Positions 1 to 64,000 of a stretch of 64,000 bases of DNA are shown in pieces; positions within the stretch are counted from its first letter, which is position 1, and each line of letters starts with the position of its first letter. Source of the stretch: Brachyspira aalborgi (lineage in GTDB: Bacteria > Spirochaetota > Brachyspiria > Brachyspirales > Brachyspiraceae); the NCBI RefSeq assembly GCF_008016455.1, contig NZ_SAXU01000001.1, positions 1,736,001-1,800,000 of the forward strand, written 5' to 3'. The notes below the pieces were generated by a model. That model saw only the letters and a list, made by a program, of their open reading frames with translations. It was not told the DNA's origin and did not search any database. The position numbers and the translations under genes are program-made.

Positions 1-66
1 GATGCAAAAGCAAAAACAGCTACGCTAACACTAAATATTAAACCTTCTGGTAATTGGGAAGCTTAA
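1..66 (+). CDS. 3' end of an unidentified protein
   Basis: The first 66 bases read as 21 codons followed by TAA. The tail is rich in alternating Thr/Leu/Ala/Lys and ends in Asn-Trp-Glu-Ala, which looks like a beta-strand C-terminus. It is followed at once by a good intrinsic terminator, which supports this as a real gene end. The rest lies outside the window and no family can be assigned. Confidence 0.6.
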   Translation, partial: DAKAKTATLTLNIKPSGNWEA

Positions 67-109
67 ATAATTTTAAAATTAATTAAAAAAACAAAATAAA
101 GATTTGAAG

Positions 110-142
110 CCCTATGTTCTTTATGAGCATAGGGATTTTTTT
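110..142 (+). terminator. Rho-independent terminator after the partial gene
   Basis: CCCTATG at 110-116 pairs perfectly with CATAGGG at 128-134 across an 11-nt loop and is followed by a T-rich run (136-142). It separates the upstream partial gene from alr. Confidence 0.8.
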
Positions 143-211
143 ATTTAAATTACTATTGATAATAATTATAAATTATTATAATATATTTGAATATTTTATT
201 AAGGTTTAACT

Positions 212-1321
212 ATGTCGAATTATACTATCGCCGAAATTGATTTATCCGTTTTGAAAAATAATATAAATATAATATCTTCTATTGTTAAAAAAACTAAAAT
301 TCTTAATATATTAAAAGCTAACGCTTATGGGCATGGAATAATTGAAATAGCGAAAGCCTCTGAAAAATTCAAAGTTGACGCTATCGGAGTCGCCACAGTC
401 GAAGAAGGTATAAAAATAAGAAAAAGCGGAGTTAAAATTCCTATTATAGTTTTATTTCAACATTTCAAATCGGAGTTTGAAGAAATTTGTAATTATAATT
501 TAAGTCCGACTATAAGCAATGCCGATTTTCTGCCTTATTATGATAATTATATGGAAAGATTTAAAGGTTCTTTGAAATTAAATGTATATATAAAAATAGA
601 TACGGGATTAAATAGAATTGGCGCTAAACCCGAAGAGGCTTTAAATTTGGCTAAAAAAGTTTTATCTTATAAAAATTTAATTTTAGAAGGAATAAGCACG
701 CATTATGCATCCGCCGATATGAATGACGAAGAATCTATAAATTTTACAAAAAAACAAATAATAACTTTTAACGAAGTTGTAAATAACTTAAAAGAAAATA
801 ATATAAAACTTAATATAATTCATAGCGCAAACTCTGCAGCGATATTATCTTATAAAGAATCTTATTTTGATATGGTTAGAGCGGGAATTATTTTATATGG
901 TTATCCGCAAATAGAAACGAATTTAAAAATAAAACCCGTTATGGAAGTTAAATCTAAAATAGTTTTAATAAAAAGCCTAAAAAAAGGCGAGTCGGTTTCT
1001 TATGGTATGACTTTCAAAGCCGACAAAGATACAAAAATAGCTTTAATTCCAATCGGTTATGCGGATGGAATTCCGAGAAAATTATCAAATAATTGGAATG
1101 TAAAAATTAAAAATAAATATTATCCTGTTCGCGGAAGAATATGCATGGATTTAATGATTATTGAAATATTTGACGACAAAATAAATATTGAAGACGATGT
1201 TTTAATATTTGGAAACGATAAAGAACTTAACGCCGAAAATATGGCTAAAAAATCTGAAACTATTTCGTATGAGATTTTGACAAATATTGGCGAGAGAGTT
1301 AAAAGAGTATATAAAGATTAA
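212..1321 (+). CDS. alr: Alanine racemase
   Basis: PLP-dependent cytoplasmic enzyme interconverting L- and D-alanine, supplying D-Ala for peptidoglycan. The N-terminal barrel carries the PLP lysine in the motif KANAYGHG (Lys35). The C-terminal beta domain carries the second catalytic residue in SYGMTF (Tyr264) and the family motifs IGYADG and RICMD. At 369 residues it has normal family length, with both ends intact. The ATG at 212 follows a weak AAGG at about 8 nt. The alanine/glycine symporter begins 34 nt downstream on the same strand, so uptake and racemisation of alanine are probably co-expressed. Confidence 0.97.
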   Translation: MSNYTIAEIDLSVLKNNINIISSIVKKTKILNILKANAYGHGIIEIAKASEKFKVDAIGVATVEEGIKIRKSGVKIPIIVLFQHFKSEFEEICNYNLSPTISNADFLPYYDNYMERFKGSLKLNVYIKIDTGLNRIGAKPEEALNLAKKVLSYKNLILEGISTHYASADMNDEESINFTKKQIITFNEVVNNLKENNIKLNIIHSANSAAILSYKESYFDMVRAGIILYGYPQIETNLKIKPVMEVKSKIVLIKSLKKGESVSYGMTFKADKDTKIALIPIGYADGIPRKLSNNWNVKIKNKYYPVRGRICMDLMIIEIFDDKINIEDDVLIFGNDKELNAENMAKKSETISYEILTNIGERVKRVYKD

Positions 1322-1354
1322 TTTTATATAAATAAATTATTAAGGAGATTTATC

Positions 1355-2737
1355 ATGGAAATGATAGAAAAAATTAACGGCATTATCAACAATTTTATAT
1401 GGGGACCTGTAATGTTAATATTATTAGTTGGAACGGGAATCTTCTTAACTATAATAATTGGTTTCTTTCAAATAACTCATATAAAATTATGGGTTAAAGG
1501 AACTTTTGGCGCGATGTTTAAAAAGCATTTGGACGATATTAATATTACTCCTTTTCAAGCGGTAAGCACTGCATTGGCAAGCACTGTAGGAACGGGAAAT
1601 ATAGTCGGAGTTACTACGGCGATTATTTCGGGCGGACCTGGGGCTTTATTTTGGATGTGGTTTGCAGCTTTTTTTGGAATGGTTACAAAATATTCTGAAG
1701 TTTTATTAGCCGTTAAATTTAGAGAAAAAGATTCTAACGGACAACATTTTGGCGGACCTATGTATTATTTATCTAAAGGAGCGAATATTACTTGGCTTGG
1801 CGCTTTATTTTCCGCTCTTGCGACTTTGGCATGTTTTGGAATAGGCAATTTAACTCAAATTAACGCTATGGCGAATGTAGTTAATCAAAATTTTGGAGTC
1901 CCTAATTTATATACGGGAATTGCGGTTACTATTATAGTTGCAATTATAATAATTGGAGGCATTAAAAGAATAGGAGCTGTCGCCGAAAAATTAGTTCCTT
2001 TAATGTGTTTATTTTATTTAGTATGCGGAATAATAATTATATTTCTTAATTTAGAGAAAATTCCTGGAATATTAAAAGTCGTAGTTTCAGAGGCTTTTTC
2101 TTTTAAGCAAGTCGGAGCTGGTTTTATGGGTTATACTATAGCTATGGGAATGAGATACGGTTTTGCAAGAGGAATTTTTTCAAATGAAGCTGGCATGGGT
2201 TCTGCGCCTATGGCTCATGCATCTTCTAATAATAAAAATCCCGTTGAGCAAGCTCTTTGGGGAATATTTGAAGTATTTGTCGATACTTTTTTAGTATGTT
2301 CAATAACGGGAATAGTAATGCTTTTAAATTTAAACTTGGCAAATGAAACTAATCTTAAAGGAGCGCCTTTAATTTCAGAAGCGTTTAGAGTGTCTATGCC
2401 TGGTAGCGATTTTTATATAGGCTCTACTATATTAACGGTTTCTTTATTTCTTTTTGCTTTCACGACTCTCGTAGGTTGGTCGCATTATGGAGTTGTAAGT
2501 TTAGGATATTTAACTAAAAACAATAAAATAGCGGAGTTAATATTTAAAATAATTTTTATTATATTAATAGTCGTTGGTTCTGTAAGCGAACTTGAATTAG
2601 TATGGAATATTGCAGACACATTAAACGGTTTAATGGCAATACCAAATTTAATTGGGCTTTTAATACTCTCGCCTGTAATAGCGAAAACTACAAGAGATTA
2701 TTTGAATAATCCTAATTCTATAAATATGAATGATTAA
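1355..2737 (+). CDS. Alanine/glycine:cation symporter (AGCS family)
   Basis: Inner-membrane carrier that imports alanine or glycine with Na+ (or H+). The 460-residue protein is almost entirely hydrophobic, with about ten membrane segments. It shows AGCS signatures: an N-terminal GTGIFLT stretch, STALASTVGTGNIVGV near residues 71-86, the GGPMYY loop, and NEAGMGSAPMAHA near residue 280. AAGGAG lies 7-8 nt before the ATG. It follows alr by 34 nt and likely forms an operon with it. The exact substrate cannot be read from sequence, but the racemase neighbour favours alanine. A strong bidirectional terminator follows. Confidence 0.95.
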   Translation: MEMIEKINGIINNFIWGPVMLILLVGTGIFLTIIIGFFQITHIKLWVKGTFGAMFKKHLDDINITPFQAVSTALASTVGTGNIVGVTTAIISGGPGALFWMWFAAFFGMVTKYSEVLLAVKFREKDSNGQHFGGPMYYLSKGANITWLGALFSALATLACFGIGNLTQINAMANVVNQNFGVPNLYTGIAVTIIVAIIIIGGIKRIGAVAEKLVPLMCLFYLVCGIIIIFLNLEKIPGILKVVVSEAFSFKQVGAGFMGYTIAMGMRYGFARGIFSNEAGMGSAPMAHASSNNKNPVEQALWGIFEVFVDTFLVCSITGIVMLLNLNLANETNLKGAPLISEAFRVSMPGSDFYIGSTILTVSLFLFAFTTLVGWSHYGVVSLGYLTKNNKIAELIFKIIFIILIVVGSVSELELVWNIADTLNGLMAIPNLIGLLILSPVIAKTTRDYLNNPNSINMND

Positions 2738-2781
2738 AATATTTTAGAAATTAAAAATTAAAAAATTAGAAATTAAAAATT

Positions 2782-2811
2782 AAAGTCTCGTTATAATGCG
2801 GGACTTTTTTA
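2782..2811. terminator. Bidirectional terminator between symporter and smc
   Basis: AAAGTCTCG (2782-2790) pairs with CGGGACTTT (2799-2807) as a 9-bp stem with one G-U pair and an 8-nt loop. A T run follows on the + strand and an A run precedes it, so it can stop both convergent transcripts. Confidence 0.85.
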
Positions 2812-2825
2812 TTTTTTATTTAAAT

Positions 2826-5684
2826 TTAATTTTCAGAAACAACTTTATCTTTACTTCCGTTAATAGTTCCGTCTTTATCGACTTTAACCGTAAATATTTT
2901 TGAAACGCCTTTTTCTTCGGCGGTTATTCCGTAATATGCATCCGCTATAGTCGCCGATACTTCATTATGCGTAATTATTAAAAATTGAGTTTTATTTGAC
3001 AATCCCTTAACCATATTTTTAAATCTTATAATATTTGCTCCGTCTAATGCGGCGTCAACTTCGTCTAATATGCAAAAAGGCGAAGGACGATATAAAAAAA
3101 TTGCAAAAACCAAAGCCAAGCCCGTCATTGTAAGCTCGCCTCCAGAATAAGAAACTATATTTTCCATTTTTTTGCCAGGCGGTTGAGCGAATATATCGAT
3201 AGGACTATTTAATAAATCTTCTTCATTTTGTATTTTTAAGCCAGCGTTTCCGCCGCCGAATAATATTCTAAAAGTTTCGGAAAATTTTTTATTTATTTCG
3301 TTAAATGTTTTTAAGAAATCTTCTCCCGCTTTTTTATTGGCGTCAAAAATAATTTTTAAAATTTCTTCTTTAGACTTTTCCAAATCTTCTTTTTGTTTGC
3401 TTAAAAATTCAAATCGATTTTTTGCCTCTTGATATTCGTCTAAAGCCATTTCGTTTATATGCCCTAAATTTTTTATTTTATCGTTTACCGCGTTTAATTT
3501 ATTTTTAAAAGTTTCTTCGTCAATTAAATTATGAGTTTCGTTTTCAAAATCTTTTAAGTTAAGCGCGTAATTTTCGTAAAAATGATTATATATATCGTTT
3601 ATTTTTTCGTTAGTTTGATTTATTCTCTCGCTTATTCTAGCGATATTGTCATTAACTTCGTTTAATCTCTTTACTCTTTTAGAATGACTCGCTTCAAAAT
3701 TAGATAAAGTAGATTCCGCTTTTTTTATCTCGTTCGCTTTGCTTCTCGATTCGCTTTCCATTTGAGATTTTTTCTTTTCAAGCTCTTTAAAATTAATATT
3801 ATTCTGTTTAAACTCTTCGTTAAGGTTTTTATAATCTTCTTCAAGTTTATTAAATTTTTCATTATGAGATAAAACTTCTTCCTCAATCAATTTTATATTT
3901 TTTATTATTATCTCTTTTCTCTCTTCAATCGCTTTTTTATTGGTTTCGTATTTTGCTTTTTCAACCGTTAAAGTAGTTAAATTTGAGTTCGCTCTATTTA
4001 TATTTTCCGTAGATATTTTTATTTGATTATTAATCTCTTCAATTTTATCGTTATTATTTTTAATATGATTTTCAAGTTCGGCAATTTCTTTATCTATATT
4101 TTCTTTTTGCATATAAGCGCCTTCTTTATCAAAAAGCAAATCAAAGAAAGGATTTTTTATTTTAGTATATTCTTTAAATATTCCTTGCAAAAATAAAGCG
4201 TCATTTTTTTCATTATCCAAACTATCTTTTAATTTTTCTATAAAACCCGAAATAGAATGAAAATTAAGTTCGTTAAAATTATTCAATATATTATATTCTT
4301 CAAATTCTTTTATAGAATTCATTTTAGAATCTATCGCGTTTAATAAATTATTAAATCCAATATCAATATCACTTTCATGCTTTCCAATATTTTGATAAAA
4401 ACTATTTCCCATTATATCTTTTTTCTTTTCGTCTATTTCGGTTATTATTTTATTTATCGCTTCAAGTTGTCTTTCGCGAGCATCCGATATTTTCAAATTA
4501 GCGTTTTGATTGTTTTGAGTTAATGCGGCAATTTCATCGTTAAGGCTTGCAATTTTATTTTGTTCGTTGGCTATATTATTTTCTTCCTCTTCCAATTCTT
4601 TTAATGCTCTTTCTATATTTTCAATAATATTTTTTATATCTTCTTCCAATTCTTTTACTTGATTTTTATTTTCTTCAATTCTTTTATCCAAAATATTTTT
4701 TCTGTTAATATTTTCTTCTTTTTCTTTATCTTTATTTTCTAATTGAATTTTTAATTGATTAGACATTTTCTCTATATGAATAAGTTCTTTGTCTATTAGA
4801 GAAACTTGTTTATCTAATTCTATTGATAAATTTCTTGTCTCTTCAAATTTAAGAAGTTCCATTTGTTTTTGATTGTCTAATTCTTTTAATTCTTTTTCTA
4901 ATTCTATTTTTTTATTATTTAATTCTTCCAAATTTTTTATCAGCTCTTCAAGATTAATTTTTGATTTTTTTACTTGATTTACATTTATGCTAATGCTTAT
5001 TTTTTTTCTTTCGTCAATTAAAGAATAATATCTTTCAGTTCTAGCGGCTTGCTCTTTTAAAGATTTGTAATATTTTTCGGCGTTTTTAATTTCTATTTTT
5101 ACATTATCAAGATTTCTTTCCGACTCTTCTAATTTTTTTGTAGCTTCTCTTCTTCTTTCAAGATACTTACTTATTCCCGCCGCATTTTCTATTATGCTTC
5201 TTCTCTCTTCGGGTTTTTGTTTAGCAATTTCCGATACAGTTCCTTGTTTAATAACGGAATACGCGTTTTTTCCAAGTCCCGTATCTAAAAACATATCGAC
5301 TATATCTTTTAATCTAACCTGTTCGTCATTTATATAATATTCCGACAAACCTTTTCTATAATATTTTCTTGTTACCGTAATCTCTTCTTTATCGTATTTC
5401 TTTATCCATTTATTTTTATTGTCTAAAGTTAAAGTTATTTGAGCGAGCGAAGATGGTTTTCTTGTATCCGTTCCATGAAATATAACGCTTTCAAGCCCTT
5501 TTGAAGCGTCCATTCTCAATCTGCTTGCCGACTGTTCGCCCATAACCCATAAAAAAGCTTCAACAATATTGCTTTTTCCTATTCCGTTTGGACCTAGAAC
5601 AACCGTAACGCCTTCGTTGAATTCTATATTCGTTTCTATAGCAAATGATTTGAATCCATGCAAATTAAGATTCTTTATATACAT
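2826..5684 (-). CDS. smc: Chromosome segregation protein SMC (short form)
   Basis: Condensin-like ATPase that organises and segregates the chromosome with ScpA/ScpB. The N-terminal head has Walker A GPNGIGKS (residues 32-39), followed by long coiled coils (about 170-395 and 535-770). The C-terminal head has the signature SYSGGELTMTG (from 845) and Walker B FCILDEVDAALD. At 952 residues it is much shorter than the roughly 1,180 typical of bacterial SMCs. The middle (about 400-530) shows no canonical glycine-rich hinge; instead there is a short non-coiled section (LFLQGIFKEY, NPFFDLLFDK). Shortened SMCs are known in spirochaetes such as Borrelia. The ATG follows AGGAAA. No gene of an ScpAB operon is adjacent. 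Confidence 0.92.
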   Translation of the reverse strand: MYIKNLNLHGFKSFAIETNIEFNEGVTVVLGPNGIGKSNIVEAFLWVMGEQSASRLRMDASKGLESVIFHGTDTRKPSSLAQITLTLDNKNKWIKKYDKEEITVTRKYYRKGLSEYYINDEQVRLKDIVDMFLDTGLGKNAYSVIKQGTVSEIAKQKPEERRSIIENAAGISKYLERRREATKKLEESERNLDNVKIEIKNAEKYYKSLKEQAARTERYYSLIDERKKISISINVNQVKKSKINLEELIKNLEELNNKKIELEKELKELDNQKQMELLKFEETRNLSIELDKQVSLIDKELIHIEKMSNQLKIQLENKDKEKEENINRKNILDKRIEENKNQVKELEEDIKNIIENIERALKELEEEENNIANEQNKIASLNDEIAALTQNNQNANLKISDARERQLEAINKIITEIDEKKKDIMGNSFYQNIGKHESDIDIGFNNLLNAIDSKMNSIKEFEEYNILNNFNELNFHSISGFIEKLKDSLDNEKNDALFLQGIFKEYTKIKNPFFDLLFDKEGAYMQKENIDKEIAELENHIKNNNDKIEEINNQIKISTENINRANSNLTTLTVEKAKYETNKKAIEERKEIIIKNIKLIEEEVLSHNEKFNKLEEDYKNLNEEFKQNNINFKELEKKKSQMESESRSKANEIKKAESTLSNFEASHSKRVKRLNEVNDNIARISERINQTNEKINDIYNHFYENYALNLKDFENETHNLIDEETFKNKLNAVNDKIKNLGHINEMALDEYQEAKNRFEFLSKQKEDLEKSKEEILKIIFDANKKAGEDFLKTFNEINKKFSETFRILFGGGNAGLKIQNEEDLLNSPIDIFAQPPGKKMENIVSYSGGELTMTGLALVFAIFLYRPSPFCILDEVDAALDGANIIRFKNMVKGLSNKTQFLIITHNEVSATIADAYYGITAEEKGVSKIFTVKVDKDGTINGSKDKVVSEN

Positions 5685-5825
5685 ATATAAATTTTTTCCT
5701 ATTTATTAATTGCTATATTATAACAATCGAATTGAAAAAAAGCAATAAAATTGTGTTATTTTTTCAACCTAAAAAATATTTTAAGCGATTAATAAAAAAA
5801 TATATTAAAAAAAATATATACGCTA

Positions 5826-5853
5826 TTGACAATTATTTTATTTTGTTTATAAT
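5826..5853 (+). promoter_or_regulatory. Sigma70-type promoter for the metX leader
   Basis: TTGACA (5826-5831) and TATAAT (5848-5853) are separated by 16 nt. Both hexamers match consensus. Transcription would start near 5860, giving a leader of about 210 nt before metX. Confidence 0.85.
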
Positions 5854-5894
5854 AGTTCCAATTAATTAAAATAAATTTTTTTTAGGAGAATAAA

Positions 5895-5984
5895 TTGAAT
5901 AAAACGGCTTTCGTAAATAATCGAATTTCAAGAAATCATTTTTCTATGATGCAAATGCGATTTGAGGACGGCTGCATAGTATAG
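5895..5984 (+). CDS. Methionine-rich leader peptide of metX
   Basis: A 29-codon reading frame starts at TTG (5895) six nt after an AGGAG sequence (5884-5888) and ends at TAG (5982-5984). It contains Ser-Met-Met-Gln-Met at codons 17-21 (ATG at 5946, 5949 and 5955) and ends in Arg-Phe-Glu-Asp-Gly-Cys-Ile-Val. Three methionines in four residues sit just upstream of a terminator/antiterminator pair and a methionine-pathway gene, as expected of an amino-acid-sensing leader peptide. The stop codon lies past the 5' arm of the antiterminator. The peptide itself probably has no function; its translation is the sensor. It is not a recognised annotated family, so confidence rests on the sequence logic. 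Confidence 0.75.
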   Translation: MNKTAFVNNRISRNHFSMMQMRFEDGCIV

Positions 5985-6036
5985 TTTATTTTTATTTTAT
6001 AATTTCAGCCGTCAAATTTTTTGGCGGCTTTTTTAT
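5967..6036 (+). promoter_or_regulatory. Transcription attenuator (antiterminator/terminator) of metX
   Basis: Two mutually exclusive hairpins are visible. The antiterminator pairs GACGGCTG (5967-5974) with CAGCCGTC (6006-6013) in 8 perfect bp. The terminator pairs AGCCGTCAA (6007-6015) with TTGGCGGCT (6021-6029) in 9 bp with one G-U and a 5-nt loop, followed by a T run (6030-6035). A ribosome stalled at the Met codons (5946-5957) would leave 5967-5974 free and let the antiterminator form. A ribosome reaching the stop codon at 5984 would cover that arm and let the terminator form. Methionine shortage would thus switch metX on. A small CAAAT-GCG-ATTTG hairpin (5952-5964) could act as a pause site. 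Confidence 0.8.
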
Positions 6037-6070
6037 TTTAAAATTTTATTATTAGAGGAGATTTATTAAA

Positions 6071-7141
6071 ATGAGTATAAAACAAAAAATACCCGAAGTT
6101 AAATTTTTCGATACGAATAAAACTTTCAAATTTGAAAACGGAGAGACTATAGATAATTTAAAAATAGCCTACACGATTAACGGAAGATTAAATGTAAAAA
6201 AAGATAACGCTATTCTTATTTGTCATGCTTTTACGGGCGACTCGAATGTCTCTCTATGGTGGAGTAATTTTGTAGGAAAAAATAAAGCGATAGATATAAA
6301 TAAATATTTCGTTATATGTTCAAATGTTTTGGGAGGATGCTCGGGAACTACGGGACCTTCTTCTAAAAAATCAAATGGCAATTCTTATTATGGAACGGAT
6401 TTTCCAACTTTCACTATTAAAGATATTGTGAAAGTTCAAAAAATTCTTATAGATTATTTGGGAATAAAAAAATTATATTGCGTAGTCGGAGGTTCTATGG
6501 GCGGTATGCAAGTTTTACAATGGACTGCAGATTATCCTAATATGCTTGACAAGGCAATTATAATAGCAAGCTCTATGTCGCATTCGCCTATGCAAATAGC
6601 TTTAAATGAAATAGCGCGTCAGGCAATAACGGAAGATAACGAATGGTATGGCGGAAAATATTATGGAATGTCATCTCCAGATAAAGGACTCGCTTTGGCA
6701 AGAATGCTCGGGCATATAACTTATATGAGCGAAGAATATATGAGAGAAAAATTTGGAAGAAAAAGAAAAAAATCTTTAAAATATTTTACGCCTTCTTTTG
6801 AAGTTGAAAATTATTTGCATTATAACGGCGAAAAATTTACTTCAAGATTTGACGCTAATAGTTTTTTATATCTCACTAAAGCGATGGATTTTTTCGACAT
6901 AAAAGAAGATATTAAAAAAATAAAAACTAAAAAAAATATTGCTCTTAAAAAAGTTCTTATAATTTCTTTTATATCCGATTGGCTTTATCCAAGTTCGCAA
7001 TCTTTAGATATAGAAGAAGCTTATAATTATTCAAATATAGAAACGGAATATCATGAGATAAAATCAAATTACGGGCATGACGCTTTTTTGATAAAAAACG
7101 ATGAGCAGACAAAATATATAAAGAATTTTTTGAAGAATTAA
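6071..7141 (+). CDS. metX: Homoserine O-acetyltransferase
   Basis: Cytoplasmic alpha/beta-hydrolase-fold enzyme that acylates L-homoserine from acetyl-CoA, the committing step toward methionine. The catalytic triad is visible: nucleophile Ser142 in GGSMGG, Asp in ISDWLYP near residue 303, and His336 in YGHDAFL. The family motifs CHAFTGDSN and GGCSGTTGPSS are also present. At 356 residues it is normal for the family. AGAGGAG lies 8 nt before the ATG. The gene lies directly downstream of a Met-codon leader peptide and attenuator (5895-6036), so expression is probably controlled by charged tRNA-Met level. asd, earlier in the same pathway, is at 41.6 kb. Succinyl rather than acetyl specificity cannot be excluded from sequence alone. 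Confidence 0.95.
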   Translation: MSIKQKIPEVKFFDTNKTFKFENGETIDNLKIAYTINGRLNVKKDNAILICHAFTGDSNVSLWWSNFVGKNKAIDINKYFVICSNVLGGCSGTTGPSSKKSNGNSYYGTDFPTFTIKDIVKVQKILIDYLGIKKLYCVVGGSMGGMQVLQWTADYPNMLDKAIIIASSMSHSPMQIALNEIARQAITEDNEWYGGKYYGMSSPDKGLALARMLGHITYMSEEYMREKFGRKRKKSLKYFTPSFEVENYLHYNGEKFTSRFDANSFLYLTKAMDFFDIKEDIKKIKTKKNIALKKVLIISFISDWLYPSSQSLDIEEAYNYSNIETEYHEIKSNYGHDAFLIKNDEQTKYIKNFLKN

Positions 7142-7221
7142 TTATTTTAATAAATTTATGCTTGACTATATAAAATAATTTCTTATCTTATTAATAGAAG
7201 CATTAATAAGGAGTTAGATTT

Positions 7222-7311
7222 ATGATTATAGCTTTATCTTTTATATTTTGTATATTTTTGGTATGTAAGGATTTTATCTTTTATGATAATAAGAAAAGCA
7301 GAATTAAATAA
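7222..7311 (+). CDS. Small hydrophobic peptide overlapping the acetyltransferase start
   Basis: A 29-codon frame, ATG at 7222 to TAA at 7309-7311, has a good AAGGAG 7 nt upstream. It encodes a short hydrophobic stretch (Ile-Ile-Ala-Leu-Ser-Phe-Ile-Phe-Cys and onward) and then a lysine-rich tail, resembling a single-pass membrane peptide. Its last 29 nt overlap the start of the GNAT gene, which has no ribosome binding site of its own. It may therefore work mainly as a translational-coupling leader. Too short to be certain it is a functional protein. Confidence 0.45.
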   Translation: MIIALSFIFCIFLVCKDFIFYDNKKSRIK

Positions 7312-7774
7312 TTTAGACAGTATTGTAAAAATATTTGAGCATGCAAGAAATTATATGAAAGAAAATAATAATCCTAATCAATGGGGAGATAATCATCCGC
7401 CAACAAGTCTTATAGAAGAAGATATTAAAAATTCAATCGGCTATGTTTGTTTAGACAATGAAAATAATATAGTCGGTTATTTTTGTTTTTATGTCGGAAT
7501 TGAAGAAGATTATAACGAAATTTACGAAGGAAATTGGCTTAACGATAGAGAATACGCCGTTATTCATAGAATAGCCGTAATGAGCAATCAAAAAGGAGTC
7601 GGCGGATTTTGTATGAGATTCTGTTTTGATAAATTTAAAAATATAAGAATAGACACGGGAAAATATAATATTCCGATGCAAAAATTACTTCAAAAAGAAG
7701 GTTATATAAAATGCGGAATAATAAAAATAAGAAGAAATGGCGGAGAGAGAATAGCCTTTCAAAAAACCGAATAA
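7283..7774 (+). CDS. GNAT-family N-acetyltransferase
   Basis: A 163-residue single-domain acetyltransferase that would transfer an acetyl group from acetyl-CoA to an unknown amine. The fold elements can be followed: N-terminal MIIRKAELNNLDSI, the central strand VGYFCFYVG, and the acetyl-CoA region beginning IHRIAVMSNQKGVGGFCM (about residues 93-110). The latter is a Q/R-x-x-G-x-G/A-type motif in slightly divergent form (QKGVGG). The C-terminal part (LLQKEGYIKCGII) is typical. The ATG at 7283 lacks a Shine-Dalgarno sequence and lies inside the small upstream ORF (7222-7311), suggesting coupled translation. Substrate unknown. Confidence 0.85.
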   Translation: MIIRKAELNNLDSIVKIFEHARNYMKENNNPNQWGDNHPPTSLIEEDIKNSIGYVCLDNENNIVGYFCFYVGIEEDYNEIYEGNWLNDREYAVIHRIAVMSNQKGVGGFCMRFCFDKFKNIRIDTGKYNIPMQKLLQKEGYIKCGIIKIRRNGGERIAFQKTE

Positions 7775-7793
7775 TTTAATAATAAAAAAAATT

Positions 7794-7853
7794 AAACGAA
7801 AGAATAACTTTTAATAAATTTAATAATAAATAATAAAAGCTAATCTTTCGTTT
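7794..7853. terminator. Long inverted repeat, probable bidirectional terminator
   Basis: AAACGAAAGA (7794-7803) is perfectly complementary to TCTTTCGTTT (7844-7853). An inner CTTTTA/TAAAAG pair (7808-7813/7834-7839) extends the stem. It sits between the convergent GNAT gene and the small minus-strand genes. Confidence 0.6.
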
Positions 7854-7874
7854 TAAAATTTAATTTAAAATAAA

Positions 7875-8126
7875 TTATAGTTTATTCCATATCTTTTTGA
7901 AAAATACGATTAAAAAAACTATAACAGCGACAGTTAATGCCAATTCAAATAAAGTTTCTACAATATCGTCAAAGTCGTCAACTATTTTATACAAAATATA
8001 ATTTGTCGGTAAACTTCCGCTAAAATAGATTAAGACTAAAAATAATAATCCTATTACGGCTATTATTCCAAAAATCAATAAAAACTTTTTAGACTTTTTT
8101 GAATTTGTTATAATATTATTTTTCAT
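7875..8126 (-). CDS. Small membrane protein, member 3 of a tandem paralogous trio
   Basis: An 83-residue protein of unknown function. It has an N-terminal basic stretch, one hydrophobic helix (about 15-36), an acidic amphipathic segment with VDDFDDIVETLF, and a second hydrophobic helix (about 60-77) ending in a basic KKIWNKL tail. The acidic FDDI-x-E-x-x-F segment followed by a membrane helix and lysines is shared with the two genes upstream (8149-8460 and 8482-8676), so the three look like diverged tandem copies. AAGGAGG precedes the ATG. It is last in the probable three-gene operon. Family not recognised. Confidence 0.7.
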   Translation of the reverse strand: MKNNIITNSKKSKKFLLIFGIIAVIGLLFLVLIYFSGSLPTNYILYKIVDDFDDIVETLFELALTVAVIVFLIVFFKKIWNKL

Positions 8127-8148
8127 AGAACCTCCTTAAAAAATAAAA

Positions 8149-8460
8149 TTAATCGTCATACTCGTCTTTTTTAATATTAATATCTTTTCTATCATATTCT
8201 ATTATTTTGAATTCTTTATTTTCTTTTTTATCATAGTTTATTTTATATTCTCTATTTTCGTTTTTGTTATTTAAATTATTGTCGTCTCTTATAAATTTTT
8301 TTACAAAATACATAACGGCTATAATCATAGCTATTATTCCTACAATTTTAAATAAATCTTCAAAGTCGTCAAATATATCTTCAAGAATATCGTCAAAACA
8401 ATATAGTTTTATAGAAACTATAAATAAAAAAATTAAACTATTTAAAATTATCTTTTTCAA
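8149..8460 (-). CDS. Small exported/membrane protein, member 2 of the trio
   Basis: 103 residues, unrecognised. A signal-peptide-like helix ends at Leu-Tyr-Cys-Phe. An acidic segment follows (DDILEDIFDDFEDLF, about 24-38), then a membrane helix (VGIIAMIIAVMYFVKKF), then a long charged Asn/Lys/Asp-rich cytoplasmic-type tail absent from its neighbours. The start is TTG at 8460, chosen because AAGGA lies about 8 nt upstream and the product then begins MKKI like member 1. The Leu-Tyr-Cys-Phe-Asp stretch is shared almost exactly with the 8482-8676 protein, good evidence of duplication. Confidence 0.7.
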   Translation of the reverse strand: MKKIILNSLIFLFIVSIKLYCFDDILEDIFDDFEDLFKIVGIIAMIIAVMYFVKKFIRDDNNLNNKNENREYKINYDKKENKEFKIIEYDRKDINIKKDEYDD

Positions 8461-8481
8461 ATTAATCGTCCTTAAAAAATA

Positions 8482-8676
8482 TTAATTGCCTTTATCGGAA
8501 TTTTTTTTATTCAAATATTTTCTAACAAAAAATATTACCGCCGCTATTATTACGGCTATTCCGATTAATTGAGCCAAATCGTCAAATATAAAATCAAAAG
8601 TGTCTTCTATTAAATCGAAACAGTATAAATTAATAGCGATTATAAAAGTTAATATTATAGCATAAATTTTCTTCAT
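8482..8676 (-). CDS. Small exported/membrane protein, member 1 of the trio
   Basis: 64 residues, unrecognised. The layout is N-terminal hydrophobic helix (about 4-18) ending Asn-Leu-Tyr-Cys-Phe-Asp, acidic stretch LIEDTFDFIFDDLAQL, membrane helix GIAVIIAAVIFFVRK, and short basic tail. It is the most compact version of the pattern in the next two genes. AAGGAGG lies 7-8 nt before the ATG and a promoter with TTTACA and TATAAT lies about 45 nt upstream. The acidic segment between two helices could be periplasmic. The Cys after the first helix is not in a convincing lipobox. Confidence 0.7.
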   Translation of the reverse strand: MKKIYAIILTFIIAINLYCFDLIEDTFDFIFDDLAQLIGIAVIIAAVIFFVRKYLNKKNSDKGN

Positions 8677-8721
8677 TTTTTTGCCTCCTTAAAATTTTAA
8701 TGAAGTTTTATTTATATTATA

Positions 8722-8750
8722 ATTATAACATATTGTAATTATTTTGTAAA
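8722..8750 (-). promoter_or_regulatory. Promoter for the small membrane protein trio
   Basis: On the minus strand TTTACA (8750-8745) and TATAAT (8727-8722) are separated by 17 nt, upstream of the gene starting at 8676. Confidence 0.6.
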
Positions 8751-8917
8751 GAGTTTATAAATAAAATTTACATAAATTAGGCATTGTAAATTAAATATAA
8801 ATACAATTATACTACATTTAATACATTTTTAACGATAAATAAAATCGAAAAATTAAATTAATTAAGCATTTTTTCAATATACCGAATATAAATAAACAGG
8901 CGGTATTAATGTAAAAT

Positions 8918-10195
8918 ATGTTTAAGTATGTTATAGAAGGTTCAAAAAATATATCAGGGACGGTTAAAATTTCAGGCTCAAAAAACGCTTCGCTTCCTCT
9001 TTTGGTAGCGTCTATTTTAACGGACGAGCCTATAACTTTGCATAATGTGCCCGATTTAGTAGATGTTCATGTTCTTATAAATATATTAGAACCTTTGGGT
9101 AAAAAAGTCGATTTTAAAAATAACACTACGATTATAATATCTCAAAATGGTAAAAGCGATGAAGCGCCTTATAAATTAGTAAAAAAAATGAGAGGCTCAA
9201 TAATAGTTTTGGGACCTTTGCTTGCGAAAAGAAAACATTGCCGAGTTTCTTATCCTGGAGGTTGCGCTTTTGGACCAAGACCGATAGACTTACATTTGAA
9301 AGGCATGGAAATGTTGGGAGCTGAAATAAATTTATCGGGCGGTTATATAAACGCTTCGGTAAAAGATAGACTTAAAGGAAACGAAATAACTTTATCGGGA
9401 AAAAATGGACCAACCGTGCTTGGAACTGATAATGTTATGATGGCTGCAACTTTAGCAAAAGGCAGAACTATAATAAATGATGCAGCAAGAGAGCCTGAAT
9501 GCGTAAATTTGGCTGAACTTCTTTTATCTATGGGAGCTAAAATTGAAGGAATAGGAACTTCAACTTTAACTATAGATGGAGTCGATAAATTGCATGGAGC
9601 TGAATTTGAAGTTATACCCGACAGGATAGAAACGGGAACTTTTTTGGCAATAGCGGCTGCAGGAAGAGGAAAATTAAAATTAGAAAAAACTAATCATAAA
9701 CATTTAACTTGTGTATTAGATTTATTAACTTCTATAGGTTGCGATATTAAAACTACGGACGATACTATTGAAATTGACGCGACAAATAGAGAATTAAAAC
9801 CTTTTGTTATAGAAACTATGCCTTATCCTGGATTTCCTACAGATTTACAGGCAATTTTTACGACTTTAGCATGCGCTATTAATGGAAAAAGCTATATAAA
9901 AGAAACAATTTATCCCGACAGATTTAGCAATGTCCCAGAATTGATTCGTATGGGAGCGGATATAGAAGAGAAAGAAGCGAGTATAATTATTAATGGCGGA
10001 AAAAAATTATCGGGAGCGGATATTCAAGCAAGCGATTTGAGAGCGGGAGCGGCTTTGGTTGCTGCGGGAGCTATAGCCGAAGGAATTACTAATCTTCATA
10101 GAATATATCATATTGAAAGAGGATATGAGAGTTTAGAAAATAAATTAAATAATATTAATATAAATACAAAAAAAGAAAAAGACGATATTTTATAA
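8918..10195 (+). CDS. murA: UDP-N-acetylglucosamine 1-carboxyvinyltransferase
   Basis: Cytoplasmic enzyme that transfers enolpyruvate from PEP to UDP-GlcNAc, the first committed step of peptidoglycan synthesis. It is a 425-residue protein made of two inverted alpha/beta domains. Key residues are visible: Lys22 in GSKNASLP, and catalytic Cys116 in PGGCAFGPRPIDLH, the residue attacked by fosfomycin. RIETGTF and the C-terminal DLRAGAALV motif are also present. Cys rather than Asp at position 116 suggests the fosfomycin-sensitive type. The ATG is preceded by AGGCGG at some distance, a modest binding site. A flagellar gene starts 27 nt downstream and is probably co-transcribed. Confidence 0.97.
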   Translation: MFKYVIEGSKNISGTVKISGSKNASLPLLVASILTDEPITLHNVPDLVDVHVLINILEPLGKKVDFKNNTTIIISQNGKSDEAPYKLVKKMRGSIIVLGPLLAKRKHCRVSYPGGCAFGPRPIDLHLKGMEMLGAEINLSGGYINASVKDRLKGNEITLSGKNGPTVLGTDNVMMAATLAKGRTIINDAAREPECVNLAELLLSMGAKIEGIGTSTLTIDGVDKLHGAEFEVIPDRIETGTFLAIAAAGRGKLKLEKTNHKHLTCVLDLLTSIGCDIKTTDDTIEIDATNRELKPFVIETMPYPGFPTDLQAIFTTLACAINGKSYIKETIYPDRFSNVPELIRMGADIEEKEASIIINGGKKLSGADIQASDLRAGAALVAAGAIAEGITNLHRIYHIERGYESLENKLNNININTKKEKDDIL

Positions 10196-10222
10196 TTTTA
10201 TTTTAATTAAGGAGAGAAAATT

Positions 10223-11071
10223 ATGGTTCGAGGAGTTTACACGGGAGCAAGCGGAATGATAGCGCAACAAGAGAGATTGGATGTTGTCGCAAATAATTTG
10301 GCTAATGTAGATAAGCCAGGATTTAAAAGAGATACGGCGACTTTTAAGGCTTTTCCTGAAATGATGGCTGCAAGAACGGAAGACGATGGAGTTGTTATAT
10401 TTCCTTTAGGTTCTACAGATATAAGACCTTATGTTGGAAGAATGGGAACGGGCGTTGAAGTTAATGAAGTTTTTACGGAATGGGAACAAGGCTCTTTAAG
10501 AGAAACGGGAAACCAACTCGATATTGCTTTAAGCGATAAAGGTTTTTTTGCAATAGAAACTCCTAATGGCGAAAGATATACAAGAAACGGAAGCTTTCTT
10601 ATCGATAAAGATAATTATTTGGTGACGAAACATGGTTATAAAGTAATGGGAGAAAACGGTTATATACAAATAAAAACTAATAATTATGTTATAGACGAAG
10701 AGGGAAGAGTAAGCGTTAATAAAAGATATCAAAATAATGATGATTTCGTTCAAATGACTCAAAACGAATGGAAAGACGAAGAAATTTTAGACACTTTAAA
10801 AATAGTTAGATTTGAAAACGAAAGATATTTAAAAAAAGAAGGAGAATCTTTTTGGGTTGATACTCAAATTAGCGGACCCGCGTATATAGCGCAAAAAGGA
10901 ATTGACCGCCCGAAAGTTTTATCAAGATTTTTAGAAATGAGCAATGTTAATCCTATTAATGAAATGGTTAGAATGATAGAAGTTCAAAGAGCTTATGAAT
11001 TAAACTCAAAATCGATAGCGACTCATGATACTTTAATAGGAAGAGTCGTAAACGAAGTTGGAAGAGTTTAA
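10223..11071 (+). CDS. Flagellar basal-body rod protein, FlgF/FlgG family
   Basis: Axial rod component of the flagellar basal body, exported by the flagellar type III system. The 282-residue protein starts with the rod/hook family signature GVYTGASGMIAQQERLDVVANNLAN (residues 4-28). The central GTGVEVNEVF-(x)n-GSLRETGNQLDIALSDKGFFAI block is diagnostic of FlgE/F/G. The C-terminal EMSNVNPINEMVRMIEVQRAYELNSK is the conserved coiled-coil end. In spirochaetes flgF and flgG often sit side by side; here only one copy is present and it follows murA. FlgF and FlgG cannot be separated with confidence. AAGGAGAG precedes the ATG. Confidence 0.9.
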   Translation: MVRGVYTGASGMIAQQERLDVVANNLANVDKPGFKRDTATFKAFPEMMAARTEDDGVVIFPLGSTDIRPYVGRMGTGVEVNEVFTEWEQGSLRETGNQLDIALSDKGFFAIETPNGERYTRNGSFLIDKDNYLVTKHGYKVMGENGYIQIKTNNYVIDEEGRVSVNKRYQNNDDFVQMTQNEWKDEEILDTLKIVRFENERYLKKEGESFWVDTQISGPAYIAQKGIDRPKVLSRFLEMSNVNPINEMVRMIEVQRAYELNSKSIATHDTLIGRVVNEVGRV

Positions 11072-11183
11072 AAATTTCGTTAATAAATAATAAAAAATAA
11101 TATAGAATTCCTTATTAATATTTTGATAAAAAATTTACGATAATATATAATAGCATATAAATAATTCTGATTACGAGGATACT

Positions 11184-14045
11184 ATGGCTTTAAATAAATC
11201 CAAGAAAAAACTGATTCTTTCTTTGAAGATTCAGATTATAGGCATATATATATTATTAGACTTGATATTATGGTATTTGTTTTTATGGTTTTCATTATAC
11301 GATAAACATGCATTTCCTTTTTACGGAGTCAAAATAGTTTTTGCAATAATAGCTTTTATATTATTCTTAAGATACTGTAATCAATGGGCAAAAGGGGAAA
11401 AAATAAAACTTGCCGACAAAGTGACTAAAATATTTTCAACTTCTGCAGTATCGGGAAGTATAATAGAAATAACAATATTCGCTTTTCTAAATCCGAATAT
11501 TTATATATATACTTCTTTAGCGGCTGTTTTTGCCTGCTTGCTTTCAAGCGGCGCTATTAATTCTTTATACGCTTTAGTATTTAGAATAATTTCGCATAAA
11601 AGCGATTTGGAAGAGAGCGTTACCGTTTTTTATCTTTCGTTAACTTTTAAAGTTCTTTATACGATTTTCTTTTTCTTTTCAAGCGTTGTTTTTGTTTTAA
11701 TTTTAAATTATGTAAGAATAAGAGAAGAGGCATTTTTAAACTTAAATAGCGATGAAACTTTAAGCGAAATTATAGGCGTAAATAGTCATATAAATCAAAC
11801 TTACAAAAACGCATTTTTAGATTTGAAAGTTTATGATAGAATAGTAAAAAATAATTTAAATCAAAATCAATTAGATATAAACTCTTTAAGAACTTATATA
11901 AATAATAGAATTCAATATTTAGATTATAATTTAAGCAATAATTATAAATCTGTTTCTATAAATATAAACAGAGAATTTTTAACAAATAATTCTCCCGCTT
12001 CGTTGTCTATATTAAGAAATACGAATAATGTATATTCAACGGCGACAAGTTATAATTTTCCTTCAACTACTCTTATAAAAAGCAATGATTTTTATTCTAT
12101 AATTTCTTATAATAACGAAGGCGATATTTCGGTATCTTCTTATTATCCTTTGGAATTAAATGATAGACAGCTTGGACATATAATAGCGAATGCGGATATA
12201 ATGGAATATTTTAAATATATAGAAAGCAATCCTTCTCTCTCTTCTTGGAATTATATTAATTATAAATTAAATAATAAAAATATAGTTTATGCTAAAGATA
12301 GAAGATTTTTGAATCAAAATGTATTAAATATTTTAGGCTCAAGCGAGAATTTTTCTAAATATATAATGGAATTTGAAAATCAATTAAACGATAAGCCTTC
12401 TTTTATAACTCCAATGTTTGATATGAATAACGAAAAAACCGTAGCTATTATGTTTTATATGAAAGATTTGGATTCTGTAATCGTATTTTATAAAGATATA
12501 AATTCTATAATAAAATATTCAAATATAGAAAAAACTATAACTCTATTTATAATAGTATTTTTTATAGGCTATTCTATATTGTCTTCTGTTTATATTCTTA
12601 TTTTGCGTCTTACTTTTACTCCGATAAAAACCACTAACGCTTCTACGGTAGAGCTTAGAGAACAAAATAGAGATTTAAGAAAAAGAATAATGTGTAAGAA
12701 TAACGATGAAATTGGGCTTTTGGTTTATAATTTTAATTTATTTATTAACGACTTGGAATTAATTATAGATAATTTGAAATTAAAAAGCGAAAATTTGATT
12801 AACGATATAAATAATGTAGAAAAAATTATGACTGAAAATTCTAACAGCGTAAATATTCAAACGGAAAGCATTAAAAAAAGCGTAGAAAATATTCAATCTA
12901 TAATAGCTTCTATAAAAAATATTACAAGTTCAACCGAACAACAGAGAACGGCGTTTTCTTCCGCATCCGTTGCAGTTGATGAATTATTGCAAACCGTTTA
13001 TAGAATTAACAATAATATAGAAATGCAATCCTCTTCTGTTGAGCAAACTTCCGCATCCGTTGAAGAGATGATTTCAAATATTACGAGTATTGCAAAAAGC
13101 ACGAGCAATGCTGACGCTTTATTTAAAAAGCTTTTGGTTGAAGCGGGAGATGGAGCCGATATAGTAGAAGAGGTTATAGAATCAATTAGAAATGTTGAAG
13201 CGAGCAGCGAGCAAATAAAAAATATTATAAACATTATTCAAAATATCGCGGAGCAAACTAACCTTTTGGCTATGAACGCTTCTATAGAGGCTTCGCATGC
13301 GGGCGAGATGGGAAGAGGATTTTCCGTTATCGCTGATGAAATAAGGTCTTTAGCCGAACATACTGCGGAAAATACAAAATCTATAACTACAATCATTAAA
13401 GAAATTACAAGAAGAATTGAAGAGAGCGTTGAGCTTGCAAATAATAGCGGACAATCTTTAAGCAATATAGTTAGCATATCGGAAAGCGCATCGAGAATAG
13501 TTTCCGAAATAAATACGGCAAATAGCGAGCTTGAAATAGGCGGTAAAGATATACTTGAAACTATTACAAAATTGAACGCGACAACTTCGGGAGTTAAAGA
13601 TAGCGTAAAAGAACAGATTAATAGCGGAGATGCGGTAGATATTCAAATTACTTTATTAGATAAAATAAATAAAGAGGTTGTAAATATAGTAGAAGCTAAT
13701 AGTATGGAGGTAAACGAGGTTAATGATTCGCTTACTTCATTAAATTCGATTTCGACTCAAATTATTGAAAATAAGGATAGATTTTATAATATGACAAACA
13801 GATTAAATAATAATTTCACCATTTTTAACACATTGCTCATGAACTTTATTACAAATAGAGACGATGAAAAAAATGAAGAAGAAACAAAGAACGCTCTTCT
13901 TAAAGACGATAAATTTAATATAGACAAAGAAATTGACTCTCAATTAAAAACTCTTGAAGACGAATTAAAAATATCGGAAGAAGATGACGAGGAAGTTATA
14001 AGAACTTTGAAAGAAGATTTTAAAAATCCAAAAATGTTTTATTAA
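11184..14045 (+). CDS. Methyl-accepting chemotaxis protein with polytopic N-terminus
   Basis: A 953-residue chemoreceptor. The first 180 residues hold about five membrane helices (roughly 15-37, 47-63, 83-103, 107-130, 150-178) rather than the usual single helix. They are followed by a large extracytoplasmic domain (about 180-455), another membrane helix (about 457-480), a HAMP region and a long coiled signalling domain. The MCP hairpin motif EQTNLLAMNASIEASHAGEMGRGFSVIADEIRSLA lies near 689-720. It would signal to CheA/CheW. The acidic C-terminal tail (EEDDEEVIRTLKEDF) has no CheR-binding pentapeptide that I recognise. The ligand is unknown. The ATG follows GAGGA. Confidence 0.93.
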   Translation: MALNKSKKKLILSLKIQIIGIYILLDLILWYLFLWFSLYDKHAFPFYGVKIVFAIIAFILFLRYCNQWAKGEKIKLADKVTKIFSTSAVSGSIIEITIFAFLNPNIYIYTSLAAVFACLLSSGAINSLYALVFRIISHKSDLEESVTVFYLSLTFKVLYTIFFFFSSVVFVLILNYVRIREEAFLNLNSDETLSEIIGVNSHINQTYKNAFLDLKVYDRIVKNNLNQNQLDINSLRTYINNRIQYLDYNLSNNYKSVSININREFLTNNSPASLSILRNTNNVYSTATSYNFPSTTLIKSNDFYSIISYNNEGDISVSSYYPLELNDRQLGHIIANADIMEYFKYIESNPSLSSWNYINYKLNNKNIVYAKDRRFLNQNVLNILGSSENFSKYIMEFENQLNDKPSFITPMFDMNNEKTVAIMFYMKDLDSVIVFYKDINSIIKYSNIEKTITLFIIVFFIGYSILSSVYILILRLTFTPIKTTNASTVELREQNRDLRKRIMCKNNDEIGLLVYNFNLFINDLELIIDNLKLKSENLINDINNVEKIMTENSNSVNIQTESIKKSVENIQSIIASIKNITSSTEQQRTAFSSASVAVDELLQTVYRINNNIEMQSSSVEQTSASVEEMISNITSIAKSTSNADALFKKLLVEAGDGADIVEEVIESIRNVEASSEQIKNIINIIQNIAEQTNLLAMNASIEASHAGEMGRGFSVIADEIRSLAEHTAENTKSITTIIKEITRRIEESVELANNSGQSLSNIVSISESASRIVSEINTANSELEIGGKDILETITKLNATTSGVKDSVKEQINSGDAVDIQITLLDKINKEVVNIVEANSMEVNEVNDSLTSLNSISTQIIENKDRFYNMTNRLNNNFTIFNTLLMNFITNRDDEKNEEETKNALLKDDKFNIDKEIDSQLKTLEDELKISEEDDEEVIRTLKEDFKNPKMFY

Positions 14046-14072
14046 ATTTAAATTAAAAAAATATAAAAATAA

Positions 14073-14096
14073 AAGGAGGGTTTTAAAGCCCCCCTT
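14073..14096 (-). terminator. Terminator downstream of the rubrerythrin gene
   Basis: AAGGAGGG (14073-14080) pairs with CCCCCCTT (14089-14096) with one mismatch. The T-rich run lies on the minus-strand 3' side, so it serves the rubrerythrin transcript; the opposite side lacks a clear U run. Confidence 0.6.
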
Positions 14097-14123
14097 AAAT
14101 AAATTTGCTTTAATTAATAATTA

Positions 14124-14660
14124 TCAATAATTTTCAACTCTAACTTCAAAGAATTTTTTTGCATGCTTACAAGCTGGACAAACTTCTGGAGCGGATTCGC
14201 CTTCAAAAATATAGCCGCAATTTCTACATTTCCATTGAACTTTTGTGTTTCTTTTGAAAACCGTTCCGCTTTTAACCGCTTCTCTTAATTTAGCGTATCT
14301 TTCTCTATGTTCTTTTTCAACATCGCCAATTAATTTCATTGAACGAGCGACATCGTCAAAACCTTCTTCGCTGGCTTCTTTAGCCATTTGAGGATACATC
14401 GTTTCGTATTCGTAATTTTCGCCTTCCCAAGCGGATTGCAAATTTGCAAGCGTGTCTCCTATGCCGTTAAGATATTTGAAATGTATTTTTGCATGCTCTC
14501 TTTCGTTTTCGGCGGTTTCAAGAAATATTGCCGCTATTTGTTCGTAGCCTTCGTTTCTGGCAACGCTTGCGAAATAAGTATATTTATTCCTTGCCATAGA
14601 TTCGCCCGCAAAAGCGTCATTTAAATTCTTTTCCGTTTTTGTTCCTTTTAAGTCCTTCAT
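14124..14660 (-). CDS. rbr: Rubrerythrin
   Basis: Non-haem iron peroxidase that reduces hydrogen peroxide in anaerobes. The 178-residue protein has a four-helix diiron domain with the ExxH pairs: AFAGESMARNKY near 13-24, ETAENEREHAKIHF near 48-61, and a second set with GDVEKEHRERY. A C-terminal rubredoxin-like Fe(SCys)4 domain has C-x2-C (CRNCGYIFEG) and C-x2-C (CPACKHAKKFF). Length and order match classical rubrerythrin. AAGGAG precedes the ATG. It lies 60 nt downstream of the superoxide dismutase gene on the same strand, which makes its substrate, so the pair forms a superoxide-to-water route. Confidence 0.97.
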   Translation of the reverse strand: MKDLKGTKTEKNLNDAFAGESMARNKYTYFASVARNEGYEQIAAIFLETAENEREHAKIHFKYLNGIGDTLANLQSAWEGENYEYETMYPQMAKEASEEGFDDVARSMKLIGDVEKEHRERYAKLREAVKSGTVFKRNTKVQWKCRNCGYIFEGESAPEVCPACKHAKKFFEVRVENY

Positions 14661-14720
14661 TTAACTTCTCCTTAATAATTAATTTTATAAAACAAATATT
14701 AAACTGTAAAAATATTTATT

Positions 14721-15323
14721 TTATTTTGCATTTTTTAATTTTTCTGCAACATATTCCCAATTTACCAAATGGTCAACAAAAGTATTTAGAAAATCTGGGC
14801 GTCTGTTTTGATAATCCAAATAATAAGCATGTTCCCATACATCGCAAGTAAGCAAACCATGAACTTTATCCGCGATAGGATTCATAGCGTTAGGATATTT
14901 TCTAACTTCCAATTTTCCATTAGCCAAAACGAGCCAAGCCCATCCCGAACCAAATTGAGTTTTTCCCGCCGTAGTGAAAGCTTCTTTAAATGCGTCAAAA
15001 GAGCCAAAATCGGATTTTATTTTTGATTCTAATTCTGACGGAATGCTTGGTTTTTCAGATTTTTTCAAAACTTTAAAAAACTCTTCATGATTATAAACCT
15101 GTCCCGCGTTATTAAATAAGCCTTGTTTATCGGCGTTATTATGGGAAAGAAGTATTAACTCTTCTATGCTTTTTCCTTCCAATGATTTATCTTTGGAAAC
15201 AAAATCATTAACGGCGGTTACATAAGCGTTTAAATGTTTTCCATGATGAAAATCTAAAGTATTTGAAGACATATAAGGCGCTAAATCTTCTTTGCCATAA
15301 GGTAATTTAATTAATTCAAACAT
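14721..15323 (-). CDS. Superoxide dismutase (Fe/Mn family)
   Basis: Cytoplasmic enzyme that dismutates superoxide to oxygen and peroxide. The 200-residue protein has the usual N-terminal helical hairpin (LDFHHGKHLNAYV, with a His ligand near 26) and the second metal site in the C-terminal domain (DVWEHAYYLDYQNRR, the conserved DxWEHAYY motif). A metal His in the NHEEF region corresponds to YNHEEFF. GSGWAWLV is also conserved. Whether it uses Fe or Mn is not readable with certainty. GGAG lies 7-8 nt before the ATG. Its neighbour is rubrerythrin. Confidence 0.96.
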   Translation of the reverse strand: MFELIKLPYGKEDLAPYMSSNTLDFHHGKHLNAYVTAVNDFVSKDKSLEGKSIEELILLSHNNADKQGLFNNAGQVYNHEEFFKVLKKSEKPSIPSELESKIKSDFGSFDAFKEAFTTAGKTQFGSGWAWLVLANGKLEVRKYPNAMNPIADKVHGLLTCDVWEHAYYLDYQNRRPDFLNTFVDHLVNWEYVAEKLKNAK

Positions 15324-15450
15324 ATTTTTATCTCCTTCATAAATGAATTTAAAATTAATTTTATAATAGTTTATATTATTTTAAATTTATGTCAAGTATT
15401 TATTAAATGATATTTTTAACTTATTAATAAATATTACTAATTATAAATCA

Positions 15451-15478
15451 GGGCATACCAAAATTAATTGGCATGCCC
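15451..15478. terminator. Inverted repeat between sod and the upstream secreted-protein gene
   Basis: GGGCAT-A-CCAA (15451-15461) pairs with TTGG-C-ATGCCC (15468-15478), a 10-bp stem with one mismatch and a 6-nt loop. The position, 45 nt past the end of the 15523-16518 gene, suggests termination of that gene, but the U run on the minus strand is poor. Confidence 0.5.
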
Positions 15479-15522
15479 CTTTTCAAAGGAATTTATCTAA
15501 TGAACCAAAAAATCTAAATTAA

Positions 15523-16518
15523 TTATTCTTCTTCGCTACCTTCGGAATTTTCGCTCTCTTCGTCTTTATAAACAGGCATAACCTCTCTGCCCATTATTTC
15601 GCTTTCCGTATCTCCGTAAGTAAAGCCTAATTCGTCATAATATTTTGAATATATACCTCTAAATCTTTCGGAAGTAGTATATAATATTTTATGATATCTC
15701 GTTAATAAAAGTTTATATTTAGCGTCTCTTATAGTTTCATCTTCGGTTTTTAAAGTCGTTAAATCCCAAAGATTATTAAACATTTCATTTAAATAATAAA
15801 CCTTTCTAACATCGCTCGACTGATTTTCCGTAGCCAATTTATAATTAACTCCAGCCAAATAAGTATTTAACATAATCAAATTAGTAGTATTTGTAGAACC
15901 GCTTTTATTTATATTATCAACGGCTTTTGTTAAATAATTTCTGCTTACGGCATAATAATGATGAGAGCCTTTAAACAAATTCAAAATGCCTCCGTATAAA
16001 TTTAATTCATAATCGGCTTGAGCAATTTCATTTGTCTTCCCTAAAATTTCATATACGGGTTTTACTTCATCGTATAATCTGAAACATTTGTAAAGCTCTC
16101 TTAAAGCCAAATCGACATTATTATCGTTGGCTATAGGTCTTGCAACTAAATCGTAATAATATACGGCATTATAAAACATTTCGTTTGTGTCCGTAAATTT
16201 TACATTTGTATAATCTTCCAATATTTTATTAGCCTTATAAAGTATTCTAAACAAATAATCGTCTTTCAATATGCCTAAATTTGTTTGAAGAAGATTATAA
16301 CTTCTGTCAAGAGCCTGGTCGTCCGTATTCCTCAAATCCCTAAAAGAAGGTGCAAATGAAGAAATTCCTTCGACATTATCCGCAGTCTCTTCGCTCGTTT
16401 CTTCGGTTTCCGCGTTTTCCGTTTGCTTATTTTGGTCGGTAGTATTGGTATTGTTTTGAGCATATACCGAAACTATAGCCAAAATTGTTACAACTAATAC
16501 AAGAAATATTTTTTTCAT
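15523..16518 (-). CDS. Exported protein of unknown function
   Basis: 331 residues, not recognised. A clear signal peptide (about 1-20) ends Val-Tyr-Ala-Gln, then comes a Thr/Asn/Glu-rich linker (about 21-50). The body is mostly alpha-helical (about 55-300), with repeated aromatic and Leu patterns such as YKANKILEDY, YYDLVARPI and LYKCFRLYDEV that resemble TPR-like helical pairs. The tail is highly acidic (DEESENSEGSEEE). Likely periplasmic or surface-exposed. AGGAG precedes the ATG. It lies just after holB in the same direction (24 nt), so the two may be co-transcribed. Confidence 0.75.
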   Translation of the reverse strand: MKKIFLVLVVTILAIVSVYAQNNTNTTDQNKQTENAETEETSEETADNVEGISSFAPSFRDLRNTDDQALDRSYNLLQTNLGILKDDYLFRILYKANKILEDYTNVKFTDTNEMFYNAVYYYDLVARPIANDNNVDLALRELYKCFRLYDEVKPVYEILGKTNEIAQADYELNLYGGILNLFKGSHHYYAVSRNYLTKAVDNINKSGSTNTTNLIMLNTYLAGVNYKLATENQSSDVRKVYYLNEMFNNLWDLTTLKTEDETIRDAKYKLLLTRYHKILYTTSERFRGIYSKYYDELGFTYGDTESEIMGREVMPVYKDEESENSEGSEEE

Positions 16519-16542
16519 GTATAACTCCTGTTTTTAAAATTT

Positions 16543-17925
16543 TTAATAATTATGCAACCATATATAAATATTGCTTAAAGTTTTATAAAGCGCCATTTTA
16601 GGTTGAGAGTTGGTATTTATCAGAGTATTAACCGCTAAATCCAATTCGTCAATTACCCATATTACGCTTTTATCCGAAATCGAATTTGGAAATATATAAT
16701 TTCTATCTTCGACTTCAAGATATTTATCTTCAAGAGACTTTTTTAAAATATTTATTATCTCTTTTATCGTTTCTATAATATCGTAATTTCCTTCAATTAA
16801 TAAAGTCATTATCGCCGATATTTTAGAAGCGTTATTATTAAAAATAGCCTCTATGAAAGATAATAAAACTTCTCGTATATTATCGCTTGAATTCGATTTT
16901 TTGTCAAGAGTATATTTTATAGATTTTGCCACACTTCCGTAAGAATATTGCAATGCAAGGGCGGTTTTTTCCTCGTCAAATTTTAGCCTTTTCATTAAAA
17001 TCTCTCTTAAAGTATTTTCAGACAAAGGAGAAAATTTTAATTCCATCATCCTCGACATTAAAGGTTTCATTCCGTCTTGAGTTAATTTATTCGTATCGGA
17101 TGCGATTAAAATAAAAATATTATTATCCGAAGGCTCTTCTAAAGTTCTTAAAAATATATTCGGCGCTCGCTTATCCATTAGTTCTATGCCTTCTATAATA
17201 ATAATTCTTTTCTTTCCGTATCTTGTTTTTCTGTAAGTCATTTCTATAATATTTCTAACCGTATCAAGAGGAATAACCGTGTGAATTATATTATAATGAA
17301 TCTTTTTTAATGCGTCAAAAAAATTTCCTTCTATAACGCATTTCTTTTTATTTCCCTTATTTTTTACAATATCAATTGCTTCTTTAGATTTTCCTCTAAA
17401 TATAGAATCTATAAATTCAATATTATCTTCGTTAAGTTCATTTAAAGTATAATTAACGGCTAAATAATAAGGTTCGATTAAAGAAAATCTAGAAGTATCT
17501 TTTTTCTGCCCAAGCATATATTCTTTAGGTTCGCTTGCAGGATAATTATCATAGCTATCAAAAATCATAGATTCCACTTTATACAAAATCGAACGGCAGG
17601 CTGTATAAAAATCGTTAAACAAATAAGGCAATTTATATTCCAAATATTGATTAAAATATATTTCTGCATTTCTAAATCTTTCGTCAGTTCCCGCTACTAT
17701 TACATCGGGATGTTTATATCTGTCAATCATTTTGCACGACTCGCATTCTCCGCAATAAGTTCCGTTTTCTCTTTCGCATAAAATCGCTTTCGCATAATTT
17801 AAGGCGCTTTCAAATTTCCCGATTCCTTCTTCGCCATAAAATAAATATGCATGATGAAGTCTTCCGCTTTTATAAATTCCCGACATTATTTTTAACGGGA
17901 CGCTTTGTCCTAATACTTTAGCCAA
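16543..17925 (-). CDS. holB: DNA polymerase III delta-prime subunit, enlarged
   Basis: Clamp-loader subunit. The N-terminal AAA+ part has LHHAYLFYGEEGIGK (Walker A-like, about 24-38) and the zinc-binding cysteines of CERENGTYCGECESCK (about 50-65). After the conserved HPDVIV there is an unusual stretch of about 145 residues (roughly 82-228) before the family resumes at VIPLDTVRNIIEMTYRKTRYGKKRIIIIEG. NIFLRTLEEPSDNNIFILIA (sensor/LEEP motif) follows, then the C-terminal helical collar domain. At 460 residues it is about 130 longer than usual. The start is TTG at 17925, supported by AGGAAA upstream. Confidence 0.9.
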   Translation of the reverse strand: MAKVLGQSVPLKIMSGIYKSGRLHHAYLFYGEEGIGKFESALNYAKAILCERENGTYCGECESCKMIDRYKHPDVIVAGTDERFRNAEIYFNQYLEYKLPYLFNDFYTACRSILYKVESMIFDSYDNYPASEPKEYMLGQKKDTSRFSLIEPYYLAVNYTLNELNEDNIEFIDSIFRGKSKEAIDIVKNKGNKKKCVIEGNFFDALKKIHYNIIHTVIPLDTVRNIIEMTYRKTRYGKKRIIIIEGIELMDKRAPNIFLRTLEEPSDNNIFILIASDTNKLTQDGMKPLMSRMMELKFSPLSENTLREILMKRLKFDEEKTALALQYSYGSVAKSIKYTLDKKSNSSDNIREVLLSFIEAIFNNNASKISAIMTLLIEGNYDIIETIKEIINILKKSLEDKYLEVEDRNYIFPNSISDKSVIWVIDELDLAVNTLINTNSQPKMALYKTLSNIYIWLHNY

Positions 17926-18082
17926 AATTTTATTTCCTAATTTTTAAATTTTATTCAATTTATTATTTATTAATTTTATCATAATTAATGAAAATAACAA
18001 TTATAAATTTTTTAGTTCTTTTTTATAAAAAGAGCAGGAATTTTTAATTTATACATCAATAATAAATAAACAATCAAATCTT

Positions 18083-18111
18083 TCTACAAAACAGCTTGTT
18101 TTTTCTATAAT
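18083..18111 (+). promoter_or_regulatory. Probable promoter for the HAD/histidine kinase pair
   Basis: TCTACA (18083-18088) and TATAAT (18106-18111) are 17 nt apart, 65 nt upstream of the HAD gene. The -35 is imperfect. The rest of the gap 17926-18175 shows nothing else recognisable. Confidence 0.45.
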
Positions 18112-18175
18112 ATAAAAATATAATAATCAAAATAAAAAAATATTTAATTCGATTTAATTTAAGGAATTTAATTTT

Positions 18176-18778
18176 ATGATAAAAAATATTATTTCGGATA
18201 TTGGAAATGTTCTTTTTGAATTCGACACTTCGGGATTTATCGACAAAAATATTGAAGCCGAAGACAAAGAAAAATTTTTTAATTTGGTTTTTGCAAGCGA
18301 TAATTGGAGACTTTTAGACAAGGGCGATTTATCTTTTGAAGATGGCAGAAATTATTTTTTATCGGTATTTCCAAAATATAAAGATATTTTAAATAAACTT
18401 TTCGACAGTTCTTTAACTTTATGTCTTAATATGCATCATAATAATATAAATATTTTAAAAGAATATAAAGAGAGAGGATATAATATTTATTATTTGTCAA
18501 ATATGACAGTCGAAACTTTTAAATGCTTAAGAGAAAAAACCGATTTTTTTGAGAAAACTTGCATTGGAGGAATAGTTTCCGCTTACGAGAAAATGATAAA
18601 GCCAAACGAGGAAATATATAAATTATTATTAAATAGATTTAATTTAAAAGCGGAAGAATGTTTATTTATAGACGATAATTTAGATAATGTTAACGCCGCG
18701 ATAAAATTGGGAATTAATTCTTTTCAATTAAAAAATATGAACGATATGAATTTTGAATTAAAAAATATAATAAAATAA
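18176..18778 (+). CDS. HAD-superfamily hydrolase
   Basis: 200-residue haloacid-dehalogenase-like phosphatase. Motif I is ISDIGNVLFEFD, the D-x-G-N-V variant seen in YihX-like and related IA subfamily enzymes (nucleophile Asp8). An alpha-helical cap follows. Motif II is YYLSNMT, the motif III lysine is in KMIKPNEEIY, and motif IV is CLFIDDNLDNVNAA. Substrate unknown; the YihX relatives act on sugar phosphates. GGAA lies about 8 nt before the ATG. The sensor kinase gene begins 6 nt after its stop, so the two are tightly coupled, which hints that they share a regulatory role. Confidence 0.88.
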   Translation: MIKNIISDIGNVLFEFDTSGFIDKNIEAEDKEKFFNLVFASDNWRLLDKGDLSFEDGRNYFLSVFPKYKDILNKLFDSSLTLCLNMHHNNINILKEYKERGYNIYYLSNMTVETFKCLREKTDFFEKTCIGGIVSAYEKMIKPNEEIYKLLLNRFNLKAEECLFIDDNLDNVNAAIKLGINSFQLKNMNDMNFELKNIIK

Positions 18779-18784
18779 TTAATT

Positions 18785-20578
18785 ATGGAAAATAATTTAT
18801 TTTTAAAAATAAAAAATCGCTATGGTTTGATATATTTAAGCGTAATATCTATATTTATAATACTTGATATTATAGCTTCTGCTTTTATAACAAATTTTTT
18901 ATACGAACCGAATACTAATCCTTTAAATTTATTTTTAATATTATTTATTCCATCAACGAGCATTTTTGTCGGAATTATTACAATAATTAAATTTATACTT
19001 GAAGCTTTCAAAAAAAAAGAAGGCTCGCATATAAAATTGGTTATCGTTATAATTATGGCTTTAATTACAATTCTTCCGAGTTTCATTATAAGTTATATTT
19101 CTTCTTATATTATCAAATCGAATATTAATCTTTTTATAAATAGCGATATCAATAATTCTATATACAATGTTATAGATATGTCGAATAACGAAATTATAAA
19201 TAAACAAAATAGTATGCTTTCGGTTTTGTCGAATGTCGGTAGAAATTATTTTAATAATATTTATAAATATATTGATTTTGTAAATCCGACTAATAATTTT
19301 AATAATTATAATAGATTAAACGATATGATTAAAAATTATTATAATTTTCAAAATATAACTTTTCTGTCTAATTCTTATTACGGACAAAGTTCTATATTAT
19401 TTAATACCGCCGATTTTCTGCCTTTGGATGTAAATTCTAGATTATATACCGATGAAGTTATATTTATAAATAGCGAATATAAAGATTTATTTTATGTTAA
19501 TGCAATTATTCCGCTTTCTATGGCAAATAATTATGTAATATGGTCCGAGCCTATGTCTTCAAATTATATAGAGATTAGAAATAACGCTTTGGAATCTTTT
19601 AGGCTTTACAGTTCGGCAAGTATGTTTTTAAATGAATTTTCAATTATATTAAAACTTTTATATATTTTCGTTTTGGGAATATCGACATTTTTCTCAATAA
19701 TATTTGGAATAATTTTAGCGCGATTAATATATAAACCGATAAGTCTTCTTTTGAAAGCTACAAATTCTATAATAAACGCCGACTTTGACATCGACATGAA
19801 ATTTTCGGGAATTCATGATTTGAGAAATCTTATATACAGATTCAATATTATGGCGAGAGCTTTAAAATATCATAGAGATAGAGAAAATACGAGATTGAGA
19901 TTAGAAACTTGGAGAGAAGCTGCGATTAAAGTCGCTCATGAAATTAAAAATCCTCTAATGCCTATAGTAATGAACGCCGAAATTATAGAAAGAAATTTAA
20001 AAAATAATATGTCCGACAAGGATATAGAAAAAATAAAAAATTCTACAACTATTATAATAAAAAATGCAAACTCAATTTCAAATTTGATAAAATCTTTTTC
20101 TGAATTTTCATTTGCAATTAAAATTTCTGATAAAAAAGAATCTATTAATGAAGTAATTTTAGAAGTGTTGGATTCTTTTAAAAATATTCCAAATATAAAA
20201 TTTAAAGTTTCTTTAACGAAGCATGATTATTCTTTAAATATGGATAGAGATAAACTTATTATGTCTTTTAGAAATTTAATTAAAAATTCAATAGAAGCTA
20301 TGGAAAATAATAATATAGAATCTATAATATATTTGTCTTCTTATCATGAAATAATCGACTATAAAGAATTTTTTACGGTAAGCATAACCGACACGGGAAT
20401 TGGAATAGAAAATAATAATATAAAAAGAATTTTTGAGCCTTATTTTACTTCAAAATCGAAAGGCACAGGAATAGGACTCGCTACAACCGAAAAAATTATT
20501 ATGGAACATAAAGGATATATTTCCGTAGAATCGATTATTGGAGAAGGAAGCACTTTTTTTATAAGGTTTGAGATTTAA
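18785..20578 (+). CDS. Sensor histidine kinase, NtrY-like
   Basis: 597-residue membrane kinase. Three N-terminal membrane helices (about 15-38, 46-70, 82-106) and a fourth near 283-310 flank a large extracytoplasmic sensing region. A HAMP region follows (LARLIYKPISLLLKATNSI). The dimerisation box VAHEIKNPLMPIV holds the phospho-acceptor His385, and the Pro-Leu-Met-Pro version is typical of the NtrY group. The ATPase domain has the N box (NLIKNSIEAM), G1 (DTGIGIENNN), F (FEPYFTSK) and G2 (GTGIGLAT). It lacks a Shine-Dalgarno sequence and is likely translated by coupling to the HAD gene. No canonical response regulator is adjacent; a degenerate receiver is encoded convergently. Confidence 0.93.
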   Translation: MENNLFLKIKNRYGLIYLSVISIFIILDIIASAFITNFLYEPNTNPLNLFLILFIPSTSIFVGIITIIKFILEAFKKKEGSHIKLVIVIIMALITILPSFIISYISSYIIKSNINLFINSDINNSIYNVIDMSNNEIINKQNSMLSVLSNVGRNYFNNIYKYIDFVNPTNNFNNYNRLNDMIKNYYNFQNITFLSNSYYGQSSILFNTADFLPLDVNSRLYTDEVIFINSEYKDLFYVNAIIPLSMANNYVIWSEPMSSNYIEIRNNALESFRLYSSASMFLNEFSIILKLLYIFVLGISTFFSIIFGIILARLIYKPISLLLKATNSIINADFDIDMKFSGIHDLRNLIYRFNIMARALKYHRDRENTRLRLETWREAAIKVAHEIKNPLMPIVMNAEIIERNLKNNMSDKDIEKIKNSTTIIIKNANSISNLIKSFSEFSFAIKISDKKESINEVILEVLDSFKNIPNIKFKVSLTKHDYSLNMDRDKLIMSFRNLIKNSIEAMENNNIESIIYLSSYHEIIDYKEFFTVSITDTGIGIENNNIKRIFEPYFTSKSKGTGIGLATTEKIIMEHKGYISVESIIGEGSTFFIRFEI

Positions 20579-20928
20579 TCGTTTTCTATATAATTTATAA
20601 TTTTATTCATATTAGCGGGATAATCTAAACATGTTATATTTAATTCTTTAGCTTTTTCTTTGATTTCTTTGTCTATATTATCGCATAGAAAAAATATTTT
20701 ATATTCTTTAAGTTCTTTTCTTTTTTCTAATTCGACTATAAACTCAATAACATTAACCCAAACTAAATGAGGATTAAAAATTAAAGTTTTTATATTATGT
20801 TTGTAAATTTTTCCCATTAATTCGTAAAGATTTTCCGCCGTAAAAACATCTACGGAACAACTTTCTAAAAAAGCCTTTATTTTAGTGGCTCTGTTATCAT
20901 CGTCTACGACTATGACAGGACTTTTCAT
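20575..20928 (-). CDS. Degenerate (pseudo-)receiver domain protein
   Basis: A 117-residue stand-alone receiver fold with no output domain. The acidic pair is intact (IVVDDDN, residues 6-12). The phospho-acceptor position after the third strand is Asn52 (KTLIFNPHL), and the usual switch Lys before Pro is absent (CLDYPANM), so phosphorylation is unlikely. The start was set at ATG 20928 (20934 also possible); a longer frame would run into the tRNA-Leu gene and is not credible. No good Shine-Dalgarno is seen and the 5' leader after the tRNA is only about 20 nt. Its 3' end overlaps the convergent kinase gene by 4 nt. Confidence 0.75.
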   Translation of the reverse strand: MKSPVIVVDDDNRATKIKAFLESCSVDVFTAENLYELMGKIYKHNIKTLIFNPHLVWVNVIEFIVELEKRKELKEYKIFFLCDNIDKEIKEKAKELNITCLDYPANMNKIINYIEND

Positions 20929-20951
20929 AAACATAACCCAATAATAAAATA

Positions 20952-21035
20952 TACCGAGAGAGGGAATCGAACCCTCACTGAGTTGCCCCAATCAGATTTT
21001 GAGTCTGACGCGTCTACCAATTTCGCCATCTCGGC
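20952..21035 (-). tRNA. tRNA-Leu (anticodon CAA)
   Basis: On the minus strand the acceptor GCCGAGA pairs with TCTCGGT. The D arm is GGTAGACGC-like. The anticodon stem TCAGA/TCTGA encloses the loop CTCAAAA, giving anticodon CAA. A long class II variable arm follows, then the T arm with GGTTCGATTCC. CCA is not encoded. It decodes UUG. Confidence 0.95.
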
Positions 21036-21227
21036 TTATAAATTAATTTTATTTGTATATATTATATTATATGAAAGATAAAAATCAAGTATTTAAATTG
21101 ATTATTTATAAAATTTATTAATAAATTCGATTTGATAATTTGAGTTTTTTATAAAACATATTTATTATATTTAAATTCTAATATATAATAAAAATAAAAT
21201 CTATATGGGAAAGTTTTAAAAAAGTTT

Positions 21228-22568
21228 ATGAACAATAAAAAAATATTTATTATATTTATACTAATTTTTATATTTTTTATTTCAAAAAATATTTACTGTC
21301 AAGATAACGCTAAAGTTTATGTTATTAAAAAATTAGAATTTCAAGAGATAAATAGATGGTATGCAGCTTATATAAAAAAAGCTATTAAAAAAGCGTCTGA
21401 CGAAGGAGCGAGTTTAATAATATTAGAATTAGATACGCCAGGCGGATTATTATCTTCCGCTTTATCTATAAAAAATTATATAATAGAAAGCGATATTCCC
21501 GTTGTAGCGTATATAAATAAAAATGCATTATCTGCGGGCGCTTTAATATCTTTAAGTTGCGAAGCGATTTATATGTCTGACGGAAGCATTATAGGAGCTG
21601 CTACTCCCGTTTATATGAAAGGCGGAAATATTGAAAAAGCGAGCGAAAAGGAAATAAGCGCGATGCGAGCAGCGATGCGTTCGTCTGCAGAGAGAAGCAA
21701 AAAGAATGTTAGAGCAGCAGAAGCTATGGTTGATGAAACTATTATTTTAACTAAATCAAAAGACGGAATAGATTTAGACGATAAAACTTTACTAACTTTA
21801 AGTCTTGAAGAAGCCTTAAAAGTAAATATAGCCGATGCAAAAGCAAATTCAATAATCGAAATAATTAAATTAAGAAATCTATCCGAAAACTCTACTATAA
21901 AAAATGTCGAAGAAGAAAAATACGATTATATATTAAGATTTTTAATAAATCCCGCGGTTTTAAGCGCGTTAATATCGATAGGAATTATAGGCGTTTACAT
22001 TGAATTAAAAACTCCAGGATTTGGAATTGGCGGCGTAATTTCAATAATCGCGTTTTCAATATTTTTCTTCGCTCAAATTTTCGTTGGCGATAGCGGTTTT
22101 TTATCTCCCGCGATATTTTTGCTTGGAATAGTTCTTTTGGCGATTGAAATATTTGTTATTCCAGGTTTTGGAATTACGGGAATACTTGGAATATTAGGAA
22201 TAGTCGCGGGAATATTTATGTCTTTTGGAATAAACAATATAGCTCAAGCGACTTTTGTAGTTTTTGTTTCTCTTATTGCCGATATTATTCTTATAATTAT
22301 TTTAGCGAGATTTATTTTAAAATCAAAAGGTTTCAAAAGTAAAATAGCTTTAGACACTGACACGGCGGGATATTATTCAAGCGTTTCTTATGACGATTTG
22401 CTTGGATGCGAAGGAATAACAGACACATTTTTAAGACCTTCGGGAAATATTATAATAAACGGCAAAAAATATGACGCTATAACGGAAGGAGAATTTATAA
22501 ACAAAGGAGTAAAAATTAAAGTTATTCTTGTCGAAGGAAATAAAATAGTTATAAAAGAAGCTAAATAA
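21228..22568 (+). CDS. NfeD-like membrane-bound ClpP-class serine protease
   Basis: 446-residue protein. An N-terminal signal/anchor helix is followed by a ClpP/crotonase-fold protease domain (about 30-210) with LDTPGGLLSSALSI and NALSAGALISLSCEAIYM; the Ser of SAGAL near residue 101 is the probable nucleophile. The gate region GSIIGAATPV follows, then four membrane helices (about 245-365) and a C-terminal OB-fold NfeD domain (LLGCEGITDTFLRPSG and onward). Such proteins pair with stomatin/SPFH partners in membrane quality control, but no SPFH gene is adjacent here. The ATG has only a weak GGGAAAG upstream. Confidence 0.9.
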   Translation: MNNKKIFIIFILIFIFFISKNIYCQDNAKVYVIKKLEFQEINRWYAAYIKKAIKKASDEGASLIILELDTPGGLLSSALSIKNYIIESDIPVVAYINKNALSAGALISLSCEAIYMSDGSIIGAATPVYMKGGNIEKASEKEISAMRAAMRSSAERSKKNVRAAEAMVDETIILTKSKDGIDLDDKTLLTLSLEEALKVNIADAKANSIIEIIKLRNLSENSTIKNVEEEKYDYILRFLINPAVLSALISIGIIGVYIELKTPGFGIGGVISIIAFSIFFFAQIFVGDSGFLSPAIFLLGIVLLAIEIFVIPGFGITGILGILGIVAGIFMSFGINNIAQATFVVFVSLIADIILIIILARFILKSKGFKSKIALDTDTAGYYSSVSYDDLLGCEGITDTFLRPSGNIIINGKKYDAITEGEFINKGVKIKVILVEGNKIVIKEAK

Positions 22569-22645
22569 ATTTTATTTTTTTTGTTAAATTTGATATTTTA
22601 TAAATCGCTATCTTAAATAAATTATTTAATAGATTAATTTTTTAT

Positions 22646-22673
22646 TTGACAAATATCAATCATTTTATATACT
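22646..22673 (+). promoter_or_regulatory. Promoter giving a leaderless transcript
   Basis: TTGACA (22646-22651) and TATACT (22668-22673) are spaced 16 nt. The -10 ends 6 nt before the ATG at 22680, so transcription should start at or next to the A of the start codon. Confidence 0.7.
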
Positions 22674-22679
22674 TTATCA

Positions 22680-23651
22680 ATGAAAAATTCAAATAATCTT
22701 AATAACGAAAAACCTTATTATTCTTTTTCCGATTATGCGAAAAATAAATTCAAAATTAAAGTAGGTAAAATTTCAATAAATACCGATTTTGGATGCGCTC
22801 ATAAATTAAACGATGGCGGATGCAAATTTTGTAATTTGGAAAGTTATAAACCGCCTTACATTAAAGAAGATGAAATAGAAAATCAATGGCTGAACGGAAT
22901 TAAAAATTATAAAAATAGATATAAAAAATATTATGGATATTTTCAACTTGGAACTCCGCTTTCAAAATTGGCTTCAAAAGAATCTTTATTTTACGCTGAA
23001 AGATTAATAAAATTTGACGATTGCGTTGGACTTATGTTTGGAGCAAGAAGCGATATGCTCGAAGAAGAAACTTTAAAAAAATTAAACGATTTGGCTAAAG
23101 AAAACGATAAAGAAATTTGGCTTGAAATGGGAATACAATCTTCAAACGATGAAACTTTAAATTTTATAAACAGAGGACATAATTATAAATCTTTTGTAGA
23201 AACGGTTAATAATATAAAAGAAAATTACAAAAATCTTATAATTTGCGCTCATATAATTTTTGGACTTCCGAAAAGAATCGAAAATAATAAAATAATAATT
23301 GAAGATAAAAACGATATGATAAAAACTATTAAAGATATTTCAAAATTAAAAATTGACGCCGTAAAATTTCATCAACTTGATATTGTGCGAGGCAGTCATT
23401 TTGAAAATATTTATAATGAATTTGATTTTCCAACTTTAGACGAAGATTATTATATTGAATTAATTGCAGAGGCTTTGGGTTTTACTAAAAAAAATATAAT
23501 TATATCAAGATTAACGGGCGACAGTTTGAGAGATAGTTTAATCGCTCCAAAATGGAAAAAATCGAAAAATGAAATTATAAATTTGATAATAAAGAAAATG
23601 AATGAAAGAAATATAAAACAAGGCGACTTATTAAAAAATTATTGTTATTAA
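22680..23651 (+). CDS. Radical SAM protein, YhcC/TIGR01212 family
   Basis: 323-residue iron-sulfur enzyme of unknown reaction. The cluster-binding cysteines lie in FGCAHKLNDGGCKFCN (Cys39, Cys48, Cys51), a C-x8-C-x2-C arrangement. That departs from the common CxxxCxxC and is characteristic of this Elp3-like subgroup. Further family motifs are YFQLGTPLSKLA, VGLMFGARSDML, WLEMGIQSSNDETL and CAHIIFGLPKR. The C-terminus contains the VKFHQLDIVRGS segment. There is no Shine-Dalgarno; a -10 box ends 6 nt before the ATG, so the message is probably leaderless. The gene stands alone. Confidence 0.9.
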   Translation: MKNSNNLNNEKPYYSFSDYAKNKFKIKVGKISINTDFGCAHKLNDGGCKFCNLESYKPPYIKEDEIENQWLNGIKNYKNRYKKYYGYFQLGTPLSKLASKESLFYAERLIKFDDCVGLMFGARSDMLEEETLKKLNDLAKENDKEIWLEMGIQSSNDETLNFINRGHNYKSFVETVNNIKENYKNLIICAHIIFGLPKRIENNKIIIEDKNDMIKTIKDISKLKIDAVKFHQLDIVRGSHFENIYNEFDFPTLDEDYYIELIAEALGFTKKNIIISRLTGDSLRDSLIAPKWKKSKNEIINLIIKKMNERNIKQGDLLKNYCY

Positions 23652-23759
23652 TTATTATTCTTTTAAAATAAAATAATTTAAAATCTACACTATATATTAT
23701 GAATTATTCCGAAAATATATTAAATATTATTTATATATCAATTAGAGGTTGTTATAATT

Positions 23760-24971
23760 ATGGAAAATTTGAAAGAAAATAAAAAATTCACAGTAGAAGA
23801 ATCTATTGAATTAATTACTCGCGGAATAAACGAAGTTATAGGACTCGAAGAGATAAAAGAAAAATTAAAAGAAGGAAAACAATTAACTATAAAAGCGGGA
23901 TTTGACCCAACCGCTCCCGATATTCATTTAGGACATACGGTTTTATTGAAAAAAATGCGACATTTTCAAATATTGGGGCATAAAGTAATTTTTTTAATAG
24001 GCGACTTTACGGGAAGAATAGGCGACCCTTCGGGAAAAACTAAAACTCGTCCAAGATTAACTACGGAAGATGTTTTGAAAAATGCCGAAACTTATAAACA
24101 GCAGGTATTTAAAATTTTAGACCCAGAAAAAACTATAATTGATTTTAATTCAAAATGGCTTGAAAAAATGAATTTTGCCGATGTTTTAGGATTAACTTCG
24201 AGATATACGGTTGCGCAAATGATAGAGAGAGACGATTTTTCAAATAGATATAAAAACGGACAAGCAATAAGCATAATGGAATTTTTATATCCTTTGGCTC
24301 AAGGCTACGATTCGGTTTCTTTGGAATGCGATATAGAACTTGGAGGCACAGACCAAAAATTTAATTTATTAGTCGGAAGAAGTTTAATGAAAGAGTATGG
24401 ACTTTCTCCTCAAGCCGTTATAACAGTTCCTTTGCTTGAAGGTTTGGACGGAGTAAATAAAATGAGTAAATCTTTAGGGAATTATATCGGAATATACGAT
24501 TCTCCAAAAGATATGTATGGAAAAGCTATGAGCATTCCCGATAATTTAATTACAAAATATATGGAACTTGTAACCGATATTCCTATGGATGAGATAAAAA
24601 ATTATTCTATGTCTATGGAAAAAGGCGAAAATCCAAGAAATGTAAAATCTATATTGGCTAAAGAAATAGTTAAATTATATCATAGCGAAGAAGAATCTAA
24701 CGCGGCTGAAGAAGAGTTTAAAAGAATATTTAGCTCAAAAGGTTTGCCTGACGATATTGAAGAAATTATTATTGATAAAAACGATAATAATATATTAAGC
24801 GTATTGTCTTTATGTATGAAATCCGAAAGCAAATCGAATTTGAAAAGATTAATTTCTCAAGGAAGCGTTTCTATGGATAGCGAAAAAATTACCGATATGA
24901 ATTTTAATATATTAAAAGAATGCGTTTTAAAAGTAGGTAAACGCAATTTCTTTAAAATAAAATTTTCTTAA
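23760..24971 (+). CDS. tyrS: Tyrosyl-tRNA synthetase
   Basis: Class I aminoacyl-tRNA synthetase charging tRNA-Tyr. The 403-residue protein has the HIGH-type motif HLGH (56-59) in [27 protein letters not shown], the tyrosine-site motif GGTDQKFN, and KMSKS near residue 234 ([11 protein letters not shown]). A C-terminal S4-type RNA-binding segment ([14 protein letters not shown]) completes it. This arrangement matches the TyrRS group typical of many Gram-negative bacteria. No T-box leader is seen in the 108 nt upstream. An AGAGG element lies about 11 nt before the ATG. It is probably followed by the LptD-like gene as an operon (23-nt gap). Confidence 0.97.
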
Positions 24972-24994
24972 ATTAGCGATTATTAAGAGGTATA

Positions 24995-27928
24995 ATGCGA
25001 ATCTTAATTTTGCTTTTATCTACATTAATCTTTAATGTTTATTTATATCCTCAAAACAATAATAACCAAAATACTAATCAAAATAATAATACGAATGAAA
25101 ATGGAAATCCTAACGCTTTAATGCTTATAAATAAATTTGACGCGATGAAAAATCCCGTTTCATTTATTAATATAGTTAACTTTACTCCTTATAATTTATT
25201 ATTGGAATATGCGAGAGTTAATGGAATAGAAATATATCCTTACGATAGCGAAGCCGATTTAAGAGCGAAAATAATAAAAAGACAGGTTAATGTTAAAGTT
25301 GAAAGAGTAAAAGGAGAAGCCGAAATAAAAGATGTTGCAAGAAGCACTATCGGAAGAGGCGGAGGAAGAGTCCAACTTAAAAGCGCCGATTATGTTGAAA
25401 GATATACTATTAAAGAAGCGGACGAAGAGATAATATTTTTGTATGGAAATGTCACTCTTGAATTATATAATAATACATTATCTGCGGACAGAGTCGTTTA
25501 TAGCTTAAAAACTGGCGAAGTATTTGCAGAAGGAAATTTAAGAGTTCAATCTTCCGATAACGACCTTAAAGGCGAATGGTTTATGCTTAATAGAGAAAGT
25601 AAGAAAGGAGTTTTATTTGGAGGCGGAACAAAATTCCAATCTTATAGAATAGAAGGCGATATTATAAAATTTAACAATGAGAATTTTTTTGCAGATAATA
25701 GCAGAGTAAGTTTTTCGCGTTTAACACCCGTAGCTCATGACTTTTTGGCAAGCAAAGTATATTTATGGGATACTAAAAAGTTTATGGTATTTAACAGCGT
25801 GTATAGAGTCGGAAGGCAGCCCGTGTTTTATTTTCCATTATTTTTGCAGAATTATATGGGAACGGGAATAATATCAACTTTCGGCACATCTTTAAGAGAA
25901 GGCGTTTATATGCAAAATAGCAAAACTTTTGACATATACGGAATGCAACATAGATTAAGATTTGACGCTTATCAAAAATTAGGTTTTCTTTTAGGAGATG
26001 AAATAAGATATACGAGTCAATATCATGATTTATCTTTAGATGCGATGTTTGCTATGGGAAGACAATATTATTTATTAGATTCTTATATTTCTTCAAGCGT
26101 AGGATTTGGGACGAGATATGTTAACTATTTTTCTGGAGGAAAGGCTGGAAAATTTGTTCCAAGATTTAAATTTGAATACGACCACACGATACAATTATAT
26201 AATGGCGAAAATATAAATAGTTATGTCACGGGAAGATTAAATTTAAATAGCGATTTATATTTTAAGTCTGATTTTTATAATGAAAGAGGAGCTTTAGATA
26301 TAGTTTCTTTCTTTACTTCATTAACGGGAAAATTGGACGATATAGGAAATTCTTATCCTGAAAGTTCTCTTGAGAATTCAATTTATCTTAATAACACGAT
26401 TTACGGAGTTAATCTTAAAGTTGGAGCGCAATGGGATTTAGCCGCCGTTAGAAATCTTTCGGTAGAACATAATACGAATTTTGATTATTATATGCCAAAA
26501 CCGAGCAAATTGACATTGCCATCTTTAGAAGCAAGTTATAGTTCAGTTTGGGGAGATGAAACTTCTTATTATTTTCAAAATTTAAATATTAATTATTCTT
26601 TAGGCGGAACTTACGCTCATACTATTAATTATAAAACTTCCGAAGGAATATATTTTCACAATAATCCACAACTTGACGACAAATTAAAAGAAAAAGTAGC
26701 GGAAAGAGATAATTTAACTTTATATGGAAATTTATCGAGAAGCTTTACAAATGAATTTATAAGATTTACTCCGACAGCTAAAGCCGATTATAGTTATCAA
26801 AAGAGCATTAATCCAAAACCTGAAGATTTAATTTACGATAGAAACAGCACTTATTTTGGTTTGGGAACAACTTTGAGTTTTTCGATGTTTTTACCTAATA
26901 GCGTTGTTCCTTATCAATGGGATAATTATTTTACTCCTACTATTACTTGGGATAGTTCTTATAATTTAGGCTATCGATTTAAAGAAAATACCGTTGAAGG
27001 AAATACTAATGCAAGTTCAAGCGGAGAGTTTAACGCTCATGATATTAATACAAGATTATCTATAGGCGGAACGGGTTATAGTTTATTTTATATTCCTAAT
27101 TTGAATTTGGATTTAAGCGGATATATTAGAACGGGATTAGATATGAAGCCTTATTATGATTGGGAAAGAAAAATGTATAAAATTACTATCTCTACAAATA
27201 AATTATTGAATACGGAAGTCGGAGGTTCTACGAGACTATATTATGACCAATCTTCTATAACTTATAATGTGGGAAAAAATTTATTAGGAACGAATTTAAC
27301 CGCTAATAATATAAAGGGTATTTTGCATATTCCTATACCGATTGGAAAGATTACCGATTGGATATTATTAAGAAATGGCAAGCGACCTTTTTTTGACGAT
27401 TATATAAACTCTTTTGAAATATTTTTTGATATATCATATAGCCATGATTTTATCAATTATAAATATAATACGGCTTCGTTTATATTCGGAATAGAATTTG
27501 AATTATTAGAACAATGGCGATTTAGATTTGCAACAACAAGCGAAAATAACAGAGCTTACAGATATATAAAATCATACGCGCAAAAAGAAAATGAAACTTG
27601 GGTTAATCCTTTTTGGGATATTATAGATTCTTTTAATTTCAAAGATTCTAAAAAGAGAACGGACAGTTTATTTAAATTAAGTTCTATAGAAATGAGCATT
27701 TGGCATGATTTGGACGGATGGGAATTTCTTGCCACTTTTTCAATTCGCCCTTCAACTTTGCCTTCGGATATTGCGAGCGGTTCGGTAAAAGGCTCTTATT
27801 GGAGCAAAGAATTTTGGATTGAATTTACTTTAACCGACTTTCCAAGCGGAGGATTGCCTAGAAGAGAATACGACCTTAATAAAACTATTACTGATTTACA
27901 AGAAAAGCAGGCGACTACTATTAATTAG
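24995..27928 (+). CDS. LptD/OstA-like outer-membrane assembly protein
   Basis: 977 residues. A signal peptide (about 1-19) is followed by an Asn-rich linker. An OstA/LptA-like beta-jellyroll segment comes next (about 130-240; KSADYVERYT, YGNVTLELYNNTLSADRVVYSLKTGEVFAEGNL is the recognisable repeat). A very large C-terminal region of alternating aromatic strands fits a beta-barrel. The block YRVGRQPVFYFPLFLQNYMGTGI is typical of LptD (a short x-P-x-FY-x-P motif). It would insert lipooligosaccharide-type glycolipid into the outer leaflet. Many internal strands include motifs such as YSLGGTYAHTINYK. The ATG follows AGAGG by 4-5 nt. Its neighbour on the same strand also looks like an outer-membrane protein. 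Confidence 0.82.
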   Translation: MRILILLLSTLIFNVYLYPQNNNNQNTNQNNNTNENGNPNALMLINKFDAMKNPVSFINIVNFTPYNLLLEYARVNGIEIYPYDSEADLRAKIIKRQVNVKVERVKGEAEIKDVARSTIGRGGGRVQLKSADYVERYTIKEADEEIIFLYGNVTLELYNNTLSADRVVYSLKTGEVFAEGNLRVQSSDNDLKGEWFMLNRESKKGVLFGGGTKFQSYRIEGDIIKFNNENFFADNSRVSFSRLTPVAHDFLASKVYLWDTKKFMVFNSVYRVGRQPVFYFPLFLQNYMGTGIISTFGTSLREGVYMQNSKTFDIYGMQHRLRFDAYQKLGFLLGDEIRYTSQYHDLSLDAMFAMGRQYYLLDSYISSSVGFGTRYVNYFSGGKAGKFVPRFKFEYDHTIQLYNGENINSYVTGRLNLNSDLYFKSDFYNERGALDIVSFFTSLTGKLDDIGNSYPESSLENSIYLNNTIYGVNLKVGAQWDLAAVRNLSVEHNTNFDYYMPKPSKLTLPSLEASYSSVWGDETSYYFQNLNINYSLGGTYAHTINYKTSEGIYFHNNPQLDDKLKEKVAERDNLTLYGNLSRSFTNEFIRFTPTAKADYSYQKSINPKPEDLIYDRNSTYFGLGTTLSFSMFLPNSVVPYQWDNYFTPTITWDSSYNLGYRFKENTVEGNTNASSSGEFNAHDINTRLSIGGTGYSLFYIPNLNLDLSGYIRTGLDMKPYYDWERKMYKITISTNKLLNTEVGGSTRLYYDQSSITYNVGKNLLGTNLTANNIKGILHIPIPIGKITDWILLRNGKRPFFDDYINSFEIFFDISYSHDFINYKYNTASFIFGIEFELLEQWRFRFATTSENNRAYRYIKSYAQKENETWVNPFWDIIDSFNFKDSKKRTDSLFKLSSIEMSIWHDLDGWEFLATFSIRPSTLPSDIASGSVKGSYWSKEFWIEFTLTDFPSGGLPRREYDLNKTITDLQEKQATTIN

Positions 27929-28010
27929 AATTAAAAAACTTTACTTTTTAATCAATTTAGATTATTATAATAAATATAATTTAACTTAATTATTTATAAA
28001 AGGCTTATAG

Positions 28011-29138
28011 ATGAAAAAATTTATTTTAACTTTATTGATTATATCAAATATTCTATTAATCGCTCAAGAAAATTATTCAAACGCAATAATGCCAAAATTA
28101 CCGAGCGCGTTTGATATGTTTATCGGAAGAGAAGGAAATAATAAACTTCCGCAATATATAAAAAACGATTTAATAAGAGACGATTATAAAAGAAAATTGC
28201 CCGATTTGAATAACACGAATTTATCTTTCTTTCAAAAATATCCTTTAGAATTTCATTTAACTTCAACTTTTTCTTACGCGGCTCATACGAATACTTTTAA
28301 TATGCGAGACACTTTCGTTTCGCTTGGGCAGACTTTTCATAACGATTATATAGCTTTCACGGGATTTATAACTGCATTTGGTTATTTTGATACGCATGAA
28401 CCTACAAATGATTATGGATATATAAAAGGAAACGCGGGACTTTATGACGGCGGAGCGCAAGTTATATTTATCGATAGAATTTTAGTTTCGGCAAGAGGAA
28501 GAGCGACTTTCGATATCAATACTACTACATTCATGTTAATGCCTCATTATTATTATACGACTTTAAATACTTCAACAAATAGCGACACTTTATTTAATCC
28601 AGCGAATATAGACACTCCAAATTATTATTTGCCTCAAGTATTAAACGGACCTGGAATAAGAGTCGGTTTTATAGGCAATCATTACGAAATAGCTTATTCG
28701 CAGGGAGATTTTAGACACAGCATACCGAAAGCGTTTTTATTTAGATTTAATATTCCTAATATAGAATTAAGATTATTATACGAGCATGAAAATAGAAAAG
28801 CTCCTCAAGATTATCATATAACTTTATTCGAGTCTTTAATTCAGGCTTCGGCTACTTTAAGATTTCCTTTTTTAAGCGAAACAATTTGGCTAAACGCTAT
28901 AGCGGAATATACTTGGAGAGAAAATGACGCTCATTATATTCGTTTAGAACAAGGTTTTGAATGGTATATGCTAAATATCGCTTTAAGAGAGATGGTTCAT
29001 ATTGTGAATAAAAACGCGAAAGCTTATTTGGAATATGCTATATTTGGAAAATTTGCGGCGGGTCCTGCGGAGTTTGCAATAGGTTTTCAAGGTTCTACCG
29101 ATGGAAGATATTATATTGCAGGACATGTTAAATTATAA
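28011..29138 (+). CDS. Putative outer-membrane protein
   Basis: 375 residues, family not recognised. A signal peptide (about 1-18) ends Leu-Ile-Ala-Gln. The body is rich in alternating aromatic/polar strands (for example FHLTSTFSYAAHT, YIAFTGFITAFGYF, TTTFMLMPHYYYTT). It finishes with GFQGSTDGRYYIAGHVKL, a final strand of the kind that ends many outer-membrane beta-barrels, although the last residue is Leu rather than Phe. It lies 82 nt after the LptD-like gene in the same direction. The start has only a weak AAAGG. Confidence 0.7.
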   Translation: MKKFILTLLIISNILLIAQENYSNAIMPKLPSAFDMFIGREGNNKLPQYIKNDLIRDDYKRKLPDLNNTNLSFFQKYPLEFHLTSTFSYAAHTNTFNMRDTFVSLGQTFHNDYIAFTGFITAFGYFDTHEPTNDYGYIKGNAGLYDGGAQVIFIDRILVSARGRATFDINTTTFMLMPHYYYTTLNTSTNSDTLFNPANIDTPNYYLPQVLNGPGIRVGFIGNHYEIAYSQGDFRHSIPKAFLFRFNIPNIELRLLYEHENRKAPQDYHITLFESLIQASATLRFPFLSETIWLNAIAEYTWRENDAHYIRLEQGFEWYMLNIALREMVHIVNKNAKAYLEYAIFGKFAAGPAEFAIGFQGSTDGRYYIAGHVKL

Positions 29139-29184
29139 AATAAAATATTTAATTAATTTTAATTTTTTAAGGAGAAAAAAATAA

Positions 29185-29601
29185 ATGAAAAAAATAATTA
29201 TCGTTTTAAGTTTTATTACGGCTTTTAATTTGTTTGCATCGTCTGTCGCTATGAGCGAAATTCCTAAAAGCGCGATTAATTTTGCGGACACATATTTTGC
29301 CGATTATTATTTATACAGAGCGGTTGAAAATTCTGGCTCGTTTACTCTTATATTCAAAGGCGGACTTAAAATATATATCAATTCAAAAGGCGAATGGACG
29401 ACTATAAGCGGAGGCGGAGATGAAATAAATATAGAATATTTGGAGAAAGAAGTTATTAATTCTATAAAAAAAGAATTTCCAAACGAAAAAGTTATTTATG
29501 TAAAAAAACAAAAAAACGCGTATAAAATAAAGTTTAAAAATCGAACAAATATTACGGTTGATTTTGAAGGAAATATAAAGAAGGGCAGAAGAGATTATTA
29601 A
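29185..29601 (+). CDS. Exported PepSY-like (DUF2874/PF11396-type) protein
   Basis: 138 residues. A signal peptide (about 1-19) is followed by two copies of a small alpha+beta unit: IPKSAINFADTYFADYYLYRAVENSG-(x)n-GLKIYINSKGEW, then EVINSIKKEFPNEKVIYVKKQKNAYKIKFKNRTNITVDFEGNI. The pattern of a helix, a KI-x-Y strand and a D-x-x-G-x turn fits the PepSY-like/BLIP-like periplasmic family. A distant paralogue with the same two-unit layout is encoded at 52225-52647. AAGGAG precedes the ATG. Function unknown. Confidence 0.75.
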   Translation: MKKIIIVLSFITAFNLFASSVAMSEIPKSAINFADTYFADYYLYRAVENSGSFTLIFKGGLKIYINSKGEWTTISGGGDEINIEYLEKEVINSIKKEFPNEKVIYVKKQKNAYKIKFKNRTNITVDFEGNIKKGRRDY

Positions 29602-29778
29602 TTTCAAAAGCAAAAGTTTATTTGTATATTTATAATTATTTTCTATTTTTTATTTAAATGTTATTTCAAGTTTTCGCGATAAAGCGCGTTAAACTAAAAA
29701 ATCGATTAATTACATTTTCAATAATTCTAATATATAATAATTCTAAACCATTAATAAATTTAATCAAACGGAGGAAAT

Positions 29779-30117
29779 ATGCATTTCAAATTAAAAATAA
29801 TTTTATTATTCTTTTTTATTTATTTTCAAATATTATATTCCAACGATATTTTTCTTTCAAAAAGAAGCGGAGAATATTACGACAATTTTGGAAGAAAACT
29901 CATAATAGATAATTTCGGATACGGAATTTTTGAGGAAAAAGGCATTAAATCGGCAAGTTTCAAAATCGGACAACATAGAAGCGTAGAAACAAATTATAAA
30001 TTCACTATGATTTTTGGCGGTAGATATTATGCAAACACTTATTTATATTTTACAGATAAAAATAATTGCATATTTATAATAAACGATTATTTAAAATATT
30101 ATTTTGAAAAGAATTAA
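29779..30117 (+). CDS. Small exported protein of unknown function
   Basis: 112 residues, unrecognised. A strong signal peptide (about 1-21; a run of Phe, Ile and Leu ending Tyr-Ser-Asn) is followed by a compact domain with RSGEYYDNFGRKLIIDNFGYGIF and repeated Tyr/Phe strands. GGAGG lies 5-6 nt before the ATG at 29779. A TATAAT-like box (29733-29738 region) lies upstream. The gap 29602-29778 holds nothing else. Stands alone between the PepSY-like gene and the Rpn locus. Confidence 0.65.
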   Translation: MHFKLKIILLFFFIYFQILYSNDIFLSKRSGEYYDNFGRKLIIDNFGYGIFEEKGIKSASFKIGQHRSVETNYKFTMIFGGRYYANTYLYFTDKNNCIFIINDYLKYYFEKN

Positions 30118-30137
30118 ATCGATAAGAATTTATATTT

Positions 30138-30164
30138 TGTCATTGCAAGCTATAGCGTGGTAAT
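30138..30164 (+). repeat. Degenerate copy of a TGTCATTG-GAGCG dispersed repeat
   Basis: TGTCATTGCAAGC followed by AGCGTGG matches the pattern TGTCATTG(C/A)GAGCG...GCAAT seen in better copies at 31306, 41424 and 41541. Non-coding, between two genes. Confidence 0.45.
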
Positions 30165-30217
30165 ACAAACTAAAAAAAGCAAAATACTTTAACAACTAAA
30201 ATAATAGAAATTCTTTT

Positions 30218-30245
30218 TTGACAAATAAAATTATTCTGTTATAAT
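30218..30245 (+). promoter_or_regulatory. Promoter giving a leaderless Rpn transcript
   Basis: TTGACA (30218-30223) and TATAAT (30240-30245) have a 16-nt spacer. The -10 ends 6 nt before the ATG at 30252, so the message probably starts at the start codon itself. No Shine-Dalgarno is present. Confidence 0.75.
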
Positions 30246-30251
30246 ATTCTT

Positions 30252-31098
30252 ATGAATAAAAAACCTTTTAATGCATTAAATGATTGTTTCGTTCGGTATT
30301 TTTTCACGGACAAAGGCGGAGAGAAAGTTTTACTTGATTTTATCAACGCCGTTATGATTAGCGCCGACATGAAAACTTTTAAAGCGGTTGAAATTCTTAA
30401 TCCGTTTAATCTAAAAAGACATTATAAAGATAAAGAGACAATCGTTGATGTAAAATGTATTACAAAAAATGGAATGGTTGTAATTATCGAGGTTCAGCTT
30501 TCAGGTAATTTAAGATTTCCCGAAAGAATATTATATTATTGGGCTGCAAATTATAGTAAACTTTTAAATAAAGGCGAAGAGTATGAAGACTTAACGCCTG
30601 TGATAAGTATTAATCTTCTTAATTTTAATTTAAACAAGGTTAATAAAAATATCCACAGTTGCTATATGATTTACGATACAAAAAATAAAAATCTATTAAC
30701 AGACCATTTGCAGATACATATAATAGAATTAAAGAAATTTAAATTCAAAGATAATGATTTAAAAAAGGATTTAAATTATTGGCTTGGATTTTTCACTACA
30801 AATAATTATGGAGGCTTATATGTCAGAAATAGTAAAAGAAAAACCTATAATGGAAGAAGCGCATAAACGATATAATAATTTTATTAGAAGTCGATTAATG
30901 ATGAGCGAGTATGAGAAAAAAGAAATCTATCAATACGATAAACAAATAATGCTTAAAGATGAAAGACGAAAAGGTATAAAAGAAGGTAGAAAAGAACGAA
31001 ATTATGCTATAGCTAAAAGTTTAAAAAATTCTGGGCTTGATAATAAATTTATATCGGAACATACGGGATTAAGCATTGAAGAAATAGAAAAACTATAA
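30252..31098 (+). pseudogene. Rpn-family recombination-promoting nuclease/putative transposase, frameshifted
   Basis: The first frame (30252-30866) encodes a PD-(D/E)XK nuclease domain: NALNDCFVRYFFTDKGGEKVLLDFINAVM at the N-terminus, then ETIVDVKCITKNGMVVIIEVQLS with the catalytic D-(x)n-E-x-Q (about residues 66-82), then FPERILYYWAANYSKLLNKGEEY. At about 30799-30807 the homologous sequence shifts to the +1 frame and continues as MSEIVKEKPIMEEAHKRY and onward to 31098. One extra base would explain it. The family acts in DNA cleavage, recombination and, in some members, phage defence. Promoter and leaderless ATG look intact, so a truncated product could still be made. Confidence 0.85.
30820..31098 (+). 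CDS. C-terminal Rpn fragment with its own ribosome binding site
   Basis: 92 residues starting at ATG 30820, preceded by GGAGG (30810-30814) with a 5-nt spacer. This is better than the start context of the full gene. It contains KEKPIMEEAHKRYNNFIRSRLMMSEYEKKEIYQYDKQIMLKDERRKG, a charged helical section, and a C-terminal helix-turn-helix-like unit (IAKSLKNSGLDNKFISEHTGLSIEEIEKL). Intragenic short products from the C-terminus of Rpn genes have been described as antitoxins of the full-length nuclease. The intact start here suggests the same arrangement, although the frame break means the long protein may no longer carry this domain. Confidence 0.55.
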   Translation: MSEIVKEKPIMEEAHKRYNNFIRSRLMMSEYEKKEIYQYDKQIMLKDERRKGIKEGRKERNYAIAKSLKNSGLDNKFISEHTGLSIEEIEKL

Positions 31099-31119
31099 TA
31101 TCCGTTATTTTTATTAAAT

Positions 31120-31303
31120 TTAATTCTTCCCCTCAATAATCCCAACCTCCTCCTCACTCAAACCATACAACCAATAAACCAACCTATCAATCTCCTCTTC
31201 AAACTCTCTCGTATCAATCCCTTTCTTCTTCCCTTCAATAACTTTCTCAACCAAATTAACAATTTCCTTTTCTGTCTTTTTATCAACTTCAAAATAAATT
31301 TAA
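31120..31303 (-). pseudogene. Fossil C-terminus of a restriction-modification enzyme
   Basis: On the minus strand an open stretch of about 60 codons ends at TAA (31120-31122) but has no start. It reads KKTEKEIVNLVEKVIEGKK, then EFEEEIDRLVYWLYGLSEEEVGIIEG. This is the typical last segment of Eco57I-type single-chain restriction-modification proteins (compare EVDGFVCELYGIER at the end of the intact gene at 32769-36476). Codon use is unlike its neighbours (many GGG, GAG and TTG). It is a remnant of an older or neighbouring enzyme gene. Confidence 0.7.
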
Positions 31304-31305
31304 AC

Positions 31306-31356
31306 CGTCATCGCCGAGCGAGGCGCACAAAGTGAGCGAGCGTGGGTGAAGCAATC
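31306..31356 (+). repeat. Dispersed repeat, CGTCAT...GAGCGAG...GCAATC type
   Basis: GC-richer non-coding block with CGTCATCGCCGAGCGAGG, AGTGAGCGAGCGTGG and a GAAGCAATC end. It shares the TCATTG-GAGCG and GAAGCAAT elements with the block at 41424-41474. It sits directly next to the fossil restriction gene. Confidence 0.5.
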
Positions 31357-31367
31357 TATTAATTTAC

Positions 31368-31814
31368 TTATTTATTTTTATTATTTTCTTTTTGCAATCT
31401 ATCTTCTATTTGCATTTTAGTTTCTTGTAATCTATGAAAATTGTATATAAGAAAAATTATAATATATATTAATGTCAATACGCAAAATATATTTATAAAT
31501 GTCAAACCAAAATCAATTTTTGATAAAATATACACCAATATAGAAAGCATAAAATAGATTATAAATGCAATAGATATATTATTTAAATCTTTTCTAAATG
31601 AATTAAGATATTCTTCATTTTTAATCCCACTTAAACTAAATCCTATTATAACGCTATAACCAACTGAAAAAACTATTCCTATTACTGTAAATAAAATATC
31701 CTGAATATTAATAAAATCAATATTTAAGTTTTTTATATTTGTAAATGATAACAATAAAGAAATTATAAAAAATATAATCAAACATATTATCAACTTAAAT
31801 AAAATTGTTTTCAT
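31368..31814 (-). CDS. Four-helix membrane protein of unknown function
   Basis: 148 residues, not recognised. Four hydrophobic segments are visible: about 5-25, 39-62 (ILFTVIGIVFSVGYSVIIGFSL), 82-101 and 107-128. A charged, Gln/Lys-rich cytoplasmic tail of about 20 residues follows (EDRLQKENNKNK). It begins 2 nt after the stop of the 295-residue protein upstream, so the two are translationally linked. Placed at the end of a restriction-modification region near tRNA-Gly, it could be the membrane effector of a defence pair, but no sequence motif proves this. Confidence 0.7.
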   Translation of the reverse strand: MKTILFKLIICLIIFFIISLLLSFTNIKNLNIDFINIQDILFTVIGIVFSVGYSVIIGFSLSGIKNEEYLNSFRKDLNNISIAFIIYFMLSILVYILSKIDFGLTFINIFCVLTLIYIIIFLIYNFHRLQETKMQIEDRLQKENNKNK

Positions 31815-31816
31815 TT

Positions 31817-32704
31817 TTATATCACTTCTTTATTATTTGATACTTTATACAAGAAAGAAACCATTTGCTGTTTTAATTCTTCTTCTTTTATAGAATTATT
31901 TTTATTAGTAGCTATATTTACTATTTGTGCAACTTTATATTTACTACCATCTATAATTTTACCGTCTGAAGTTTGAACCGTTATATAATCGTCTGGCATC
32001 GCTTTCAAAAATAATCCGACATCATCTGGATTTTTTATTGTTAATATAATTCTAGCTCTTATTATATTTGATATTTCATATTCTTTTTCGTATAAATTAT
32101 TAGCAATCCCAAACATCTTTTTTAGAAAACTATTATTAGTTATATCTTTAGTTATATCTTTAGTTATACGAGATTTATTTCCTATAATTATCTTTTCTAT
32201 AAAGTGTTCCGATTTGTTATTTAAATCTTTTACTATACTATTAACTATATAATAACTCTTGTTAATTTTTTTTAATAAAAAATTAATATATGTTTCAAAT
32301 AAATCAACACTATGCCTTAACGCTAAAATTACATATTTATCGTTAAGGCAAAAGTAATATCTATTTACTATAAATCCTTCAATATTTGAATTATTTTTTT
32401 CTTTTGTTTCTATATCTTCATATGCTATCATAGGTTTTTGTAATTGTTCTTTAAAAATGCTTTTAGCAATCCCTTTTTTCATTCTTAATATACAACCAAA
32501 TATATAATTATTGCCTTTGTAATACCAATTAATAAAATCCACCTCTTCTATATTATGCAGATTTTCTATGGGCATCATCCTATTTTCTGAAGTATTTCCT
32601 AATTTTGTTATATATTCTAATAAATCTCTAAATAAATTAGGAGTGTTAGACATCTCATCAACCGATAAAGAATAAGCTCTTAATATTTTTTCTACTTTAC
32701 CCAT
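31817..32704 (-). CDS. Soluble protein of unknown function paired with the membrane protein
   Basis: 295 residues, no family recognised. Mixed alpha/beta with no signal peptide or membrane helix. Notable segments are an N-terminal helix (KVEKILRAYSLSVDEM), the strand-rich EVDFINWYYKGNNYIFGCILRMKKG (about 54-78), FETYINFLLKK, and a C-terminal DDVGLFLKAMPDDYITVQTSDGKII. A 12-nt unit repeated about 2.7 times (32137-32168) adds the peptide KDITKDIT in a likely loop. The ATG follows AAAGG. The order in the same direction is restriction enzyme, this gene, membrane protein; the 64-nt gap before it may hold its own promoter. Confidence 0.75.
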   Translation of the reverse strand: MGKVEKILRAYSLSVDEMSNTPNLFRDLLEYITKLGNTSENRMMPIENLHNIEEVDFINWYYKGNNYIFGCILRMKKGIAKSIFKEQLQKPMIAYEDIETKEKNNSNIEGFIVNRYYFCLNDKYVILALRHSVDLFETYINFLLKKINKSYYIVNSIVKDLNNKSEHFIEKIIIGNKSRITKDITKDITNNSFLKKMFGIANNLYEKEYEISNIIRARIILTIKNPDDVGLFLKAMPDDYITVQTSDGKIIDGSKYKVAQIVNIATNKNNSIKEEELKQQMVSFLYKVSNNKEVI

Positions 32705-32768
32705 AGTATTACCTTTATTTATTATTATTATAAATTATATATCAAATAATATAATTTTCTATATGTTT

Positions 32769-35700
32769 TTACCTTTCAATACCATACAACTCGCAAACAA
32801 ACCCATCAACCTCTTCCTGCAATTTTTTCAATTCTTTTTGCTCTTGCTCTTCGCTAATCAAATTATTTATTCTTTTTTCTTTAATATCTTTTCCTCTATC
32901 AAATAAAATTTCAGCTTGTTTTAATTGCTTTTTATTAGGTATAATAATCGGTAATTGCCTTACATCGTTTATTTGCAAATTAACCGTATTATTTATAAAA
33001 ATTCTTAAATAATAAAATAGAAAATAAGAATTTAATAATACTAAAAAATATTTGCTTGAAGTATTTTCGTATAGACTGTATAAACTCATACTTGCTACAT
33101 CGTTAATAGAAATTTCCTTATATCTTGCTTTTATATATTCCGAATTTGGATTTAAAACATTATTCCAACTAAAACCTTCTTTAAAATAAAATTGTGGATT
33201 TCTAAAAACAGGCATTCCTTCACCTTTTTTCCCGCTATTTTCTTTTAAAAATTTAACATTGTTTGAATTCCAATCGATTGCAAATACAGTTGGCGAATAC
33301 CATTTATTGCCTTCTTTATCTCCTTTATCATAAGGAACAAAACTTTTTTTATTTTCTATACCATTTTCTTTTTCGTCTTTACTCAAATTATTAATATCCG
33401 CTATTTCATTTTTTGAAACTATTCTATATATAAATCCCTGTCCGAAAATATCTCTTCCATGTTTTTCTTTTAATAAATCAAAAAGTTCTCTTATTTCTTT
33501 TTCTTTCATTTTAGAAATATCATAATTTGTATTATATTCTTTATTAAAATATTTTATTTTTTCCAATCTTTGATTATAAACTCTTTCGGCGTCTTTTGTA
33601 TTTTCAATAATTCCTACATATTTACCATTATTAGCCGTAGCCAAACCTTGCCCGCCTTCAGTTATTAAACCTAATAAAGTAATATCTCCTTCTTTCAAAG
33701 AATTTCTATAATTTTGTAAAGCGCTTTGATTTTTCTCTATATCTCTACTTGTTTTTATCAAATTCCATTTTTGATTTATAAGAACGGAAGCCTCTTTTAC
33801 AAATTTATTATAAAGTCGCATATTAAATTCATTTGGCGTAAAGAAAATAGAATTTGGCGAATTAATAAATATATCTACATTTATTTTTATAGAATTATTT
33901 TCAGATACGGGATTATCTTCTTTTGTATTATCAGAATAATTAAATTCGTAATTATTTAAATCCTCGTTTATAAGCGTAACTATCGCAGGTTCGACTTCCG
34001 CATGTTCAAAAACATTCCCCGTATTTATAATTTCCAATAAATGCTTATTTTGTAGTATTTCTCTCAATCCTTTTTTACTTTGAATTGTCAAAAAACTATT
34101 TGAACTTATATAAGACAATATGCCTTTATCTTCTAATAATTTAATTCCTTTTATATAAAAATAATAATATAAATCGTCTTGTATTCCGTATAGCTTTTTA
34201 TAACTAACCATATCTTTATTTTTAATTTCTTTATTAGAAACATAAGGCGGATTTCCAATAACAATATCAAAACTATCGATTCCAAACATTATCTCGCTAT
34301 CGAAAAAATCATAACTTTTAAGCATATCGAAAGGATTATAATCTTTCAATTTTGTATTATATTGCGAATATTCTTTTAATAATTTTAAAACCTTTTTTCT
34401 AATTTCTTTTTTTGTTTCAAAATCGGCGTTAAAATATTCTCTCATATTTTTTACTAATTCCGTTTTATCGTAAGCAAGTTTTAAATTATTATTTCCTTCT
34501 TTTTCTTCAAGTTCTATCAAACTATTTGCCGACAAAACTTTAAACTCCAAATTTGGCAGAATTTCTAAATCTATATATTTATCCGCTCCGTTATTTTCCA
34601 AATAATAGCTCGATTTTAATAATTCTATCCAAAGCCTCAACCTGCAAATATTTACCGAATTAGGATTTATATCGACTCCATAAAGTTGATTATTTATAAT
34701 ATGTTTTTTCGCTTCAAATAAAATTTTTTGTATTTTCTGTTTTATCTCGCTAATATTTCCGCCTTCCATATTATATTTATATTCCGCCCCGTTTATATAA
34801 TTAATAACAAGCTCGTCATCTTCTATATCTACTTTAATATCGTTAGACAAAACATGCAAATAACTTTTTATTTTTATAAGTTCATTTAAACAAGCAACCA
34901 AGAAATGCCCGCTTCCGCAAGCGGGGTCTATTATAGTAATAGAATCCAAAATATATTTTACTTGCTCTTTAATTTTATGTATATTCGCATCGACATAAAT
35001 TTTTATTTCGTCAATATTCTTAAAATTTGCGTCTTTAAAAAATTTATTAAATTTATTGACAATCGCTTTTTCTATAGAATATTTAGCCATATACATTGTA
35101 ATCGCTGGCGGAGTAAAATGCGAACCGTCTTTATAACCGTTTAATCTTTCAAAAACTAATCCCAAAATTGAAGATTTAATTATTGTATTTTTGTTAATAT
35201 TTGAACTGTCGTTTATAGCGTTGAATATATAGCAATTTAAAAATCTTAAAATATATTCTAAAAAATTTAATTCTTTTTTATCAAAATCTCTGTCTTTATA
35301 TAAAACGCTTCCCGACATTATTTTCATTTTCAAAGAATTATTTAATTTTGTTATAGAGTTAATTTTTTCTTCTTCAGTTTCTTCAAATAAAGAGCTATTC
35401 AAATAAGGAATATGTTTATAATATTCGTTTTCTTTATTTTCCGTTATTCTTCTTTCTTTGCTTTTTGCCAAAACTTTAAAAAATAAAGTGTATAAAAAAG
35501 AATAATCTACAATTTCATTATAATTTAAAATATGCAAATTATTATCATCTCTAAAAACTCTTAATTGAGCTTCTAGTATTTTTAAAAATAAAATTCTATT
35601 AATCCATAAAATATTTAATTTTAAAGCCGTTTCAAATTTTTCTTCGCCTTTTAAATCTTCGTCCAAAATATCCATAGTTAATTTTATAAGAGTATTGTCG

Positions 35701-36476
35701 ACTTTATTCAAAACCAATTTTTTATCTTTAGTTTCTTCAAGTCCCATCATATAAATTATCTCTCTATAAAAAGTATTCGATATAATATTAAAATCGTTAT
35801 TCGTTTTCAAAGAACAAATATTATAAGGGCTTAAAAATTTAAATATAATTTCCGCATCGTCTTCAAATAAATTAATCTTATAACCGACAACTTCGCGATT
35901 AATTTTTTCAAGTATCGCTTTTGAAGAATTATAAAAATCTTTAGTGTTAGTGTCTATTTTCTTAACATTAAAAAAATTTATTATCTGTTTATTTGCCGTC
36001 AAATATTCAAAATCGCTTCTTAAAAATAAATATATATTTTCAAAATCTGTAATAATTATATGTTCTACCGTCATATCTTTATTAATATTTTTTCTACTCT
36101 GATAATAATAAAGAACCGATTGATAAAAAGATTTATAATAATAATCGTTATCTTTTATCATTTCCGTTTTATTGTCATAATTTTTAGTTTCTATAATCGC
36201 TTTTATATCGCCTTCGTATTTTATAGTTAAATCTATTTTTCCTTTGGTATTGCAATTATATTTAAATGCTCCGTTTAAAAAATCTTTCAATATATTTTTG
36301 CAATGCTCTTCGCTCTCTTTATCTTCTTTGGCTTTTCTAATTCCATTTTTATATATTTCAAGTTTTTCTGATAAATTATTTAATTCTTCGGTATTTGATA
36401 AGTTTGAAAATATTGAAGATTTAAGTAAATCTCTTCGTTTTAATAATTCTTTCGCTTCTTTTGTTATAGATTTCAT
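32769..36476 (-). CDS. Single-chain restriction-modification enzyme (Type IIG, Eco57I-like)
   Basis: 1,235 residues, apparently complete. The N-terminal part shows a PD-(D/E)XK nuclease pattern (KGKIDLTIKYEGDIKAIIETKNY). A helical region follows, then an N6-adenine methyltransferase with motif I IDPACGSGHFLVACL and motif IV IVIGNPPYVSN. The C-terminal part is a target-recognition domain ending ELYGIER. It would both cut foreign DNA and methylate host DNA at an unknown site. I set the start at ATG 36476; the longer frame runs into tRNA-Gly. There is no Shine-Dalgarno and only 15 nt separate the tRNA 3' end from the ATG. Its position against a tRNA suggests horizontal acquisition. Confidence 0.9.
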   Translation of the reverse strand: MKSITKEAKELLKRRDLLKSSIFSNLSNTEELNNLSEKLEIYKNGIRKAKEDKESEEHCKNILKDFLNGAFKYNCNTKGKIDLTIKYEGDIKAIIETKNYDNKTEMIKDNDYYYKSFYQSVLYYYQSRKNINKDMTVEHIIITDFENIYLFLRSDFEYLTANKQIINFFNVKKIDTNTKDFYNSSKAILEKINREVVGYKINLFEDDAEIIFKFLSPYNICSLKTNNDFNIISNTFYREIIYMMGLEETKDKKLVLNKVDNTLIKLTMDILDEDLKGEEKFETALKLNILWINRILFLKILEAQLRVFRDDNNLHILNYNEIVDYSFLYTLFFKVLAKSKERRITENKENEYYKHIPYLNSSLFEETEEEKINSITKLNNSLKMKIMSGSVLYKDRDFDKKELNFLEYILRFLNCYIFNAINDSSNINKNTIIKSSILGLVFERLNGYKDGSHFTPPAITMYMAKYSIEKAIVNKFNKFFKDANFKNIDEIKIYVDANIHKIKEQVKYILDSITIIDPACGSGHFLVACLNELIKIKSYLHVLSNDIKVDIEDDELVINYINGAEYKYNMEGGNISEIKQKIQKILFEAKKHIINNQLYGVDINPNSVNICRLRLWIELLKSSYYLENNGADKYIDLEILPNLEFKVLSANSLIELEEKEGNNNLKLAYDKTELVKNMREYFNADFETKKEIRKKVLKLLKEYSQYNTKLKDYNPFDMLKSYDFFDSEIMFGIDSFDIVIGNPPYVSNKEIKNKDMVSYKKLYGIQDDLYYYFYIKGIKLLEDKGILSYISSNSFLTIQSKKGLREILQNKHLLEIINTGNVFEHAEVEPAIVTLINEDLNNYEFNYSDNTKEDNPVSENNSIKINVDIFINSPNSIFFTPNEFNMRLYNKFVKEASVLINQKWNLIKTSRDIEKNQSALQNYRNSLKEGDITLLGLITEGGQGLATANNGKYVGIIENTKDAERVYNQRLEKIKYFNKEYNTNYDISKMKEKEIRELFDLLKEKHGRDIFGQGFIYRIVSKNEIADINNLSKDEKENGIENKKSFVPYDKGDKEGNKWYSPTVFAIDWNSNNVKFLKENSGKKGEGMPVFRNPQFYFKEGFSWNNVLNPNSEYIKARYKEISINDVASMSLYSLYENTSSKYFLVLLNSYFLFYYLRIFINNTVNLQINDVRQLPIIIPNKKQLKQAEILFDRGKDIKEKRINNLISEEQEQKELKKLQEEVDGFVCELYGIER

Positions 36477-36491
36477 ACGATAATGATTATA

Positions 36492-36563
36492 AGCGGGCGA
36501 ACGGAATCGAACCGTCATCTTTAGATTGGAAGTCTAAGGTAATAACCATTATACGACGCCCGC
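36492..36563 (-). tRNA. tRNA-Gly (anticodon TCC)
   Basis: Minus strand: acceptor GCGGGCG pairs with CGCCCGC, discriminator T. The anticodon stem TTAGA/TCTAA has loop CTTCCAA, giving anticodon TCC for GGA. The T loop GGTTCGATTCC is present. CCA is not encoded. The restriction-modification gene starts 15 nt after its 3' end. Confidence 0.96.
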
Positions 36564-36651
36564 GCTACTATAATTTTTTTAGGATTATAATTATTATAAC
36601 ATAATTAAAAAAAAAAGCAATACTAAAAACTGCAACTTTTCAAAATATAAT

Positions 36652-36679
36652 TTGACAATAATACAATCTTTTATATAAT
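36652..36679 (+). promoter_or_regulatory. Promoter of the nucleoside salvage operon
   Basis: TTGACA (36652-36657) and TATAAT (36674-36679) with a 16-nt spacer, 20 nt upstream of the deoC ATG. AGAGG lies in the short leader. Confidence 0.8.
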
Positions 36680-36699
36680 ACTATTATCAGAGGTATAAA

Positions 36700-37350
36700 A
36701 TGCAAAATATAAATCAATTAATAGACCATACTATATTAAAACCAGACGCCACAATAGATGATATAAGAAGATTATGCATCGAAGCAAAAGAATATAATTT
36801 TTATTCCGTTTGCGTAAACTCCGCTTATGTTAATGTCGCTTATAATTTTTTACTTCATTCAAATGTTAAAGTTTGTTCCGTTGTAGGTTTTCCGCTTGGC
36901 GCTATGATAAAAGAAGCAAAAGCTTACGAATCAAAATTTGCGATTGATAGCGGAGCCGATGAAATAGATATGGTTATGAATATAGGACTTTTAAAAAGCA
37001 ATAAGATAGATTTATTTGAAAGAGATATAAAAAAAGTTAGAGAAACTTGTCATGCTGCCGTCCTTAAAGTAATTATTGAAACTTGCCTTTTAACCGACAA
37101 AGAAAAAATTTTAGCTTGTCAAATAGCGAAAGAATACGGAGCGGATTTTGTAAAAACTTCAACGGGATTTTCTACGGGCGGAGCAACCGAACATGATATT
37201 GAACTTATGCGAAAAACAGTTGGCGATAAAATGGGAGTTAAAGCTTCGGGCGGAATTAAAACTTACGAAGACGCTATAAAAATGATAAACGCGGGAGCTA
37301 ATAGATTAGGAACGAGCAGCGGAATTGCAATAATAAAATCCGCTAATTAA
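36700..37350 (+). CDS. deoC: Deoxyribose-phosphate aldolase
   Basis: Cytoplasmic class I aldolase that splits 2-deoxyribose 5-phosphate into glyceraldehyde 3-phosphate and acetaldehyde, ending deoxynucleoside breakdown. The 216-residue TIM barrel has the Schiff-base Lys152 in FVKTSTGFS, the proton-relay Asp90 in ADEIDMVMN, and a second Lys in [10 protein letters not shown]. Length and motifs match the bacterial enzyme. It is the first gene of a run with two nucleoside phosphorylases and two nucleoside-binding lipoproteins. A consensus promoter precedes it. Confidence 0.97.
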
Positions 37351-37383
37351 AAAATCGATTATAATTTTTAGGATTTAAAATTT

Positions 37384-38193
37384 ATGGAATATAAAAAACC
37401 AAAAGCCTTTTATGACAATAAAGCCGATAAAGACGGACTTCTTCAATATCATATCAAATTAAAAAAAGGAGATGTCGCAAGATATGTTTTATTGCCTGGC
37501 GACCCGAAAAGAGTCGGATTTATAGCGAAATATTTAGACGAACCCGTTTTAAAAGCCGATTACAGAGAATATGTTACGATTACAGGCAAATATAAAAATA
37601 TTCCCGTTTCAATAACTTCCACAGGAATTGGAGGACCTTCAGCTTCAATAGCTATGGAAGAATTAATTAAAATCGGAGCGGACACTTTTATAAGAGTAGG
37701 CACTGCGGGAGGATTAAGTTTAAAAGTTAAACCTAATGATTTGGCAATAGCTCAAGCTGCGATAAAAGACGAAGGAACTTCAAAAGAATATATTCCGTTT
37801 GAATATCCTGCAATTGCAAATACGGATATAATTTTTGCATTAAGAGATGCTGCGAGAGAAAAAAATTATAATTATCATATCGGAGTCGTTCACAGTAAAG
37901 ATTGTTTTTACGGAGAGCTTGAGCCTCAAAATTCTTTTTTTAGAGAAAAATTTGAAAACAACTTAAAATATTATACTTTATGCGGAGCGATTGCATCCGA
38001 AATGGAATGCGCCGCTTTATTTTCATGCGCAGCGATTAGAAAAGTTAGAGCGGGAGCGATAATGCATATAGTTGAAAATACTATGATTGAAAGATTAGGA
38101 ACTCATTTAAATTATTCAAACAATATAGAAAACATGATATTAACTGCATTAGAATCTATAGTAATATTGGATAAAAAAGTTAATGAAAGTTAA
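37384..38193 (+). CDS. Nucleoside phosphorylase (NP-I family), first copy
   Basis: 269 residues. It would cleave a nucleoside with phosphate to base and ribose/deoxyribose 1-phosphate. NP-I signatures are the phosphate loop LPGDPKRVGFIA (about 38-49), GGPSASIAMEELIKIGADTFIRVGTAGGLS, and the nucleoside-binding SEMECAALF near 205. The SEMEC version and general look favour a uridine-phosphorylase-like enzyme, but base preference cannot be read safely. It starts 33 nt after deoC; the next gene is a paralogue (shared VGTxGG, PGDPKR and EMEx motifs). Confidence 0.93.
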   Translation: MEYKKPKAFYDNKADKDGLLQYHIKLKKGDVARYVLLPGDPKRVGFIAKYLDEPVLKADYREYVTITGKYKNIPVSITSTGIGGPSASIAMEELIKIGADTFIRVGTAGGLSLKVKPNDLAIAQAAIKDEGTSKEYIPFEYPAIANTDIIFALRDAAREKNYNYHIGVVHSKDCFYGELEPQNSFFREKFENNLKYYTLCGAIASEMECAALFSCAAIRKVRAGAIMHIVENTMIERLGTHLNYSNNIENMILTALESIVILDKKVNES

Positions 38194-38210
38194 TAATTAA
38201 AGGAATATTT

Positions 38211-39002
38211 ATGATTGAATGCCCAAAAGCATATTACGAAGAAAATGAAAATCTTGTTCATCATCTCAAATTAAAAAGAGGCGATGTTGGAAGATATATT
38301 ATAATGCCTGGCGACCCGAAAAGATGCGAAAAGATTGCAAAGAGATTTGAAAGCGCAAAATTAATTGCAGACTTTAGAGAATTTGCAACTTGGACGGGTT
38401 ATATTGATAAAGTAAAAGTTTCCGCAGTTTCGCATGGAATTGGCGGACCTTCTACTGCAATAGCTTTGGAAGAATTAATTAAAATCGGAGCGGATACATT
38501 TATAAGAGTCGGCACTTGCGGAGGAATGAATATGGATGTTTTGCCTGGCGATATAGTTATAGTAAACGGCGCTATAAAATTAGGCGGAACTATGAATAAT
38601 TATATTCCAAAAGAATTTCCATGCATTCCAAATATAGAAGTTTTAGAGGCAATGATTGAAGCGAGTAAAAATATAAAAAATAAAACTCATATCGGAGTCG
38701 TTCAATGTAAAGACGCTTTTTATTCTCAACATGCTCCAGATAGCATGGCTGTGGATAAAGAATTATTATATAAATGGGAATCTTATATAAAAGCGGGCGC
38801 TTTGGCTTCTGAAATGGAATCTGCAACTTTATTCGCCGTGGGTTCCGCTAAAAATGTTCGCACGGGAGCCGCAATGCTCGTTCTTCATAATCAGGAGAGA
38901 GTAAAAAATAATATAAATGATAAAAAAGATTATACGGGAGAAGAGGCAATAGATTTGGTAATAGAATCTTTAAAAGTCCTTATTAAAAAAGATAATTCTT
39001 AA
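38211..39002 (+). CDS. Nucleoside phosphorylase (NP-I family), second copy
   Basis: 263 residues, clearly paralogous to the preceding gene (MPGDPKRCEKIAKRF, GGPSTAIALEELIKIGADTFIRVGTCGG, SEMESATLF). The nucleoside site differs (EMESATLF instead of EMECAALF), and the C-terminal part diverges, so the two copies may have split substrate preference, for example between uridine and other nucleosides. It starts 17 nt after the first copy with AAAGGA upstream. The nucleoside-binding lipoprotein gene follows 45 nt later. Confidence 0.93.
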   Translation: MIECPKAYYEENENLVHHLKLKRGDVGRYIIMPGDPKRCEKIAKRFESAKLIADFREFATWTGYIDKVKVSAVSHGIGGPSTAIALEELIKIGADTFIRVGTCGGMNMDVLPGDIVIVNGAIKLGGTMNNYIPKEFPCIPNIEVLEAMIEASKNIKNKTHIGVVQCKDAFYSQHAPDSMAVDKELLYKWESYIKAGALASEMESATLFAVGSAKNVRTGAAMLVLHNQERVKNNINDKKDYTGEEAIDLVIESLKVLIKKDNS

Positions 39003-39047
39003 ATTTTAATAAAATAAAAAATGCCAAAAAATGGCGAGGAGAAAAAA

Positions 39048-40118
39048 ATGAAAAAGTTTTTAGTATTAATCGTTTTTGCTATGATAATGATATTTGCTTT
39101 ATCATGCGGAAATGAAAAAAAGAGTAGCGGCTATGAGCTTGCTTTAATTACCGATGTCGGCACTATAGACGACAGGTCTTTTAATCAAGGTTCATGGGAA
39201 GGCTTAAAAAAGTATGCCGAAGAGAAAGGCATAACTCATAAGTATTATCAGCCAACCGAAAAAACTACGGACGCTTATATTGACTCTATAGATTTAGCGG
39301 TTGCTGCGGGCGCGAAAATAGTTGTGACTCCTGGATTTTTATTTGAGCCAGCGATATATAAAGCTCAAGATATTCATCCCGAAGTTAATTTTGTGCTTTT
39401 AGACGGAAGCCCTCAAGATGGAAATTATAAAGATTTTAGAATTGAGAAAAATGTTTATTCGGTTTTCTACGCTGAAGAAGAAGCGGGATTTTTAGCAGGA
39501 TACGGAGCGGTTAAAGAAGGCTATACAAATTTAGGATTTATGGGAGGTATGGCTGTTCCTGCGGTTGTAAAATTCGGATACGGATTCGTTCAAGGAGTAA
39601 ATTATGCGGCTAAAGAATTGGGAATTAGAAATGTTAAAGCGGATTATAATTATCTCGGCGGTTTTAATCCGAGTCCCGAAATTCAAACCAAAGCTGCTTC
39701 TTGGTATAGAAACGGAGTTCAAGTTATATTTGTGGCAGGAGGAGGAGCGGGTAATTCCGTAATGTCGGCAGCGGAACAAAATAACGGCTATGTAATCGGA
39801 GTCGATGTTGACCAAAGTAGCGAATCGCCAACGGTTATAACTTCGGCAATGAAAATGATTGGAGAATCCGTTTATAATGCGATAGACGAATTTTATAAAG
39901 GCAATTTTCCAGGCGGAAATTCTGTTATTTTAGATGCGAAAGTTCATGGAATAGGACTCCCAATGGAAACCTCAAAATTCAAAAACTTTACTCAAGAAGA
40001 TTACGATAATATTTATAAAAAATTAGTTGACGGAAGCGTTAAAATTTTGAAAGATACGGACGCTAAAGATGTAAATAAACTTCCTTTAGATAAAATAAAA
40101 GTAAATTTAATACAATAA
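39048..40118 (+). CDS. BMP-family nucleoside-binding lipoprotein, copy 1
   Basis: 356-residue periplasmic substrate-binding lipoprotein of the BmpA/TmpC (PnrA) family, which in Treponema binds purine nucleosides for an ABC transporter. The start was set at ATG 39048, behind GAGGAG; the longer frame adds residues with no signal character. The signal peptide ends FALSC, a lipobox with Cys20. The body has ALITDVGTIDDRSFNQGSWEGL, VFYAEEEAGFLAGYGA and ENNGYVIGVDVDQS-type motifs. Its permease genes are not in the window. Operon position suggests nucleosides as ligand. Copy 2 lies next to it with near-identical C-terminus and terminator. Confidence 0.93.
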   Translation: MKKFLVLIVFAMIMIFALSCGNEKKSSGYELALITDVGTIDDRSFNQGSWEGLKKYAEEKGITHKYYQPTEKTTDAYIDSIDLAVAAGAKIVVTPGFLFEPAIYKAQDIHPEVNFVLLDGSPQDGNYKDFRIEKNVYSVFYAEEEAGFLAGYGAVKEGYTNLGFMGGMAVPAVVKFGYGFVQGVNYAAKELGIRNVKADYNYLGGFNPSPEIQTKAASWYRNGVQVIFVAGGGAGNSVMSAAEQNNGYVIGVDVDQSSESPTVITSAMKMIGESVYNAIDEFYKGNFPGGNSVILDAKVHGIGLPMETSKFKNFTQEDYDNIYKKLVDGSVKILKDTDAKDVNKLPLDKIKVNLIQ

Positions 40119-40126
40119 ATTAATTT

Positions 40127-40161
40127 AAAGCTTAATCGTATAATTTATATGATTAGGCTTT
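40127..40161 (+). terminator. Terminator after BMP copy 1
   Basis: A 15-bp stem (AAAGCTTAATCGTAT paired with ATATGATTAGGCTTT, two G-U) with a 5-nt loop, followed by a T-rich stretch. An almost identical hairpin lies after copy 2. Confidence 0.8.
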
Positions 40162-40209
40162 AATTATTATTTTTAATTATAAAAATTAATTTAATTTAAG
40201 GAGAAAACA

Positions 40210-41280
40210 ATGAAAAATTTTTTAAAATTAACAATTTTATCGATTATATTAATAATTTCTTTATCATGCAAAGATACAAAAAAGAATAGCGGATACGAGC
40301 TTGCATTGATAACCGATATAGGAACTATAGACGATAAATCTTTTACTCAAGGTTCTTGGGAAGGCTTAAAAAAATATGCAGAAGAGAAAGGCATAACTTA
40401 TAAATATTATAAACCAGCGGGAAAAGATACCGATTCAAAAATTGATTCTATATATTTGGCAATATCTTCGGGGGCAAAATTAATTATAACGCCAGGATAT
40501 TTATTTGAGCCAGCAATATATAAAGTTCAAGATATTTATCCCGAAATTAATTTTGTGCTTTTAGACGGAACTCCTCAAGACGGCACTTATACAGATTTTA
40601 GAATTGAAAAAAATGTTTATTCGGTTTTATACGCTGAAGAAGAAGCGGGATTTTTAGCGGGTTATGGAGTAGTTAAAGAAGGCTATACAAATTTAGGAGT
40701 TATGGGCGGTATGGCTGAACCTTCGGTTATAAGATTCGGATACGGATTCGTTCAAGGCGCCGATTATGCGGCTAAAGAATTGGGCGTTAAAAATATAAAA
40801 ATCGATTATACTTATATTGGCGGTTATGAACCTACGCCAGAAGTTCAAACAAAAGCGTCTTCTTGGTTTATAAAGGGAGTTCAAGTTATATTTGCGCCAG
40901 CAGGAGGAGCGGGTAATTCTATAATGTCCGCCGCCGAACAAAATAACGGCTATGTAATCGGAGTCGATGTTGACCAAAGCGTAGAATCGCCAACGGTTAT
41001 AACTTCGGCAATGAAAATGATTGGAGAATCCGTTTATAATGCGATAGACGAATTTTATAAAGGCAATTTTCCAGGCGGTAAAATAGCCGTTTTAGACGCG
41101 AAAGTTCATGGAATAGGTTTGCCAATGGAAACTTCAAAATTTAAAAACTTTACTAAAGAAGATTACGATAATATTTATAAAAAGTTAGTTGACGGAAGCG
41201 TTAAAATTTTGAAAGATACGGACGCTAAAGATGTGAGTCAACTTCCTTTAGATAATGTGAAAGTAAATTTTATACAATAA
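40210..41280 (+). CDS. BMP-family nucleoside-binding lipoprotein, copy 2
   Basis: 356 residues, lipobox ISLSC with Cys20. Same length as copy 1 and closely similar throughout; the last quarter (SPTVITSAMKMIGESVYNAIDEF and on) is almost identical, while the first half differs at many positions (for example KPAGKDTDSKI against QPTEKTTDAYI). The duplicated unit includes the downstream hairpin. Divergence around the ligand-binding N-lobe suggests a changed ligand or changed affinity. AAGGAG precedes the ATG; it likely depends on readthrough of the first terminator or on its own promoter in the 91-nt gap. Confidence 0.93.
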   Translation: MKNFLKLTILSIILIISLSCKDTKKNSGYELALITDIGTIDDKSFTQGSWEGLKKYAEEKGITYKYYKPAGKDTDSKIDSIYLAISSGAKLIITPGYLFEPAIYKVQDIYPEINFVLLDGTPQDGTYTDFRIEKNVYSVLYAEEEAGFLAGYGVVKEGYTNLGVMGGMAEPSVIRFGYGFVQGADYAAKELGVKNIKIDYTYIGGYEPTPEVQTKASSWFIKGVQVIFAPAGGAGNSIMSAAEQNNGYVIGVDVDQSVESPTVITSAMKMIGESVYNAIDEFYKGNFPGGKIAVLDAKVHGIGLPMETSKFKNFTKEDYDNIYKKLVDGSVKILKDTDAKDVSQLPLDNVKVNFIQ

Positions 41281-41288
41281 ATTAATTT

Positions 41289-41323
41289 AAAGCTTAATCG
41301 TATAATTTATATGATTAGGCTTT
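41289..41323 (+). terminator. Terminator after BMP copy 2
   Basis: Same sequence as the hairpin at 40127-40161 (15-bp stem, loop AATTT), followed by a T-rich stretch. Confidence 0.8.
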
Positions 41324-41423
41324 AATTATTATTTTTAAGTATAAAAATTAACCATAAAAAACGGCGAATTTTTTAAAAAAAAATTATTTTAACTGAAAAA
41401 GAGGAATTAAAAATTTTATTTTA

Positions 41424-41474
41424 TTGTCATTGAGAGCGAGATTAAAGTCGCCATTGGCAAATGAACGAAGCAAT
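41424..41474 (+). repeat. Dispersed repeat, forward copy
   Basis: TTGTCATTGAGAGCGAG ... GAACGAAGCAAT. It resembles the widespread TGTCATTGCGAGCG...GAAGCAAT intergenic repeat. A partner in inverted orientation lies at 41541-41573. No gene occupies 41324-41577. Confidence 0.55.
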
Positions 41475-41540
41475 ATAAATATAATAACAATTTGTTTTAA
41501 GCCTTTTATTAAAAATATTAACGAATTATAAATTTGTATT

Positions 41541-41573
41541 ACTTTGTTTCCTTTAAGTCGCTCACAATGACGA
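41541..41573 (-). repeat. Dispersed repeat, inverted copy
   Basis: TTAAGTCGCTCACAATGACG is the reverse of the TGTCATTG-GAGCGA core of the copy at 41424. The pair flanks about 65 bp and could fold as a large hairpin between the convergent BMP and asd genes. Confidence 0.55.
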
Positions 41574-41577
41574 TTAT

Positions 41578-42594
41578 TTATTTCTTTTCTTTCAAATTCT
41601 TTAAAACCAATTCGGCTATTTGAACGGCGTTTGTTGCAGCTCCCTTTCTTAATTGGTCGCCCGCGCAAAATAAAGTTAAAGAATTTTTAGCGCTAATATC
41701 CTCTCTTATTCTTCCAACAAATACCAAATCTTGCTCTGTCGTGTCTAAAGGCATAGGATATTTGAATTTTGCGGGATTGTCAACAACTTTAACTCCTTTC
41801 GCTTTAGATAATAATTCTTTCGCTTTTTGAGGAGTTATTTTTTTTGCAGTTTCTATAGTTATAGATTCGCTATGGCTTCTAAATATAGGAACTCTGACGC
41901 ATGTGCAATTTACTTTCAAATATTGAGAATGAAGAATTTTTTTGCTTTCATTTAACATTTTTAATTCTTCTTTTGTATATCCGTTTTTATCAAACGCGTC
42001 TATTTGAGGAATTAAATTAAAACATATTTGATGCTTAAACGCTTTAATTTCAAATCTCTTGCCAATAGAATAATTTCTAACTTGATTTTCAAGCTCTTCC
42101 ATAGCTTCTTTTCCCGCTCCCGATACCGCTTGATATGTCGAAGCGATTATTCTTTTAATTCTTGCATATTTATTTAAAGGAGCTAACGCTACTAACGCGA
42201 TTATAGTCGTGCAATTCGGATTTGATATTATTCCTTTATGCCATTTAACATCTTCGGGATTAACTTCGGGAACAACTAAAGGAACATTTTTATCCATTCT
42301 AAAAGCGCTGCTATTGTCTATAACTACGCTTCCAGATTTAACTGCAATCGGACTTAATTTTTTACTTATATCGCCTCCGACTGCAACTAAAGTAATATCC
42401 ATATTTTTAAAAGAATCTTTACCCGCTTTTTCTATTATATATTCTTTGTCTCTAAATAATACTTTTTTGCCAGCGTCTTTATTGCCGAGTAATCTTAATT
42501 CGTTGATTGGAAATTTTCTCTCTTCCAAAACTTTTAACATTTCTTTACCAACGGCGCCAGAAGCTCCTAATAAACATAAATTAACTTTTTTCAT
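41578..42594 (-). CDS. asd: Aspartate-semialdehyde dehydrogenase
   Basis: Converts aspartyl phosphate to aspartate semialdehyde with NADPH, the branch point to lysine/diaminopimelate, threonine and methionine. The 338-residue protein has the nucleotide loop GASGAVG (10-16), catalytic Cys128 in SNPNCTTI, the STYQAVSGAGKEAMEEL region, and the active-site His in VRVPIFRSHSESI. This is the Gram-positive-like (shorter) version. It stands alone on the minus strand. No attenuator or riboswitch is evident in the 160 nt upstream. Confidence 0.97.
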   Translation of the reverse strand: MKKVNLCLLGASGAVGKEMLKVLEERKFPINELRLLGNKDAGKKVLFRDKEYIIEKAGKDSFKNMDITLVAVGGDISKKLSPIAVKSGSVVIDNSSAFRMDKNVPLVVPEVNPEDVKWHKGIISNPNCTTIIALVALAPLNKYARIKRIIASTYQAVSGAGKEAMEELENQVRNYSIGKRFEIKAFKHQICFNLIPQIDAFDKNGYTKEELKMLNESKKILHSQYLKVNCTCVRVPIFRSHSESITIETAKKITPQKAKELLSKAKGVKVVDNPAKFKYPMPLDTTEQDLVFVGRIREDISAKNSLTLFCAGDQLRKGAATNAVQIAELVLKNLKEKK

Positions 42595-42755
42595 AAAACA
42601 AATTAAACCTACAATTTTTTAAGATTATTTTTTATAGTAATATTATAATAGTTATAAAAAAATATGCAATACTTTTTAAATAAATATTTTAAAATAAATT
42701 AAATAATATATTCGTTAATAATTTATAGTTAAAAATTTATTAAACGATTTTTTAT

Positions 42756-44102
42756 TTAAATTACTCCTTGACTAATTATAGCGTTACATACTTTTTTAAA
42801 TCCCGCGATACTTGCTCCCGTTAGAGTGTCGAAAGGATTTCCAAATTCGCATGCGGTTTCATGAGTATTTTTGAAAATATTAATCATTATATCTTTTAAT
42901 TTAGAATCAACCTCTTCAAAAGTCCAAGAATAACGCATTGAGTTTTGAGACATTTCAAGTCCAGAAGTAGCGACTCCGCCCGCATTAGCTGCTTTTCCAG
43001 GTCCGAATACTACTTTATTATCAATAAAATATTTAGCGGCCTCCAAACTTGAAGGCATATTTGCTCCTTCGCATACGGCTATAACTCCGTTTTTAACTAA
43101 AATTTTAGCGTCTTCTAAATCTAATTCGTTTTGAGTCGCGCATGGAAGAGCGATATCGCATTTAATTTTCCAAATATCTTTACAATTATCAGAATATTTT
43201 GAATTTTTATGAACATCCAAATATTCTTTTATTCTTCCGCGTTTAACTTCTTTTATTTGTTTAATTAAAGATAAATCAATTCCGTTTTCATCGTAAATAT
43301 AACCGTTGGAATCCGACATAGCGACAACTTTAGCGCCTAAATTAATAGCTTTTTCGCATGCGTATATTGAAACATTTCCGCTTCCAGATACTATTGCAGT
43401 TTTATTTTTAAAATCCGTATTCTTTAATGTTTTTAAAGCTTCTTCAGTAAAATAACATAATCCATATCCCGTAGCTTCCGTTCTTGCAAGCGAGCCTCCA
43501 AATGTTAATCCTTTGCCTGTGAAAACTCCTACAGATTCATTGCAAATTTTTTTATATTGTCCGTATAAATAGCCAACTTCTCTTCCGCCAACTCCAATAT
43601 CTCCCGCGGGAACATCGGTATCATGTCCGATATGGCGATATAATTCTGTCATAAACGCTTGACAAAATGCCATAATTTCATTGTCGCTTTTTTCTTTCGG
43701 GTCAAAATCCGAGCCGCCTTTTCCTCCGCCCATTGGAAGCGAAGTTAAAGAATTTTTAAGAACTTGCTCTAATCCTAAAAATTTAATTATAGAAGCATTA
43801 ACGCTTTTATGAAATCTAAGCCCGCCTTTATAAGGACCAATAGCGGAACTATATTGAACGCGATAACCTTTATTAACTTGAATTTTATGATTATCATCAA
43901 CCCAACATACTCTAAAAATTATAAGTCTTTCAGGTTCTATAAATCTTTCAAGAACTTTTTCTTTTTCAACTATAGGATTTTTTATAACATAAGGCTCTAA
44001 AGATTCCAATATTTCAAGAGCGGCATTTAGAAATTCTTTTTCTCCCTCATTTTTTTTACATAAATCGTCATAAACTTTTTTTACATATTCGCTTTTAAAC
44101 AT
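42756..44102 (-). CDS. gdhA: Glutamate dehydrogenase (NADP-type, hexameric)
   Basis: Aminates 2-oxoglutarate to glutamate, the main ammonium-assimilation route in many anaerobes. At 448 residues it is the usual length for the hexameric class. Visible motifs are KGGLRFHKSVN, the catalytic lysine segment LPMGGGKGGSDFDPK (about 124-138), DVPAGDIGVGGREVGYL, TGKGLTFGGSLARTEATGYG and the Rossmann loop SGSGNVS near 240. The C-terminal NAGGVATSGLEMSQNS is conserved. The ATG follows AGGAG. Monocistronic by spacing. Cofactor preference is inferred from overall similarity to the NADP group. Confidence 0.97.
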   Translation of the reverse strand: MFKSEYVKKVYDDLCKKNEGEKEFLNAALEILESLEPYVIKNPIVEKEKVLERFIEPERLIIFRVCWVDDNHKIQVNKGYRVQYSSAIGPYKGGLRFHKSVNASIIKFLGLEQVLKNSLTSLPMGGGKGGSDFDPKEKSDNEIMAFCQAFMTELYRHIGHDTDVPAGDIGVGGREVGYLYGQYKKICNESVGVFTGKGLTFGGSLARTEATGYGLCYFTEEALKTLKNTDFKNKTAIVSGSGNVSIYACEKAINLGAKVVAMSDSNGYIYDENGIDLSLIKQIKEVKRGRIKEYLDVHKNSKYSDNCKDIWKIKCDIALPCATQNELDLEDAKILVKNGVIAVCEGANMPSSLEAAKYFIDNKVVFGPGKAANAGGVATSGLEMSQNSMRYSWTFEEVDSKLKDIMINIFKNTHETACEFGNPFDTLTGASIAGFKKVCNAIISQGVI

Positions 44103-44284
44103 ATTTTTCTCCTATTTTTTAAAAATTATTTAAATGTTTAATAATCGTTTTATTTTATCAATAGTTATAAAATGTTGCAATAGTTTCGTTTTAATTTTTT
44201 TGTATAATTTTGATTATACTTCGATTAAAATACTTTTATTTGCAATTTAAATAAATTAAAAACTATTCTTAAAAATATAAAATA

Positions 44285-44313
44285 TTGACAAATAAACATA
44301 CATATATTAATAT
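44285..44313 (+). promoter_or_regulatory. Promoter with overlapping palindrome upstream of the LacI-type gene
   Basis: TTGACA (44285-44290) and TAATAT (44308-44313) with a 17-nt spacer. The -10 lies inside the perfect 14-bp palindrome ATATATTAATATAT, a possible autoregulatory operator. AT-rich palindromes are common here, so the operator call is weak. The rest of 44103-44352 shows no gene. Confidence 0.4.
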
Positions 44314-44352
44314 ATCTATAAACTATAAAACAAATTTAAAATAAATATCATT

Positions 44353-45342
44353 ATGAACAAAAAGAAAATAACTCTTCAATTAATTGCTCAAAAAGCTAAT
44401 GTTTCAATAGCTACGGTTTCAAGAGTATTAAATGGAAACGAATGCGTAGACGAAAGAATAAAAAATAAAATTAACGAAATAATAAAATCGGACGGATATA
44501 ATAGAAAAAAGAAAAATAAAAAAATCATTTCGGTTATTATACCCGATATAACAAATCCGTTTTTTGCGAATATTATACAAGGAATAGAAGTTACGGCTAA
44601 TTTATACGGTTATCATATAGTTTTATCGCAATATAGAGAAAACAGAGATATATTAAATAAATATTTTAAAGAGATAGGAAATATAGGAATATCGGGATAT
44701 ATAATAATTCCGTCTATAGGAAATACGGAATATTTTAAAGACATAATAAAAAAATCAAACGCTCCAATAATATTTTTAGACAGAAAAGTCGACATAGAAA
44801 ATACAAATTATGTAGGCAGCAATAATGAAGAAGGCGCTTATAATGCCACAAAATATTTAATAGATTTGGGACATAAAAAAATTATTTATATGGCGGGAGC
44901 TAAAAATATAAGTTCTGAAAAAGAAAGATTTAGCGGTTTTATAATGGCTTTAAATGAAAACGATATAGATTTTGACATTAGAAAATATTATAAAACGGCG
45001 GATTTTGATTTTGACGAAAGTTATAAACAAATGAAAGAAATTATAAAATCAAATTTGGAATACACCGCCATATTTTCCGCATGCGATATTATGTGTTTTG
45101 GAATAAAAAAAGCCGCAGAAGAATGCGGATTATCTATACCTGAAGATATTTCTTTAGTAGGATATGACGATATACCTTTTTCTTCGATAATAGGACTTAC
45201 AACGGTATCGTCTCAAGTTTACGAAATGGGAAAAAATGCCGTTTTGGCTATTCTAAATATAATAACTGGAAGAGTTAAAGAAAATATTAATATAACTCTT
45301 CAGCCTAATATAGTTATAAGAAATTCCTGCAGAAAATTATAA
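44353..45342 (+). CDS. LacI-family transcriptional regulator
   Basis: 329 residues. The N-terminal helix-turn-helix (LQLIAQKANVSIATVSRVLNGN, about 8-29) with hinge helix is followed by a periplasmic-binding-protein-like effector domain (SVIIPDITNPFFANIIQGIEVTA, YVGSNNEEGAYNATKYLIDLGHKKI, SLVGYDDIPFSSIIGLTTVSS). The effector is probably a sugar or nucleoside. The nearest downstream gene is apt, close enough (78 nt) to be co-transcribed; no transporter or catabolic gene adjoins, so the regulon is unknown. The start lacks a clear Shine-Dalgarno. Confidence 0.93.
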   Translation: MNKKKITLQLIAQKANVSIATVSRVLNGNECVDERIKNKINEIIKSDGYNRKKKNKKIISVIIPDITNPFFANIIQGIEVTANLYGYHIVLSQYRENRDILNKYFKEIGNIGISGYIIIPSIGNTEYFKDIIKKSNAPIIFLDRKVDIENTNYVGSNNEEGAYNATKYLIDLGHKKIIYMAGAKNISSEKERFSGFIMALNENDIDFDIRKYYKTADFDFDESYKQMKEIIKSNLEYTAIFSACDIMCFGIKKAAEECGLSIPEDISLVGYDDIPFSSIIGLTTVSSQVYEMGKNAVLAILNIITGRVKENINITLQPNIVIRNSCRKL

Positions 45343-45420
45343 ATTAAAATATAAAAATTATTGATTTTTTATGAAATTAATTATATAATAAAATGTTATC
45401 TTTTAAGAGAGGTATTTATT

Positions 45421-45933
45421 ATGGAATTAAAAGACTATATAAGAAGTATTCAAGATTATCCTAAAGAAGGAATTTTATTTAGAGATATAACGACTTTATT
45501 AAAAGATAAGGACGCATTTAAGTTGGCTATAGATAAAATGGCGGAACAAGTTAAAGATAAAAAAGTAGATTTAATAGTAGGAGCTGAAAGCAGAGGTTTT
45601 TTAATCGGTTCGGCTTTGGCTTATAAAATGAATTGCGGATTTATTCCCGTTAGAAAAAAAGGAAAATTGCCTTATAAAACTATTTCGGAAGAATACGCTT
45701 TAGAATACGGAACTGACACTTTATATATGCATGAAGACGCGATAAAAAAAGGCGATAATGTTTTAGTCGTTGACGATTTAATCGCTACGGGCGGAACGGC
45801 TTTAGCTATGATTAAAATGGTTGAAAAATTAGGCGGAAATGTAATAGGCTCTTCGTTTTTAATAGAACTTGAAGAATTAAACGGAAGAAAAGAGATTGAA
45901 AAATATCCGATAAACATTGTAATTAAATATTGA
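45421..45933 (+). CDS. apt: Adenine phosphoribosyltransferase
   Basis: Salvages adenine to AMP using PRPP. The start was set at ATG 45421 (170 residues), behind AGAGAGG; the upstream extension from a TTG has no family counterpart. Motifs are the N-terminal IRSIQDYPKEGILFRDITTLL, VGAESRGFLIGSALAYK, RKKGKLPYKT, and the PRPP loop VLVVDDLIATGGTALA (about 117-132). Length and order match the bacterial enzyme. It fits with the nucleoside phosphorylases at 37-39 kb, whose product bases need phosphoribosylation. Confidence 0.96.
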   Translation: MELKDYIRSIQDYPKEGILFRDITTLLKDKDAFKLAIDKMAEQVKDKKVDLIVGAESRGFLIGSALAYKMNCGFIPVRKKGKLPYKTISEEYALEYGTDTLYMHEDAIKKGDNVLVVDDLIATGGTALAMIKMVEKLGGNVIGSSFLIELEELNGRKEIEKYPINIVIKY

Positions 45934-45941
45934 TTATTTAA

Positions 45942-46448
45942 TTAGCGATACGATAAAGATATGCTTGAACGTCCAATAGTCATAAGTCCTGTTGACCTAT
46001 CCGAAAGTTTTAATTGTATTGATTGGCTTCTGTCTGTATCGTTTCCTACAGTCCAAGAATTTTTTTGAGGCTCAAAAAGTCCGACTTTAACTTCGCTTGA
46101 AGATTTTTCGCCTAAAAATATTTTTACATCGTAATATGTAATAACTATTCCTTTATAACCTTTTACTATCTCTTCGCTGATTTTTAAAGGCGCTACAAGA
46201 GAAATATTTTTTATATTCTGTTCGTTTATATTTTGAGAGCTATTTTTTCCCAATACATAATAAATTTTATCTCCGATTGTAACGCATAAAACCTCGTTGT
46301 CCGCTCCGAACTCTTTGATTTTTATTTTAGGAGGCTCTTCTTCTTTTTTAACTGTAGGTTTAGGTTCTTCTTTTTGCGGCGGAATTTCTATAGTTTTACA
46401 TGAAAAAATAAACAAAACAGATATAACAATAAATATATTCCTAAACAT
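45942..46448 (-). CDS. Lipoprotein of unknown function
   Basis: 168 residues. The signal peptide ends LFIFSC, a lipobox with Cys at about 17. A Pro/Lys/Glu-rich spacer (PPQKEEPKPTVKKEEEPPK) follows, typical of a tether crossing the periplasm, then a compact domain of about 125 residues. I do not recognise the domain; it has strands such as VLCVTIGDKIYYVLG and ends SSISLSYR. GGAG lies 7 nt before the ATG. It converges with apt, 8 nt between the stops. Confidence 0.7.
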   Translation of the reverse strand: MFRNIFIVISVLFIFSCKTIEIPPQKEEPKPTVKKEEEPPKIKIKEFGADNEVLCVTIGDKIYYVLGKNSSQNINEQNIKNISLVAPLKISEEIVKGYKGIVITYYDVKIFLGEKSSSEVKVGLFEPQKNSWTVGNDTDRSQSIQLKLSDRSTGLMTIGRSSISLSYR

Positions 46449-46589
46449 ATAATCTCCAAATCATATTAAAAACATTATTATAAATGTCGGAAATAAATTT
46501 AATTGCATTATAATTTTATTTAAAATTATGATTGATAAATTATATTTTATATATTATATTGTTATAATATTAAAAAAGTAGGAAAGAAA

Positions 46590-47441
46590 ATGAAAAATAT
46601 AATATATAGTTTTATTATAATTATTTTAATTTCATGCGCAAGAGCAAATACCGATAATTATGGAACTATTCAAACTACGGCGGATAATTCTTTTGGAGAA
46701 GAAAGCGTATCCGAAAGAAAAACAGAATCTTTTAATAATTATAATAGCAAAAATGAAATTGAAGAGAATAACATAAAAGAAAGAAAATTAATTATAAGCG
46801 TTGATTTAAGCGTTAACTCAAAAGATATTGAAAAATCTTATAAATCGATAGAAGAGAAAGTAAAAGAATATAAGGGCTATTTTGAAAATATTGACAGTTA
46901 TAAATATAGATATTTTATAGCTTTAAGAATTCCAAAAGATAATTTATATAATTTTTTAGAATTTATCGAAAATAATCAAAATGTTCAAAATAAAAATATT
47001 AACACGGAAGATATAACTGAAAATTATTATGACATTGAAAATAGAATAAAAAATAGAGAAGCTCTTTTAGACAAATTTAGAAGTTATTTGAAAGAAGCAA
47101 AAAATATAGAAGAAATATTAAGCGTAGAGGATAGAATAAATAATTTAACTTATGAAATAGAAAGAATGAAAGGAAATTTTGAAAATCTTACAAGCCTTAT
47201 AGAATATTCTAAAGTAAATATAACGATAAAAAATCCCGAAGCTATGCGAAGAAATGTAAATTTTTATGATAAATTTTTATATACAATTAATTTTTTGAAA
47301 TACTTTTTTTCAAGTATAATATTTTTCTTAATAGGATTTGTAGCCATAGCTATTCCTATAGTTTTACTTCTTGCTTTATTTTATTATATAGCTTTTGGAA
47401 AAATAGGATTGATAAAAAAGCTTTATAAGAAAATAAAATAA
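46590..47441 (+). CDS. DUF4349-type lipoprotein
   Basis: 283 residues. A lipoprotein signal ends ILISC (Cys16). A polar linker follows, then the DUF4349 core: RKLIISVDLSVNSKDIEKSYKSIEEKVKEYKGYFEN, LRIPKDNLYNFLEFIE, the coiled-coil TENYYDIENRIKNREALLDKFRSYLKEAKNIEEILSVEDRI, and IEYSKVNITIK. A C-terminal membrane helix (FFSSIIFFLIGFVAIAIPIVLLLALFYYIAFG, about 240-270) ends with a basic tail. The combination of an N-terminal lipid anchor and a C-terminal transmembrane helix is the family norm. Function unknown; presumed envelope-associated. AGGAAA precedes the ATG. Confidence 0.85.
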   Translation: MKNIIYSFIIIILISCARANTDNYGTIQTTADNSFGEESVSERKTESFNNYNSKNEIEENNIKERKLIISVDLSVNSKDIEKSYKSIEEKVKEYKGYFENIDSYKYRYFIALRIPKDNLYNFLEFIENNQNVQNKNINTEDITENYYDIENRIKNREALLDKFRSYLKEAKNIEEILSVEDRINNLTYEIERMKGNFENLTSLIEYSKVNITIKNPEAMRRNVNFYDKFLYTINFLKYFFSSIIFFLIGFVAIAIPIVLLLALFYYIAFGKIGLIKKLYKKIK

Positions 47442-47523
47442 TATTTTTTATATTATATTTGCCTTCATCAAATTAAATTTTATAACTCTTTAATCCGAAA
47501 TTTAATATATAATGAGGGCGAAA

Positions 47524-47850
47524 ATGACCGAACAAAAATATTATTATAAATCCACAACTAAAAAAGAATTTAATTGCGTAAAAGACGATGAAAAATTAAT
47601 TGAAACTTTATCCGATAAAGGATATACGGTTTATTCGGTTAGGCAAAAAACTAATCAATTAATACCTTATCATGAACATCCAACGGAAGAGATGGTAATA
47701 GTTCTCACGGGAAAAGTTAGATATACGGTTGAAGAGGAAATTGTGGATGTGGAAGAAGGCGATATTATAAGAGTAAAACCTCATTCTGTTCATTCTATGG
47801 TTGGAATGGCTAAAGAAGGAATTTCTAATTTATTATTAGTATTTATTTAA
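47524..47850 (+). CDS. Cupin-domain protein
   Basis: 108-residue single cupin barrel. Motif 1 is HEHPTEEMVIVLTGKVRYTV (metal His-x-His and Glu), motif 2 DIIRVKPHSVHSMVG with a further His. Could bind a metal and a small ligand, or be a simple sensor/isomerase; nothing narrows this. I prefer ATG 47524, behind GAGGG, over the ATG at 47512 which has no binding site. The 3' end overlaps the convergent nuclease gene by 8 nt. Confidence 0.85.
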   Translation: MTEQKYYYKSTTKKEFNCVKDDEKLIETLSDKGYTVYSVRQKTNQLIPYHEHPTEEMVIVLTGKVRYTVEEEIVDVEEGDIIRVKPHSVHSMVGMAKEGISNLLLVFI

Positions 47851-48682
47851 ATAATTCTTCGCTATTTTCATTATCAATTTTTTCTTTAGGCTCTTCATAA
47901 TATGCAATTAAATTGTCAGAATTATTTTCGGTGTTATAACATAATTTATAAAAGTCGCAAAAATCGCAATGTTTTCCTAATTTTCTTTCAAAAGTTTTAT
48001 CGTATCTTATATCGTTAACTATCTCGTCAAACCATTCGCCATAATATTTAATAGACTTTTGATTAAATTCAATAGTATCAAATTTATCGTCTTCAAAATG
48101 ATAATATGAGGCGCTTGTAACATTCGGTTTCAAACTGTTTAAAAGATTTGCATAAAATTTAAGTTGAACGGTTTTCCTTTCTCTATCTTCGTTATCTTCT
48201 CCGACATCGTAATATTTATTAGTTTTATAATCCACGATTTGTAAAGTTCCGTCTGCAGATAAATCTATTCTGTCGACTCTGCCAAAAAAAACATAATCTT
48301 TAAATATATTTTCCATATAATGTTCTATCAAATAAGGAACTTTCTGCCCGAATGAATTATAAAAATTGGAAAGCATATATAATCCTTTTTCTCCTAATTC
48401 TTTTTCTTCTTCTCTCGTTTTAAAAAACGGTCTTATTCCGCTTCTTCTCCATCCTTCTCTAAATATATTATAAAGATTTTCTATAGTTCTCTCTTCCGCT
48501 CTCTTTTGATAGAATTCTCTGCAAGTTAAATGAATAACATTTCCAAATATAAAATATTTATTGATTTTTCTTTTTTGTTTCGTATAAAGTTTTTCTATAT
48601 AGATATATCTGTATTTTTTAGGGCAAAGCAAATAAGTTCCGATACTGTATTCGCTGAATCTCTGTAATTTTTTAGCGTCCAT
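47843..48682 (-). CDS. PD-(D/E)XK nuclease, RecB/Cas4-like
   Basis: 279 residues. It begins with SIGTYLLCPKKYRYIYIEKL, where the Cys is the first of four probable iron-sulfur ligands. The nuclease core is VDRIDLSADGTLQIVDYKTNKYYD (Asp-(x)n-Asp-Tyr-Lys, about 138-160). The remaining ligands lie in HCDFCDFYKLC near the C-terminus. This is the stand-alone RecB-domain family that includes Cas4 and AddB-like ends. No CRISPR array or cas gene is in the window, so a repair role is more likely. It starts 9 nt after the ankyrin gene and may be co-translated with it. Confidence 0.88.
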   Translation of the reverse strand: MDAKKLQRFSEYSIGTYLLCPKKYRYIYIEKLYTKQKRKINKYFIFGNVIHLTCREFYQKRAEERTIENLYNIFREGWRRSGIRPFFKTREEEKELGEKGLYMLSNFYNSFGQKVPYLIEHYMENIFKDYVFFGRVDRIDLSADGTLQIVDYKTNKYYDVGEDNEDRERKTVQLKFYANLLNSLKPNVTSASYYHFEDDKFDTIEFNQKSIKYYGEWFDEIVNDIRYDKTFERKLGKHCDFCDFYKLCYNTENNSDNLIAYYEEPKEKIDNENSEELFK

Positions 48683-48691
48683 AAAAATTTA

Positions 48692-49510
48692 TTATTGTTT
48701 AGTATATTTATTTAATAAAGCTTGAATATCCGTATCCGAAGCAATATCTACAGGTTTCTTTTCGTCTAAATTTTTAATATTTGCATTCGCTTTATTATTA
48801 ATAAGCATCTCAACCGCTTTATAACTATCGGATGCAGCCGCAAAATGTAAAGCTGTCCAACCGTCATCATCTTGAGCGTTGATATAAGCTCCAAATTTCA
48901 AAATTAAATTCATAACGGAAACTCGATTATTCATAGCAGCCCACATTAAAGGAGTAGTTCCCGTATTATCAACGACGTTTACAATATCTTTAGTATTTTT
49001 AGCGGAATACGATTCTAAAATTGCCAAAACCGTTTTAGTCCAACCTCTTGCAGAAGCAATATGTATAGCCATAGCGCCGTCTACATTATCTTTTGCAAGA
49101 ATATTAGCGCCGAAATTAAGAAGAATCGTAACTATTTCAGAATATCCATAATATGAAGCAAGCAATAAAGGAGTTTCGCCGTCCGCATACCATTTTTTGC
49201 CGTCATTTTCAAGTATAGCGCCATTTGGAAGAATAGGATTAATATTTATTTTTTTATTTAATAATAATTCTCTCACTATCTCTCTTTTGTTAAATTGAAC
49301 CGCTCTATGCAATGCGCTCCAATTATATTCGTCCGTTATATTTATATCGATTCCGTTTCTTATAAGCTCTCTTACTTTCTTTATATCTCCGCTTTCAATG
49401 GCAGAAAAAAATGCGGTTTTGTTATTTCTATCCGTATTTTGAGAATATAAAATAAACGAAATCGAAAATAAAATAATTAAAGTCTTTATTATATTATTTA
49501 TATTTAACAT
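48692..49510 (-). CDS. Exported ankyrin-repeat protein
   Basis: 272 residues. The N-terminal signal peptide is about residues 5-24 (ending LYSQN). Six or so ankyrin repeats follow, recognised by the TALHxAxxxxxxxxVxxLLxxGAxIN pattern, for example NWSALHRAVQFNKREIVRELLLNKKIN, ETPLLLASYYGYSEIVTILLNFGANI and GTTPLMWAAMNNRVSVMNLILKFGAYIN. Ankyrin repeats bind proteins; being exported, it likely acts in the periplasm. Brachyspira genomes are rich in such proteins. AAGGA precedes the ATG. A small membrane protein gene lies just upstream. Confidence 0.92.
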   Translation of the reverse strand: MLNINNIIKTLIILFSISFILYSQNTDRNNKTAFFSAIESGDIKKVRELIRNGIDINITDEYNWSALHRAVQFNKREIVRELLLNKKININPILPNGAILENDGKKWYADGETPLLLASYYGYSEIVTILLNFGANILAKDNVDGAMAIHIASARGWTKTVLAILESYSAKNTKDIVNVVDNTGTTPLMWAAMNNRVSVMNLILKFGAYINAQDDDGWTALHFAAASDSYKAVEMLINNKANANIKNLDEKKPVDIASDTDIQALLNKYTKQ

Positions 49511-49519
49511 AAAAAAAAT

Positions 49520-49660
49520 TTAATCCTTATTAATATTATCTTCTTTTTTATCGTCTTTATCATTTTCGTTTTTATTTTTATTATTAACTATTCTGCTTAT
49601 AATAGCGTATATGCATAAAAGTATAAAACCTATTATTAGTAATTTATTCGTAAGGGACAT
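49520..49660 (-). CDS. Small single-pass membrane protein
   Basis: 46 codons, ATG at 49660 to TAA at 49520-49522, with GGAG 6 nt upstream. A hydrophobic helix (LLIIGFILLCIYAIISRIV, about 7-25) is followed by a strongly charged Asn/Lys/Asp/Glu tail. It precedes the ankyrin gene by 9 nt in the same direction, so the two are probably one operon and the peptide may anchor or chaperone the ankyrin protein. Unrecognised family. Confidence 0.6.
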   Translation of the reverse strand: MSLTNKLLIIGFILLCIYAIISRIVNNKNKNENDKDDKKEDNINKD

Positions 49661-49778
49661 TTTTATCTCCAAATATTTTAATATAATAATTTATGATATA
49701 TTATAATTAAATTAATTTCAATTTTATATTTTATAGATTTAATCGTTATAGGATTATTTACTTTATAAAAAATAAAAA

Positions 49779-49811
49779 AATTGGGAAATAAAAAATATTT
49801 ACTTCCCAATT
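49779..49811 (-). terminator. Terminator downstream of the FlaA pair
   Basis: AATTGGGAA (49779-49787) pairs with TTCCCAATT (49803-49811), 9 perfect bp. On the minus strand the stem is followed by a long U run. Confidence 0.85.
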
Positions 49812-49835
49812 ATAATCAATATTTTTGTTACTATG

Positions 49836-50522
49836 TTACCAATTATCTATAGGGTCATCTTCTTCTCTATAAGTTTCTAAATACATATCCGTTTTAGCCA
49901 CTAAATTATCGAAATAGATATAATATTTACCATAAGAATCTTTAGGGTCAACTTTAATAAATATACCCATAAAACTGATTCCCTGCTCTACCTGTCCTCT
50001 AAAATCTTCCTGTTTAACATTAGCAGGCACTTGAACCGATACATTTTTCCAACCTACAAAGTTAAGAGGAACATTTCCTATAGATTGAGGTTTTCCGTTT
50101 ATATCGTAAATATAGAAACTCATCATATTGTTATGATTTCTTCCAGCAACCCAAACGCTTATCTCTTTAGTATAGCCAGGAATTTTCACAGGTCTTGGCG
50201 GCGTAATAGAAAAATAAGGATAACCCGTTCTAAAATATTCAACTTTAGCTCCGAGTATATATTTATTCTCTTCTTCTCCTTCAGCAACTACATCTGAAGG
50301 TCCGCCTTCTCTACGAATAATACTTACCAAACCGTAATCTCTTGGCATAGCTCCTTGCCATGTATTGGCAAATTCAAAATTATCTATCAAGAAATTAGTC
50401 ATAGATTCGGTAACGAAATTATTACCCTCTTCTCCGTCAGTTTGTTCAGCCGCATCTTGCGCAAATAACAAGAATGCAACAGTTAAAATCAACATTATTA
50501 TCGAAATACTTAATCTTTTCAT
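49836..50522 (-). CDS. FlaA-family flagellar filament sheath protein (downstream copy)
   Basis: 228 residues. A signal peptide (about 1-21, ending LFAQ) is followed by the FlaA fold: NFLIDNFEFANTWQGAMPRDYGLVSIIRREGGP, the strand KYILGAKVEYFRTGYPYFSITPPRPVKIPGYTKEISVWVAGRNHNN, VPLNFVGWKNVSVQVP, and YYIYFDNLVAKTDMYLET. In spirochaetes FlaA proteins form the sheath around the periplasmic flagellar core and are secreted by Sec, not by the flagellar exporter, consistent with the signal peptide. AAGGAG precedes the ATG. A terminator follows. Confidence 0.88.
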   Translation of the reverse strand: MKRLSISIIMLILTVAFLLFAQDAAEQTDGEEGNNFVTESMTNFLIDNFEFANTWQGAMPRDYGLVSIIRREGGPSDVVAEGEEENKYILGAKVEYFRTGYPYFSITPPRPVKIPGYTKEISVWVAGRNHNNMMSFYIYDINGKPQSIGNVPLNFVGWKNVSVQVPANVKQEDFRGQVEQGISFMGIFIKVDPKDSYGKYYIYFDNLVAKTDMYLETYREEDDPIDNW

Positions 50523-50549
50523 TTTATATTTTCTCCTTAAAAATTAATC

Positions 50550-51359
50550 TTATTGTTGCTCTTCTGTATTTTCTTCTGAACCTTCGCCAACCACTCTAGC
50601 TCCGCCTTCGGTATATTGTTCCGAAGAACTTCCGCCTACTTCTTGTCCAAGCGTAGTTTCAATATCAGAACCGTCATAAGATTCTCTAAATGTGTCGGTA
50701 ACCGTTTGGAAATAATCCAATAACACAACGAAATTATCCGCTCTTTCTTCAGGCGATGCCCAAAAACGGAAATTTAAGAATCTTAAACCTTTAGCCCTTG
50801 GAACATAAGGTTCTGATTGAGGTATGAAAGACGGAACAGCCGTGCTTAAATTCCTCCAGCCTATATACTTCAAAGAACCTAAAGGCAAAGTATAGGTATA
50901 ACCGTTATAGTCCGAGAAGAGCATCTCAATCGAATAATTATAATTTCCTCCCCATACCCATACATCGAAAGTTTGAGCTTTACCAGGTATAATCTTTTGA
51001 ACAGTAGGAACTAAATCAAAAAAGTTGTAAGACCTTCTGAAAAAAGAAACGCTTACCGATAAAGAATTGGTGGAATTATATCCCTGATTACCCATACCGT
51101 AAGGCTTTGTTGCAAATAATCTCATATTCGGATATTTCATTACAACACCGTTTTCATTTGTTCTTTCGCCCGTAAACATAAATCTACTTGCATTCGATAT
51201 TGGCTGCCATTCGTCTAATGTTTCAAAATTATAAAGTAATCTTGTTTCCATATAGACGCTGATATTTTGCCCATAAACAGCAAACGAATTTATGCATATG
51301 AACAAGCAAACAATTACGAGGTAGCGAAAATTATCTCGCATACTTCTATAAAACTTCAT
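50550..51359 (-). CDS. FlaA-family flagellar filament sheath protein (upstream copy)
   Basis: 269 residues from ATG 51359 (AAGGAG 8 nt upstream; a GTG at 51368 is possible but overlaps the binding site). The signal peptide ends AVYGQN. The body shares the FlaA layout with its neighbour: LLYNFETLDEWQPISNAS, IPGKAQTFDVWVWGGNYNYSIEMLFSDYNG, LGSLKYIGWRNLSTAVP, VVLLDYFQTVTDTFRESYDG. The tail is acidic and Ser/Gly-rich. The paralogue follows 27 nt downstream, so the two probably assemble together. A consensus promoter lies at 51416-51444. Confidence 0.85.
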   Translation of the reverse strand: MKFYRSMRDNFRYLVIVCLFICINSFAVYGQNISVYMETRLLYNFETLDEWQPISNASRFMFTGERTNENGVVMKYPNMRLFATKPYGMGNQGYNSTNSLSVSVSFFRRSYNFFDLVPTVQKIIPGKAQTFDVWVWGGNYNYSIEMLFSDYNGYTYTLPLGSLKYIGWRNLSTAVPSFIPQSEPYVPRAKGLRFLNFRFWASPEERADNFVVLLDYFQTVTDTFRESYDGSDIETTLGQEVGGSSSEQYTEGGARVVGEGSEENTEEQQ

Positions 51360-51415
51360 AGCGCACACTCCTTAATATTTATAGTTAAGCAATTATATAC
51401 AATAACTTGCTAATA

Positions 51416-51444
51416 ATTATATTATAATAAAAAAAATTTGTCAA
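51416..51444 (-). promoter_or_regulatory. Strong promoter of the FlaA pair
   Basis: On the minus strand TTGACA (51444-51439), 17-nt spacer, TATAAT (51421-51416). Perfect hexamers suit an abundant structural protein and indicate the housekeeping sigma factor rather than sigma28. Confidence 0.8.
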
Positions 51445-51489
51445 CTAAAAATATAAAAAAATTTATATTTATTTTTTCACTTTTTCATA

Positions 51490-52134
51490 TTATATATGTC
51501 CTACTATAGGAAGCCCTATCATATAATAAAAAGCCATATTTGTCAACATACCTATAATACTTCCTAAAACTATTCCGCATATAACATCCAAAGGATAATG
51601 AAGTCCAACATAAACTCTGCTAAAAGCTATTAACGAAGCTATAGTATAAAATAAAATTGCAGAACCAAAACTATAACTTCCAACAGAAAAAGATATTGCA
51701 AAACCAACCATAGTATGTCCCGAAGGAAAAGAATGTTTATCGGGAGGATACATTATAGGAATTTTATCATGCTTTTTATAAGGGCGCATTCTACTAAAAA
51801 AACTTTTTATATACAAAAAAACAAATATACAAATAAATACGGCGGAGGCAGCTCTCGCAAAATATAAAATGGCGTATTTTATTCTAAACATATAAAGCGA
51901 AAAATATAAGAAAGCCCATACATAACCGTCACCAAGTCTGCTCATAAGTTTCATAAAACTTTTAAAATATCCTCTTCTATTATCTTTGAAAATTTTTAAA
52001 AATAATTTGTCGTCTATTTGAGACATAAATTTAATAATAGATAAATTATTAATATAATTCATTCTCTTTTGTCTTCTCTTTCTTTTAAGAAGTTTTTTTA
52101 TTTTCTTTCTTCTTTTCTTTATATTTTCAATCAT
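51490..52134 (-). CDS. PAP2-family membrane phosphatase
   Basis: 214 residues. A strongly basic N-terminus (about 1-25) precedes five or six membrane helices. The three phosphatase motifs are in order: KSFFSRMRP (K-x6-RP type), PSGHTMVGF, and SRVYVGLHYPLDVICG. It would remove phosphate from lipid phosphates such as undecaprenyl pyrophosphate or phosphatidic acid, or from lipid A; substrate not readable. No clear Shine-Dalgarno before the ATG. Confidence 0.92.
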   Translation of the reverse strand: MIENIKKRRKKIKKLLKRKRRQKRMNYINNLSIIKFMSQIDDKLFLKIFKDNRRGYFKSFMKLMSRLGDGYVWAFLYFSLYMFRIKYAILYFARAASAVFICIFVFLYIKSFFSRMRPYKKHDKIPIMYPPDKHSFPSGHTMVGFAISFSVGSYSFGSAILFYTIASLIAFSRVYVGLHYPLDVICGIVLGSIIGMLTNMAFYYMIGLPIVGHI

Positions 52135-52224
52135 AATATAATCGATTATTTTTTATTAAGATAATTAATTTAAAATGTTAACATTAAAAAAAAATAAATC
52201 AATCGCAAAAAATAAATTCTATAT

Positions 52225-52647
52225 TTAATTTATATCTCTTTTATTTATAATTAAACCGTATCCGCTTAATTCAATTTCAATTTTATTATTTAATATTATT
52301 AAAAAATTTTTATCTCTTCTCTCTATATAATTTATTTTTGATAAAGGATATTCTCTATCTATAGTATTAACCATATTTTTATGGATGCAACTTCTTGGAA
52401 TAGTTAAATTTGTATCGTTTGCTTTAACGCTTTTCCATAATCCCGTTTCATAAAAAATAAAGTCAAATCCCGATTTTATTTTTACTTCATAGCCTTCGCC
52501 ATTTTTATGCAAATTAACGCTTTCGATTTTATCGCCAGGAAAATTTATATTTATAAAATTTTTTGCCCTTAAAGGCAGAGAGTTTTCGGTTATATTTTGA
52601 GAATATAATAAAATAGAAGTTAAAATAAAAATCAATATTTTTTTCAT
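52225..52647 (-). CDS. Exported PepSY-like protein, paralogue of 29185-29601
   Basis: 140 residues. A signal peptide (about 1-17, ending LLYSQN) and two alpha/beta units: LPLRAKNFININFPGDKIESVNLHKNGEGYEVKIKSGFDFIFYETGLW and then CIHKNMVNTIDREYPLSKINYIERRDKNFLIILNNKIEIELSGYGLI. The order helix, strand, K-I strand and G-turn matches the PepSY-like protein at 29 kb, although identity is low. Periplasmic, function unknown. AGGA precedes the ATG. Confidence 0.7.
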   Translation of the reverse strand: MKKILIFILTSILLYSQNITENSLPLRAKNFININFPGDKIESVNLHKNGEGYEVKIKSGFDFIFYETGLWKSVKANDTNLTIPRSCIHKNMVNTIDREYPLSKINYIERRDKNFLIILNNKIEIELSGYGLIINKRDIN

Positions 52648-52757
52648 TAAAAATTAAAATCCTAAATATAAAATATATTATAATATTCGTATTTTATACG
52701 CTTTATTTTATAATTTTTTATATAAAGAAATTAAGAATATTTTTATAAAATCAATTT

Positions 52758-52893
52758 TTAATCAAATGAGATTTTACAGTTTTTTATTTCGTCTATACTC
52801 AAACCTGTAGCTTTGCTTATTGAAGCATTATCTATGTTCATTTGTTTTAGTTTTTTAGTTATATAATAAATATTTTCTTTGATATATTTAAAA
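52758..52893 (-). pseudogene. Fossil C-terminus of an Rpn-family protein
   Basis: An open minus-strand stretch ending at TAA (52758-52760) reads YKENIYYITKKLKQMNIDNASISKATGLSIDEIKNC. This is the last helix-turn-helix-like unit of Rpn proteins (compare GLDNKFISEHTGLSIEEIEKL at 31.0 kb). No upstream nuclease domain remains. The rest of the gap up to 53158 is non-coding and very AT-rich. Confidence 0.65.
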
Positions 52894-53123
52894 ATTTAAA
52901 CCAATAAATTTTCAAAATATTTTGACTATATTATTTAATACTAAAAGAAAACTTATAAAATAGTCGTTTAAAAATATAAAATATTTTTTAATAATAAGAA
53001 TATTATAACAGAATATTTTTATTTGTCAAAATGATTTTTATAATTTTTTATGTTATGGTTTATTGCGGACGAAGGGCGCTTTATTTTTTGTTTAAAGTAT
53101 TTATTAAGTTAATTTTATTTGAA

Positions 53124-53140
53124 TGTCATTGAGAGCGATA
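53124..53140 (+). repeat. Partial dispersed repeat core
   Basis: TGTCATTGAGAGCGATA matches the core of the repeat at 41424. Region 52894-53158 otherwise shows no gene or clear signal. Confidence 0.4.
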
Positions 53141-53158
53141 AATTTGAAATTATAATAA

Positions 53159-54880
53159 CTATTTAATCTTTCTATATATACATTCAAAAGTGTCGCCTAA
53201 ATTATATTTTTTTGCAAATAAATTATAAAAATTTTTGAATCCTTTATTTTCTTTTAAAAATCCTAAATTAAAAATATCGCAAAATCTATTATAATAAACG
53301 CTTTTGTTTTCTAAATGAATTCTTTTTAGAGAATATTTTTTTAAAAAATTATCTAAAGCTTTATAATTTGTTTCAAAAGCATGGTCTGTGGGAACAATCT
53401 TAAAATAATTTTTATTAAACTTTCCGCTAATTCCGTTTCCGTTGGGCATAGCCAAAGCAAAAATTCCGTCTTCTTTAAGAGAAAATAATATTTTTTCAAG
53501 CAGTTTGTCGAAATTGTATATATGCTCTAAAACATACCAAGCCGTTATTATATCGTATTCTTTTTCTTTATATTCAAAATCGAGTAAAGAAATATTATGA
53601 ACATTTAAATTAAGATTACTCACGCAGTAGTTTGCCGCATATTCGCTTATCTCTATTCCTTCGGTTTCGTATCCGTTTAATGAAGCTTCTTTTAAGAAAA
53701 ATCCCATTGCCGAACCTAAATCTAATATTTTGCCTTCGGGCTTAATATTCTTTATTATCTCCAAACGATTTTTTGCGAGAGCTTTCAAATTTTCTTCGTC
53801 TTCTTCGTAAGTTTTTCCGTATTGATTTTTATAATCTTCAATAAAATATTTTGAAGAATAATCGGTTGAAATGGGAAAGAAAAATTTTCTAAATAAAGAA
53901 TTACATTTTCTACATTTATATAAATTCGATTCTGCATTTCTATTTTTTAATTTTATATTTTTTGATTTGCAAAAAGGACATTTTATATTTTTAAAATCCG
54001 CGATATTATCGATTATAATTTTTATTCTTTCAATAGATTTTTCAGTATCTATATTTTTAGAATTTTCTTTATATTTATTTTGCAAATTAAAATCAAAAAG
54101 AAAATTATTTATTTTATTAAAAGCCTCTTCAATATCAACTTCTTCAAAAAATCCTAAATTAAAAAATATATCTTTGCATTTTTCTCCCAAATCGTTATGA
54201 TATTTTGTAGGCGATAATAATATTACGGGAATTTTAGCTTCAATGCATTCAAAAGCGGTAAGCCCAAAATAAGTTATAACCGCCGAGTAAGAATTTTCAA
54301 ATATATCGGGAGAAAAATTTTTTGAAATTATATTTTCGTTTTTATTTTCAGATTCTACAAACACAAATTTTTTATTTTCTATTTTTGAGATTATTTCAAA
54401 AGCTTTATTTTTTAAACGATTATTAAAACCCAAATAAACTAGAATCGGAGCTTCGCTGTCGTATTTCGGCTTTATATTAGAATTAAGAATTGTAGTAAAA
54501 AAAGGCTTTATATTAACCAAATCGCCGTTTTCTAAATTCGGCAACATTTCTATAATCATATCGGCAAAATTTCTTTCTTCGCCAACGCTGTCTACGATTA
54601 TAACGGGAGATAATTTTTTTAAATATTTTATATATTTTTTATCGATTTCTCTGCAGTCGATTATAGTTAAATAAGGACGAATATTTTTTATTTCGTTAAA
54701 TTTGCAAGTTTCAATATTTGGCTTTGAATATATATCGCTTTTGTCGTTAATTGAAGAAAATATAAAATCGTAAAAAAAGTTAAGTTTATTTGCTATAAAT
54801 TTCATTCGAGTAAAATGCCCGAATCCGTATATTCCGTTTATATCGGTTATAATACATATTTTTTTTATTTCGTTTTGCAT
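53159..54880 (-). CDS. PseG-like glycosyl/nucleotide-sugar domain fused to a SAM methyltransferase
   Basis: 573 residues, two domains. Residues 1-285 resemble PseG (UDP-sugar hydrolase of pseudaminic acid synthesis): CIITDINGIYGFGHFTRMKFIANKL with the G-x-GH-x2-R motif, IIDCREID, and the GT-B-like VITYFGLTAFECIEAKIPVILLSPT. A zinc-ribbon-like CPFCKSKNIK-(x)n-CRKCNSLFRK (about 297-325) leads into a class I methyltransferase with motif I ILDLGSAMGFF, EGIEISEYAANYC and ITAWYVLEHIYN. It would modify a sialic-like sugar, perhaps for flagellin or surface glycans. ATG 54880 was preferred to the TTG just before it. No other glycan gene is adjacent. Confidence 0.82.
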   Translation of the reverse strand: MQNEIKKICIITDINGIYGFGHFTRMKFIANKLNFFYDFIFSSINDKSDIYSKPNIETCKFNEIKNIRPYLTIIDCREIDKKYIKYLKKLSPVIIVDSVGEERNFADMIIEMLPNLENGDLVNIKPFFTTILNSNIKPKYDSEAPILVYLGFNNRLKNKAFEIISKIENKKFVFVESENKNENIISKNFSPDIFENSYSAVITYFGLTAFECIEAKIPVILLSPTKYHNDLGEKCKDIFFNLGFFEEVDIEEAFNKINNFLFDFNLQNKYKENSKNIDTEKSIERIKIIIDNIADFKNIKCPFCKSKNIKLKNRNAESNLYKCRKCNSLFRKFFFPISTDYSSKYFIEDYKNQYGKTYEEDEENLKALAKNRLEIIKNIKPEGKILDLGSAMGFFLKEASLNGYETEGIEISEYAANYCVSNLNLNVHNISLLDFEYKEKEYDIITAWYVLEHIYNFDKLLEKILFSLKEDGIFALAMPNGNGISGKFNKNYFKIVPTDHAFETNYKALDNFLKKYSLKRIHLENKSVYYNRFCDIFNLGFLKENKGFKNFYNLFAKKYNLGDTFECIYRKIK

Positions 54881-54963
54881 CAATAGTATTTTAAATATTT
54901 TTTATTTTTGATAATACGATTATATAATGATACTTAAAAAAATACAGCCTGATTTTTAAGATA

Positions 54964-55416
54964 TTATTTTACTCTTTCGTCTTCTTCTTTCATTTTTTCA
55001 AGCGTATTTTTTAATTCGTCAACAAAATTTTTATCTTCGCCTATAATATGACTGAAAAGCCAATCTCTTAAATAAACAATAAAATCATCCATATCGACAT
55101 TTTCGCCGTTTGTGTATTTAATAACATTCTCCAAAACTTTGCTAGAAAATTCTCTATGTTTTGAAATATGTTCTTTAAAATATTTATAATGAACGGCTTT
55201 CATTATCTTCTCTTCTGTGGCAAAGTGATAAGTCGCATAATCAACTGTTCTTTTTAAAACAATTTTAAATTTATCTCTAGCTTCGGAATTATATAAGTCG
55301 CCCAATTCTGACGCAGCATGCAAATCATTTATTATATTAATAAGTTCTCTATGTTGGTCGTCAATTCTTTTATAGCCGACTTCAAATTTTTTATCCCATA
55401 CTATCCATTTATCCAT
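54964..55416 (-). CDS. Bacteriohemerythrin
   Basis: 150-residue four-helix oxygen-binding protein. The diiron ligands are visible in order: His in DDQHRELINIINDLH, HFATEEKIM (His and Glu), YFKEHISKHREF (two His) and HIIGEDKNF (His and Asp). The N-terminal IVWDKKFEVGYKRIDDQH is typical. Soluble and single-domain, probably an oxygen store, scavenger or sensor in an organism exposed to fluctuating oxygen. The last 20 residues are charged. GGAG lies before the ATG. Located just after enolase on the same strand but separated by a terminator. Confidence 0.93.
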   Translation of the reverse strand: MDKWIVWDKKFEVGYKRIDDQHRELINIINDLHAASELGDLYNSEARDKFKIVLKRTVDYATYHFATEEKIMKAVHYKYFKEHISKHREFSSKVLENVIKYTNGENVDMDDFIVYLRDWLFSHIIGEDKNFVDELKNTLEKMKEEDERVK

Positions 55417-55447
55417 AATTACTCCTTTAATTAAAAATAATGAAAAA

Positions 55448-55481
55448 ACCTATTCCAAACCTTTTAGAATTTGAAATAGGT
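55448..55481 (-). terminator. Terminator of the enolase gene
   Basis: ACCTATT-CCAAA (55448-55459) pairs with TTTG-AAATAGGT (about 55470-55481) with small mismatches. On the minus strand the stem is followed by a U run. Confidence 0.75.
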
Positions 55482-55503
55482 CTGTCTATACTTAATATAA
55501 GAA

Positions 55504-56835
<1,332 letters not shown>

Positions 56836-56945
56836 TTATAATATAATTTATAAATTTCAAGTTGAAAAATAAGAATTTAAATAAATTTATTCTTTTATAG
56901 TTTTTTAATTAATTTTTAATTAGCTATTTATTATAAACTTATTTT

Positions 56946-59711
56946 TTATTTCAAAGCTTCAACGCATCTTGCGCATAATTCTTTATGTTCTTTATTCTCT
57001 CCAACCGTTTCATAATGTCCCCAACAACGAATGCATTTTTCATGTTCCGCTTTGATTGTTTTTACAAATGAAACATCGCCTTCAATAAAAGAATCGTCTT
57101 TTTTATCTTCGACTATAACTTTGCTTACAATAAATATTTCGTTTAAGTATTTATTATATTTAATTAACAAATCTTTAACGGCTGAATCTTTTGGCGATAT
57201 ATTTATATAAGCTTCTAAAGATTTTCCGATTGTATTATTGTCTCTCGCCCGCTCAAGCGAAAGCAAAACATCGCCTCTTACTTTAAGCAAGGTTTCCCAT
57301 TCTTTTTCAAGTTCCAAATCGATATATTCTTCTTTTAATTCCGTCCATAATTCCAAATGAACGGAAGAAGATTTTTTATAATGTCCCCAAATTTCATCCA
57401 TAGTGAAAGGTAGGAAAGGAGCGATTACTTTAACCAACACATCCAAAATTTCTATTAAAACGGTTTGAGCGCTTCTTCGAGATATAGAATCTTTTTTATC
57501 GCAATATAATCTATCTTTTATTATATCCAAATAGGTTGCCGAAAGTTCGACTACGCAATAATTTATTAGTCTTTGATAGAATACATGAAACTCGTAATTA
57601 TCGCAGGATTTTTCTGCAGATTTAACGAAACTATATAATCTAGATAAAGCGTATCTGTCAACGGGAAAAAGTTTTTCAATTTCAATTTTATCTTTTTCAA
57701 AATCGAAATCGTTTAAGTTGCCGAGCAAATATCTGAAAGTGTTTCTTATTTTTCTGTAATTGTCGGCTATCGCTTTCATCATATTGTCGCCCACTCTCGC
57801 GTTATGAGTGAAATCTTCGCTTATGCACCAAAGTCGCAATATATCCGCTCCGTATTTGTCGATTACATCCAAAGGTGAGACAACATTTCCCGCGCTTTTA
57901 TGCATTGCCTTTCCGTTTTCGTCTAATGTCCATCCATGAGTTATTAATTCTTTATATGGCGGAATTCCTCTTATAGCCATTGAGGGCCAAATTGCAGCCT
58001 GAAACCAACCTCTATATTGGTCGCCTCCTTCTAAATATATTTCAACGGGAAAATTTCCGTCTAAATCTTTATTTGTTTTTTGAGAAGCGAAAGAAGAAAC
58101 TCCCGAATCAAACCAAACATCTAATATATCTTCTTCTTTGCCGAATTCATCGCTTCCGCATTCGCATTTTGTTCCCGCAGGAAGCAAATCTTTCGGCTCT
58201 AATTCAAACCAAATATCCATTCCTTTAGCTTTTACTATTTCTGCAAAATGTTTTGTAGATTCTGAAGTAAGTAAAGTTTTACCGCACTTTTTACAATAGA
58301 AAGCTGGAATCGGAACTCCCCAAGAACGCTGTCTTGATAAACACCAATCGGGACGATTATCAAGCATTTTTTTCATTCTATCATGTCCCCAAATCGGATA
58401 CCATTTTATATTTTCAAGCGATTTAACTGTTCGCTCGTCAATATTATCATGCTTCATATTCATAAACCATTGGTCTGTAGCCCTAAATATTAAAGGATTT
58501 TTACATCGCCAACAAATCGGATAACTATGGCTTATATCTTCTTTATAAAATAATCTTCCGTTGTTTTTTAGAATTTCTATTATTTTAGGATTAGCGTCAG
58601 TTACTCTAACGCCTTCCATTTCTTTATAATCGCTAGTGTATCTTCCTTCTCTATCTACGGGGCAATAAATATCTAAATTGTAATTTAATCCCGTTTGATA
58701 GTCTTCTAAACCATGTCCTGGCGCTGTGTGAACTATTCCCGTTCCTGAAGTGGTTTCAACATAATCGGCAAATACTACAGCGGATTTTCTATTTTCTATA
58801 AACGGATGCGCTATTTCCAATTTTTCTATCTCTTCCAAAGATATTGGAATTATATCAAGTCCTTCTAAAGTTAAATTATTTTTTGATAAAACAGTTTCTA
58901 TTAAAGTTGTTGTCATTATCGCGTATCTATCGCCTATTTTAACCGCCGCATATTCTAAATTTTTATTGAAAGCGCAAGCCATATTTGACGGCAATGTCCA
59001 AGGCGTAGTAGTCCATATCATAACATCTACATTACCGTTTAATTTATCGTTTATTTTATTTAAAACGGGAAATCTAACATAAATACTGTTTGATACATGA
59101 TTATCGTCATATTCTATTTCTGCAGCCGCTAAAGCCGTTTCGCAATGAATACACCAATGAATAGTTCTTAAACCTTTAAATATATATCCTCTCTCTACAA
59201 GTTGAGAAAAAACCGAAACTATTTCAGATTCGTATTCGGGCGACATAGTGAGATAAGGATTTTCCCAATCTCCCATAACTCCGAGTCTTTTAAATTGTTT
59301 TCTTTGAATATCGATATATTTTTGAGCGTAGGCTCTGCATTTTTTTCGCATTATAAATTTGGAAGTTTCTTTATATTTATCTCCCAAACTTTCCTGCACT
59401 TTTAATTCTATCGGCATTCCATGACAATCCCATCCAGGAATATAAGGAGAGTTAAAACCTTTTGCCGATTTATATCGGACTATAATATCTTTAATAATTT
59501 TATTTAATGCCGTTCCTATATGAATATCGCCATTAGCGTAAGGCGGACCGTCATGCAAAATGCATTTTGGAGCGTCTTTTCTTAATTCTCTAAGTCGCTT
59601 ATAATTTTTTTCTTCTTCCCATTTTTGTATTATTTTAGGCTCTTTTTCTTTTAATCCCGCTTTCATTGGGAAATCGGTTTTTGGCAAGTTTATTGTGGAA
59701 CTGTAATCCAT
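56946..59711 (-). CDS. ileS: Isoleucyl-tRNA synthetase
   Basis: Class I synthetase charging tRNA-Ile, with an editing domain. The 921-residue protein has the HIGH motif in HDGPPYANGDIHIG (53-66), the CP1 editing motif WTTTPWTLPSNMACA, and DQYRGWFQAAIWPSMA. The KMSKS position reads KAMHKSAGN, a variant with only the final Lys-Ser kept. A C-terminal zinc site is CIRCWGHYET and CARC. It is the bacterial-type (mupirocin-sensitive-like) architecture. No T-box leader is seen upstream. GGAG lies 7 nt before the ATG. Confidence 0.97.
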   Translation of the reverse strand: MDYSSTINLPKTDFPMKAGLKEKEPKIIQKWEEEKNYKRLRELRKDAPKCILHDGPPYANGDIHIGTALNKIIKDIIVRYKSAKGFNSPYIPGWDCHGMPIELKVQESLGDKYKETSKFIMRKKCRAYAQKYIDIQRKQFKRLGVMGDWENPYLTMSPEYESEIVSVFSQLVERGYIFKGLRTIHWCIHCETALAAAEIEYDDNHVSNSIYVRFPVLNKINDKLNGNVDVMIWTTTPWTLPSNMACAFNKNLEYAAVKIGDRYAIMTTTLIETVLSKNNLTLEGLDIIPISLEEIEKLEIAHPFIENRKSAVVFADYVETTSGTGIVHTAPGHGLEDYQTGLNYNLDIYCPVDREGRYTSDYKEMEGVRVTDANPKIIEILKNNGRLFYKEDISHSYPICWRCKNPLIFRATDQWFMNMKHDNIDERTVKSLENIKWYPIWGHDRMKKMLDNRPDWCLSRQRSWGVPIPAFYCKKCGKTLLTSESTKHFAEIVKAKGMDIWFELEPKDLLPAGTKCECGSDEFGKEEDILDVWFDSGVSSFASQKTNKDLDGNFPVEIYLEGGDQYRGWFQAAIWPSMAIRGIPPYKELITHGWTLDENGKAMHKSAGNVVSPLDVIDKYGADILRLWCISEDFTHNARVGDNMMKAIADNYRKIRNTFRYLLGNLNDFDFEKDKIEIEKLFPVDRYALSRLYSFVKSAEKSCDNYEFHVFYQRLINYCVVELSATYLDIIKDRLYCDKKDSISRRSAQTVLIEILDVLVKVIAPFLPFTMDEIWGHYKKSSSVHLELWTELKEEYIDLELEKEWETLLKVRGDVLLSLERARDNNTIGKSLEAYINISPKDSAVKDLLIKYNKYLNEIFIVSKVIVEDKKDDSFIEGDVSFVKTIKAEHEKCIRCWGHYETVGENKEHKELCARCVEALK

Positions 59712-59888
59712 TTTTCGCTCCGTTTAATAATTTTAATTTTTTAAGATAATCAATATTATACTATAAATATAATTTTTTCAAGCGTATTTAATTAATAAAT
59801 ATTTTTAATTTTTTAAAATAAAGTATTGACAAATTTTTTAATCAATGTTAAAAATTTCTATAAATTAAAAAATATTTAAATTTTATTA

Positions 59889-59917
59889 TTGACAAAAATT
59901 TTTAAATGTTTTATAAT
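59889..59917 (+). promoter_or_regulatory. Tandem promoter, upstream copy
   Basis: TTGACA (59889-59894), 17-nt spacer, TATAAT (59912-59917). The flanking sequence is repeated 77 nt further on. A weaker third copy has TTGACA at 59826-59831 but no good -10. Confidence 0.7.
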
Positions 59918-59965
59918 ATTGTTAAATTAAATTAATCAATATTGAAAAAAATTTAAAATAAACTA

Positions 59966-59994
59966 TTGACTAATTTTTTTAAATGTTGTATAAT
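59966..59994 (+). promoter_or_regulatory. Tandem promoter, downstream copy
   Basis: TTGACT (59966-59971), 17-nt spacer, TATAAT (59989-59994). The transcript would begin near 60001. A CCGA-GAAA-TCGG stem-loop (60013-60026) stands just before the ribosome binding site of the mini-ORF. Confidence 0.75.
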
Positions 59995-60040
59995 TTAATT
60001 GTAAAAATATTTGCCGAGAAATCGGTGAGGAAAGTTTGAT

Positions 60041-60127
60041 ATGAAAATCACAACAAATAAAAATACTGTAAATTTGTTAAGCAAAGCAAAGCAAAGCAAA
60101 GCAAAGCAAAGCAAAGCAAAGCCATAA
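60041..60127 (+). CDS. Mini-ORF built on a pentanucleotide repeat
   Basis: 28 codons, ATG at 60041, with GAGGAAA about 9 nt upstream. Residues 14-28 are three copies of Ser-Lys-Ala-Lys-Gln (the last ends Pro), encoded by eight GCAAA units. Since five is not a multiple of three, gain or loss of one unit changes the frame after the repeat and moves the stop codon. This suggests a phase-variable leader rather than a structural protein. It lies on the transcript leading to the lipoprotein at 60327. Could equally be non-coding leader sequence. Confidence 0.5.
   Translation: MKITTNKNTVNLLSKAKQSKAKQSKAKP
60081..60120 (+). repeat. (GCAAA)8 pentanucleotide microsatellite
   Basis: Eight perfect, uninterrupted tandem copies of GCAAA spanning 40 nt, flanked by TTAA and GCC. 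It is the only perfect short tandem array of this size I see in the window. Confidence 0.98.
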
Positions 60128-60326
60128 TTATATCTTAAATAATAATTTTAAATTTTATATATCTCAATTTTTAAAGGCATTTAAATTTTTAAGTGTCTCA
60201 ATTTTATTGCATAATTTAGTTAAATCTTTTTTAACTTCAATCAAATTTACTTTCGATAGCTTATCAAGGAAAATAAAAATTTCTTGTTTAGTTATAAATA
60301 AAAATTTTTTAAAGGAGGATTTCACA

Positions 60327-60717
60327 ATGAAATCTAAACAAATTATTATTATGCTCTTATCAGTTTTAGTTTTTGCTTTTGCTTCTTGTAAAAGTAATGA
60401 AAATCCAGAAGGTGGCGGAAGCGCACCTTCGCCATTTAAACCTTCTGATATTAGTAGGAACTTGGCAAAGTCAAGCGGATACAGCAACATCTTTCACTTT
60501 CACCGATAAAGGAGAGATAACTTATGATGGAGTTAAAGCTACAATAACAGATTGGGATAAAAACAAAGACACAACTGTTAATAAATTTGATGTTGTTTTA
60601 ACTTTCAATTTTACAAGTGGTAAAGACGAAGTAACTTTTTCATTTACAAGCTCAACTACTTGCATTGTCACTTTAAAATCGAAACCAGGAGTTTATGAGC
60701 CATTTAAAAAACAATAA
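60327..60717 (+). pseudogene. Small lipoprotein gene with a frameshift
   Basis: The first frame starts at ATG 60327 behind AAAGGAGG and encodes a lipoprotein signal peptide (lipobox FAFASC, Cys19) and a Gly/Ser/Pro linker up to about 60452. The mature domain continues one base later in the +1 frame from GTA at 60454: VGTWQSQADTATSFTFTDKGEITYDGVKATITDW to the stop at 60717. Its VGTW-(x)n-TFTFTDKGEI pattern resembles lipocalin-like small lipoproteins common in Brachyspira. One base (60453) accounts for the break. It may be a pseudogene, a phase-off state or a sequencing error. A terminator follows at 60755. Confidence 0.8.
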
Positions 60718-60754
60718 AATTTAAAATTAATAAAAACTGATAAGATAAGACAAA

Positions 60755-60784
60755 AGGCATCGTATTTATTACGGTGTCTTTTTT
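60755..60784 (+). terminator. Terminator after the lipoprotein locus
   Basis: AGGCATCG (60755-60762) pairs with CGGTGTCT (60772-60779) with two G-U pairs, followed by a T run. Confidence 0.8.
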
Positions 60785-60850
60785 ATTTAAACTTTATAAA
60801 CAATATATTTTTTATGATTTTTATACGAGGCGCTTTGTATATATATGTTC

Positions 60851-60879
60851 TTGCAAATTAAATAATTTTATAATATAAT
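60851..60879 (+). promoter_or_regulatory. Promoter giving a leaderless GH57 transcript
   Basis: TTGCAA (60851-60856), 17-nt spacer, TATAAT (60874-60879). The -10 ends 7 nt before the ATG at 60887 and no Shine-Dalgarno is present. Confidence 0.7.
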
Positions 60880-60886
60880 ATCAAAC

Positions 60887-63184
60887 ATGAGATACTTAAT
60901 TTTACATGGACATTTCTATCAACCGCCGAGAGAGAATCCTTTTTTGGGAGAAATTCCTAAAGAAGCGAGCGCATCTCCTTCGCATGATTGGAATGAAAGA
61001 ATAACTAAAGAATGTTATAGCCCGAACGCTTATTCGCGAATACTTGATTTGGGCGGAAAAATAGCCGATATGTCAAATAACTATCAGTTTATGAGTTTTA
61101 ATTTCGGTCCGACTCTTATAGATTATATTGCAAAAACAAGAAACGATTTGCTTGAGAGAATAGTCGAAGCCGATAAAAAAAGCATAGAAAGATTAGGTTT
61201 TGGAAACGCTATAGCTCAAGTTTACAATCATATTATTTTGCCTTTGGCTAAAAAAGAAGATATGAGAGTCGAGATAAAATGGGGCTTATATAATTTTGAA
61301 AAATATTTTAAAAGAAAATCAAACGGAATGTGGCTTTCGGAAACTGCTATTAATTTAGATGTAGTTGACGCTTTATACGACTGCGGAGTTAAATTTACTA
61401 TCTTATCGCCTTATCAAGCGCATTATGTAAAAAATTCAACTTTAATAGATGTTTCGGGCGGACAAATCGACACTTCAAAACCTTATTGGTTATACGGACA
61501 TAACGGTAAAAAAATAGCCGTGTTTTTTTACGACCCTTATATTTCAAACGATATAGCTTTTCAGCATTTATTAAGGTCTGCCGATAAATTCGCCGAGAGA
61601 ATAAGAAACGCTTATGGAAATAGAAATTTAGTAAATATTGCTACAGACGGAGAGAGCTACGGACATCATGAAGCTTTTGCCGATATGTGTCTTTCATGGT
61701 ATTTTAAAGAAAATATTCATCGAGATAATATTATTCCTACAAATTACGAGCATTATTTGAATATGTTTCCGCCAACCGAAGAGGTTATATTGCATGAAGG
61801 CGAGGGCGGACGCGGAACTTCATGGAGTTGTTCGCATGGAGTTGAAAGATGGAGAAGCGCCTGCGGTTGCGGAGGTTGGGACGGATGCGATTTATCTTGG
61901 AGGCAACCTTTAAGAGAAGCTTTCGATATTTTAAGAAATATGCAAGATAAATTATTCAGCACTTTTTTAGATTTCACTAACGATACGAGAAATTCTTTAA
62001 GAGAAGAATATGTTAGAGCGATATATAACGATTCGGACGCTAAAGATTTGTATGAGATATGCAATAAATATATTTCGTTTAAAGAATTTATATTTTTAAT
62101 GGAATCTTATAAATATTCTTTATTTTCTTATACTTCTTGCGGATGGTTTTTTGAAGATGTTTCGAGATTAGAACCCGTTAAAAATATGCAATATGCAGAA
62201 CAGTCTTTTCATTATGCGAGAATGCTCGTAAAAAATAAAAATGCAAAATTCGTAGAAGAAGCTTATAAAGAATTTTTAGAGACTTTAGAAAAATCAATAA
62301 GCAATAAACCCGAGCATCTCACGGCGAGATATTTTTACGAGAAAGAAGAAAAAGAAGATTCGTTTTATAAATTATATATAATAAATCATTTTATATTTAA
62401 TTTAATCGCGTCAGATTATAAAGAAGATAATTTAAATATATTTAAACATATAGTTAGAGCGACAAAAAAAGAAAAAAATTATATCGAGGGAATATTGATA
62501 GATAATATAGATTCCGATATATATTTTAAGGCGAAAACAATTAAAGAAAATTACGAATTAAAAAATCAAATTCAAATCTCTCAAATTTACGAAGAGATTG
62601 ACAATTCTCAAGTTTATACTTTATCTTTAAAAGATTTAACTTCCGATGTTAGAGATAAATTTGCAAACGAGATATTTAAAGACGACATAAAAAAATTAGA
62701 TAAATTAATGCATGATATTTATCCCGAGTATAAAGAATTATTTGAATATTTTAATTCAAACGGAATAACTCCCGATTACGATTATAGGCGACTTATGGGC
62801 GCTATGGCTTCTCCGATTTTAAGAGAAAAAATTCTTGAAAGAGGAAGAGACGCTTACGATGAAGTTTCCGAAGGTTTAAAAAATGCAAGGCATGCGGGAA
62901 TGTTTGTTTCAAATAGCGGAATATCAAGTTTAATAGGAGACAATATTAAAAACGCTTTGAATCAATTATATGAAACGGGAAATCCTAAAATAATATTTGA
63001 GCTTTTAAGCGATATACAATTTTTATCAAATAACGATATGCCGATAGATAGAAACACTTACGAAAATATTTTTTATAAAATACTTGAAAAATATAAAAGC
63101 GGAAATATTCATTTTGAGGAAGAAGAAAAAAAGTTATTTGTAGAATTAGGATATTGGCTAAATTTTAGTATGAGCGATATTTAA
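60887..63184 (+). CDS. Glycoside hydrolase family 57 / DUF3536 protein
   Basis: 765 residues. The N-terminal half is a GH57-type (beta/alpha)7 barrel: LILHGHFYQPPRENPFLGEIP with the conserved His-Gly-His-Phe-Tyr-Gln-Pro-Pro, YQFMSFNFGPTLIDYI, and VNIATDGESYGHHEAFADM with a probable catalytic Asp. The GRGTSWSCSHGVERWRSACGCG block and the helical C-terminal half match the DUF3536 group. GH57 members act on alpha-glucans (amylase, branching enzyme), but this subgroup is not well characterised. No signal peptide, so cytoplasmic. Probably leaderless. Its stop overlaps the convergent gene by 4 nt. Confidence 0.88.
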   Translation: MRYLILHGHFYQPPRENPFLGEIPKEASASPSHDWNERITKECYSPNAYSRILDLGGKIADMSNNYQFMSFNFGPTLIDYIAKTRNDLLERIVEADKKSIERLGFGNAIAQVYNHIILPLAKKEDMRVEIKWGLYNFEKYFKRKSNGMWLSETAINLDVVDALYDCGVKFTILSPYQAHYVKNSTLIDVSGGQIDTSKPYWLYGHNGKKIAVFFYDPYISNDIAFQHLLRSADKFAERIRNAYGNRNLVNIATDGESYGHHEAFADMCLSWYFKENIHRDNIIPTNYEHYLNMFPPTEEVILHEGEGGRGTSWSCSHGVERWRSACGCGGWDGCDLSWRQPLREAFDILRNMQDKLFSTFLDFTNDTRNSLREEYVRAIYNDSDAKDLYEICNKYISFKEFIFLMESYKYSLFSYTSCGWFFEDVSRLEPVKNMQYAEQSFHYARMLVKNKNAKFVEEAYKEFLETLEKSISNKPEHLTARYFYEKEEKEDSFYKLYIINHFIFNLIASDYKEDNLNIFKHIVRATKKEKNYIEGILIDNIDSDIYFKAKTIKENYELKNQIQISQIYEEIDNSQVYTLSLKDLTSDVRDKFANEIFKDDIKKLDKLMHDIYPEYKELFEYFNSNGITPDYDYRRLMGAMASPILREKILERGRDAYDEVSEGLKNARHAGMFVSNSGISSLIGDNIKNALNQLYETGNPKIIFELLSDIQFLSNNDMPIDRNTYENIFYKILEKYKSGNIHFEEEEKKLFVELGYWLNFSMSDI

Positions 63185-63636
63185 TTATTGCTTATATTGT
63201 TTTTTAATAAAAGACTTCCGTTTATAAGACTTATAACAACGGAAAAAGAATCGTTTGTATAACAATTTACATTTACTTTTAATATTTTTCCATTTTCTGA
63301 AGAATTTTTTGCAAGCTCTACTCTTCCGTTTTCTTTTCCGAAATTATTATTCGTTATTATATAGTAACCTTCGTTTTTCCATAAATAATTTGCATATTTT
63401 ACGGCGTTAGAAATTGAATTTGAAACTTTATTAAAAGTTAAAATTTTTATTTTTTCGTTTTCTAAATTTTCAATTTTAGGAATAATTTTTAATCCATTAA
63501 CTTTATTAACAGAAGATATAACATCGTTTTCTATATTATAAAGTTGCGGATATTCTTTTTTTATTGAAACAAAAAAATAAGTTATTAAAGAAGCTATTAT
63601 AACGGTTAATGCCGTGATTATAGTTTTATTTTTCAT
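63181..63636 (-). CDS. Membrane-anchored protein of unknown function
   Basis: 151 residues, unrecognised. One N-terminal membrane helix (about 6-24, TALTVIIASLITYFFVSI) and a soluble, probably periplasmic, domain of about 125 residues with Asn/Lys/Ile-rich strands (KILTFNKVSNSISNAVKYANYLW, YYIITNNNFGKENGRVELAKNSS, FSVVISLINGSLLL). Its start overlaps the end of the RseC-like gene by 11 nt, so the two are translationally coupled, suggesting a shared role with that redox/membrane protein. Confidence 0.7.
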   Translation of the reverse strand: MKNKTIITALTVIIASLITYFFVSIKKEYPQLYNIENDVISSVNKVNGLKIIPKIENLENEKIKILTFNKVSNSISNAVKYANYLWKNEGYYIITNNNFGKENGRVELAKNSSENGKILKVNVNCYTNDSFSVVISLINGSLLLKNNISNN

Positions 63637-64000
63637 TATCTGATATAACTTCGTTTTTGCAAATTATATTCGCTATTATTTTATTATTCTTTTTTAATTT
63701 TAAAATTCCAAAAATAATGTAGATAAAAAATAAAGCGAAAGAAAATACTGGTCCTAAATTTTGTTTTATCGATATTAATTTTGAAAAATAATCTCCGATA
63801 ACATATCCGATTATAAGACAAATTAAAGGAACGGCATAAACTAAAAAATTTAATCCTTTTTTTAATTCTTCGACTTCTATTATAACATTATCGCCTTTTT
63901 CCGCGTTTATATTATTTAAAGCTCGTAAAACGATAGGTTTGCCCGAAGAACAAATTGAACAACCTTCGCAACTTGAACTTCTTTGCAATTCTACTTTTGC
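63626..64000 (-). CDS. SoxR-reducing/RseC-family membrane protein (5' end cut by window)
   Basis: The frame is open from the window edge (64000) to its stop at 63626, giving 125 residues without a start. The beginning AKVELQRSSSCEGCSICSSGKP has the RseC cysteine cluster (C-x2-C-x2-C). Then come a linker (EKGDNVIIEVEE), two membrane helices (about 52-72 and 80-100 of the visible part) and a short lysine-rich tail. RseC proteins are linked to the Rnf/SoxR reducing system and to sigmaE control. Whether rnf genes lie upstream cannot be seen. Confidence 0.8.
   Translation of the reverse strand, partial: AKVELQRSSSCEGCSICSSGKPIVLRALNNINAEKGDNVIIEVEELKKGLNFLVYAVPLICLIIGYVIGDYFSKLISIKQNLGPVFSFALFFIYIIFGILKLKKNNKIIANIICKNEVISDNEK

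Follow-up and report, generated by a model that had tools for sequence, protein, structure and literature searches.

A putative methionine leader-peptide attenuator upstream of metX and other methionine genes in Brachyspira

The metX locus of Brachyspira aalborgi

The analysed DNA, a single stretch of 64 kb from B. aalborgi referred to here as the window, carries metX behind a leader region whose upstream neighbour, smc, is transcribed divergently (Table 1). MetX scores 433.9 bits with NF001209, above the cut-off of 331, which supports its identity; the cut-off of the stricter TIGR01392 is not reached. A promoter, a Shine-Dalgarno sequence and an open reading frame are all present at the leader, as far as can be judged from sequence without translation data, and are followed by an intrinsic terminator. 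TTGACA/TATAAT-like boxes also occur upstream of the leader in related species, most of which carry an AGGA/GGAG Shine-Dalgarno-like motif at the matching position. The original prediction had described a TTG-started peptide of 29 codons with its own Shine-Dalgarno sequence and a Met-Met-Gln-Met run, overlapping an antiterminator of two pairing arms, and these features are read directly from the sequence. The terminator and its T run are present as well, but the helix had been placed at 6007-6015/6021-6029, one pair short of its actual extent.

Table 1. Features of the metX leader region and of the additional methionine leaders
Feature	Position	Strand	Remarks
smc	2826-5684	minus	divergent neighbour upstream of the leader region
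Sigma-70 promoter	5826-5853	+	TTGACA-16 nt-TATAAT, consensus match 12/12
Leader Shine-Dalgarno	5884-5889	+	AGGAGA
Leader ORF	5895-5984	+	TTG start at 5895, 29 codons, LNKTAFVNNRISRNHFSMMQMRFEDGCIV, i.e. (L)NKTAFVNNRISRNHFSMMQMRFEDGCIV; TAG stop 5982-5984
Region 1 (protector arm)	5905-5917	+	partner ~5961-5974; 1:2 helix weak in the window, strong in relatives
Regulatory codons	5946-5957	+	ATG ATG CAA ATG (Met-Met-Gln-Met), in frame with the start codon
Region 2 (antiterminator 5' arm)	5967-5974	+	GACGGCTG, pairs perfectly with CAGCCGTC at 6006-6013
Region 3 (antiterminator and terminator)	6006-6016	+	CAGCCGTCAAA; core AGCCGTCA invariant in relatives
Intrinsic terminator hairpin (regions 3 and 4)	6007-6029	+	10 bp, 6007-6016/6020-6029; 3-nt loop
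Terminator U tract	6030-6039	+	TTTTTATTTT, directly after the hairpin
metX, homoserine O-acetyltransferase	6071-7141	+	356 aa; Shine-Dalgarno AGAGGAG, 6054-6060
metNI-type second copies	L080 3104-2993; L081 2243-2353; L082 3503-3391		B. alvinipulli and two uncultured Brachyspira
Second-type metY leader	G000:C1 about 2206450-2206650 (L125)	minus	B. catarrhinii counterpart L124 (G002)

Taken alone, the window sequence gives modest support. The fold z-score of the leader is -1.7, three of its 28 codons counted are Met (P = 0.018), and a pairing of region 1 with region 2 is present at the matching place without reaching significance (p = 0.18). A terminator scan of the window returned only four intergenic sites, among which the one in the metX leader is alone in having a competing upstream partner and in standing shortly (41 nt) before an open reading frame. 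Since the single-sequence signals are this modest, the case beyond chance rests on conservation. A covariance model was built from the metY-metX leaders of 18 other species, with the window species and its sister B. catarrhinii held out. This model matches the window at 5937-6037 with E = 1.6e-9, the next window match having E = 0.54, and it also found the held-out B. catarrhinii element at about 1e-7. The sister relationship is itself inferred from an 89% MetX identity.

Distribution and gene context

The family-level search covered 29 genomes, including 26 Brachyspira and three sister-family genomes. Every one of the 24 Brachyspira genomes whose metX is largely intact carried the element, and in each of them the reading frame, the Met-rich leader, the stop position and the terminator and antiterminator were kept. 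The original prediction, which would have been refuted by a lack of conservation of the frame or the Met codons, thus survived its own test. Of the remaining two genomes, G019 has neither metX nor the element, while in G017 metX is a remnant full of stops and the element has degenerated (E = 0.0135), with visible breaks in both its antiterminator arm and its terminator. In this latter genome (L083 1072-1184), remnants of both metX and metY with stops are seen, and part of a Met-rich ORF survives.

The proposed link to metX holds in that the element precedes this gene, but metX stands alone behind it only in the window species and B. catarrhinii Z12 (G002); in 22 species it lies upstream of metY-metX, with metY encoding an O-acetylhomoserine sulfhydrylase (TIGR01326). 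The window species and B. catarrhinii have a different metY, distant from metX. A second copy was found upstream of metN-metI, encoding a methionine ABC importer, in B. alvinipulli (G001) and two uncultured Brachyspira (G018 and G020), with VNFIMIVINMLCNSMQMTMVCSIDGCEV as an example of its leader peptide. The best match of MetN is TIGR02314, below the strict cut-off. The strongest functional hint available is that one switch stands ahead of two methionine gene sets that are unrelated to each other. The metN of the window species directly follows another ORF and has no such leader; for this genome, the search for further leaders was confined to the window and to the regions before metY and metN.

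Outside Brachyspira, a model search of 393 spirochaete genomes gave only three matches (E about 0.014-0.019), which were judged to be due to chance. Further low-scoring model matches (E 0.09-1) look, where inspected, like ordinary 3'-end terminators. When about 85,000 species genomes were scanned for the pattern of the switch arms, 71 matches resulted, and none of those outside Brachyspira has a Met-rich ORF ending at the switch. This ORF filter also missed B. pilosicoli because the Shine-Dalgarno sequence of that species is distant.

The leader peptide

The leaders are about 20-30 codons long and start with ATG, TTG or GTG. From the start codon to the ATGCAA(ATG) core the distance is 39, 42, 45, 54 or 57 nt, a multiple of three in all 27 copies. 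From the MQM core to region 2 it is 15, 19, 24, 25 or 28 nt and the frame is not kept, so that region 2 is read in two frames, which give either (D)GC or (T/M)A(A/V) depending on the species. As the frame is maintained as far as the Met codons and not beyond, the peptide appears to be selected up to these codons and the RNA arm after them. Internal Met codons number two to six per leader, compared with a background of 2% in the ORFs of the window (P down to 1e-5), and they stand ahead of metX, metY-metX and metNI alike. The lower figure is met in two B. pilosicoli-type copies, and it is in this clade that the Shine-Dalgarno sequence lies far from the start codon. The stop codon follows region 2 by 2-7 nt in every copy (27/27; 7 nt in the window), in agreement with the claim that it is placed as in trp/his attenuation.

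Sensing of cysteine, alone or together with methionine, has to be considered at this point. In the relatives the core reads LCLMQM, a Cys codon neighbours the Met codons in every one of the 22 metY-type leaders as well as in the three metNI copies, many leaders have further Cys codons within region 2, and the sulfhydrylase MetY assimilates sulfide. However, the leaders of the window species and B. catarrhinii have no Cys codon ahead of region 2, only SMMQM, and the TGC codon can be explained without cysteine sensing by the small hairpin formed by the conserved TTTGC...GCAAA bases. The extra copies before a methionine importer, together with the MMM of the other metY leader of the window species, likewise argue against cysteine, and we consider a cysteine sensor very unlikely.

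RNA helices

The antiterminator (2:3) and the terminator (3:4) are mutually exclusive and both conserved: in the former 93.4% of cells are paired (17 distinct sequences), and in the latter 99.4%. Covariation, which had been suggested as a check together with the conservation of both stems, is weak: no changes on both sides of either helix were found because the arms barely vary. Folded separately, the antiterminator of the window has a stability of -15.9 kcal/mol and the terminator one of -13.3 kcal/mol. The antiterminator being the more stable of the two, region 2 must be blocked for termination to win. The two structures are within 2.6 kcal/mol of each other in 15 of 16 copies.

Such a block may be provided by a third, protector helix (1:2), which the original prediction, with its otherwise supported account of a complete two-state switch, had missed. 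When the nascent leader is folded up to region 2, codons about 3 to 8 pair with this region. In the metY-type clade (an alignment of 17 genomes) this helix, UCAUCGUUAU/AUAAUGAUGG, varies at five of its ten pairs (C-G/U-G, A-U/G-U, G-U/A-U and U-A/U-G), yet 100% of cells are paired. Slid versions of the pairing reach at most 81%, a value which is partly due to the internally repetitive arms. The p values are 0-0.07 in this clade and 0.01 in B. catarrhinii. In the B. pilosicoli-type clade the helix is made of other letters, AUGCAGUU/GGCUGCAU (p 0.05-0.14), and in B. catarrhinii of different letters again; no convincing 1:2 helix was found in the metNI copies. The alignments thus suggest that the third helix is kept through wobble-compatible changes inside a single clade and, from clade to clade, with a different sequence. 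On this basis, the metY-metX leaders offer good support for the anatomy of three helices, which for the leader in the window is only plausible.

Proposed mechanism

The sequences show the parts and how they are conserved, Met codons lying in frame, pairings that exclude one another and an association with two methionine operons. Ribosome stalling, termination in vivo and the response to methionine, including its direction, are inferred. It is in our view highly probable that the element is a ribosome-mediated, trp-type transcription attenuator which senses the supply of methionyl-tRNA, although no expression data are available and the evidence is that of sequence comparison.

In this mechanism, transcription would start from the promoter and a ribosome would translate the leader behind the RNA polymerase. 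With methionine plentiful, the ribosome would pass the Met codons and reach the stop codon beyond region 2, where it would cover region 2 with its leading edge at about 5994; after its release, region 2 could pair with region 1. With region 2 occupied in either way, regions 3 and 4 would form the terminator between them, ending transcription before metX. With methionine short, the ribosome would pause at MMQM, its leading edge reaching about 5958-5967, leaving region 2 free and keeping it from region 1, so that the 2:3 pairing would form instead of the terminator and metX would be transcribed. These positions assume a leading edge at +15 from the P site and a stalled A site at the first to the last Met codon. 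On this assumption, the predicted stall and stop positions have the geometry of the trp/his attenuators. As every leader starts with methionine, severe starvation should make leader initiation rarer and termination more likely, and this could set a limit to the response.

A constitutive weak terminator, or a leader peptide or small RNA acting in trans, would do without any regulation by Met-tRNA. For action in trans there is a precedent, as trp leader peptides can do so in other bacteria (PMC7298713). However, the residues outside the Met-rich core differ between the clades, and control in cis is in keeping with the conservation of the antiterminator arm and the stop position as well as with the second copies before other methionine genes. 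This possibility can hardly be maintained.

Relation to known regulatory systems

Methionine genes are usually under the control of SAM riboswitches. This background, together with the alternative structures adopted by the leader, could point to an undescribed SAM riboswitch or a site for an RNA-binding protein, with the ORF being incidental. Rfam scans of the window leader, which included riboswitches and the amino-acid leader families (among them His, Leu, Thr and Trp), gave nothing over threshold, however, and no conserved aptamer-like core is present besides the three arms and the Met codons. That the frame is kept exactly as far as the Met codons and no further also speaks against such a riboregulator, and this reading is highly improbable. 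A SAM-I riboswitch resembles the attenuator proposed here as an RNA switch over methionine/SAM genes, but it senses SAM directly and without translation. SAM-I (RF00162) was not detected at threshold in any of the 26 Brachyspira genomes, whereas each of the three sister-family genomes carries it; where its surroundings were read, in two of them, it lies before metK (L203 and L204; G028 and G026).

Met-specific T-boxes are known from Lactobacillales. Like the proposed attenuator they read the charging of Met-tRNA to control methionine genes, but in a T-box the RNA binds the tRNA directly and there is no leader peptide. No T-box (RF00230) was found in the 29 genomes of Brachyspira and the sister genera, with positive controls, and a 2008 survey found none in six spirochaete genomes (PMC2494555).

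Leader-peptide attenuators of the trp, his, thr, leu, ilv and phe operons classically belong to Proteobacteria. The Brachyspira element shares with them a leader ORF, here inferred to be translated, with many codons for the amino acid that the operon makes, the 2:3 and 3:4 helices, a stop codon beside region 2 and an intrinsic terminator before the first gene; a 1:2 helix is well supported in the metY-metX leaders and only plausible in the window. It differs in its Met codons, its spirochaete host and its lack of sequence similarity (no Rfam match), and also in that the sensed amino acid starts every leader. The cysteine leaders of Actinobacteria (PMC1262725) and the uORFC-8-2 cysS motif of Rhodobacterales (PMC8632094) are comparable in having an upstream ORF with tandem codons for a sulfur amino acid, but these codons are Cys instead of Met. 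The actinobacterial leaders have no identifiable terminators, in contrast to the Brachyspira element, for which all helices can be drawn, the 1:2 helix only weakly in the window, and the same survey explicitly found no methionine leader peptide (PMC1262725). A 2013 survey of Rfam motifs names leader-peptide attenuators only for His, Trp, Thr, Leu, Ile/Val and Phe (PMC3766115). In line with the original remark that no description was known, the literature searched contained no methionine leader-peptide attenuator and none for Brachyspira; subscription papers were mostly not covered and an earlier mention is not excluded. While the mechanism is classical, the amino acid specificity, the phylum and the apparent exchange of a riboswitch for an attenuator are new.

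A second metY leader

The distant metY genes of the window species and B. catarrhinii have leaders of a second type (MIKNLFNLSNIASCKFYFSFAFSMMMRVVAR and MSSFISLNLLNNASCVFSFSLSMMMRVCAR, respectively), which are unrelated to the metX leader and have a promoter and a Shine-Dalgarno sequence of their own. Their ORFs end in SMMMRV(V/C)AR before the stop codon, the window species having SMMMRVVAR, and a GCGCGU/GCGCGC hairpin overlaps the last codons. No Met-rich leader was seen at the other spirochaete metY genes examined. This second type looks like an independent methionine attenuator.

Tentatively, and with somewhat more doubt than confidence, we propose that Brachyspira replaced the SAM riboswitch by methionine-codon attenuation as its general way of sensing methionine. 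There would then be at least two independent origins, namely the LMQM module before metX, metY-metX and metNI, and the SMMMRV(V/C)AR leader of metY. The response would be biphasic by design, with readthrough at mild and termination at severe starvation, because the sensed amino acid also initiates. A genus-wide methionine attenuator in spirochaetes would add one amino acid and one phylum to the leader-peptide attenuators, and suggests that a metabolite riboswitch was exchanged for a ribosome sensor between sister genera. It also raises the question whether a translation-based sensor can gauge methionine when the start of its own peptide needs methionyl-tRNA.

Additional observations on the operons

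Two further observations concern the genes downstream of the leaders. In Brachyspira sp. G79 (G015; L024/L027), which is counted among the 24 genomes with the element, the match to metX falls into two overlapping frames towards the C-terminus, an apparent frameshift in an otherwise intact operon. In the metNI operons (L080, L081 and L082), a lactate/malate dehydrogenase-like gene lies between metI and the genes for MetQ-like lipoproteins.
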